Positions 1-37,950 of a DNA stretch of 37,950 nt are shown here, in pieces (positions within the stretch are counted from its first letter, which is position 1; each line of letters starts with the position of its first letter). The DNA is from Burkholderiales bacterium (GTDB lineage: Bacteria; Pseudomonadota; Gammaproteobacteria; Burkholderiales; Usitatibacteraceae): the NCBI GenBank assembly GCA_025360815.1, contig JANYBL010000013.1, forward strand, positions 1-37,950, given 5' to 3'. The position numbers and the translations under genes are program-made. Under the pieces are notes generated by a model. It ran no database searches, was not told the DNA's origin, and saw only the letters and a list, made by a program, of their open reading frames with translations.

Positions 1-1263
1 GAGGCGGGCAAGACGATGCCCGATGCGCTGGGTGAAGTCCGCGAGGCAGCTGATTTTTGTCGCTACTATGCAGCGCTCGCGCGGCGGCATTTTTCGCAGC
101 CAGAGGTGTTGAGCGGCCCCACCGGTGAATCCAATGAATTAAGCTTGGTAGGGCGCGGTGTGTTTGCCGCTATCTCGCCGTGGAATTTTCCACTGGCAAT
201 TTTTCTGGGACAAGTTGCCGCAGCTTTTGCGGCTGGTAATGCGGTGGTTGCCAAGCCCGCCGAGCAGACGCCGATCACAGCATTTGAAGCAGTCAAACTA
301 TTGCTCGAAGCAGGCATGCCCAACGATGCGATTGCGTTCGTGCCGGGTCGCGGTGAGACGATTGGCGCGCAGTTGGTTGCTGATACGCGAATCGCTGGCG
401 TGGTTTTTACGGGCGGCACGAATACGGCGCAAGCCATCAATCGTGCGCTCGCTAACCGCAGCGGACCCATCATTCCCTTCATCGCCGAAACAGGCGGGCT
501 CAACGCCATGATCGCGGATTCATCGGCATTGCCGGAACAGGTGGTCAGTGATGTGATCGCGTCTGCCTTCAATAGTGCCGGGCAACGCTGCTCGGCACTG
601 CGTATTTTGTGCGTACAGGCTGATATTGCGCCGCGCATCAAAACCTTGCTGCATGGCGCAATGCAGGAGTTGAATCTTGGCCGCCCTGAAAATCTGGATA
701 CCGATATCGGCCCCGTGATTGACCGTGAGGCATTTGACAATCTCATCACCCACCGCGAAAAAATGGCCATGATTTATCCTCAAGTTGGCCAAACATTGTT
801 GCCGCGTGAGCTGATGAAAAATGCCGACGGCACCAAGGGCGCAGATGATGCAAGGGGTCATTTCTTTGCGCCATGCGCGTTTGAAATTCCGACATTTGAT
901 GCCATCAAAAGCGAAGTGTTTGGCCCGATTTTGCACATCTACACATTTGCGGGCGAAGACTTGATGGATGTCGTGGATCAAATCAATGCATCCGGTTACG
1001 GTTTGACCCTCGGTGTGCATTCACGGATTGAAGAAACGATTGCCGCCGTACGAGCACGTGCGCGGGTCGGTAATTTGTACGTGAACCGGAATCAGATCGG
1101 TGCGGTCGTTGGCGTGCAGCCGTTTGGCGGTGAAGGATTGAGCGGCACTGGTCCCAAGGCAGGCGGAGCGCACTATTTATTCCGCTTTGCGGGCGAACGA
1201 TGCTGTACCGTCAATACCGCAGCGGCAGGTGGCAACGCGGCGTTGATTGCCAGTTCGGAATAA
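1..1263 (+). CDS. putA: Bifunctional proline dehydrogenase/P5C dehydrogenase PutA, C-terminal part (5' end outside window)
   Basis: This is the aldehyde dehydrogenase half of PutA, which oxidises glutamate semialdehyde (from P5C) to glutamate with NAD+ in proline catabolism. The frame is open from base 1, so the gene starts upstream of the window. Visible family motifs are EVREAADFCRYYA at the start of the domain, the SPWNFPLAIF Rossmann segment, VFTGGTNTA, the catalytic glutamate in AETGG, the catalytic cysteine in NSAGQRCSALR, and the PutA-type end QPFGGEGLSGTGPKAGG. The protein stops soon after this motif, so it lacks the extra C-terminal domain of the longest PutA forms. Whether the N-terminal DNA-binding domain and proline dehydrogenase domain are present cannot be seen. 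A stand-alone P5C dehydrogenase (RocA/PruA) is less likely because these motifs are PutA-like. Confidence 0.95.
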   Translation, partial: EAGKTMPDALGEVREAADFCRYYAALARRHFSQPEVLSGPTGESNELSLVGRGVFAAISPWNFPLAIFLGQVAAAFAAGNAVVAKPAEQTPITAFEAVKLLLEAGMPNDAIAFVPGRGETIGAQLVADTRIAGVVFTGGTNTAQAINRALANRSGPIIPFIAETGGLNAMIADSSALPEQVVSDVIASAFNSAGQRCSALRILCVQADIAPRIKTLLHGAMQELNLGRPENLDTDIGPVIDREAFDNLITHREKMAMIYPQVGQTLLPRELMKNADGTKGADDARGHFFAPCAFEIPTFDAIKSEVFGPILHIYTFAGEDLMDVVDQINASGYGLTLGVHSRIEETIAAVRARARVGNLYVNRNQIGAVVGVQPFGGEGLSGTGPKAGGAHYLFRFAGERCCTVNTAAAGGNAALIASSE

Positions 1264-1335
1264 TGAATGGTGTGGTGATTGCGCCGGGGATGCTGCAAAG
1301 TTCACCGACGGTGGCGCGTGCTTTTAGCGAGATGT

Positions 1336-1377
1336 GGCGGGTTTTGCTTCACGGAGGGTAAGGCTTATTAACCCGCC
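1336..1377 (+). terminator. Stem-loop downstream of putA
   Basis: GGCGGGTT (1336-1343) and AACCCGCC (1370-1377) form a perfect 8-bp stem around a 26-nt loop, 73 bases after the putA stop. There is an AAAA rather than a U-run after the right arm, so intrinsic termination is uncertain. It may instead be an mRNA 3' end structure. Confidence 0.35.
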
Positions 1378-1416
1378 AAAAGCGAAGCGACTTTATTTGC
1401 AGAAGGTGACGCGCAC

Positions 1417-2274
1417 TTGTCACAAAATAAATTGAAAATGGATGCTATGAATTATTTGAAACTATTTTTTGATAGCATCCCACTTTCGAATGGGCTTTCA
1501 ACGAGGTTAGAAACCGGCAGGGTTTTTATATCTTGCCTGTGCCCGCTGTTATTGTTGGTAGGCTGCGCGAGCAATTTGGACAAAAAGCCAGTACCGTTTC
1601 CGTTGGCATCTGCACAGTCCATTTCCCCCTTCTCGCTTGCTAACAGCGGCGATGCGCTACCTGTTGGCTGGCAGACGTGGATCATCACCCGATTTAATCG
1701 CAACACCAGCTACAAAATTGTCGAGCGCGATGGCGCTAGGGTGCTTGAGGCACACGCTGATAAAGCGGCCTCGGGCGTGCTGCAAGAGGTCTCGATTGAG
1801 CCAACCCTCTATCCGCAGCTCTCATGGCGCTGGCAAGTCTCAAGCCTGCCAAAAAGCGCCGATATCACGCGCCGGGGTAGCGACGATTCGCCTGCCCGCG
1901 TCATCATCAGTTTTGACGGTGATAAGTCCAAATTTGACTTTGAAGACCGCGCAGCGGCTGACCTCGTCAAGCTCTTCAGTGGCCGGGAAATGCCCTACGC
2001 TTCGCTTATGTACGTTTGGGACAACAAGCTACCCGTCAACGCACTCGTCGATAACGCCCACTCCGGCCGGGCAAAAATGATCGTGGTCGAAAGTGGCCAG
2101 GCCAACGTCGGGGCATGGTTAGATTTCAAACGAAATGTCGTTGAAGACTTTAAGCGCGCTTTCAATGAAATGCCCGGCAAGATCATTTCAGTCGGTGTAA
2201 TGACGGACTCGAATGCAACGAGTACGGTGGTGACGGCACATTATGGCGATATCGCTTTGCGAGTTGCAGATTGA
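1417..2274 (+). CDS. DUF3047 domain lipoprotein
   Basis: The C-terminal two thirds match DUF3047, a family of exported proteins of unknown function. Recognisable blocks are LSWRWQVSSLP, DDSPARVIISFDGD, ASLMYVWDN and a final GDIALRV strand. The N-terminus carries a hydrophobic segment ending in the lipobox LVGC (Cys50 counted from the TTG start), so the product is probably a lipoprotein. The TTG at 1417 is chosen because AGGTGA lies seven bases upstream. ATG codons at 1438 and 1447 are alternatives with no visible ribosome binding site. Any of these starts leaves a stretch of 35 or more residues before the hydrophobic core, long for a signal peptide, and part of that stretch is encoded by an inverted repeat. 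Function is not known. Confidence 0.8.
   Translation: MSQNKLKMDAMNYLKLFFDSIPLSNGLSTRLETGRVFISCLCPLLLLVGCASNLDKKPVPFPLASAQSISPFSLANSGDALPVGWQTWIITRFNRNTSYKIVERDGARVLEAHADKAASGVLQEVSIEPTLYPQLSWRWQVSSLPKSADITRRGSDDSPARVIISFDGDKSKFDFEDRAAADLVKLFSGREMPYASLMYVWDNKLPVNALVDNAHSGRAKMIVVESGQANVGAWLDFKRNVVEDFKRAFNEMPGKIISVGVMTDSNATSTVVTAHYGDIALRVAD
1440..1480 (+). repeat. Inverted repeat within the 5' end of the DUF3047 gene
   Basis: GGATGCTAT (1440-1448) and ATAGCATCC (1472-1480) are perfectly complementary and enclose a 23-nt AT-rich loop. The hairpin spans the possible ATG start at 1447. It could affect translation start, or it could be a small inserted repeat that lengthened the N-terminus. Confidence 0.5.
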
Positions 2275-2290
2275 TTGGTTGATTGGTTGA
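2271..2290 (+). repeat. 8-bp tandem repeat at the DUF3047 stop codon
   Basis: TTGATTGG occurs twice in tandem (2271-2278, 2279-2286) and is followed by the half unit TTGA. It covers the stop codon of the DUF3047 gene. The rest of the spacer to 2490 holds no convincing gene. The open frame running through it has no family similarity that I recognise. Confidence 0.5.
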
Positions 2291-2490
2291 TCAATCCCGC
2301 AAGCTCCGGCCTAACGCACCGCCGAACCGCAAAGCCGCTCACCCACAACTGCGGCAACGAACTTCGCCGCAAAATTGGACAGCAACGCCGTCCCAGCCGA
2401 ACCAATCGCAATGCCAATCGGCTTGGTGGATTGATGCATTGCAGATTGATTCATGGGTGCTCATTTCCTCGCATTCCAACCCGTTGCCAC

Positions 2491-5400
2491 TCAATCAGCC
2501 GATGCATGCATCAGGCCAGGGTTGACGTCGTTACTGTTTTTCGCAACAGCATCTTTTTTCAGCATCGCTTCATGATCGCGATTACGATGACGGCCAGCAG
2601 CTAACCGGGTCATCCTAAAAATAAATCGCAAGAACACCAGCGCCATCAAAGCCTCCAACATGGTCGTGACGAACGCATACAAGGTGTTGAGTTTGGACGA
2701 CTGCCATTGCAATTCGCGCCAATGGAATTTTGCTAGCGCACGATCACGGGCGATTTCGATAGCGTCGTAAAACGTCGGCACCATCAACAGCGTCAGAATG
2801 GTTGAGGTAATCGTGCCACCGATAATTGCCACCGCCATGGGCCGATAAAACTCGCCGCCTTCGCCCAAGCCAATTGCCACCGGCAACATGCCCGCAATCA
2901 GCGCAAAGGTGGTCATCAAAATCGGGCGGAGCCGCACCCGACCGGCATGCATCAGCGCATCCTCGCGGGGAACACCTTGTTGTTCTTCTTTTCGGGCGCA
3001 ATCGAGCAGCAAAATCGCATTCTTGGCCACCAGCCCTGCCAACATAATGATACCGATGAAGCTCATTAAATTCAGCGTGCCATTCGTTACATACAGCGCA
3101 ATCACCACGCCGATTAGGGATAACGGCAGCGAAAGCATGATTGGTATCGGTGCCGTGAAGGATCCGAATTGAATCACCAGCGTGAAATACATCAAGCCGA
3201 TGCCCATTGCGAGTGCAATACCCATTTCGCTGAAGACTTCATCTTGATCACGTGCCGCGCCGCCAAGCTCGAGCCCAAAGCCTGTGGGGAAATCGATTTG
3301 CTTAGCGATTTTGAGCGCATCAGCAGTGATTTCACCCGGCGAGCGGCCTTGTGCATTGGCCGAAACGGTAATCGTCCGTTTGCCATCGGTATGTTGAATC
3401 TGCGCTGGTCCCTTACCCATCGTAATCGTGGCGATTTGATCCAACGGCACCATCACATTCGAGCCCACTACTGCAATCGGCAAGTGCTCAATGTTAGCGG
3501 CACTGACACGATCAGAAGGGGCTAGACGCACGGCCACATCGCGGGTTTCACCGGTTGGGTCAACCCAATCACCTACTTCCACGCCCGCAAACGCAACGCG
3601 CAGTGCCTGCGCGGCGTCACCGACCGAAATGCCCAACGCGTTGGCCAAGCCACGGTTCATTTCGATCTTCAGTTCATCTTTCGGATCTTGCTCAGACAAA
3701 CCAACATCCACGGCGCCCGGCACGTTGGCGAGCTTGTCCATGAAATCTTGCGTGATGGCCAGCAGCTTGCGCGAATCGGGGCCGGAGAATTGCACTTGCA
3801 CCGGCTTTCTTGCGCCGTTATTGAGGTCATCCAACACCGTATATTCAGCGCCAATCACTTGCTTCATTTTTTCGCGCAAATTAAGGGCGATTTCAGTGGC
3901 AGAACGCTTGCGTGTTGTGCTTTTGTCGATATCGACATAAACACGTCCGCCGCCGCTGTTCACCGAGCTACTGGTCGCTTTTGTCTCGGGAATGGTGCGG
4001 GCAATTTCGGCTGCTTTTTCCACCTTTAAACGTGCGTATTCCAAGCTCGCACTTGATGGGGTGCGGACATCAATCGCAATCGTGCCGAAGTCGGACTTTG
4101 GCAGGAAGCTTGTGCCGCCGAGCGTCGCTTGAAAGGCGATAGCCGCTACAAAGGTCGCGCCGGCGATAAGCGCCATCGATTTACGATGGTGCAGCGCCCA
4201 CTCAATCACCTTGCTGTAGCGATTCGCTTGGTGGTCAAACCAATGATTAAACTTTTGCAGCCAAAGCGAAAGTCCGGTTTTTTTCGCATGTGTATAACCG
4301 ACCGGATCGCCCCAATAAGCAGAAAGCATTGGATCCAGCGTAAACGAAATCAGCAAACTCACGATCACTGATGCGGCCACGGTCAAGGCAAAGGGCCGGA
4401 ACCATTCGCCTGCGCCGCCGCCCATGAACGCAACGGGAATAAAAACAGCGATGATGGAAAAGGTGGTTGCCGTCACTGCCATGCCGATCTCGGCCGTGCC
4501 TGCGCTGGCGGCAGTTAAACGATCTTTGCCCATCTCCATATGACGGACAATGTTCTCCCGCACCACAATCGCATCGTCAATGAGTACGCCGATGGCGAGC
4601 GATAAGCCGAGCAGTGTCATGAAATTCAGCGTAAAGCCGCAGGCCCAAATAGCGATGAACGCCGCGATGGCGGAGGTTGGCAACGCCAATGCGGTGATCA
4701 GCGTCGAGCGCCATGAGTTCAAAAACGCGTAGACCACCAAAATCGTCAGCACCGCGCCGAACATCAGCGATTCAATCACGTTTTGTAGGCTTGATTGCGC
4801 GCTTTTGCCACCGTCCTCGGTGACCTCCAGCTTGGTGGTGGCTGGCAAGGTTTTGGAAACTTCTTGAACCAATTGGCGGATCTTATTTGCCACCGTCACG
4901 GTGCTCGCATCGCGAGAGCGGGTGATTTCGATGCCAACGTTCGGGTTGCCGTTGCGAAGGCTGTAACGCGATTGCTCGGCAAAGCCATCTTCAATCGTCG
5001 CGACTTGCCCTAGGCGCACAACCTCGTTACCGTTGCTGCCAACGCCGCGCTTTACAACAATTTGCTGGAATTCTGCGGGCGATTCGATACGCCCCACCAA
5101 GCGGATACTCTGTTCCTGTAATGGCCCTTTGACGCGGCCTACCGGTGCATTGGTATTCTGCTGGCGCAGCGCATTCGTGACATCGCTTACCGAGATGTTG
5201 TATTCGCGTAGCTTTTCCGCTTTTAGCAACACCGACAATTCACGGTGCAGCGCGCCACCGACATCGACCACTGAAACGCCGCTGATGGCACGGAATTTAT
5301 CGGCCAGTGTGTCTTCTGCATAGCGGGAAATTTCTGCATGGCTTTGCGTGCTCGATGACAACGATAATTGCATGATCGGCTGCGCGGCGGGGTCAATCCG

Positions 5401-5787
5401 TTCCAAATTCGGCTCGCGCATCTCCACCGGCAGTTTGTAACGGATCGAGGCGATTGCATTACGAATTTCGTCGGACGCTTCCACCATGTTTTTCTTGAAA
5501 TTGAAAATCATGACGATCGTGGCGTTGCTCTCGGCAGCCGTCGCGCGAATTTGATAAACCTGCGGAATGCTCTGCAGCGATTTTTCAATGCGGTTTATGA
5601 CCTCACGTTCGACCGTATCAGGTGAGGCGCCGGGGTAGGGGATGTTGATCACAATGACCGGTTGGTTCACATCCGGGTTTTGATTGACCTTTAAATTTTT
5701 CAGCGCCAGCAACCCCATAAACATCAGCATGATGATGAGCACGACCGTAATGGTTGGCCGCTTGATACTGAAATCAGAGAGAAACAT
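2491..5787 (-). CDS. RND efflux permease, hydrophobe/amphiphile (AcrB/MexB-like) family
   Basis: A proton-driven inner-membrane pump of the resistance-nodulation-division superfamily, which would expel drugs, solvents or metabolites with the membrane fusion protein encoded just upstream. The start FSIKRPTITVVLIIMLMFMG is the typical first helix. The two large periplasmic loops and helix blocks follow in order. The proton-relay pair Asp404-Asp405 lies in helix 4 within GVLIDDAIVVREN. At 1098 aa it is about 50 residues longer than AcrB. The extra C-terminal piece holds another hydrophobic stretch (ALMALVFLRFIFR) and a polar tail. The start lies two bases after the stop of the fusion-protein gene, so the two are co-transcribed. 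No outer-membrane channel gene or TetR regulator is adjacent. The substrate cannot be predicted. Confidence 0.95.
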   Translation of the reverse strand: MFLSDFSIKRPTITVVLIIMLMFMGLLALKNLKVNQNPDVNQPVIVINIPYPGASPDTVEREVINRIEKSLQSIPQVYQIRATAAESNATIVMIFNFKKNMVEASDEIRNAIASIRYKLPVEMREPNLERIDPAAQPIMQLSLSSSTQSHAEISRYAEDTLADKFRAISGVSVVDVGGALHRELSVLLKAEKLREYNISVSDVTNALRQQNTNAPVGRVKGPLQEQSIRLVGRIESPAEFQQIVVKRGVGSNGNEVVRLGQVATIEDGFAEQSRYSLRNGNPNVGIEITRSRDASTVTVANKIRQLVQEVSKTLPATTKLEVTEDGGKSAQSSLQNVIESLMFGAVLTILVVYAFLNSWRSTLITALALPTSAIAAFIAIWACGFTLNFMTLLGLSLAIGVLIDDAIVVRENIVRHMEMGKDRLTAASAGTAEIGMAVTATTFSIIAVFIPVAFMGGGAGEWFRPFALTVAASVIVSLLISFTLDPMLSAYWGDPVGYTHAKKTGLSLWLQKFNHWFDHQANRYSKVIEWALHHRKSMALIAGATFVAAIAFQATLGGTSFLPKSDFGTIAIDVRTPSSASLEYARLKVEKAAEIARTIPETKATSSSVNSGGGRVYVDIDKSTTRKRSATEIALNLREKMKQVIGAEYTVLDDLNNGARKPVQVQFSGPDSRKLLAITQDFMDKLANVPGAVDVGLSEQDPKDELKIEMNRGLANALGISVGDAAQALRVAFAGVEVGDWVDPTGETRDVAVRLAPSDRVSAANIEHLPIAVVGSNVMVPLDQIATITMGKGPAQIQHTDGKRTITVSANAQGRSPGEITADALKIAKQIDFPTGFGLELGGAARDQDEVFSEMGIALAMGIGLMYFTLVIQFGSFTAPIPIMLSLPLSLIGVVIALYVTNGTLNLMSFIGIIMLAGLVAKNAILLLDCARKEEQQGVPREDALMHAGRVRLRPILMTTFALIAGMLPVAIGLGEGGEFYRPMAVAIIGGTITSTILTLLMVPTFYDAIEIARDRALAKFHWRELQWQSSKLNTLYAFVTTMLEALMALVFLRFIFRMTRLAAGRHRNRDHEAMLKKDAVAKNSNDVNPGLMHASAD

Positions 5788-5789
5788 GG

Positions 5790-7052
5790 CTATTTCCCGT
5801 TTGTACTGGAGGCAGCGGATTCGCTCGCACTCGCGTTGATGGTTGCGTTGGCTGCATTGAATGCAACGTTCACCGACGCACTCACAGAACCGCCATTGTT
5901 CAAATCAATTTTTTGTCCGTTCGCAAGCGTTGACGAGGGGTGGCGAATCACCTTCTCGCCCTCGCTAAGGCCACTCTTTAACGGGAAATCGCCACTTCGG
6001 TTATCGCGCTCACCAACGACAATTGTCGCTTTTTCAAGCGTGTTGTCTTTGGTATTGACGCGCCAGGCGGCGGTTTTGTCGCCATCACGTACCAGCGCGG
6101 TCGCAGGGATGGTCAGTGCCGCCACGCTATTGGTCTCAATCTGGCCTTCCGCGTAGAGTCCGCCGAGCTTTGGCTGCTTTTTGTCGATGAAATCAACCAG
6201 TACTTCCACCTGGCGCGTGGTCGCATTGGCTGAAGGATTCACGCGGCGAATCTTGCCGATAAATTTTTGCTCGCCATACCCGTTGACACGAAAAACCACC
6301 TGCTCACCCGATTTGACGCTACCGATGTTGTCGGCTGACACCAAGCCCTCAAAACGCATGCTGGTTGGATCGATCACCTTCACCAGTTCTTTGCCGATCT
6401 GTACGGTGTCGCCCACCGAGGCTTTGCGATCCGCGACGATGCCGTTAAACGGGGCCCGGACCTCAGTGCGTTGCAATTGCTGGCGAGCTTGCGCCGTGCG
6501 CGATTTGGCGCCTTCAAGGTCGCTTTGGGCGCCGTTACGGCGGTTTTCGGCATCATCCAACTGCTGCGCCGACGCCATGCCGGAGCCGCGCAGGGTTGTC
6601 ATGCGCTGAAACTGGCGTTCGGCTTGGTCGAGTGCCTGCTTGGCGGCGCGGGTTGCGGCATCGGCCGAGGCGAGGCTATCGCGAATCGCGGTATCGTCGA
6701 GCCGGACTAACAAATCGCCGCGATTCACGGCATCGCCGTTTTCTTTTAATACGTGCAATACCACCGCCGATACTTCCGCCCGTAAATCGGCGCGACGTTC
6801 CGGCTGAATCGAGCCGGTGATTGCGGGGCCAGATGAAAGTGAATCAGAGCGCACGGTATAGAGATCTTCAGCGGCGATCAATAAAGTTGCGCTTGGCGCG
6901 GCGAGCTTGTCATGCTTGTTCGCGGTTTTTTCCGGTACTTTATCGGACGCTTTATCGGGTGCCTTCTCAGGCGCCTTATTGCAAGCGGAAATCGTAAGTG
7001 AGAGTAGCGCGATGAGGGCGGCAGAATAAAGTGAATGTTTTTTTGGTTTCAT
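5790..7052 (-). CDS. RND efflux membrane fusion protein (HlyD/AcrA family lipoprotein)
   Basis: Periplasmic adaptor of the RND pump encoded downstream. The ATG at 7052 is chosen over an in-frame start 42 bases earlier because AGGGG sits just before it. The resulting 420-aa protein starts MKPKKHS, has a hydrophobic segment, and reaches the lipobox ISAC within the first 25 residues. After the cysteine comes a short repetitive linker of APEK/APDK/VPEK units, then the lipoyl half-motifs (AEVSAVVLHVLKENGDAV and VRAPFNGIVADRKASVGDTV), a coiled-coil hairpin between them rich in Ala/Gln/Arg, and the beta-barrel and membrane-proximal domains. The C-terminus is Ala/Ser-rich. It is followed after two bases by the permease gene. 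Confidence 0.93.
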   Translation of the reverse strand: MKPKKHSLYSAALIALLSLTISACNKAPEKAPDKASDKVPEKTANKHDKLAAPSATLLIAAEDLYTVRSDSLSSGPAITGSIQPERRADLRAEVSAVVLHVLKENGDAVNRGDLLVRLDDTAIRDSLASADAATRAAKQALDQAERQFQRMTTLRGSGMASAQQLDDAENRRNGAQSDLEGAKSRTAQARQQLQRTEVRAPFNGIVADRKASVGDTVQIGKELVKVIDPTSMRFEGLVSADNIGSVKSGEQVVFRVNGYGEQKFIGKIRRVNPSANATTRQVEVLVDFIDKKQPKLGGLYAEGQIETNSVAALTIPATALVRDGDKTAAWRVNTKDNTLEKATIVVGERDNRSGDFPLKSGLSEGEKVIRHPSSTLANGQKIDLNNGGSVSASVNVAFNAANATINASASESAASSTNGK

Positions 7053-7489
7053 TGGGTAGCCCCTGTCGATCGGTTTTGGTCTGTTAAGCCGCATAGATGC
7101 GCTACGTTGAATCGCATCGGGAACATAAAATCTTGGGAAAGCTTAGATTTCGTGTGCCGGTGTCGCATCAACAGCAGTGCTGGCAACGGACGCAAGAATA
7201 GGGCGGCAAGCCGCCATCCGCTACCGATCTAAGACGGAATGCGCATTTCAACGGATGAATAGCAGTTAGGCGCTGCTTTTGGGAAGGCGAGTATGCCGGG
7301 TTGCAACGGCACAAGTGCTGGCCGCTAACGGCAACAGCAGCATTTCGGCACCCCGGGAGCAGGCCTAAAGATGCCATAGAGGTGCCCCAAAGTGTCCGGC
7401 AGAAACCGGTTTAAGCGCTGCTAAATTTCAGTAAACCACGCCAAACGCCGCGCCAATTCAAGAATTTTTGGCGGTGAGGCGGTAAAAAA
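7053..7489. other. Spacer between the aminotransferase gene and the efflux operon
   Basis: These 437 bases should contain the 3' untranslated region of the aminotransferase gene and the efflux-operon promoter, both on the minus strand. A perfect short inverted repeat GGCGGC-AA-GCCGCC lies at 7202-7215. I see no convincing -10/-35 pair, no terminator with a U-run and no gene. The small open frames here have no recognisable family features. Confidence 0.5.
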
Positions 7490-8774
<1,285 letters not shown>

Positions 8775-9166
8775 ATGGTATTTTCGTTTTAGTCAGTGTG
8801 TATTTAGCGATGCGTTGGAATTGGGTTCGCATTTCCCTTTTTGTAAACTAACGATCATATTCAAACTTAATAATAATTTTATCGTATGACGCATATTGAT
8901 TACTCAAAAGATATTAAATTAGAATTTGAGTCAAGTAGTTCCCGTCCAACCCACCCGCAAGGCAAGGTGCCAAGCTTCCCGAGCAAATTCCGAGGCTAAA
9001 GGTTTCGATTGGGGTGATTGCGGAGGCTTGACCTTGCTCACAAGCAAGGTGCTTTCAAAAATTTATCTTTGCTAAAATGGGACCGGCTCAAAGCTCAGGG
9101 CAATCAATGTTGCAAATGGCAAACGATTAAACTAAACTAACAAAACTTAGTTCAATCGGAGCCATT
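8775..9166. other. AT-rich spacer upstream of the toxin-antitoxin pair
   Basis: Non-coding. The part from about 8800 to 8935 is distinctly AT-rich compared with the flanking genes, which is common at the edge of acquired DNA. A perfect 7-bp inverted repeat ACCTTGC-TCACAA-GCAAGGT lies at 9031-9050. A related GCAAGGCAAGGTGCC lies about 70 bases before it. No gene was seen. Confidence 0.45.
9135..9152 (+). promoter_or_regulatory. Candidate operator of the toxin-antitoxin operon
   Basis: AACTAA-CAAAAC-TTAGTT is a perfect 6-bp inverted repeat ending 14 bases before the antitoxin GTG start. Phd/YefM antitoxins usually repress their own operon by binding such palindromes. That this one is the site is inferred from its position only. 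Confidence 0.35.
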
Positions 9167-9472
9167 GTGCAAACTATCAATATTCACGAAGCGAAAACGC
9201 ATCTTTCTCGCTTGATCGAGCAGGCGGCGAACGGCGAGCCGTTTGTGATTGCCAAGGCAGGCAAACCGATGGTGAAAGTCACGGCATTAAATTCCCCAGA
9301 AAGTGGCCAAGTTAAGCGTTTGGGGTTCATGGCGGGACAGATCACGGTGCCCGATGATTTTGACGCGATGGGAAGTGCGGAAATTGAGCTGCTTTTTTCC
9401 GGCACGAGCAACGATCGCGCTGCCGTTAGCGCTGCCGTTAGCGCTGCTGTTAACGCTAAGCGAAAAACATGA
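9167..9472 (+). CDS. Type II antitoxin, Phd/YefM family
   Basis: A 101-aa antitoxin expected to bind DNA with its N-terminal half and neutralise the downstream PIN toxin with its C-terminal half. The N-terminus (TINIHEAKTHLSRLIEQAA, then GEPFVIAKAGKPMVKV) is the standard Phd/YefM fold. A GTG start is used, with GGAG about seven bases upstream. The stop codon overlaps the toxin start (ATGA). The C-terminal tail is odd: it consists of AAVSAAVSAAVNA encoded by three nearly identical 12-bp units, an expansion not typical of the family. The pair belongs to the Phd-VapC type; it might stabilise nearby DNA or act in stress response. Confidence 0.9.
   Translation: MQTINIHEAKTHLSRLIEQAANGEPFVIAKAGKPMVKVTALNSPESGQVKRLGFMAGQITVPDDFDAMGSAEIELLFSGTSNDRAAVSAAVSAAVNAKRKT
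9419..9457 (+). repeat. 12-bp tandem repeat in the antitoxin 3' end
   Basis: GCTGCCGTTAGC (9419-9430) is repeated exactly at 9431-9442, then once with two changes at 9443-9454, and ends with GCT. The unit is a multiple of three, so copy-number change would alter only the length of the Ala/Val/Ser tail of the antitoxin. Confidence 0.9.
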
Positions 9473-9855
9473 AGCTGCTGCTGGACACACATCTTCTCTT
9501 GTGGGCGGCTGGCACGCCCAAGCGCTTGTCTGCTGCAGCACGCAAGCTGATATCAGCACCCGAAAACGAATTGATTTTTAGCGCTGCCAGCTTATGGGAA
9601 ATCGTAATTAAGAGCGGATTGGGACGTGACGATTTTCAAGTCGATGCTCGGCTGATGCGCCGCGCATTGCTCGATAACAGCTACCGCGAACTACCCATGG
9701 GTAGTGAGCATGTGGTGGCGATTGATAGCTTGCCGCCCATTCACAAAGACCCGTTTGATCGCATCCTTGTAGCGCAAGCAATGGTCGAAGGCATCACGTT
9801 GCTAACAGCCGATCTGGTCTTGGCAAAGTATCCGGGTTCGGTGCGGTTAGTTTGA
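9469..9855 (+). CDS. PIN domain ribonuclease toxin, VapC-like
   Basis: A 128-aa PIN domain nuclease. Members of this family are toxins that cut tRNA or rRNA until bound by their antitoxin. The acidic metal-binding residues are in place: Asp6 in LLLDTH, Glu44 in SLWEI, Asp97 in DPFDRILVAQA and Asp115 in LLTAD. Its closest type is the PIN subgroup paired with Phd-like antitoxins (often annotated as 'type II toxin-antitoxin system VapC family toxin'). The ATG overlaps the antitoxin stop by four bases, which implies coupled translation. The length is normal and no residue is missing, so the toxin looks active. Confidence 0.9.
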   Translation: MKLLLDTHLLLWAAGTPKRLSAAARKLISAPENELIFSAASLWEIVIKSGLGRDDFQVDARLMRRALLDNSYRELPMGSEHVVAIDSLPPIHKDPFDRILVAQAMVEGITLLTADLVLAKYPGSVRLV

Positions 9856-9913
9856 TTGCTTGCTACAGCTTAAGCGAAACGCGGCCCCGAATGACAGCAA
9901 AAATAGTGAAGAC

Positions 9914-9991
9914 ATGATGAACGCAAGCGATTTAAAAAAAATGGAGCAAGCGTCTGATCCAAGGCTTGCCGTAAACACGCGTTATCGATGA
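9914..9991 (+). CDS. Possible 25-aa leader peptide coupled to the next gene
   Basis: Short frame beginning MMNASDLKKMEQASD and ending in TRYR. Its TGA stop overlaps the ATG of the following membrane-protein gene (cgATGAcc), the same coupling seen at other gene junctions here. A purine-rich AGTGAAG precedes the start. It has no family resemblance that I know. It may be a real small protein, or the remains of a longer gene. Evidence is limited to the overlap and the weak ribosome binding site. Confidence 0.3.
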   Translation: MMNASDLKKMEQASDPRLAVNTRYR

Positions 9992-10431
9992 CCCGTGCTG
10001 AGAAAACCGAGTTGGCGTTGATTCCTGGTCTGACCGGGCTGATTGCGCTATTGGCGGATCACCTGCCGTCAGTCATGGGCTTGGGCAATTTGTTCCTGAC
10101 GACTTCCGCGCTTCTATTATTTCAAGGCCTCATCCGCGACCTCTGGTTGCTTGCAAAAGCGAAGCGCGAGCCAAAGCCAGATACCATTCAAAAAATACGC
10201 TGCATGTGTGTGGAGTCCACCGTGGGTATGTCGGGTATCGCCGTCGGGATTGTCCTGCTTGGCGCGGGGCTGGATTTGCCGGTCATGGTGGCCAGCTGGA
10301 ACGGGTGCTTACTGGTTGCGTTAACGTTGACTATCGGTTTTGTGATGAAAGATTATGTTGTGGAATGGATGCCATTTCGGCTGCGAAAAGATGTTAACCA
10401 TATCAACATCGTGTTTACGTGGAGACGTTAA
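9988..10431 (+). CDS. Hypothetical four-helix membrane protein
   Basis: I do not recognise a named family. The 147-aa product has about four hydrophobic stretches (roughly residues 10-28, 33-53, 76-98 and 102-120). A basic loop (AKAKREPKPDTIQKIR) lies between the second and third, and there is a polar, basic C-terminal tail ending FTWRR. Codon use and composition fit a real gene, and no plausible frame competes on the other strand. Its start overlaps the stop of a short upstream reading frame. It lies between the toxin-antitoxin pair and two decayed genes, in a patch that looks accessory. No function can be assigned. Confidence 0.65.
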   Translation: MTRAEKTELALIPGLTGLIALLADHLPSVMGLGNLFLTTSALLLFQGLIRDLWLLAKAKREPKPDTIQKIRCMCVESTVGMSGIAVGIVLLGAGLDLPVMVASWNGCLLVALTLTIGFVMKDYVVEWMPFRLRKDVNHINIVFTWRR

Positions 10432-10617
10432 GCCGCGAGCTGTTCAGACAGTTCAGCGCTGCTTCCTTCCCTCCGCCGATCCGCCGGACTGGCTGAGTGC
10501 TGGAGAGGCAATGAGCCCGACGAAGCCCACCGTTGCTCAAGAATTCATCGCTAGCTAATTGATCAAAATAATAGAAACGAATAGCAGGCTGAAAAATTTT
10601 CATTGCGAGAGGCGCAA

Positions 10618-11063
10618 ATGTGGAAACAAGCAGCACGGTGTGGCCTGCTGTTAGCGGTCGGCACGACCGCCTTGCAGCGGTTTGATGACCAACGCTTGGC
10701 AAGGGTGCATTCGGGTGCGGTTTGGGCGAGGTCTATATCGCCTTGATCGAGGCTGCCTTTTTGGTGCTCGGCCTTGTGATTGGTGTCCGGGTGATGCGCC
10801 CAAAAACACCAACGCTACCCCAAGGCTACTCCAAGTCAACCCCAAGGCAAAGGCGACGCTGGGAATCACCGAGCGCGAGCTGACGGTGCTAAAGGTGTCA
10901 ACAGGCGCTTGCCGAGGGTCGCTCTAACAAAGAAATCGCCGCCAAACTCCATGTTTCACCCAATACAATTAAAATCCATCTGGCACGGTTATTCGAAAAA
11001 CTGAGCGCAAAGCGGCGAACCGAGGCGATCAAACTGGCGCGCGAGCTGGGCATTCTGCAATAA
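10618..11063 (+). pseudogene. Decayed small membrane LuxR-type transcriptional regulator
   Basis: Pieces of one protein lie in three frames. The ATG at 10618 (with a GAGAGG ribosome binding site) opens MWKQAARCGLLLAVGTTALQ. A second frame carries VYIALIEAAFLVLGLVIGVR, a membrane segment. A third carries NPKAKATLGITERELTVL, and the second frame then resumes with ALAEGRSNKEIAAKLHVSPN through TIKIHLARLFEKL to the stop at 11061-11063. The end is a clear GerE/LuxR helix-turn-helix. The frame shifts lie near 10715-10730, 10825-10845 and 10890. At the last, removal of about ten bases (AAGGTGTCAA) would restore VLQALAEG. The intact family is a short regulator with two N-terminal helices, often beside a DUF4199 gene, as here. 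Three breaks make function unlikely. Sequencing error would not easily explain a 10-base insertion. Confidence 0.85.
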
Positions 11064-11179
11064 ATGCGATGTTTTTCAGGTGATTCATCCAAAATCACCC
11101 TTTTGGATGATTGCATGGTGCTGTTCGATGGCGGTTAATGGCGGGGCTTCAACCCATTTGCCAATTAATGGAGGTGTTC

Positions 11180-11707
11180 CGTATTTCGAAAAATTCTATC
11201 GTAAGGCGTGATTGCCGGACTAGTTGTTGGCATCGTGTTTTCTGGCCTGATTGTGGCGATGTCAGGGCGTCCACCGTCGTCTTACGGCACGCTCATCGGC
11301 TACACGACGATGTTAACGGCATTCAGCGCGGTTTTTTTGGGCATCAAAAAATATCGCGACGTTGACTTGGGCGGCGCAATCCGTTTTTGGCCTGCATTTG
11401 GATGGGCCTCGCGATTAGCTTTATCGCCAGCATTTTTTATGTTGTAGCGTGGGAAGTGGCGCAGGCGGCGACGCATATGGATTTTGCTGGGAGCTATTCC
11501 CGAACGATCATTGAGCATCAAAAAACGAAGGGCATCAGCGGCAAAGCCTTGGCGGCTTTGATTGCCGAGATAGCGCATCCAATACGCGAACCCGTTGTTT
11601 CGCCTGCCAATGACGTTTGTCGAGATTTTCCCGTCGGTGCGCTGGTTTCGCTGGTATCGGCAGGGCTGTTGCGGATTAGCCGGTTTTTGGCGTTACGGCG
11701 GTCTTGA
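11180..11707 (+). pseudogene. Decayed DUF4199 membrane protein
   Basis: Fragments of a DUF4199 family protein in successive frames. The first is VIAGLVVGIVFSGLIVAMSG through FLGIKKYRDVDLGGAIRFWP. The second is GLAISFIASIFYVVAWEVAQ through IIEHQKTKGISGKALAALIA. The third is YANPLFRLPMTFVEIFP. The second frame then returns with PVGALVSLVSAGLLRISRF to the stop at 11705-11707. Frame breaks lie near 11395, 11575 and 11630. At the 5' end, GGAGGT (11170-11175) precedes a frame reading FRKILS-stop-GVIAG with no start codon in the expected place, so the beginning also appears mutated. The fold is normally a four-helix membrane protein of unknown function, commonly next to the regulator type found upstream. 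Both neighbours are ruined. Confidence 0.8.
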
Positions 11708-11829
11708 CACATCAATCGCGAGATTCGGCGCTGTGCTTCAGACAAACCGGCCTAAATGCGATGCTGTGTCTTTATATAAAATGCCGGGTGGAAAATTGAC
11801 GATTATCGCCAGTAACAGCAGCGAGCCGC

Positions 11830-12126
11830 TTATTTATAAAACGCCTCAACCCGGCCCGTTAACTTCATCAGCAGTGGAAAACCTTTGCGATCGAGCGTTC
11901 TGCTGGCGGGGATTTTGATCCAACCTTCGCTGATGCAATATTCGACAACTTCTGAATATTCTTTGCCGTTGACTCGGATACCAACATCGCGTTCAAACGC
12001 GGCTTCGTTGAAATACGGGCTGCGCTGGTCGTTGGATAACCTGTCGGGTAAGGTGGCCGAAGGAGTGGCCGCTGGTGCGGCGCTGGGTGGGGGTGCGAGG
12101 GTGGGGGAAGGGTTAGTTTCGGTCAT
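11830..12126 (-). CDS. DUF3297 family protein
   Basis: A 98-aa protein with a Pro/Ala-rich N-terminus of about 25 residues, followed by the DUF3297 core. The core shows LPDRLSNDQRSPYFNE, GIRVNGKE, VEYCISEGWIKI and a C-terminal LTGRVEAFYK. The family is small, cytoplasmic and of unknown function, widespread in Proteobacteria. The core is complete; only the leading low-complexity tail is additional. The gene runs against the decayed DUF4199 gene. It is on the same strand as the FHA/protease cluster but 151 bases after it. Confidence 0.88.
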   Translation of the reverse strand: MTETNPSPTLAPPPSAAPAATPSATLPDRLSNDQRSPYFNEAAFERDVGIRVNGKEYSEVVEYCISEGWIKIPASRTLDRKGFPLLMKLTGRVEAFYK

Positions 12127-12277
12127 GATTTCTTCAGGAGTTGGTTAGTTGGATGGCTAATTCGGAGACGAATTTTAACCTGTTTTGCGCTTGTTGGTAG
12201 GGGCCGTGCAAATCTATAACCCTAGTATTGGCGGGGCTTTCCACGGTATTTTTTGCTTCTGACCGTCACTGACGAGA

Positions 12278-13309
12278 TCATTCATCAATATCAAAACCAG
12301 ACGCGCCGCCATCCAATTTTTCCTCCTTGCGGGCGGTATCGAGTTTGGCCTTTAGCTTTTCGGCGTTGGCAAAAAAATCCGCCTCAGTCTGTTCGGATGC
12401 GAGCCTGATCATCGGCGGCTTTAGTTGTCGCAGGTAGTTTGCCTGCCCAGCTAACTTGGCTTCGGATTTGCTTACCATCATGAGTGCGATGCCCAGCCCA
12501 GCCGCAGCGACGACGCTGATTGATTTTAAAATCAGCCGCTTCGGCCCAACAATTCGCAGGTGAAAAAATATTGTCGCGGCCACGATGATCCACTGCACGA
12601 TAAATTGATAATCTGCGAGCCATGTTGCCGAGAATGAAAACGACGCGAAATCAATCGCCGATTCCGCGACGGCCGAAATTAACGCGCCGCCAAGTGCGAC
12701 CAATAAATGCCGCTCGAACTGCGCATAACCGGAAAATAACCGCGACAGCAGCGCCCAAGCGGTTGTCCAGCCCAATAAAATCACGGCGACGCCAAACGCG
12801 CCCGTGAAGTAGCGCGAAGCTTTTGGCTCTGCGGTTTCGCCAAGCCATTGGCCCAGAATAGCCAGGCCAATCAACAAACCGGCCATCAGCAGCGGCCAGC
12901 GCCAGGTGTGGCGCAGTGTCGCCGGGAGGATGCGCTCGGCGGCAACGGGTGAATGGGCGCTGCGAACACGGACTAGGGTTTTGCCAATATGGATGATGTC
13001 GTCGTCACCCACGACGGTGGCAATTCCCGGGGTCATGCGGATGGTGCCGCGCGCACTTTTCTGTGCAGGGATGTGTTCGACAGTGGTGTGCTCGACTAAA
13101 GCCCCATTCGCGGTGTTCGCATCCAGTGCTGTCCACTGACCGGCTTCGTTTAATTGAAACGAGAGGTGATGGGGCGCGACAAAGGGATCATCAAGCACGA
13201 CATCGCAATCATAGGCGCGGCCAATCCGGATCGGTTGACCGGCGGCGACTTCGATATGCTGGCGGGAAATGACCTCATGGTGACGGGATAAAATTTCGAG
13301 CCAAATCAT
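12278..13309 (-). CDS. FHA domain protein with multi-helix membrane region
   Basis: The N-terminal 110 residues form a forkhead-associated domain, a module that usually binds phosphothreonine peptides in the cytoplasm. It shows IRIGRAYDCDVVLDD (Gly30-Arg31), APHHLSF (His48) and NTANGA (Asn68-Gly69). The usual Ser of the S-R-x-H motif is Ala45 here, so binding may be altered. From about residue 133 to 275 there are roughly five hydrophobic helices, then a charged, helical tail of about 65 residues ending GFDIDE. The ATG overlaps the stop of the upstream protease gene by four bases, so the two are translated together. The pairing suggests that the FHA protein regulates, anchors or reports on the protease; this is inference. 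Confidence 0.85.
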   Translation of the reverse strand: MIWLEILSRHHEVISRQHIEVAAGQPIRIGRAYDCDVVLDDPFVAPHHLSFQLNEAGQWTALDANTANGALVEHTTVEHIPAQKSARGTIRMTPGIATVVGDDDIIHIGKTLVRVRSAHSPVAAERILPATLRHTWRWPLLMAGLLIGLAILGQWLGETAEPKASRYFTGAFGVAVILLGWTTAWALLSRLFSGYAQFERHLLVALGGALISAVAESAIDFASFSFSATWLADYQFIVQWIIVAATIFFHLRIVGPKRLILKSISVVAAAGLGIALMMVSKSEAKLAGQANYLRQLKPPMIRLASEQTEADFFANAEKLKAKLDTARKEEKLDGGASGFDIDE

Positions 13310-14877
13310 TTCGCCACCTCGGATTTGCTGGCTTCCGTTCTAGTGCTGTTTCCGTTCCCGCTTGCTTCGCTCGCCACCGTAATCGCGGCGATAAATCGTT
13401 TGCCGATTTGCAGCGCATTGTCGTAGGCGACGCCAGTCATGGAAAGTTTCGATATCAAGGCCTCGTTGCTCTTGTCCTGGGTCACGGCCAACATCGTGAC
13501 GTTGTATAAATTGTCGTACTCCCGCATCGCACGGGCGCACCAGACGACGCGCAACGGCGGGCGCATGCTGCCCGGCGCGCTGCTCGCGTTTGCCGCGCCG
13601 CCGGCCACAAAGTTTTCTACACACTGGTTTTGCGTGACATGTTTTTTGCCGGAGTCCATCCAACCAACATCGAATTGTTTGCCGATAAAATTTGCGAATT
13701 GAAACGGATTTAAATCGATGCCTTTTGAATATGAATGCGAAATGTCGATCGAGCCTGTTTGCAGACTGTTGGCAATAAAGAGCCAGGTTTTGGTGCTGCA
13801 ATTGGTGCCATTGACAATCGCCCGCGGTTTCGGAACCTGTTCGGCGTTGGTTCGCGCCCAGCAGGTGAACCAAGGCGCAACCGCTTCGGGCGCCCGATAC
13901 GGGCCAAAGTTCGTGCTTCGGAAACCTTGCCCATGCATTTCTTGATACATCTTCGCCTGCCAGACGGATAATTGGCGGCCGATTTCAGTGCGGGTTTTTT
14001 CAGACGAGGTGGTGGCCAACGAGGCGGGCAGATTTTGCTCTTTTTTGGCCCGTTCGATCAACGCGGCGGCAAACTTTGCGGGCACTAAAAAGCTGACTAA
14101 TTCGCCGCCGACTTGCTTGGCCACATTGACGCCGGCAATGCGTCCGTCGCGGGTCACCGTCGGCCCACCACTCATGCCGGGGTTGAGCGCGCCCGTAAAA
14201 TGAATCCGTTCTTGATAGCTTTTTTCGACCAGACTGTTGTAGGTGCCGTCGACAATGGTAAACCCCAAATCGAGCGGATTACCCATCGCATAAAGGCGTT
14301 CGCCTTTGGGTAAGGTGTCGTCAATCGCATGCGGATTAAATTCAAAAAACGGATAGTCGGTTTTATCAAGCTGCACCACGGCGAGATCATTCGCTACATC
14401 GATAGCCAACAATTTGAGCGGACCTTTGGTGCCGTCAGGTGCAGCGTATTCCATCCGATACGTTGCGGGCTCAAGCGCGTATTGCGAGACAACATGATAG
14501 TTGGTCACCGCAAAGCCTTCTGCGTTCACCAAAAAGCCTGAGCCCAATGACGATTGCCGCCCCGCCGCCGTGAGAAGCGTGCGGATTTGTAGCAAACGCG
14601 GGCGGGCAGCAGCGTAAATTTTATCGGCTCCCTCAGTACGCTCAACAACCGGTGCTGACAGGGTGGCGGGTTTTTCTCCAACAACGGGCATCGTGGCGCC
14701 CGGGGCTGGCTTCGCAGGCAATGCTTCAATGTTGGCCGCAACTACCAGACCACTGATGCCGCCAAGAAATATGCAAATGAGTGTAGCGGGAAGATATCGA
14801 TTGAGGATCAAGGTGATGGCACTTTCAAAAAGACGACGGCGTGAGGCGTGAACATACTGGCAACGATAACGAGGCAT
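13306..14877 (-). CDS. Secreted trypsin-like serine protease with novel C-terminal domain
   Basis: An S1-family protease resembling the HtrA catalytic domain without a PDZ domain. After an N-terminal hydrophobic segment (about residues 29-48, a signal peptide or anchor), the triad is His128 in VTNYHVVS, Asp164 in ANDLAVVQ and Ser236 in NPGMSGGPT. From about residue 290 to 500 there is a second domain that I do not recognise, with four cysteines (339, 360, 419, 447) suited to two disulfides, which fits a periplasmic location. The protein ends in a Ser/Thr/Lys-rich tail. The gene follows a patatin-like lipoprotein gene by 78 bases and overlaps the FHA gene by four, so the three probably form one envelope operon. 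Confidence 0.85.
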   Translation of the reverse strand: MPRYRCQYVHASRRRLFESAITLILNRYLPATLICIFLGGISGLVVAANIEALPAKPAPGATMPVVGEKPATLSAPVVERTEGADKIYAAARPRLLQIRTLLTAAGRQSSLGSGFLVNAEGFAVTNYHVVSQYALEPATYRMEYAAPDGTKGPLKLLAIDVANDLAVVQLDKTDYPFFEFNPHAIDDTLPKGERLYAMGNPLDLGFTIVDGTYNSLVEKSYQERIHFTGALNPGMSGGPTVTRDGRIAGVNVAKQVGGELVSFLVPAKFAAALIERAKKEQNLPASLATTSSEKTRTEIGRQLSVWQAKMYQEMHGQGFRSTNFGPYRAPEAVAPWFTCWARTNAEQVPKPRAIVNGTNCSTKTWLFIANSLQTGSIDISHSYSKGIDLNPFQFANFIGKQFDVGWMDSGKKHVTQNQCVENFVAGGAANASSAPGSMRPPLRVVWCARAMREYDNLYNVTMLAVTQDKSNEALISKLSMTGVAYDNALQIGKRFIAAITVASEASGNGNSTRTEASKSEVAK

Positions 14878-14955
14878 CGCATTGAGGATTGGGGAAATAC
14901 CAACATCAGCTTCAACTTCAATATCGGCACGCCCATCTCTTTTTGTGCATTATGC

Positions 14956-15870
14956 TCATTTTGCAGCGGATGGAGGAATGCGGGCGAGTTTTGCTAAAGC
15001 GGCTTTAATGTCCGGCATGGCTGCTCTTGTCGCCGCTTCGCCGCGCGCAATACACATACGGCGGTAGCCATCGCTGATTCCTGCGTAATAGCCGAGATCA
15101 GGATGGATGAGTGCATCGGCATCGCCTATCTCCGTGGCGATCATACTGGCGCGTTGTCGGTCGCGGCTACTCCAAGCGACTGGTACGTTTGGCGGAATGG
15201 CAGATACATACGCGGCCACGTCGACGGCAATCACAATCGTCGCGCCAAGCTTGCGTGCGGCACGAATAGGCACGGGCGAGGCTTCATCGCCGTCAACATA
15301 GCTAACGCCGCGAATCTTGACAGGTGCAAATTGATTGGGTAACGCGCTGGATGCACGAACCGCTGCGCCGATATTGCCGCGATTAAAGATCGTCATTTCA
15401 CGATTATCTTGCCTGGCTGCAACGGTCGCCAACTGACGCCGCAACCCCTCGAGGGGCTTGCCGCCGGTGTAATGGGTGATAAAAGAAGCAACCGCGCCGC
15501 CGCTGCCATTGACGCCTGAAGTTGAGACTTGGAGGAACTGTATGGCGTCGATTTCCAAGGCAATTTTTTCAATTTCGGCTGCCCGCATGCCATTGGCGTA
15601 GAGCGCGCCGATCATCGCGCCGACCGATGCACCCACCACCAGGTCAGGCTCGATGCCGTTTTCTTCCAATACTTTGAGTACGCCGATATGCGCAAAACCA
15701 CGCGGCCCGCCGGCCCCCAACACTAATGCAACACGTGGCTGTTGGTCGGCCGGGTAGGGCGCGAAGCTCGGCGCGTCAGCGCCGTCGTAATAGACGATAC
15801 GGTCGGCGCAGGCCACGACAGACAACAATATGAATACCGGCAATAATTTAAGTATTTTATTTTGCATCAT
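14956..15870 (-). CDS. Patatin-like phospholipase lipoprotein (RssA-like)
   Basis: A patatin-fold acyl hydrolase with a Ser-Asp dyad, expected to cleave acyl chains from lipids. The oxyanion motif is GAGGPRG, the nucleophile Ser82 sits in GASVG, and Asp193 sits in VDGDEA. The last has DGD where DGG or DGA is usual. The N-terminus has a hydrophobic stretch followed by the lipobox VVAC (Cys21), so the enzyme is a lipoprotein acting outside the cytoplasm rather than a cytosolic RssA. It is the first gene of the minus-strand cluster with the protease and FHA genes, and is divergent from the oxidoreductase gene, with only 77 bases between them. The lipid anchor argues against a role like that of cytoplasmic defence patatins. 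Confidence 0.9.
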
Positions 15871-15947
15871 TCAACTTGGCTTGCAAATATTGCGGTAATG
15901 TTCCGATTCACTTTACTTCACTTCACTAAGCAATCATCCTGACCAGT

Positions 15948-17528
15948 ATGAACCAACCCTACGATGCAATCATCATCGGCGGTGGCCACAACGGCCTCGT
16001 CTGCGCCTGCTATCTGGCAGCCAAGAAACTAAAGGTGCGGGTGCTTGAACGCCGCCCCGTTGTTGGCGGTGCGGCCGTTACTGAAGAATTCCACCCTGGC
16101 TTTCGCAATTCTAGCGCGAGCTACACGGTTAGTTTGCTAAATCCAACTATTATTCGTGATTTGAAATTACCTGCGCATGGCTTGCGAGTAGTGGAGCGGC
16201 CGTTTTCAAATTTTTTACCGCTAAGTGATACTGAGCACATCAAGGTTGGCGGCAGCCTTGCCAGCACGCAACGCGAAGTAGCACGGTTTTCAGCCCGCGA
16301 TGCCGATAAGCTCCCGGCTTATTACACGATGCTCGATCGCGTGGCGGCGGTGCTAAAAGACTTGCTGCTCGAGACGCCACCCAACGTGGGCGGCGGTGTT
16401 GCGGATATTTTTCAAGCGCTCAAGATCGGCAAGCGATTTAAATCGCTCGACATGGCCGCGCGCCGCGATGTGCTGAACCTGTTCACCCAAAGTGCGGGCG
16501 AGATGTTGGACGATTGGTTTGAGTCCGCGCCGATCAAAGCCTGCTTTGGCTTCGATAGCGTAGTCGGCAATTTTGCGTCGCCTTACACGCCGGGCTCGGC
16601 TTATGTCCTGCTGCACCATGTGTTCGGTGAGGTGAACGGCAAACCCGGTATTTGGGGACACGCGATTGGCGGTATGGGCGCGATTTCCGATGCTATCGCT
16701 GCTGAGGCGCGGGCGCGGGGCGTCGAGATTTCAACCGACGCAGCAGTAAAGACGTTGATTGTTGAAAATGGTGTTGCGCAGGGCGTTGAAATGGCTGACG
16801 GCACAAAAATTTATGCCAAGCAGGTCGTCTCAAACCTGCATCCGCAATTGCTGTTTCAAACCATCGTTCCGCCGCAAGATGTGCCAGCCGAATTTTCCCA
16901 GCGGATCAACGCTTATCAGTCAGGCTCCGGCACGTTCCGCATGAACGTGGCGCTATCAGAATTGCCGCGCTTTACGTGCTTGCCTGAAGTAGGGCAACAT
17001 CATTCATCCGGCATTATCATGGCACCCAGCATGCAATACATGGAGCAGGCCTATTTCGACGCACGCACTTTTGGTTGGAGCAAAAATCCGATCGTAGAGA
17101 TTTTGATTCCATCCACAGTTGATGATTCGCTCGCGCCGGCCGGGCAACACGTCGCAAGTCTGTTCTGCCAACATGTTGCTCCCACCCTGCCAAGCGGCAT
17201 GCACTGGGACGATAAGCGTGAAGAAGTGGCGAATGTGATGATCGACACGGTAAACAAATTTGCGCCGAATTTCAAAGCGAGTGTGATCGCCAAACAGATG
17301 CATTCGCCACTCGATTTGCAGCGTAAATTTGGCTTAATCGGCGGCGATATTTTCCATGGAAAATTATCGCTGAACCAACTTTTTAGCGCGCGCCCCATCT
17401 TGGGTTTTGGCAACTACCGGACGCCGATTAAAGGTTTATTCCAATGCGGCGCGGGCACTCATCCCGGCGGCGGCGTGACGGGGATTCCAGGGCATAATGC
17501 GGCGGTTGAAATTCTGAAAGCGCGATAG
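15948..17528 (+). CDS. FAD-dependent oxidoreductase of the phytoene-desaturase/PYROXD2 type
   Basis: A 526-aa flavoprotein. The N-terminal dinucleotide-binding motif is IIIGGGHNGLVCACYLA, with the acidic/basic ribose end RVLERRPVVGGAAVTEE. The C-terminal FAD motif is GLFQCGAGTHPGGGVTGIPG. Length and blocks match the PYROXD2 branch of the carotenoid-desaturase superfamily, whose bacterial members have no settled substrate. There are no carotenoid genes nearby, so a carotenoid role is not supported. It is monocistronic, divergent from the patatin gene and convergent with the GST gene, which begins its 3' end only 14 bases away. Confidence 0.9.
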   Translation: MNQPYDAIIIGGGHNGLVCACYLAAKKLKVRVLERRPVVGGAAVTEEFHPGFRNSSASYTVSLLNPTIIRDLKLPAHGLRVVERPFSNFLPLSDTEHIKVGGSLASTQREVARFSARDADKLPAYYTMLDRVAAVLKDLLLETPPNVGGGVADIFQALKIGKRFKSLDMAARRDVLNLFTQSAGEMLDDWFESAPIKACFGFDSVVGNFASPYTPGSAYVLLHHVFGEVNGKPGIWGHAIGGMGAISDAIAAEARARGVEISTDAAVKTLIVENGVAQGVEMADGTKIYAKQVVSNLHPQLLFQTIVPPQDVPAEFSQRINAYQSGSGTFRMNVALSELPRFTCLPEVGQHHSSGIIMAPSMQYMEQAYFDARTFGWSKNPIVEILIPSTVDDSLAPAGQHVASLFCQHVAPTLPSGMHWDDKREEVANVMIDTVNKFAPNFKASVIAKQMHSPLDLQRKFGLIGGDIFHGKLSLNQLFSARPILGFGNYRTPIKGLFQCGAGTHPGGGVTGIPGHNAAVEILKAR

Positions 17529-17542
17529 CCCGCTTCACACGG

Positions 17543-18181
17543 CTACAAACCAAGTGTCAATTCACCGCCCCGCCCGTTTGCCCGCTCGAATGCAGGACGA
17601 GCCTTTAGTGCGGTGAGGTAGCGCATCATGTGCGGCCAGGCCTCCATCCCACCGCGCGAAGTGGCAGCGATGATCGGGAAACTCATTTGCACATCGGCGG
17701 CAGAAAACACATCGCCCGCAAAATAAGGCTGCCTGGCCAGCACTGATTCCATGTAATCAAGCTGGGCACTGATTTGCCCGTTCACGCGCGAAATCATCGG
17801 TGCAGGGGCATCTGGCAATCGTGAAAGGTAAAGCTTCAAAATAAGCTGCGTCATCGCACTGGCCTCGGCGAAATGCAGCCAGTAAAGATATTGTGCATGG
17901 GCGTTGGTGCCCACTGCCGGTGAAAATTTGCCGCCACCATATTTTGCCACCAAAAATTCGACGATTGCCCCTGATTCGGCCATTACCAGCGCACCATCTG
18001 AATTTGTATCCTTAATGACTGGCGATTTGCCTAGTGGATGAATCTTGTAAAGCGACGGTGGCGCAAGAGACGTTTCGGGATCGCGCTGATATTGGATAAT
18101 TTCATACGGCAAGTTCAGCTCTTCGAGCAGCCATACGATGCGGTGCGAGCGTGAATTATTGAGGTGATGGACTTCAATCAT
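17543..18181 (-). CDS. Glutathione S-transferase
   Basis: A 212-aa cytosolic GST. The N-terminal thioredoxin-fold domain begins MIEVHHLNNSRSHRIVWLLE, and the glutathione gamma-Glu-binding motif is MAESGAIVEFL after the cis-Pro segment GKSPVI. The all-helical C-terminal domain has the usual SAADVQMSF motif. The SRSHR segment puts a Ser near the usual activating position. The ATG at 18181 is preferred to a TTG 36 bases earlier, because it starts the first beta strand directly. Substrate unknown. It stands alone between two oppositely oriented genes. Confidence 0.92.
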   Translation of the reverse strand: MIEVHHLNNSRSHRIVWLLEELNLPYEIIQYQRDPETSLAPPSLYKIHPLGKSPVIKDTNSDGALVMAESGAIVEFLVAKYGGGKFSPAVGTNAHAQYLYWLHFAEASAMTQLILKLYLSRLPDAPAPMISRVNGQISAQLDYMESVLARQPYFAGDVFSAADVQMSFPIIAATSRGGMEAWPHMMRYLTALKARPAFERANGRGGELTLGL

Positions 18182-18456
18182 GAAGCGCTTTCGAGAATGG
18201 AAGGGACAACGGTGCAATCAACACTTGATCATTGTAATACGCGGCGCCACATCGACTTAGATGTTGCCGTAAATGCTTCTCGCTTGATGCGGCCTTCATA
18301 AATGATGTTTCGGCAGAACATGTCGGATGACGGTTCGAATTTGTACGGTGGCATTATGCGCTCCGATCACAATCGTGCTGCAGGTGTTGCGATAAATGGT
18401 CAGCAAACTGACAACAAACGACCAACAAGCCAGCAATAAACTGCAATAATGAGGGT

Positions 18457-19230
18457 ATGTTTATCGACTCCCATTGCCATTTAGATTTCCCCGAGCTGCT
18501 CGCCGACCAAGCGGCTATTTTAGAACTCATGCGCGACAACTTGGTCACCCATGCGCTCACCATTTCGACCACGCTTAACAGTTTTCCGGCCGTCAGAGCC
18601 GTTGCCGAAGCCAATGCCAATATGTGGTGCTCGGCAGGAGTGCATCCTGACGAGCAGGTAGACGACCATGAGGCGACGATTGAAGAACTGCTCGCGATGG
18701 CTGCGCACCCCAAAGTCGTTGCGATTGGTGAGACCGGTTTGGATTATTTTCGCCTGCAAGAGCCGCTAGATTGGCAGCGCGAACGCTTTCGCACCCATAT
18801 CCGCGCGGCAAAAATTTGCCAAAAACCGCTTGTCATCCACACCCGCAATTCGCATGAAGACACACTTCGTCTGATGCGCGAAGAAGGGGCTGCCGAGGCG
18901 GGTGGCGTGATGCATTGCTTCACCGAAACCCAAGCCGTTGCCGAAGCGGCGATGGCGATGAATTTCTATATTTCATTCTCCGGTATCGTTACGTTCAAAA
19001 GCGCCAAAGATCTCAAAGAAGTTGCCAAATCAGTGCCGTTAAATCGCATGTTGATCGAGACCGATTCGCCGTATTTAGCGCCGATGCCCCATCGCGGCAA
19101 AATGAACCAGCCGGGTTACGTGAAGCACGTCGCCGAACACATCGCTGAACTGCGCGGGATTCCGGTTGAAGAACTGGCCAAGGCCACAACCGAGAATTTT
19201 TTCCGGTTGTTTCGGGATGCCAAGGTTTGA
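18457..19230 (+). CDS. TatD family metal-dependent hydrolase (YcfH-type)
   Basis: A TIM-barrel hydrolase of the TatD/YcfH group. Members act as 3'-5' exonucleases on DNA or RNA, or on D-aminoacyl groups. The metal ligands are all present: His6 and His8 in DSHCHLD, Glu92 in IGETGLDY, His128 in VIHTR, His153 in VMHCF and Asp203 in ETDSPYLAP. At 257 aa it has the normal length. In many Proteobacteria this gene follows holB or a pilZ gene. Here it stands alone after a 275-base spacer, with a GAGGGT ribosome binding site just before the ATG. Confidence 0.93.
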   Translation: MFIDSHCHLDFPELLADQAAILELMRDNLVTHALTISTTLNSFPAVRAVAEANANMWCSAGVHPDEQVDDHEATIEELLAMAAHPKVVAIGETGLDYFRLQEPLDWQRERFRTHIRAAKICQKPLVIHTRNSHEDTLRLMREEGAAEAGGVMHCFTETQAVAEAAMAMNFYISFSGIVTFKSAKDLKEVAKSVPLNRMLIETDSPYLAPMPHRGKMNQPGYVKHVAEHIAELRGIPVEELAKATTENFFRLFRDAKV

Positions 19231-19244
19231 TCCTTCTGGACCAG

Positions 19245-19275
19245 CCGACAACCAATCGGAGCAGGGCGTTGTCGG
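19245..19275 (+). terminator. Stem-loop after tatD
   Basis: CCGACAAC (19245-19252) and GTTGTCGG (19268-19275) form a perfect 8-bp stem with a 15-nt loop, 15 bases after the tatD stop. No U-run follows, so it may be an mRNA end or a weak terminator. The remaining spacer to 19542 includes an AT-rich stretch (about 19370-19400) that probably holds the promoter of the serine-hydrolase gene. Confidence 0.35.
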
Positions 19276-19542
19276 TGGTTTGGGCGCGAGTCACTTACCG
19301 AGCAGCAACGCTTAAACACGAGGTTAGACAGCATTTTTCAGCCAATATGGTCTCAAAAACGGCTCAGATGCTAGACTTTCTAATTTTATAAATTATCTTC
19401 TACGTTGAAATCTCCGTTTCATCGCTGTTTTTGGCATGAGTCGTCGCATTGCCGCCGTGTTGTGGATGGCATTGGTTATATCGATTCAGTGCTCGGTTGC
19501 GGTGTTCCATGTTTGAACTTATTTTTTACCACGGGATCATTG

Positions 19543-21279
19543 ATGAATAAAATTACCACTGCTGTTGCTTGCTTGATCTCAACTTCGGCTGCGCTTGCGC
19601 TCGCGGTGTTCGCGTCGGGGAGTTATGCGGCTGGCCTGATTGAAACTCAAGAGTCTCTGCAAACCAGCCTGCAAAAGCGCCTGCTCAATGATCGCACCGG
19701 GGTTTGTATGACCGTCGCCATCATCGCTGAAAAAACAATCAAGGCGACTGCTTGCGCGGATCCAACATCGCCCAAATTGTCGGCTATGCTGAACGACAAT
19801 ACATCCTTCGAAATCGGCTCGATCACCAAGACGATGACGGCGACGTTGCTCGCTGATTTGATCGAACGCGGGCAGATGAACCTCGATTCGCCGCTGGCTG
19901 ATTACTTGCCCGTTGGCACAAACGTGCCAAGCTTTGAGGGTAAGCTGATTTTGTTGCGGCATGTTGTGACGCACACTTCTGGTTTGCCTGCTTTACCGCC
20001 CGATTTTATGCCGACGAACGCGAACGACCCTTATGCTAATTTAACTGAGAAGAGTTTGTTAGCTTCGATCGGCAAAGTGACTCTGAAGCAAGCGCCGGGT
20101 GAGACTCAAAGCTACTCAAACTTTGCAATGATGCTGTTGAGCCTTGCCATCGCCAACAAAGCCGGCATGACCTACGAAGCGTTGTTGCAAGAGCGAATAT
20201 TCAAGCCGCTCGGTATGGCAGGAGCCTATATTACTGATGCCAACAAGCCCAAACAAGTTGCGGCCGCTATCGGCCATTTGCCGACAAAAGCTGTTACTGC
20301 GCCCTGGACATTGCCAGTCAACTTGGCGGGTGTGGGCGGCGTGCGAGCGACATTGCCCGATATGATTTTGTATGCGAAAGCGCAACTGGGCATGATTAAA
20401 TTCGAGACCAATGCTGGTGTTGACTTGTCAAAATCAATTTTGAAAACACAAGATAAAATACCGGTAAAAAATGGCCGCCCAATGGGCATGAATTGGTCCT
20501 TTCAGCCCAGCAAAACGGGAGAGGTCATGTTTCACGGTGGCGGCACCGGTGGTTTTTCGGCGGAACTGGTGATTGATAAAAAAGCGCATCGGGCCGTTGT
20601 TGTCCTCGCCGATACGCAAGTTGGCGCAATGGGCTCCGCGTCGCAAGTGGCGCTACACTTGCTCAACGGTGATGCAGCGATAGGCGGGCCAACGATTGCC
20701 ATGGATGCGCCCGAAACACTTCTGGACGCATTGGTAGGGGACTACATGCTTGGCGATAATTTGCCAACAACGCTCCGTAAAAAAGGCAAAACGCTGACTG
20801 TGCAAGCGGCAGGTCAACCCGAGTTCGAAATGGGTTACGACAGTAGAGGCGATTTCTATCCTTTTGCGCTTGACGCGCTATTAAAAGTCGAAAAAAATGG
20901 CGCGAATTACCGGTTGCTGTGGCTGCAAGGCGGCGGTGCGCAGCCAGTTAAGCGCGTCATGACGGAAGCAGAAAAAGCCGTACTCGCTGCCGCGCGGGCT
21001 AAAATCCCGCCAGTATCGGCCGAGGATTTTGAGCGCTATGTGGGTATTTATAACCTGGCACCGAATTTCGATATTAAAATTTTTATCGAATCCGGAAAAT
21101 TCTATGCGCAGGCAACGAATCAACCAAAATTTCTTCTGACACCACTAGGCGGCGTCAAATTCGCACTTGAACAGGTTCCGGCCGATGTTGAATTTTTGTC
21201 AGCTGATGGCGTGAATTTTGAGACGCTCGAATTGACACAGAATGGCCGCAAAAATAAAGCGCGCCGGGTCAGTAAATAG
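19543..21279 (+). CDS. Exported serine hydrolase (beta-lactamase/class C-like) with C-terminal domain
   Basis: A 578-aa member of the serine beta-lactamase-like superfamily (Pfam Beta-lactamase). The active-site motifs are Ser93-Ile-Thr-Lys96 in EIGSITKTMTA, Tyr191-Ser-Asn193, and His331-Gly-Gly. This set is typical of D-aminopeptidase, esterase or AmpC-like enzymes. After the catalytic domain (to about residue 370) there is a C-terminal region with beta-rich, lipocalin-like blocks similar to DUF3471. The ATG at 19543 is used because it directly starts a Sec signal peptide (residues 1-29, cleavage near SYA-AG). The open frame extends 138 bases further upstream but that part has no signal-peptide character. 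An antibiotic-resistance role is possible but not supported. Confidence 0.88.
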   Translation: MNKITTAVACLISTSAALALAVFASGSYAAGLIETQESLQTSLQKRLLNDRTGVCMTVAIIAEKTIKATACADPTSPKLSAMLNDNTSFEIGSITKTMTATLLADLIERGQMNLDSPLADYLPVGTNVPSFEGKLILLRHVVTHTSGLPALPPDFMPTNANDPYANLTEKSLLASIGKVTLKQAPGETQSYSNFAMMLLSLAIANKAGMTYEALLQERIFKPLGMAGAYITDANKPKQVAAAIGHLPTKAVTAPWTLPVNLAGVGGVRATLPDMILYAKAQLGMIKFETNAGVDLSKSILKTQDKIPVKNGRPMGMNWSFQPSKTGEVMFHGGGTGGFSAELVIDKKAHRAVVVLADTQVGAMGSASQVALHLLNGDAAIGGPTIAMDAPETLLDALVGDYMLGDNLPTTLRKKGKTLTVQAAGQPEFEMGYDSRGDFYPFALDALLKVEKNGANYRLLWLQGGGAQPVKRVMTEAEKAVLAAARAKIPPVSAEDFERYVGIYNLAPNFDIKIFIESGKFYAQATNQPKFLLTPLGGVKFALEQVPADVEFLSADGVNFETLELTQNGRKNKARRVSK

Positions 21280-21291
21280 TGCGTTAAATTT

Positions 21292-21318
21292 ATGGGTGTA
21301 ATGGGTGTTATGGGTGGT
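21292..21318 (+). repeat. 9-bp tandem repeat between the serine hydrolase and bpt genes
   Basis: ATGGGTGTA, ATGGGTGTT and ATGGGTGGT follow one another without a gap, in the convergent spacer just after the serine-hydrolase stop. No terminator with a U-run is visible in this spacer. Confidence 0.7.
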
Positions 21319-21374
21319 GAGCTTCGACCAACGCACGGATTCGATTAGCGGACGTCGTGACGTTCACCGCAATT

Positions 21375-22109
21375 TTATGAAGGCGGTTTTTCAAGCCGTT
21401 CCCAAACACCATTAACCAGCCCCTCAATCGGCTGGAAATTAATTTTGTAGCGCATCTTGCGGCTTTCTTCAATCCAATAGCCCAAGTAAACATAGGCCAG
21501 CTTGCGGCGCTTGGCTTCGGCTATTTGCCAGAGAATGCTATAGGTGCCGAGGCTTGATTGGGAGTGCTGCGCATCGTAAAAGGTGTAAACCGACGAGAGT
21601 CCGTCGGACAGGGTATCCATAATGCTCACTATTCGGAGCACCCCGTGTTCGCGAAACTCGATCAAACGGGTATGTACATTTGACTGGAGCAAAAAATGCG
21701 AATACTGTTCGCGGCTATCATGATCCATGCCGCCGCCCGGATGGCGTGACGCCTGATAGCGTCGGTAAAGCGCATAGTGTTCATTCGAAAATTTTAGCTC
21801 CAATACCCGTGCCACCAAATGTGGATTGCGGCCCAGCGTGCGGCACTGTGCACGGTTTTCTTCAAACTCATTCACCAGCACCCGCACCGGAACGCATGCG
21901 CGGCAGTGGTCGCAATAGGGACGATAGGTAAACGCGCCGCTCCGCCGGAAGCCCGACGACACCAAATGCCCATAGGTTGGCGTGTCGATCAAATAGCTCG
22001 GCGTGGCCACCTGCGACCGCGCCAACCGCCCCGGCAGGTAGCTGCAGGGGTAGGGCGCTGTTGCATAAAACTGCAAATTGGCGAAAGGTAAATCGTTTAG
22101 CTTACTCAT
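21375..22109 (-). CDS. bpt: Aspartate/glutamate leucyltransferase
   Basis: Transfers leucine from Leu-tRNA to proteins with N-terminal Asp or Glu, marking them for ClpS/ClpAP degradation. The sequence has the ATE/Bpt blocks: [18 protein letters not shown] near the start, the [13 protein letters not shown] cysteine motif, [16 protein letters not shown], and the C-terminal [13 protein letters not shown] and FQPIEGL. At 244 aa the length is normal. In many betaproteobacteria aat and bpt are adjacent and co-transcribed. Here aat lies upstream in the same direction, but the spacer is widened to 217 bases by a palindromic element. Confidence 0.96.
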
Positions 22110-22140
22110 GGCTGGCCGTTATTGGCTTGGAAGGCTCTAG

Positions 22141-22287
22141 GGAAGCTCTGATTAAGTCTATTTCGTCACCAGACGTTGTGCGGAGTGTAAAAATTTCTGC
22201 TTGTGCTTGTATATCAAACATATGCGGCGTCGAAATGTTTACACCCACGCCTAGTCTGGTTTAGATCGAGACTTAATCAGAGCTTCC
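22141..22287. mobile_element. MITE-like palindromic element between aat and bpt
   Basis: The two ends are perfect 19-bp inverted repeats: GGAAGCTCTGATTAAGTCT (22141-22159) and its exact reverse complement (22269-22287). Nested inner pairs exist too: ACCAGAC (22168-22174) with GTCTGGT (22254-22260), and GTGTAAA (22185-22191) with TTTACAC (22238-22244). The whole 147 bp could fold into one long broken hairpin. CTAG precedes the left end. TAG follows the right end, or CTAG if the last C is shared, which looks like a target duplication of 3-4 bp. IS5-type elements duplicate such YTAR sites. It encodes no protein. A miniature inverted-repeat element that borrows a transposase from elsewhere is the best reading. 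Confidence 0.8.
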
Positions 22288-22326
22288 TAGGTCAAAAGTT
22301 CGTCAAAAAATTTATCGAAGCGTCCA

Positions 22327-23016
22327 TCACAGCGTCCAATAAGAAACGGGCGAACGGTCCGAATTCAATGTTATCAATTCTTGTAACCGTTGCGTGAATT
22401 CTTTACGCGGAATCGGGTGCGCACCGAAGCTGGCAAGGTGTTTGGTTTCTTGCTGACAATCGATCAATTGAAAGCCGTCGCGGGTGAGTTTTTCGACGAT
22501 CGCCGCAAAGGCAACTTTTGAGGCGTCCGTTTCGCGGGCAAACATGGATTCACCATAAAACACACGCCCCAAGGCTATGCCGTAAAGCCCGCCGACCAGC
22601 TTGCCGTCTCGCCACGCCTCCGCGGAATGAGCAAAGCCGATTTGATGCAATGCGATGTAAGCGGCCTGCATCGCGGGTAGTATCCAAGTCCCGCTTTGTT
22701 GACTGCGCGGCTTTGAACAAGCCGAAATGACACTGGCAAACGCAGTATTAAAACGCACCTCAAATTTGTTGGCGCGAATTGTTTTCGCAAGCGACTTGGA
22801 GAGCTTGAACTCACTGGGCAATAACGCCATCCTCGGATCGGGGCTCCACCATAATATCGGTTGGCCTGCGGAATACCACGGGAAAATACCGCGTGAATAG
22901 GCGGTCAAAATCGTCTGCGGGTCGAGATTACCGCCCATGCACAGCAGCCCGTTGGGTTCGTGCCGAGCACGTTCGACATCGGGGAAGTCTTGTGCTGTTT
23001 TAATCGAGGGAATCAT
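22327..23016 (-). CDS. aat: Leucyl/phenylalanyl-tRNA--protein transferase
   Basis: Attaches Leu or Phe from aminoacyl-tRNA to proteins with N-terminal Lys or Arg, creating primary N-degrons; cytoplasmic. The family blocks are clear: LLCMGGNLDPQTILTAYSRG, IFPWYSAGQPILWWSPDPR, TWILPAMQAAY, GFAHSAEAW, LVGGLYGIALGRVFYGESMF and LIDCQQETKHLASFGAHPIP. Length (229 aa) is normal. It is upstream of bpt on the same strand, and the two products act in the same pathway. The 217-base gap between them holds the inverted-repeat element. Confidence 0.96.
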   Translation of the reverse strand: MIPSIKTAQDFPDVERARHEPNGLLCMGGNLDPQTILTAYSRGIFPWYSAGQPILWWSPDPRMALLPSEFKLSKSLAKTIRANKFEVRFNTAFASVISACSKPRSQQSGTWILPAMQAAYIALHQIGFAHSAEAWRDGKLVGGLYGIALGRVFYGESMFARETDASKVAFAAIVEKLTRDGFQLIDCQQETKHLASFGAHPIPRKEFTQRLQELITLNSDRSPVSYWTL

Positions 23017-23092
23017 GCTTTCAGTGCTGATGCCGTCGTTCGCGTCCTAGACGATGCGGTGATCAGTGAACTGGCTTCAACCCAAACCGCCA

Positions 23093-24406
23093 TCACACAA
23101 CACCTTCTAAAATTTGCACATCCACCGTCGCCCCGGCATCGATATTGCCGACATGGTCATGCAGCATGATGAAGCAATTTGCGTCTGACATGGATTTCAA
23201 AATACCCGAACCTTGTTCGCCGGTAACACGCACCTTATACACGCCATCCTCCAAAAACAAAACGCCACGTTGAAATTCGGTACGCCCCGGCATTTTTTTA
23301 ATAGGCGAAGTGCAAATCGCTTTGAGAAGGGGCTGCGCGGGTAATGGTGAAACGCCTTGCAGTGTGAGCAACGCATCGCGAACGAACTGATAAAACGTGA
23401 CCATGACCGACACCGGATTGCCGGGCAGACCGAAGAAATGGGCATTGCCAATTTTGCCGTAGGCAAGCGGACGCCCGGGCTTCATGGCAATTTTCCAAAA
23501 CACCACTTCGCCCAATTTTTGCAACAAGCCGCGCACATAGTCGGCCTCACCCACTGACACGCCGCCTGATGTAATTACCACGTCTGCAATACCGCTGGCC
23601 TCAATAAATGCTGTCTCCAATGTTGCAGGATCGTCTCGCACCACGCCCATGTCAATGATTTCGCAGCCAAGCTTGGACAACATGCCGTGCAGCGTATAGC
23701 GATTGCTGTCGTAGATTTGCCCCGCACCCAACGGCAAACCAATTTGTACGAGCTCATCGCCGGTTGAGAAAAACGCAACGCGCAGTGGGCGGTAAACCGA
23801 GACTTCGCCAATGCCGAGTGACGCGATTAACCCCAACTCTGCCGCGCGCACGATGCGGCCACGGCCTAGAGCGATGGCACCCATTTTCAAATCTTCTCCC
23901 GCATGCCGGACGTTCTGGCCAAGTCTGTTTCCATCGCCAAAGGTGATCAATTTGTCATTGCCCGAAGCATTGCCAGCGCTATTGGCCACGGCCCGCTCTT
24001 GCATCACCACCGTATCTGCGCCTTCGGGTACTACACCGCCAGTAAAAATGCGCACGCACTCGCCTTTGCCAACTGGCTCAACGAACGGTTGCCCTGCGAA
24101 ACTGGTACCGATTTCAGTCAATGCGGTTGATATTGGCTGCAGGTCTTCAAAGCGCATCGCCCAGCCGTCCATCGCCGAATTGCGGTGCGCAGGAACATCG
24201 ACAGGTGAAACAATATCAGCAGCCAGCACACGGCCGAGGGCGCTGCGAACCGGCACCCGCGCTGCGCCGGTAACGGGGTTAAGGAAGGTATGAATAAACT
24301 GGCGCGCTTTGGCAACCGGCATCGAATTTGGGTCGTAATCGTCTGCGCAGGAGGCTTGCGTGATAGTAATGTCTGTGGAGGCTGTTGCGGAGGGTTCGTT
24401 AGTCAT
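23093..24406 (-). CDS. moeA: Molybdopterin molybdotransferase MoeA
   Basis: Inserts molybdate into adenylylated molybdopterin, the last step of Moco formation. Motifs in order are VPAHRNSAMDGWAM, IFTGGVVPEGADTVVMQE, FFSTGDELV, YDSNRY, TSGGVSVGEADY, MKPGRPLAYG and FFGLPGNPVSVMV. The start at 24406 is used: it is an ATG one base after the stop of the preceding gene. A TTG 33 bases earlier is in frame but would overlap that gene. The N-terminal 25 residues (Ser/Thr-rich) are not conserved. It is the last gene of the fdhD-mobA-2H-moeA operon on the minus strand. Confidence 0.95.
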   Translation of the reverse strand: MTNEPSATASTDITITQASCADDYDPNSMPVAKARQFIHTFLNPVTGAARVPVRSALGRVLAADIVSPVDVPAHRNSAMDGWAMRFEDLQPISTALTEIGTSFAGQPFVEPVGKGECVRIFTGGVVPEGADTVVMQERAVANSAGNASGNDKLITFGDGNRLGQNVRHAGEDLKMGAIALGRGRIVRAAELGLIASLGIGEVSVYRPLRVAFFSTGDELVQIGLPLGAGQIYDSNRYTLHGMLSKLGCEIIDMGVVRDDPATLETAFIEASGIADVVITSGGVSVGEADYVRGLLQKLGEVVFWKIAMKPGRPLAYGKIGNAHFFGLPGNPVSVMVTFYQFVRDALLTLQGVSPLPAQPLLKAICTSPIKKMPGRTEFQRGVLFLEDGVYKVRVTGEQGSGILKSMSDANCFIMLHDHVGNIDAGATVDVQILEGVV

Positions 24407-24407
24407 A

Positions 24408-24980
24408 TCAGTTTGTGTGGAGTGGAACGGTAGCGTCAATAGTGATTCTACCGTCAGTGTGCCACGTCACAACAGACAGTTCACGCATCACGATGCGCCA
24501 TTCCAAACTGCGGCCGCTGCCGAAGTACATCTCGGCCTTAGCAAGGATTGCAGGAAACAACTCGCGGGACCGGGCGCGGGCAATGGTGATATGCGGCACG
24601 TAAGCAATTTCTTTGCGCAAAAAATTACCCAAGACGCCAGTATAGAGCTCGTCATGTAAAGCGGTGATCGCGTCAGCCCGTTCCCTCGCCATGAGCAATA
24701 TAAATTCATCGAGCAGGCCTTCAACATCCCGAAAGACCACCGGCAGTGGCGGCCATTTTGCAATGATGCGGCGGGTATGTGAGGCGATCTGCGTCGACGT
24801 GAGCGTGCAAGCAAACGGAAATACCAACGTCAAATGCGCGGGGATTTTTGCCGCTAGCGGATCGTGGTCAGCGCGGAATTTTTCAATCTTGGCATCAACT
24901 GGAAACCGCGGAAACCAGACGATACCGCGGCGTGGCAGTGGCGGGCGAAGGGCTAATTTGCGAACGTTGCGGCGTGGCAT
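24408..24980 (-). CDS. 2H phosphoesterase superfamily protein (LigT/2'-5' RNA ligase-like)
   Basis: A 190-aa protein with the two H-x-T motifs of the 2H phosphoesterase fold: His49-Leu-Thr in IPAHLTLVFPF and His130-Ile-Thr in YVPHITIARA. These enzymes cleave or join 2'-5' or cyclic phosphodiesters in RNA or nucleotides. The first 20 residues are basic and lie before the fold. It sits between mobA (5-base gap) and moeA (1-base gap), so it belongs to the Moco operon. A role in cofactor or nucleotide repair is a guess from context. It is shorter than some 2H proteins, but the core is complete. Confidence 0.85.
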   Translation of the reverse strand: MPRRNVRKLALRPPLPRRGIVWFPRFPVDAKIEKFRADHDPLAAKIPAHLTLVFPFACTLTSTQIASHTRRIIAKWPPLPVVFRDVEGLLDEFILLMARERADAITALHDELYTGVLGNFLRKEIAYVPHITIARARSRELFPAILAKAEMYFGSGRSLEWRIVMRELSVVTWHTDGRITIDATVPLHTN

Positions 24981-24985
24981 TGGTG

Positions 24986-25663
24986 TTAGTTGCCGTGAGG
25001 AGGTTTTGCTGCCCCTGTTTGGGCGTCCGCACCAGAAACGCTAGGCTGGACGGGCCTTTCCAACGATTCTAGTTTTTCGAGCTCTGCCAAGGTGTTGATG
25101 TTTTCAAACGCGGAAGCAGTATCATCAAACGAAATCTCCACCACGTTTAAGCTGGCATACCATTTATCGATCTTGCGTTGCCCGGTCGCAAGAAAAGCGC
25201 GCAAATGCGGTTCCAGCTCGCGCTTGACCAAGCAAAAAACGGGATGCACTTGATCGAATGTTTTGGCGACCGCCAAGTCTGCGTTCGCTTTTTCTAATCC
25301 CGTAAACAAGCGCGCCACTAAATCCAGCGGCAAAAATGGCGAATCACACGGGGCCGTCACAAGGAGCGGTGTGGCCGCGTTTAGCAAACCCACTTGCAAG
25401 CCTGCAAGCGGCCCTGCAAAGCCGCCGATTGCATCGGGAATGACCCGGTAGCCGCCATGAGAATCGCCAAGTGCGGCGTACGCATCAACGCTACGGTTTG
25501 CGTTGATGATAACGGCATCAACCTGCGGCGCAAGCCTTGCTAAAACGTGTGCGACCATCGGCAAACCGTTGAAGGGCTGCATACCTTTGTCGACGCTGCC
25601 CATGCGGGAACCACGGCCACCGGCAAGAATGAGGGCGGTTATGGTTGGTTTATCAGCCATCAT
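24986..25663 (-). CDS. mobA: Molybdenum cofactor guanylyltransferase MobA
   Basis: Joins GMP to Moco to give the MGD form used by DMSO-reductase family enzymes such as formate dehydrogenase. The nucleotide-binding signature LILAGGRGSRMGSVDKG is at residues 11-27, followed by GGFAGPLAGL and the metal-binding TAPCDSPFLP. The C-terminal 25 residues (Pro/Ser/Ala-rich) are an unconserved tail. Its start overlaps the end of fdhD by 11 bases. A second ATG directly follows the first, so either may be used. The operon placement with fdhD points to a molybdenum-dependent formate dehydrogenase encoded elsewhere. Confidence 0.95.
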   Translation of the reverse strand: MMADKPTITALILAGGRGSRMGSVDKGMQPFNGLPMVAHVLARLAPQVDAVIINANRSVDAYAALGDSHGGYRVIPDAIGGFAGPLAGLQVGLLNAATPLLVTAPCDSPFLPLDLVARLFTGLEKANADLAVAKTFDQVHPVFCLVKRELEPHLRAFLATGQRKIDKWYASLNVVEISFDDTASAFENINTLAELEKLESLERPVQPSVSGADAQTGAAKPPHGN

Positions 25664-26474
25664 TCAATCGTTCCGCGCCGGTGAACAACAAGTAATGTTT
25701 GTTCACCGCGCGGCCTATCATTGTCAGCCCGACCCGTTTGGCGATGCTGTAACCCATCTCGGTTAAGCCGGAACGAGAAACCAAAAATGGAATTCCCATT
25801 TGCGCCGCCTTGATCACCATCTCCGACGTGAGCCGCCCAGTGGTGTAGAAAATTTTATCGCTGCCGCCAACCCCTTCGAGCCACATCCAACCGGCAATCG
25901 CGTCGACGGCATTATGGCGCCCCACATCTTCCACAAAGGTTAATATCTCGCCGCTCACATTGCCGAGTGCGCAGCCGTGTACTGCGCCAGCTTGTTTATA
26001 AATTGATTCATGCAGCCGAACGTTGTTGAGCAACGTATAGAGGGTAGTTCGTGAAATTTTGATGTCTGTCGGCAATCGAATATTATCCAAGTCTGCCATC
26101 AAATCACCGAACACGGTACCTTCGCCGCAGCCGGTAGTTTTGGTACGCTTGGCCATTTTTTCATCGAGGTTTTTGAGCCCATTTTTGGTGACAACTGAAC
26201 ATGCGTTGGTTTCCCAATCAACCTGCACTGAAACAATCTCGTCGACCGATTCCAATAACCGTTGGTTGCGCAAATAGCCTATTACCAAGGCCTCTGGTGC
26301 AGCACCCAGCGTCATGATGGTGAGTATTTCGCGCTTATCCACGTAGATTGTGAGCGGGTGTTCTCCTGCAATCGGTGTTGGGATAGTTGCCCCGTTTTCA
26401 TCGATCGCATCAACGGTAAACGTGGCGGGGCGCGCGGCGTTCGAAAGCGTTGGTTTGTGGGTCCGACGCGGCAT
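25653..26474 (-). CDS. fdhD: Formate dehydrogenase accessory sulfurtransferase FdhD
   Basis: Carries sulfur from IscS to the molybdenum centre of formate dehydrogenase. Motifs include REILTIMTLGAAPEALVIGY, TKTTGCGEGTVFGDLM, SIYKQAGAVHGCAL, FVEDVGRHNAVDAIAG and YTTGRLTSEMVIKAAQMG. The E. coli C-x-x-C pair is reduced to one cysteine here (Cys116 in TGCGEGT), so sulfur transfer would rely on it, as seems to occur in related betaproteobacterial proteins. The ATG overlaps the TAA of the upstream 51-aa gene by one base, and the 3' end overlaps mobA. Confidence 0.95.
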   Translation of the reverse strand: MPRRTHKPTLSNAARPATFTVDAIDENGATIPTPIAGEHPLTIYVDKREILTIMTLGAAPEALVIGYLRNQRLLESVDEIVSVQVDWETNACSVVTKNGLKNLDEKMAKRTKTTGCGEGTVFGDLMADLDNIRLPTDIKISRTTLYTLLNNVRLHESIYKQAGAVHGCALGNVSGEILTFVEDVGRHNAVDAIAGWMWLEGVGGSDKIFYTTGRLTSEMVIKAAQMGIPFLVSRSGLTEMGYSIAKRVGLTMIGRAVNKHYLLFTGAERLNDG

Positions 26475-26629
26475 TATTTTTTCTTGGAGATCAGCAGCGT
26501 TAAGCCGTAGGCTGAAACTGCGAGCGTGATGACCAACCCGGTGGTGCTTGGACGTTCAGTTTGCAGGGCAATGGCGGCAAAGATAAGCCAGGGCGCGACG
26601 AGAATAGTAAGGGCGATGAGCGTTTTCAT
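26474..26629 (-). CDS. Small 51-aa two-helix membrane protein upstream of fdhD
   Basis: Starts MKTLIALTILVAPWLIFAAI, a clear first transmembrane helix, then a short loop QTERPSTTG, a second helix (LVITLAVSAYGLTLLI) and SKKK at the end. Its TAA stop shares one base with the fdhD ATG (TAATG), a strong sign of translational coupling and of a real gene. It would be the first gene of the fdhD-mobA-2H-moeA operon. I know no family for it. The hydrophobic layout and Lys-rich C-terminus suggest an inner-membrane peptide with both ends in the cytoplasm. Confidence 0.7.
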   Translation of the reverse strand: MKTLIALTILVAPWLIFAAIALQTERPSTTGLVITLAVSAYGLTLLISKKK

Positions 26630-26947
26630 AGTTTTGCAATGACACCAGATACAGGTTGAGGGCTAAAAAGTATCGAATCGAATATTCGGTGATACTACTG
26701 GAAATAGTCGTAAGCCAGCATCCTTAAATATCATTGACGAAATCTGGCGAGTTGGCATCTCGAGCAACCTGCCATAAAAAAATGCCGTTCCTTCGCGAGG
26801 CGATTAGATTAAAATGATGGGTCGGATTGAATAGCTAATATAGCTAAAATGAAAAAGCAGCAAAATCTAACCAACGCTCAGTTCTTAGAAATTAGTCCTC
26901 ATTTTCTTTCACTTCAGTCAAAACGCTTCTTAAGAAACAGATCAATC
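26630..26947. other. Divergent promoter region between the Moco operon and the aminopeptidase gene
   Basis: The 318 bases separate two divergently transcribed units and must hold both promoters. The last part (26780-26870) is AT-rich. TAGCTAATATAGCTAAA (26831-26847) contains a repeated TAGCTAA. The aminopeptidase frame is open from 26849, but its conserved part begins at 26948. I see no strong -10/-35 pair. Confidence 0.4.
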
Positions 26948-28783
26948 ATGGACAATTTATTTCCCGAAAACCCTATTATCGCTGCTCGCCTCGGGCAACT
27001 TCGCGCCGCAATGGAACGAGCATCGGTTACGGCGGTGCTGATACCTTCCAGCGACCCTCATCTCTCGGAATATTTGCCCGCACGCTGGATGGGTCGCGAG
27101 TGGATTTCTGGCTTTACCGGTTCCATGGGTTCCGTTGTTGTAACAGCGGCGCGCGCACTGTTATTTGCGGATAGTCGTTATTGGTTGCAAGCCGAGGCTG
27201 AGATCGCTGAATCCGGTTTCGAGCTTTTTCGGATCCGTTCTGGTGCCAGTTTGGAGCATATTGAGTGGTTGGCACAGCATGTTGCAGCGGGTGAGACAGT
27301 CGCCATTGACGGTTCGGTGATGGCGCTATCGGCCGCACGTTCACTGGACTCAGCGCTCCGGGAAAATGATATTTTACTGCGCACGGATTTGGATTTATTC
27401 GCTGAGATTTGGCAAGACCGCCCCGCATTGCCGACGGCGCCATTATTTGAGCACCTTGCTCCTCATGCTGATCTTTCCCGCGCGCAGAAGGTTGCAGCAA
27501 CGCGCGATGTCATGCAAGCGTTGCGCGCCGGTGAGGGCGTGAAATGGCATGTGATTTCTACGCTCGACGATATTGCGTATTTGTTGAATCTGCGTGGAAG
27601 CGATGTTAGTTTCAATCCCGTTTTTGTGGCTCATGTCATTCTGGGGATTGATTCATTGGCCTTGTTTATCATGCCCGGTAAAATTCCCGCTGCTTTGCAG
27701 GCCGCGCTCACAACGGATGGCGTGCGTATTGAGCCTTACGATCAATTTCATTCGGCGTTGGCAAACTTGCCTGCCGCCGATTCGGTCCTGCTTGATCCAC
27801 GCCGCATCACTTATCGGACGCGCCATTCGATGCCAGCGACGATAAAGGTCGTGGAGGCTGTCAATCCCACAACCTTCGCAAAATCCCGCAAGACGACCAT
27901 TGAGGCCGACCACGTGCGTCGCACGATGGAGCTCGATGGTGCTGCGATGGCTGAGTTTTATGCCTGGTTTGAACGAGCCATGCATGAGGGAGTTGCGAAA
28001 ATAACAGAGGTCACGATTGATGAGCGCCTCACCGCGTTCCGGGCACAACGTGCGGGCTTTGTGAGTCAGAGTTTCGCCACGATTGCGGGCTTTAAAGCCA
28101 ATGGTGCGTTGAACCATTACCGCGCTAGACCGGAAACTTGCGCCACCATCAAAGGCGATGGTTTGTTGTTGATCGATTCCGGAGGACAGTATTTAGGCGG
28201 CACAACCGACATCACGCGGGTCTGGCCGATTGGAGCAGTTGAAAATATCACCCCGCTGCAAAAGCGCGATTACACGCTGGTGCTAAAGGGCACGATTGCG
28301 CTTTCCGTGGCACGTTTCCCGCGCGGCGTGAAATCGCCGTATCTCGACGCAATTGCCCGTGCGCCCATCTGGGCGGCTTGTTGCGATTATGGCCACGGCA
28401 CAGGGCATGGCGTTGGATATTTTATGAATGTCCACGAGGGGCCGCAATCGATCAGTCAAGGCATGCCCGATCCCCACACTGCGATGGAACCAGGCATGAT
28501 TACGTCAATTGAGCCGGGCCTTTACCGCGATGGGAAATGGGGTATTCGGATTGAGAATTTGGTGCTTAACGTCGCGGCAGGTAACGAAACCTTTGGCGAA
28601 TTCTTAAAGTTTGAGACCCTCACGTTATGCCCGATTGATACGAATTTGATTGATCGCGATTTAATGCGTGACGATGAGATTGCCTGGCTGAATGCGTATC
28701 ACACTGAGGTACAGCGGCGGGTTGCACCGTTGGTGGAAGGTGGTGCAAGGGACTGGTTGATGGCGCGGACGAAGCCGATTTAG
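26948..28783 (+). CDS. Aminopeptidase P (Xaa-Pro aminopeptidase), three-domain type
   Basis: Removes an N-terminal residue from peptides with Pro in second position; a cytoplasmic metalloenzyme of peptidase family M24B. With the ATG at 26948 the protein is 611 aa, the size of the eukaryotic-type XPNPEP1 form. The metal ligands are Asp410 and Asp421 (DSGGQYLGGTTDITR), His487 (GHGTGHGVGYF), Glu522 (TSIEPGLY) and Glu536 (GIRIENLV). All are within a few residues of the human enzyme's ligands (415, 426, 489, 523, 537). The two non-catalytic creatinase-like domains precede. An in-frame ATG at 26849 would add 33 residues of no conserved type. A terminator follows. Confidence 0.94.
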   Translation: MDNLFPENPIIAARLGQLRAAMERASVTAVLIPSSDPHLSEYLPARWMGREWISGFTGSMGSVVVTAARALLFADSRYWLQAEAEIAESGFELFRIRSGASLEHIEWLAQHVAAGETVAIDGSVMALSAARSLDSALRENDILLRTDLDLFAEIWQDRPALPTAPLFEHLAPHADLSRAQKVAATRDVMQALRAGEGVKWHVISTLDDIAYLLNLRGSDVSFNPVFVAHVILGIDSLALFIMPGKIPAALQAALTTDGVRIEPYDQFHSALANLPAADSVLLDPRRITYRTRHSMPATIKVVEAVNPTTFAKSRKTTIEADHVRRTMELDGAAMAEFYAWFERAMHEGVAKITEVTIDERLTAFRAQRAGFVSQSFATIAGFKANGALNHYRARPETCATIKGDGLLLIDSGGQYLGGTTDITRVWPIGAVENITPLQKRDYTLVLKGTIALSVARFPRGVKSPYLDAIARAPIWAACCDYGHGTGHGVGYFMNVHEGPQSISQGMPDPHTAMEPGMITSIEPGLYRDGKWGIRIENLVLNVAAGNETFGEFLKFETLTLCPIDTNLIDRDLMRDDEIAWLNAYHTEVQRRVAPLVEGGARDWLMARTKPI

Positions 28784-28822
28784 CGACCGTTTTGGCCATG
28801 GTTTTAAATCATTCAACGAAAC

Positions 28823-28846
28823 CGCCGGGATTCACCGGCGTTTTTT
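28823..28846 (+). terminator. Rho-independent terminator of the aminopeptidase P gene
   Basis: CGCCGG (28823-28828) and CCGGCG (28835-28840) form a GC-rich stem with the loop GATTCA. TTTTTT follows directly (28841-28846). It lies 40 bases after the stop codon. Confidence 0.9.
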
Positions 28847-29146
28847 CATTTTGCAGCCGACAGCGGGATCAGCAGCGTATGTTAGCGCCGCGTCGGAGAA
28901 TGGTCGTCGGGCGCTGTGCTGTTTCTAATCGTAGCGATTGGTGACCCGTTTGGCGGGACCCGCGAAACGTAACCGCAAGACGTAGTAGCGGACGTAACAT
29001 CGAACGCAACCGCGAGACGCCAGCGCCGCTACCCCCCACGCGCACTGGATAGGCAATGCCCTTGCGGTTAGGTTCGCCCTACCCAGAAAATGCAGGTTTG
29101 CCGCTGCGGTGGCAAATTGCTGACGGCTAGGTTCTCGTTAATCGTA
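28847..29146. other. Spacer with a degenerate 20-bp direct repeat
   Basis: No gene seen. CGAAACGTAACCGCAAGACG (28963-28982) recurs in altered form as CGAACGCAACCGCGAGACG (29001-29019). GACGTAAC appears between them. The region is GC-richer than other spacers here and may contain an unrecognised RNA or a remnant of one. Confidence 0.4.
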
Positions 29147-29180
29147 TGTCACCAAATCTTCACAAAACTGACGCTGTAAC
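29147..29180 (+). promoter_or_regulatory. Pho-box-like direct repeats upstream of the plcP-like gene
   Basis: TGTCA (29147), CTTCA (29158) and TGACG (29169) are spaced exactly 11 bases apart with AT-rich spacers, followed by CTGTAAC (29174-29180). PhoB binds 11-bp direct repeats of the type CTGTCAT. The match is partial and the last repeat is poor. A CATATCT about 12 bases further downstream could serve as the -10 element. The site lies 50-83 bases before the GTG start. Confidence 0.4.
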
Positions 29181-29229
29181 GAAGCTAAAACACCATATCT
29201 TGTGCCTATCTAATGGATAGGAGCATACG

Positions 29230-30105
29230 GTGTTTGATTCGATCCCCGCTGAACCGAGCAGTTCTACTGCTGATGCTAACAATGAGGTCAAGCGTTATCG
29301 TACCATTTGGATTTCTGACCTGCATTTGGGCACACCGGGTTGCCAAGCTGAAAAATTGTTAGAGTTTTTGCGGCTGACCGAATCGGACCATCTTTACTTG
29401 ATCGGCGATATTATTGATGGGTGGGCGTTGAAGCGCCGTTTTTACTGGCCGCAGGCACACAACGACGTGGTGCAAAAAATCCTGCGCAAATCACGCAAGG
29501 GAACATTCGTCACCTATATTGCGGGCAATCATGACGAGGCGGCGCGGCATTTTTTGGGCGTGGCGTTTGGTGGCATTGTGATTGAAGATGAAGTGGTGCA
29601 CATCACAGAGCGGGGAGAGCGCTTGCTAATACTGCACGGCGATCGTTTTGACGGTGTGATTCAATGCGCAAAGTGGCTCGCTTACTTGGGCGATATTGCC
29701 TACGAAACCTTGCTCAAAGTGAATGTCTGGTTCAACTGGGCGCGTCGTCGAATTGGTTTGCCGTACTGGTCGCTTTCCCAATATTTAAAACACAAGGTCA
29801 AAAATGCAGTGAGCTACATCGGCGCGTTTGAAGAGGCACTGGCGCGCGAAGCGAAATCACGTGGCCTAGATGGGGTGGTGTGCGGCCATATTCACCAGCC
29901 GGAAATTCGTATGATCAACGGTGTGAAATACTGCAACGATGGCGATTGGGTGGAGTCACTTTCTGCGTTGGTTGAAACCATGGATGGCGAGCTAAAACTG
30001 ATCCATTGGGTGGAAGAATCCAAACCGGCCGCAATCCCGCAGCTCCCAGTAATCAAAGCGCCTAACCTGCCAGCGCCGCAATTGAAGCCAGCGGCGGTCG
30101 AGTAG
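29230..30105 (+). CDS. plcP: PlcP-like metallophosphatase (calcineurin-like, UDP-2,3-diacylglucosamine pyrophosphatase-related)
   Basis: A 291-aa metallophosphoesterase. The metal motifs are SDLHLG (Asp30, His32), GDIIDGW (Asp60), GNHDE (Asn100, His101), LHGD (His136) and GHIH (219-222). The segments GCQAEKLLEFL, FYWPQAHNDVVQKILRKSRK and FNWARRRIGLPYWSLSQYLK are those I associate with the PlcP branch. In Sinorhizobium meliloti this enzyme degrades phosphatidylcholine to diacylglycerol during phosphate starvation. LpxH lacks these. The GTG start has AGGAG seven bases upstream. The C-terminal 30 residues are Pro/Ala-rich and unconserved. Assignment to PlcP rather than an LpxH-type pyrophosphatase is from memory of the family. 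Confidence 0.8.
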   Translation: MFDSIPAEPSSSTADANNEVKRYRTIWISDLHLGTPGCQAEKLLEFLRLTESDHLYLIGDIIDGWALKRRFYWPQAHNDVVQKILRKSRKGTFVTYIAGNHDEAARHFLGVAFGGIVIEDEVVHITERGERLLILHGDRFDGVIQCAKWLAYLGDIAYETLLKVNVWFNWARRRIGLPYWSLSQYLKHKVKNAVSYIGAFEEALAREAKSRGLDGVVCGHIHQPEIRMINGVKYCNDGDWVESLSALVETMDGELKLIHWVEESKPAAIPQLPVIKAPNLPAPQLKPAAVE

Positions 30106-30289
30106 TTGAATAGTGCCGTCGTCGTGCAGGTGTGGCGGCACAATTTGCTCAGGACAGGTCGTCACGAATGCGGTTATAACATCTGCTGGTGTATCAATAC
30201 TGGTGGTAACGACCGTCTAGCCGCCGCCGCGGTCTAGCCCATTTTTTGAGGGTGTTGAGTCAGCGTTTGAATAATCAGGCTAACCGAAC

Positions 30290-31486
30290 TTAGCCAAACG
30301 CATTCAACCCCGTCTGCGCGCGGCCCAAAATCAGCGCATGGACATCGTGCGTGCCCTCATAGGTGTTGACGGCTTCGAGGTTCATCATGTGACGTACGAC
30401 ATGATATTCGTCGGCGATACCATTGCCGCCATGCATGTCGCGGGCCTGACGCGCGATATCAAGCGATTTGCCGCAATTATTGCGCTTCATAAGCGAGATC
30501 ATTTCCGGGGTCGCGCGGCCCTCGTCCAGCAAACGACCCAAACGCAATGCACCTTGTAAGCCGAGGGTGATCTCAGTTTGCATATCGGCCAATTTTTTCT
30601 GGATCAATTGCGTGGCCGCAAGAGGCTTGCCAAACATGATGCGATCCAGGGTGTATTGCCGGGCGGCGTGCCAGCAGTATTCCGCCGCGCCGATTGCGCC
30701 CCAGCTGATGCCGTAACGGGCTTTGTTTAAACAGCCAAACGGGCCCTTTAATCCGCGCACATTGGGCAATAAATTTTCAGCTGGTACGAACACCTGATCC
30801 ATCACGATTTCGCCGGTGATCGAGGCGCGTAATGAAAACTTGCCCTCGATTTTTGGGGCCGACAATCCCTTCATGCCTTTTTCAAGTACAAAGCCACGAA
30901 TGTCGTCTTTTCCGTTTTCTGCTAGCTTTGCCCAAACAATAAACACATCGGCGATCGGCGAATTGGTGATCCACATTTTTGCGCCGTGGACGATAAAGCC
31001 ACCGTCAACCGGTTTGGCACGGGTAATCATCGAGGAAGGGTCAGAACCTGCACCTGGCTCGGTCAAACCAAAGCAGCCGACCAGTTCCCCAGTGGCTAAT
31101 TTGGGGAGCCATTTCTCGCGCTGCGCTTCATTGCCATAGGCGTAAATAGGATGCATTACCAACGATGATTGCACGCTCATTGCCGAGCGATAACCCGAAT
31201 CAACCCGCTCCACCTCGCGCGCCACCAAGCCGTAGCTAACGTGATTCACGCCGGCGCAGCCGTAGCCATCAATGGTGGAACCCAATAAGCCCAATTCGCC
31301 CATCTCATTCATGATGGCACGGTCAAATGTTTCATTGCGGTTCGCCAACAAGACCCGCGGCTGTAATTTTTCCTGGCAATAGGCATGCGCTTGATCGCGC
31401 ACCATTCGCTCTTCGTCAGACAATTGATCGTCCAGCAGCAGGGCATCGTCCCATTTAAATTGGGGTTTGAGGTCGTTTGGTTTCAT
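30290..31486 (-). CDS. gcdH: Glutaryl-CoA dehydrogenase
   Basis: Oxidises and decarboxylates glutaryl-CoA to crotonyl-CoA in lysine, tryptophan and aromatic degradation, using FAD. This 398-aa acyl-CoA dehydrogenase has the GcdH-specific blocks [20 protein letters not shown] at the start, [45 protein letters not shown] and [20 protein letters not shown] at the end. Glu377 (in YEGT) is the catalytic base. It is convergent with the plcP-like gene and stands alone; no LysR or CoA-transferase gene is next to it. The 184-base spacer to plcP has no clear terminator. Confidence 0.95.
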
Positions 31487-31638
31487 AAAATATCCAAGCT
31501 AAGGGTATGAAGGACGCATAGAAGTAACGTGCTATTTTAACGTGAAATGATAGAACTGAAGTGGATTGACTTGGTGACGTGGCAGTTACGCTGACACTAG
31601 GCGCCAGTTTAGTGTTCGTCCTTGCTTAATCACTAAAC

Positions 31639-31682
31639 TTAGCGTAAACCCTTAGCGTAAACCTTTGCGCCAACCCTTGCGC
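31639..31682 (+). repeat. 12-13-bp degenerate tandem repeat after the sigma-factor operon
   Basis: TTAGCGTAAACC (31639-31650) recurs at 31652-31663, then as TTTGCGCCAACC (31664-31675), and ends in TTGCGC. It lies just outside the stop codon of the small membrane protein gene, in the spacer to gcdH. Confidence 0.65.
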
Positions 31683-31687
31683 ATGCC

Positions 31688-32104
31688 TCAGCGCTTACCC
31701 AATATCGCCGATACCGAGACCACGGATGTCACGAACGTAATCATGATGAGTGCGATGACGGAAGGGGTAATGGTGTCGGTGGCAACATCCATTGACGCGT
31801 CAATCAGCAAATTGTCGCTCGACAAAAATACGGTGGCGATGATCGCCGCAACCATTGCCATGCCGAAGATGATGGAAAACCGTTTGGTCGGCGATAGTGA
31901 AGTGCGAGAAGTGCGAGAAGTGCGTGAAGCGCGAGAAGTGCGAACAGTGCTCATGGATGTCGCGCTCGGTAACGCATCCATCACCCGCAGCGTGAAACCG
32001 GCATCATCAATGTAGGCATCGCGCTGCGCGTCGGCATCTGCTTTCAACACTTCATCGATAAAATCCCGGTGAATATTGACGCTTGATTTCATATTGGATG
32101 TCAT
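31688..32104 (-). CDS. Small membrane protein coupled to the ECF sigma factor, possible anti-sigma factor
   Basis: The ATG at 32104 overlaps the sigma-factor stop by four bases (ATGA), so this start is chosen. Earlier in-frame ATGs would overlap the sigma gene by more. The 138-aa product has a cytoplasmic N-terminus with DEVLKADADAQRDAYIDDAG followed by FTLRVMDALP, a motif seen in small proteins encoded next to ECF sigma genes. Then comes a repetitive RTS linker (residues 55-69) and two membrane helices (about 76-95 and 113-134). The layout (cytoplasmic domain, then membrane) and coupling fit an anti-sigma factor. No zinc-binding anti-sigma (ZAS) motif is visible, so this is inference. Confidence 0.75.
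   Translation of the reverse strand: MTSNMKSSVNIHRDFIDEVLKADADAQRDAYIDDAGFTLRVMDALPSATSMSTVRTSRASRTSRTSRTSLSPTKRFSIIFGMAMVAAIIATVFLSSDNLLIDASMDVATDTITPSVIALIMITFVTSVVSVSAILGKR
31899..31952 (-). repeat. 9-bp tandem repeat encoding the RTS linker
   Basis: On the plus strand the unit GAAGTGCGA occurs at 31899, 31908, 31917 (last base T), 31926 (GAAGCGCGA) and 31935, with a degenerate sixth copy at 31944. On the minus strand it encodes R-T-S triplets between the cytoplasmic domain and the first helix. Copy-number changes would stay in frame. Confidence 0.9.
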
Positions 32105-32775
32105 TTTCGATTCCATGCTGCGTGTCCTTCGCATGCCGATTCTTTTTCAAGTTGCGCCTCGCCGTAGTCATGGAGCGTTACGCGCAATTTCTCTTTCGCC
32201 TTGAGTATATGCGTTTTGACTGTGCCGATAGGAATGCCCAGCACATAGGCGGCTTCATCATGCGAAAGATCATGGTAATAGCACTGCAAAATTGCGGCGC
32301 GTTCACCGTCGGTCAGCACCGCCATTGCACGCTGTAAGTCGCGGCGCACACCAGTCTGGTTTGACTCAGATTCAACCCATTCGGGCTCTGGCATTTGGCC
32401 GTCATCGAGCAGCGTCTCGTGTTTTTTGCGCACCTCAGTCTGCCAGGCGTTAAACGCAATACGATATAGCCAAGTTGAAAATTTCGCCTCAAATCGAAAC
32501 GATCCGATGTTTCTCCATGCCAGGATGAAGGTCTCCTGTGCAATATCATCAGCGAGCTCGATTTGCCCGCCGGTCATTTTGCGCAGGCTGGCACGGAGCG
32601 GCGATTGATGGCGACGCACCAATTCGGCGAACGCGTTTTTATCGGCATTGGCAAGCACACGTGAGATCAATGCGTTGTCGTCAAACCCAGGCGAGCCGGT
32701 GCCGGTAATAACGGAAGCGGCGTTGATTTTTTTAAGATTCAAAATGATCAGCGAAGATGCGTAGCCATCAATCAT
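32101..32775 (-). CDS. ECF-type RNA polymerase sigma factor
   Basis: A 224-aa sigma-70 family protein with only regions 2 and 4. Region 2 includes AFAELVRRHQSPLRASLRKM, DDIAQETFILAWRNI and FSTWLYRIAFNAW. Region 4 includes MAVLTDGERAAILQCYYHDL and the recognition helix DEAAYVLGIPIGTVKTHILK. The first 30 residues before region 2 are unconserved, so the true start could be later than the ATG at 32775. It is preceded by the DUF6249 gene (3-base gap) and followed by a membrane protein (4-base overlap). The product probably directs a small envelope-related regulon, but the trigger is unknown. Confidence 0.93.
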   Translation of the reverse strand: MIDGYASSLIILNLKKINAASVITGTGSPGFDDNALISRVLANADKNAFAELVRRHQSPLRASLRKMTGGQIELADDIAQETFILAWRNIGSFRFEAKFSTWLYRIAFNAWQTEVRKKHETLLDDGQMPEPEWVESESNQTGVRRDLQRAMAVLTDGERAAILQCYYHDLSHDEAAYVLGIPIGTVKTHILKAKEKLRVTLHDYGEAQLEKESACEGHAAWNRK

Positions 32776-32778
32776 AGG

Positions 32779-33129
32779 CTAAGTTTTGTTGCTACCCTCA
32801 AGCTTCCAAACCGCCAAATAGCCGAACCCCATAAACAGCGGAATCAGACCAAAGCCCCAAGCCACTTCGATTTGCCAAAGGCATATCGAGAGCCCAATGC
32901 CAAGGCCTACCATCACCAAGCCGCGGCGCAAATCCGATTGGGGTGATTGCCTGCCCATCAGGAACTCCGGCGGCACTGGCTGCCCCTTTTCGGCAAGGCG
33001 CAGTGCAAGATCATGAATACGATCTGTTTTACGCGATTGGTAAAACATAATCATCGCCGCCAATATTAGCGGCATACCGATGGCCAAAATAATGGCGGTC
33101 ATGGCAATAACGGTTTGTCCAATTTGCAT
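32779..33129 (-). CDS. DUF6249 family membrane protein
   Basis: A 116-aa protein with an N-terminal helix (MTAIILAIGMPLILAAMIMF), the basic cytoplasmic YQSRKTDRIHDLALRLAEKG, the QPVPPEFL motif, and two further helices after SDLRRGLVMVG. This matches the DUF6249 family, small membrane proteins often encoded with ECF sigma factors. The ATG at 33129 is chosen because AGGGGAA sits just before it. The frame is open 132 bases further upstream but carries no conserved segment. It is the first gene of the sigma-factor operon. Its role is not known; a sensor for the sigma pathway is possible. Confidence 0.85.
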   Translation of the reverse strand: MQIGQTVIAMTAIILAIGMPLILAAMIMFYQSRKTDRIHDLALRLAEKGQPVPPEFLMGRQSPQSDLRRGLVMVGLGIGLSICLWQIEVAWGFGLIPLFMGFGYLAVWKLEGSNKT

Positions 33130-33317
33130 CGTGTTCCCCTTTAAAAATAGCCCAAACAACGAAGGTGCAAAAAAACTTTCGGGCTTCGTGGTTTGCGCTC
33201 TGCGGCTTGCTTCGCCCACTGTTTCAATGCATCGCTGGTTGTTTGTTTTTACGACACCCAATGTAAGACGCAGTCAAGGCCAGTTTTGGATTTTTTTGGT
33301 CATTCTATTGCGAACCG

Positions 33318-34688
33318 CTATTCTGCGGCCATTTCCGGGGCGAGTGCGGGCGGGTTGCTAGTCTCCACTGCCTCCGGCAGTTCGTGCATTGCGTTTAGCG
33401 GCGAATAACGCAGCAATGCCAATCCCAATATTAGCCCGCCGGCACCCGCGATGGCGATGGTCGAACGCAAGCCAAAATAGGTTCCCATCACACCACCCAG
33501 TAGTGCGCCAACCGGCGAAAGCGAGACGGCAATGAAGATTAATGTCGATGTTACCCGGCCACGCAAATGGCTGGGAACCGCCGCCTGGCGCAGCGTCAGG
33601 TAATTAATGAAGAAAATCATCGCGCCAAAATCGAACAAAAAAAGTGCCGTTGCTAAATGCAGGGTCGTAACATATTCTGCCGATACTGTGGCGACCAGCA
33701 GCCACGAGGCGCCGCTCAGCGTTAAGCCAAACAACATCACAGGCCCGACGCCAAATCGCGTGTTCATGCGTTGACAGAGCGCAGACGCGGCCAAAAATCC
33801 TAGGCCCGCAATCATAAAGATGATGCCAATTCGTCCGGGCGATAAGGCGAGATCCCGGGTCGCGAATAAAATCATGATCGCCAAATAGACATGCTTGAGC
33901 AGGTTCCACATCATGAGCGATACCGCAATTGAGCGCAGTACTGGTGTTTGCCAAATCAACGCTAGGCCTTCTTTCGCATCCGACCAAATGCCGGCCCAAG
34001 CGTGGCGCCACGTCTCAGATTTTTGACGTGCAAGAGGCGCATCGCCGGGATGCGACGTGATGCCACGCAGCATGATGGCCGAGACAAAAAATGACACCGC
34101 GTCGAGCAAAATCGCAAACGGTGCCGTCAACGCATGGATCAACATCCCCGCCAAACCAGGGCCGACGAGCTGCGATGCAGAATCGGACAAGGCGATCCGA
34201 GAATTGGCTTCCACCAAATTGTCGCGCCCAACGCGCTCGGCCATAAACACTTGATACGCTGCCCAGCCGATAATGCCGCCAATGCCGACGATGAAACCGG
34301 CCGCGTACAAAACCGGCATTGAGAGCACGCCAAACCAAGCTGCAATCGGTATCGCCAACAGCGCCAATCCGCGTCCCACATCAGCGATGATAATGAGCGG
34401 CAATTTGTATGACCGATCCACCAATACGCCGGTGAATAGCCCGAACAAGGTATAGGGCAGAACTTCTACGGCCGATAAAATCCCCATCTGCAGCGGCGTG
34501 GCGCTGAGCATAATGGCTGCCGTCAGCGGCAATGCCAAAAACGTAATTTGCCCGCCGAAATGGGTGATCGTGAGCGAGAGCCACAGCCTGCGAAAATCCC
34601 GCTCGCGCCACAATTTGCCGAGATATTTATCGAAGCGGTGGCTTGGAGGGTGTGTTGGCGGCTGCTCGGTTTGTTGCTGCGACTGCAT
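33318..34688 (-). CDS. MFS exporter (MFS_3/EntS-like)
   Basis: A 456-aa, about 12-helix transporter of the major facilitator superfamily. The first helix follows FRRLWLSLTITHFGGQITFL. The cytoplasmic loop 2-3 motif reads GVLVDRSYKLPLI. A second half starts after a cytoplasmic linker (WRHAWAGIWSDAKEGLALIW). The type is that of MFS_3 members, which include siderophore exporters such as EntS. The ATG at 34688 has AGGAAAG six to eight bases upstream. An in-frame start 114 bases earlier has no clear ribosome binding site and no conserved residues. Substrate not predictable. No siderophore genes are nearby. Confidence 0.9.
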   Translation of the reverse strand: MQSQQQTEQPPTHPPSHRFDKYLGKLWRERDFRRLWLSLTITHFGGQITFLALPLTAAIMLSATPLQMGILSAVEVLPYTLFGLFTGVLVDRSYKLPLIIIADVGRGLALLAIPIAAWFGVLSMPVLYAAGFIVGIGGIIGWAAYQVFMAERVGRDNLVEANSRIALSDSASQLVGPGLAGMLIHALTAPFAILLDAVSFFVSAIMLRGITSHPGDAPLARQKSETWRHAWAGIWSDAKEGLALIWQTPVLRSIAVSLMMWNLLKHVYLAIMILFATRDLALSPGRIGIIFMIAGLGFLAASALCQRMNTRFGVGPVMLFGLTLSGASWLLVATVSAEYVTTLHLATALFLFDFGAMIFFINYLTLRQAAVPSHLRGRVTSTLIFIAVSLSPVGALLGGVMGTYFGLRSTIAIAGAGGLILGLALLRYSPLNAMHELPEAVETSNPPALAPEMAAE

Positions 34689-35438
34689 GATGCTTTCCTG
34701 TGATGCGGGTCTGTTGTCCAGACTATTCTTTCGACGTGATTTTTTTTGTTCGCGGGGTTGATCCAAATCGCTCAGAAAAATCAAAAACAATACGGTGCAC
34801 AACTATTTTAACCCTTTAACGGCATGCCACTTGCCCCTGCGTTCAACCGCTCGTGTTGCCAGTCAGATTAACGGCATGCAGCTCACAATTCTTGCAAACG
34901 CCTCTTCACTTCATAAACCGCTTTGTCTTGGGTTTGATACGTCAAAAACGGCATAAACGCCGAAACCGCTCGGGGCTTATCGCGATTAATTTGGTACGCA
35001 GTGCCGAGCCGGTAATGCACATTAAATTTACGGCCGATCTGTGCAGCACGCACTCAACAACGCAATAGCAAAACAGGTCGGAGGGTGGGTTGCAATGCGG
35101 CTTGTGCTGCGACTTGTGACACGGCTTGTGATGCGGCTTGCGGTGGTGCTTGCAATGAGACTTGCAATGCGCGCTGTAGGCAGCGGGCATGATATTTTGG
35201 GAGTGGTTGGATTCATATCGGTATAGTGTGGGATGGACGAACTGCTATGCAGATGTGAATACTGCGAAATTTCCCTAGCCAACGCTCGTTATCCCGTGTT
35301 TGCTGACATGCTTAACGGGCATTGTTGACAGCAGCAGTACCAAGGCGCAGCTACGGGACAGTAAGCCACAAGATTGCTGCAGCGCCGCTACAACACTGCC
35401 CTCCGCGGGCGAAACGCAGAAACAACAGGAAAATTATT
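34689..35438. other. 750-base spacer between the MFS and rlmM genes
   Basis: Divergent promoter region of the MFS and rlmM genes. It contains TAACGGCATGC twice (near 34817 and 34868) and a 12-bp tandem repeat array at 35095-35178. Short open frames cross the region on both strands, but none has family features I recognise. GTATAGTG near 35221 might be a promoter element of rlmM. Confidence 0.5.
35095..35178. repeat. 12-bp imperfect tandem repeat, seven units
   Basis: The units begin at 35095 and every 12 bases to 35167, with the pattern ATGCGGCTTGTG and variants CTGCGACTTGTG, ACACGGCTTGTG, ATGCGGCTTGCG, GTGGTGCTTGCA, ATGAGACTTGCA and ATGCGCGCTGTA. Because the unit is a multiple of three, the frames stay open. 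The plus strand reads repeated MRLV/LRLV/TRLV, in a 61-codon frame from 35041. The minus strand reads Cys/His/Lys-rich HKPH-like units. Neither frame has independent support as a gene. Confidence 0.85.
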
Positions 35439-36824
35439 TTGAATAAAACAGTAAAAAGAGGCCCTCCAAAACCGGCGGGGCGTGCCAAGGCCCGGGGTGC
35501 AAAAGCGCTCGTCAAAAAAGCGAAGGGCAAACCGAAAGGCAAGGCAGTTGTCCAAACGGCAAACGTCATCGCCAAGAAGTCTGTCAAGCCCGCCCTCAAA
35601 ACCCGCGTCAAAAATGCCGCTTTGGACATTGATACCGGCAAACCGATCAAGCTCAAAAAGGGGCCGCCGAAACCAGTCGAAATCTCTGCTACCGCCAAAG
35701 CCATTGCTTCAGCGAGTAGCACACCAAATGACGCGTCAATTTTGCCGACTGATATTTCGGTTTTAGCCTATTGCCGCGCTGGTTTTGAGCCAGATTTGTT
35801 GGCGGAAATCATGTCACGCATGGCGGCTACGCCCAAGGCCAGCTGGGCGCTCCCAAGCTCTGGCTTTGTTCGCGCCACCTTTGCCGCACCGGCCATTAAA
35901 CGACTTCATTCGGCAGTTCACGAGCCGATGGTATTTGCGAGGCAAATCATGCGCGCTGGTTTGTTCCCGGTAGCGCTCGGCACCCAAGATCGGGTCACGC
36001 CGATTGTTAATGCGGCCGAGACATTTTTAACAAACCTAAATTTGCCCAGTGTATCGGCAGTGTGGGTGGAATACCCTGATACCAACGACGGCAAATCGCT
36101 GTCGAAATTGGCGATTGCATTGCAATCGCGTATTACCCAACAATTTCAGGAGTCGGGCAAAATTAGCGCGCAATCCGGCAAGCGACTTCATGTATTTTTA
36201 ACTTCTAAATCTGAAGCTTGGCTAGGCCAAACTGATATCGAGTTTTCCTCATCTTGGCCACTTGGCATCCCGCGCTTGCGCATGCCATCCGAAGCGCCGA
36301 GTCGTTCAACCTTGAAGCTTGCCGAGGCGATTCACGTGTTTATTGGCGACGATGATGAACGCTTGTTCCAGCCCGATATGCGGGCGGTTGATCTGGGGGC
36401 GGCACCGGGCGGCTGGACTTGGCAGCTCCTGCATCGCGGGCTCTATGTCACTGCCATCGACAACGGTGATCTGCGCGGCGAGTTGGTCGATAACGCCATG
36501 GTCAAGCATCTGCGCGAAGACGGCTTTAAATATCGCCCGCTCAAGCCGGTCGATTGGATGGTGTGCGATATGGTCGAAAGTCCGTCGCGTATCGCCAAGT
36601 TGGTCGGCCTTTGGCTTTCAGAGGGCTGGGCGCGACATGTGATTTTTAATCTCAAACTGCCAATGAAAAAGCGCTTTGAAGAGGTCGAGCGTTGCTCAAT
36701 GATGATTGACGAGGCACTGGGCAATAAAGCGGAGCGCGCGGTCTTGCAGCTGAAGCAGCTCTACCATGACCGCGAAGAGGTCACCGGCTATTGCGGGTTT
36801 CCGCCTAGAGCAAAACAGGTTTAA
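35439..36824 (+). CDS. rlmM: 23S rRNA 2'-O-ribose methyltransferase RlmM with lysine-rich N-terminal tail
   Basis: Methylates C2498 of 23S rRNA with S-adenosylmethionine. The RlmM part runs from about residue 106 (ISVLAYCRAGFEPDLLAEI) to the end, including the SAM motif VDLGAAPGGWTW (317-328), the catalytic-region CDMVESP and FNLKLPMKKRFEEVE. That part is of normal length. In front lies a tail of about 100 residues rich in Lys, Ala and Pro (KKAKGKPKGKAVV, KKSVKPALKTRVK) with RGPPKP near the start and KGPPKP near the end. The TTG at 35439 is chosen because AGGA lies just upstream and the tail begins there. The frame is open about 117 bases further upstream. A bidirectional terminator follows. 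Confidence 0.92.
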   Translation: MNKTVKRGPPKPAGRAKARGAKALVKKAKGKPKGKAVVQTANVIAKKSVKPALKTRVKNAALDIDTGKPIKLKKGPPKPVEISATAKAIASASSTPNDASILPTDISVLAYCRAGFEPDLLAEIMSRMAATPKASWALPSSGFVRATFAAPAIKRLHSAVHEPMVFARQIMRAGLFPVALGTQDRVTPIVNAAETFLTNLNLPSVSAVWVEYPDTNDGKSLSKLAIALQSRITQQFQESGKISAQSGKRLHVFLTSKSEAWLGQTDIEFSSSWPLGIPRLRMPSEAPSRSTLKLAEAIHVFIGDDDERLFQPDMRAVDLGAAPGGWTWQLLHRGLYVTAIDNGDLRGELVDNAMVKHLREDGFKYRPLKPVDWMVCDMVESPSRIAKLVGLWLSEGWARHVIFNLKLPMKKRFEEVERCSMMIDEALGNKAERAVLQLKQLYHDREEVTGYCGFPPRAKQV

Positions 36825-36863
36825 TTTGCAGAACGCTTGGGGTTCATGTAGAGCGATACCAAT

Positions 36864-36892
36864 AAAAACGGCATCAAACGATGCCGTTTTTT
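36864..36892. terminator. Bidirectional Rho-independent terminator between rlmM and the TonB-like gene
   Basis: CGGCATC (36869-36875) and GATGCCG (36880-36886) form a 7-bp stem with the loop AAAC. AAAAA lies before it and TTTTTT after it, so it can serve the convergent genes on both strands. Confidence 0.92.
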
Positions 36893-36911
36893 GTTCGGGA
36901 AATGGTTGGTA

Positions 36912-37634
36912 TTACCGCTGAAAACTAACCTCAGTGGTATAGCTGCGGCCATCCGTACCGGCATTAAATTTCCATTGCAATAATGAAGTCGTCACGGCGC
37001 GATCGAAAAGTCTCGCTGGGCGCGATTCGAGAATCGCAACGTTGGTCACATCGCCGTTGGCGCCAATGGTCAGCTTCGCGCGTACTGTGCCGGTTTCCAC
37101 ATTTTGCCGGATTGCCTCGCGTGGAAATTCGGGTTGTGCGCGAAACGTCGGCGTTACCAGCGCCGTCAGTGCGGGCGGCTCCGCCTTGGGTGGTGCGGCG
37201 CGTGGTGTTGGTGCCGCTACGGCGACTTGCACCGGCGGCGGTGTAGGTTCGGCGACGCGAACAGGCGCAGGCACGGCCTGGACGGGAGCGGCCGCTACAG
37301 CCGGCGCTGGGATAGCCTTGGCGTCCGCTGCCAATTTGGCTGGCGTAGCTGGAGGGGCGGGAGCAGGTTCAACCTTGGCGGGCGCATCCTTAATGCTTTT
37401 CAGGTCAGTCATATAATCCACAGTTTTACGCGGCGCGTAAAAATCAGGATTGGTATTTTGGTTTTGCTCAACCGATTTGAGGCGGTCAGCTGTCGTTTGC
37501 ACGGGCTCGGTTTTTTGGCAGGCGGCCAATGTTGCGCCGACCAATAGTGATAGCCCGCAAACGCGCAATGTTTTGTGGTGATGACGATGCCTAGCAAATT
37601 TGCCAGTAACAACGTGAATGGACGGTATACGCAT
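36912..37634 (-). CDS. Lipidated TonB C-terminal domain protein
   Basis: A 240-aa protein with an unusual N-terminus. A His-rich start (ARHRHHHK) precedes a hydrophobic segment ending in the lipobox LAAC (Cys39). After the cysteine comes a flexible Pro/Ala-rich region (residues 85-155, many PAPAPP and VAAAP stretches). The TonB C-terminal domain follows (about 158-240: FRAQPEFPREAIRQNVETGT, DVTNVAILESRPARLFD, LLQWKFNAG). True TonB has an N-terminal helix that contacts ExbB/ExbD. Here a lipid anchor replaces it, so energy transduction is doubtful. No exbB or exbD is adjacent. AGGGAG sits just before the ATG. Confidence 0.85.
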   Translation of the reverse strand: MRIPSIHVVTGKFARHRHHHKTLRVCGLSLLVGATLAACQKTEPVQTTADRLKSVEQNQNTNPDFYAPRKTVDYMTDLKSIKDAPAKVEPAPAPPATPAKLAADAKAIPAPAVAAAPVQAVPAPVRVAEPTPPPVQVAVAAPTPRAAPPKAEPPALTALVTPTFRAQPEFPREAIRQNVETGTVRAKLTIGANGDVTNVAILESRPARLFDRAVTTSLLQWKFNAGTDGRSYTTEVSFQR

Positions 37635-37929
37635 AAAACTCCCTGAAACATTGATTTTTGTGGCTCGGCCAAGCGGATTTAAATTCAGTCAATGCGCGAT
37701 TTGTCGTTGCTATCACGCTTTTAGACTTTTACGTCTGTGAATTTTTGCCATGGTTGCTACGATTGCTTTTACGACTTTTTACACGTTGCCTGCAGCAACG
37801 GTTGCTGTGAAAAACTGCCAAATCATGACAAGAATTCAATTATTCCGCAATAGTGGGCACAATTTTTTGCAAATTCGGCTTAAGAGCTGCGCAATACTTC
37901 AGTGGCCCGGCTTTTCGACCAAGGTATAC
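37635..37929. other. Divergent spacer before the last gene start
   Basis: AT-rich, with no gene seen. It contains a perfect inverted repeat CGTTGC-CTGCA-GCAACG (37784-37800) and a weaker AGAC-TTTTAC-GTCT (about 37723-37736). These could be regulatory sites for either divergent gene. Confidence 0.4.
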
Positions 37930-37950
37930 ATGGCGAATAAATTGTTTTCT
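37930..37950 (+). CDS. Possible start of a gene cut by the window end
   Basis: An ATG preceded by AAGG at suitable spacing opens the frame MANKLFS up to the last base. Only seven codons are visible, so no product can be named. Confidence 0.35.

Follow-up and report, generated by a model that had tools for sequence, protein, structure and literature searches.

An inserted element between aat and bpt

The window analysed here, a stretch of 37,950 nucleotides, contains a 147-bp near-palindrome at positions 22141-22287 that separates aat from bpt. A palindrome wedged between these two genes had been described in the first-pass annotation, and Pfam confirms both of them. Since both genes lie on the minus strand, the order of transcription would be aat, element, bpt. 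The features of the junction are listed here in window coordinates.

21375-22109, minus strand: bpt, ATE-family tRNA-protein transferase, the downstream gene (Pfam ATE_N, ATE_C)
22137-22140, no strand: CTAG, left copy of the target duplication (sequence; YTAR duplications at sister copies)
22141-22159, plus strand: left 19-bp terminal inverted repeat (sequence, palindrome, end search)
22159-22270, plus strand: conserved structured core (covariance model R3, 75.2 bits)
22165-22167, plus strand: conserved unpaired GTC of the outer internal loop, opposite TTA at 22261-22263 (genus alignment)
22175-22177, plus strand: conserved unpaired GTT of the second internal loop, opposite CTA at 22251-22253 (genus alignment)
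22183-22197, plus strand: left arm of the inner stem, variable but compensated (alignment, covariation)
22232-22246, plus strand: right arm of the inner stem, variable but compensated (alignment, covariation)
22269-22287, minus strand: right 19-bp terminal inverted repeat (sequence, palindrome, end search)
22287-22290, no strand: CTAG, right copy of the target duplication, its C doubling as the last base of the element
22327-23016, minus strand: aat, leucyl/phenylalanyl-tRNA-protein transferase, the upstream gene (Pfam Leu_Phe_trans)

The left repeat, GGAAGCTCTGATTAAGTCT, is the exact reverse complement of the right one over 19 of 19 bp, and further stems are nested within the terminal repeats, so that the perfect ends and the nested pairs noted earlier are both borne out. 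The long broken hairpin expected in a transcript is likewise recovered: a 167-nt stretch with the element folds with a z-score of -7.3 as DNA and of -9.7 as RNA, and in either case none of 200 shuffled sequences was as good. CTAG is found on both sides provided that the right copy takes in the final C of the element (without it, the right flank reads TAGG), in agreement with the earlier reading of these flanks as a target duplication. With up to three mismatches, a 17-mer of the end occurs in the window at these two sites only (0.01 expected). The element carries no gene of its own; among open reading frames of at least 80 aa, the sole overlap is a mechanical one. None of the 4227 Rfam models matched positions 21900-22500 up to an E-value of 10, and none matched the core at 13 further loci, two of which are the same place, up to E 1; one Rfam match of 0.94 at locus L190 is unrelated to the core. 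Rfam is without a family of this kind.

The distance between aat and bpt is 217 nt here and ranges from -14 to 17 nt in relatives. The element is absent from 10 of 10 junctions, which come from 9 of the 12 congeners; the other three gave no bpt match and hence fall outside the comparison. One congener, G009, contributes two aat-bpt pairs, located on separate contigs (L064, L072). In G008, whose flank is by eye most similar to that of the window, the two genes overlap by ATGA. The spacers of relatives are thus short and uninterrupted, as an insertion would have it, but an exact empty site is not discernible because the residual 70 nt of the gap are too diverged to display one. Among the genomes seen, the insertion is therefore private to this lineage. 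Beside the junction, the C-termini of Aat differ, that of the window being 8 residues shorter (..PVSYWTL compared with ..PVSYWTNERNLRDQS in G008; 22327-22400), and thus the stop codon differs as well.

In its genome (3.74 Mb in 129 contigs) the element has 7 copies of 70-100% identity, four of which carry the end within two mismatches on both sides. By DNA search the window copy is matched in 5 of 13 genomes of the genus, its own included, and a copy from G002 in 8 of 13, while 15 other genomes of the family gave no match to the element copies. The proposal of a MITE-like insertion, for which other copies with the 19-bp end were to be sought in the genome, is in line with these copies and with the junctions that lack the element; the contrary pattern of one conserved site and no further copies was not found. 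As a side observation, copy ends provide the stop codon and the last residues of a neighbouring open reading frame at L005:1501-1520 and L003:1628-1644, one such frame being RnfB-like by eye and ending ..LREL.

The ends were guessed to be of the IS5 type, and this guess is supported by a congener. G011 encodes an intact 341-aa protein that matches the IS5-family transposase model NF033581 with 346.6 bits (cut-off 140) and has the Pfam domains DDE_Tnp_1 and DUF772. Its first listed start lies 14 nt past a near-identical 19-bp end, CTAG followed by GGAACCTCTGATTAAGTCT, and an ATG is found 15 codons further. The matching right end, GGACTTGATCAGAGGTTCC followed by CTAG (GGTTCC, then CTAG), is located on a different contig; the transposase is thus bounded by the same ends, on two contigs. 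The GGAACC variant occurs at both ends of a G011 MITE (L019) and at the left end of another locus (L026). In the own genome, in contrast, there is no match to the G011 transposase (P0001) within 129 contigs, in which a copy may have been collapsed. DDE_Tnp_1 gives three matches there at two places, with internal stops, and DUF772 finds one relic only, hence no cognate transposase was accepted; at L039 and L040 the end of the element is absent. Loci L039, L040 and L042 are relics of DDE transposases with internal stops and lie near contig ends. What had been proposed about this element therefore holds for the MITE, its duplication, its copies, the short junctions and the IS5-type ends; a cognate transposase in the same genome was not found.

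The element shares with IS5-family MITEs its ends, GGAAGCTCTGATTAAGTC, the 4-bp YTAR duplication and the matching transposase of a congener. Among 21 copies of this end class, an exact 4-bp duplication is seen in 6 and a left-side YTAR in 13, and flanks taken from different copies agree in 59 of 420 comparisons, the target being nearly constant. With the G011 insertion sequence only the ends are in common; the core was not seen in the part of that sequence read, and a simple deletion derivative of this IS was rejected because the interior is absent from it. Two observations from G011 are added here. A short element at L030:164-332 (contig 44) has GGAGCCTCTGATCAAGTCC.. ends, CTAG flanks and, by eye, an unrelated interior. 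The ends of the IS itself (L032:1-1200, L049:1300-1608) have near-inverted flanks, ACCAATGCTAG and CTAGCATTGGT, on two contigs, which point either to a target that is itself palindromic or to two copies lying within a repeat.

The exact 19-mer end was found in 92 stretches of other taxa (genome contigs), among them Acidobacteria, Nitrospirota, Planctomycetota and Gammaproteobacteria. An inverted partner (at most 5 mismatches, within 400 bp) exists for 67 of the 92, and many have YTAR flanks. Single-linkage clustering sorts the interiors of these elements into 16 groups, of which 9 have at least two members and none is linked to the family described here. Occurrence in so many taxa with unrelated interiors identifies the 19-mer as a widespread IS5-type end. 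One interior group, mostly of 157-161 bp, includes elements of both Nitrospirota and Gammaproteobacteria, and some elements of other phyla share an AAGGCG..CAACGAAG motif by eye. The idea of the same core within GGAAGC-ended elements of other phyla was not supported, as covariance model R2 gave a single match, of E 0.25, on 46 of the 92 loci. Thus, we show here that the window element is an IS5-type MITE inserted between aat and bpt. Such a MITE alone is an ordinary find, and the notable part is its class-wide core, the interchangeable ends and the copies in core operons.

A hairpin core shared across the class

Aligned copies of the genus are conserved in their outer portions and around the apex, and a 13-15 bp inner stem varies in both arms together. 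This co-change is seen even among G002 copies that are 86-98% alike to L020 where fully matched. Pairing was assessed in alignment A3, made of 22 cores without ends (22 of 29 compiled copies; three with insertions and four fragmentary or diverged ones were omitted). In A3, 89.2% of the cells pair, and double changes occur in 17 of 33 pairs, a number reached in none of 500 shuffles. Counted by cell, there are 70 double changes compared with 22.4 in shuffles, again with 0 of 500 reaching 70. When the partners are slid by 1-3 columns, pairing falls to 27-50%, although the A3 structure was derived from folds of its own sequences, which favours it over the slid versions. Alignments A5 and A6 have double changes in 24 and 28 of 33 pairs, respectively (0 of 500 shuffles each); both were fitted to the structure of the model, which leans in favour of that structure. 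Across the three alignments 89-92% of cells pair, compared with 24-53% in slid controls. A5 omits 7 of 38 matches (L036, L035, L038, L006, L208, L199, L169), and A6 additionally omits L020, L201 and L226, the last a near duplicate of L225.

Covariance model R1, built on the core, recovered it in 10 of the 13 genus members; sites outside its training set scored strongly in G004 (C64, E 3.9e-20) and G007 (E 6.4e-16). With new copies added, R2 found it in 73 of 399 genomes of the order and in 34 of 158 genera at E-values up to 1e-4. R3 extended this to 56 of 369 genomes searched for the class, in 48 of 272 genera; of these 56, all but G000 and G042 carry the label of the same class (54 genomes). 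The E-values are approximate; even so, a threshold of 1e-4 per genome should let through fewer than one match by chance in 369 genomes. Copy numbers per genome are lower bounds, since the best 9 or 10 candidates of each were scored. In the whole window, the core at 22159-22270 is the sole R3 match up to E 10. Plasmid and phage collections searched with a class-B element gave no match, and the class-B end is present in two viral contigs. Hence, we show that the interior belongs to a class-wide hairpin family with covarying stems and recurrent unpaired bases. The literature searched, with subscription journals mostly outside its scope, yielded no description of this core across genera.

The unpaired bases are informative about the origin of the covariation. 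The element may be an ordinary IS5-type MITE with a functionless interior, in which one arm is overwritten by a copy of the other through template switching at replication; correction of this kind could produce covariation without function. MITE-type ends and target duplications agree with this explanation, and so do the terminal repeats, which covary as arm correction would have it (double changes in 12 of 17 pairs). Arm correction should, however, remove mismatches, and GTC/TTA and GTT/CTA, 10 nt apart, persist in the genus set, where they recur unpaired at 73-100% per column. In the order-wide set, mean conservation is 0.75 for the 12 loop columns, 0.70 for the inner stem and 0.81 for the outer stems; the loops lie between the two stems and are thus not the most conserved part, which speaks again for an ordinary MITE. 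Against it stand copies that lack catalogued ends and have nevertheless been kept, in different families, at one and the same operon gap. On balance we consider a functionless interior unlikely, but it is the explanation that has to be taken most seriously beside action at the RNA level.

Interchangeable ends, operon gaps and known repeats

Classified by script, 71 cores comprise 21 of the window end class, 22 with GGGCACCTCTAAAAATC ends and 28 with neither. Exact 4-bp duplications flank 11 of the 22 GGGCACCTCTAAAAATC copies, compared with 6 of 462 when flanks of different copies are paired. Among 20 further loci taken across the class, one per genome, more end kinds are found, for example CAGGCTGTTGAAAAA and TAGTGCCCATCCATAAACGG. 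In copies with neither end the stem extends past the core, and outer positions pair in 13-15 of 20 cases at groES-groEL and 10-14 of 20 at gap-pgk; in six copies with ends this value is 17-20 of 20.

Several cores lie in gaps of conserved operons, with neighbours named from NCBIfam and Pfam. The core is found between groES and groEL in three species (L197, L198, L211), between gap and pgk in three families (L241, L244, L248), and between genes for an alpha-like and a beta subunit of formate dehydrogenase in two species (L191, L192), the alpha subunit being named by partial matches only. It separates nuoD from nuoE in L243 and follows the same NuoD C-terminus in L267, where nuoE was not called. 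Other sites are after sdhB (L242), between a fadB-like gene and a thiolase gene (L203), between prs and rplY (L266), and between secY and rpsM (L262, outer pairing 17 of 20). The copies at groES-groEL, gap-pgk and nuoD-nuoE have neither catalogued end. All operon-gap loci are best-scoring ones and not a random sample.

Strand was compared where the core lies between tandem genes. Of the copies that lack catalogued ends, 16 run with the genes and 4 against; of those with ends, 15 and 10 (p 0.20); L198 and L211 are counted as sense, because the divergent label given by the script stems from a spurious antisense frame over groES. Fixed cut-offs of outer pairing give 5 to 2, 9 to 2 and 12 to 4 (p 0.68, 0.27 and 0.50). 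After removal by hand of the degenerate-ended L187, L196, L189 and L208 the ratio is 16 to 0 (p 0.003), and 15 to 0 (p 0.006) if the degenerate L231 is removed as well. Counted by distinct site, 11 of 13 are sense (p 0.02). In a second set of loci, weakly ended tandem copies are 4 with the genes (L266, L267, L268, L279) and 1 against (L263). For copies that lack catalogued ends, a bias towards the sense strand, significant only after hand removal, is suggestive only.

That one core travels with several end kinds would also be expected if it acted as DNA, either as a protein-binding site or as an extruded hairpin that aids transposition, with its presence in operon gaps a by-product. Mismatched triplets spaced by 10 nt fit such a role, and long Correia elements bind IHF, according to PMC2649163. 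Copies of the gap-pgk type, which lack catalogued ends, need not be mobile and have kept the paired core nevertheless, and we regard action as DNA as quite improbable.

The comparison with Correia elements (CREE, NEMIS) rests on viral contigs of 72.8 kb that we take to be Neisseria-like, and on elements therein that we take to be Correia elements, both from the end pattern. Up to E 10, R3 matched three places on them, each a Correia element aligned in register: two identical copies at E 6.6e-4 and a long one at 7.5e-3, where E-values are rough. The other six of the nine Correia elements in these contigs, among them several short or truncated ones, are missed. Correia elements resemble the window family as short MITEs with inverted ends and a conserved core, and the three matched ones have GUACGGCGUUGCC..CGCCUUGUCCUG in common with it. 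They differ in the inner stem and in distribution, the window family being class-wide. The ends also differ, as Correia elements have TATAGTGGATTAA and TA at their termini (PMC2229807), compared with GGAAGC and CTAG here. Since Neisseria-type ends were not found, the window element is filed as probably related to Correia elements and not as one of them.

Other known repeats were compared as well. ERIC/IRU of enterobacteria are likewise long imperfect intergenic hairpins of similar size with motifs similar by eye, and ERIC is said to change the expression of neighbours in Yersinia (PMC2267715). At one E. coli ERIC locus R3 scored 7.5 bits in register (E 1.5), below a nearby chance place of 9.3 bits, so that the match to ERIC at this locus is not significant. 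The Betaproteobacterial repeat element BRE is also a dispersed short repeat, usually intergenic, but has about 90 bp, 69% GC and often tandem arrays (PMC3110155); the comparison is by description.

Possible action at the RNA level

We favour, with a probability of about 0.5, that the core works at the RNA level as a Correia-like hairpin that would affect processing or stability. In a read-through transcript the interior would fold into a long imperfect duplex, and RNase III or a similar protein could cut or bind this duplex, as for Correia/NEMIS hairpins. Two parts of one transcript would thereby get different lifetimes. According to PMC2649163, RNase III binds the transcripts of Correia elements, which are cut or protected; neighbouring genes are altered as a result (PMC2649163, PMC10969869). 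For the copy in the window, the mRNAs of aat and bpt may be uncoupled and decay separately, and any translational coupling of the two genes would be lost with the tight junction.

The aat-bpt spacer RNA has a folding energy of -79.0 kcal/mol (z -8.2), and neither a terminator-like site (stem and T run, either strand) nor a sigma-70 promoter was found in 22050-22400. A hairpin this stable and no terminator-like site fit Correia-like processing. The stability of the hairpin would also suit a transcription terminator or attenuator between the two genes, but with no terminator-like site on either strand such a function is very improbable. The orientation of the core is antisense to aat-bpt. Hence only a function that depends on the duplex would be expected here, not one that needs sense loops.

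For action at the RNA level we count the recurrence of the core in the same operon gap of different species (groES-groEL 3, gap-pgk 3, formate dehydrogenase 2, nuoD 2), the covariation in A3, A5 and A6, the class-wide distribution, and the in-register placement of three Correia elements by R3. Counted against it are the antisense orientation, by which a sense-strand function would not act on aat-bpt, the order-wide loops being less conserved than the outer stems (0.75 and 0.81), the 6 of 9 Correia elements that were not matched, and a strand bias that is suggestive only.

Bacterial MITEs are mostly described by genus and named after their ends. Here, one covariance model unites copies with several unrelated ends, copies without catalogued ends that occupy the same operon gaps in different families and, at a modest in-register score, some Correia elements. 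It is conceivable, though in our view somewhat doubtful, that the core is an ancient class-wide RNA module, a cis-acting processing or stability element of conserved operons, outside of which unrelated ends were repeatedly formed to give rise to MITE families, Correia elements included. If this is true, the operons that carry the module include groES-groEL, gap-pgk, nuoD-nuoE, formate dehydrogenase, prs-rplY and secY-rpsM, and bacterial MITEs that look unconnected would be vehicles for a single RNA regulator, which they could bring into any operon. A core that is a regulatory RNA would explain why the elements are retained and would predict which insertions alter expression. It would also allow the question of junk or installed regulator to be tested where gaps are orthologous, for instance at groES-groEL and gap-pgk. 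A minor observation concerns three genomes (L235, L232, L263) in which an extra outer stem, ATACTC..GAGTAT, surrounds the core; it is perhaps another end class.
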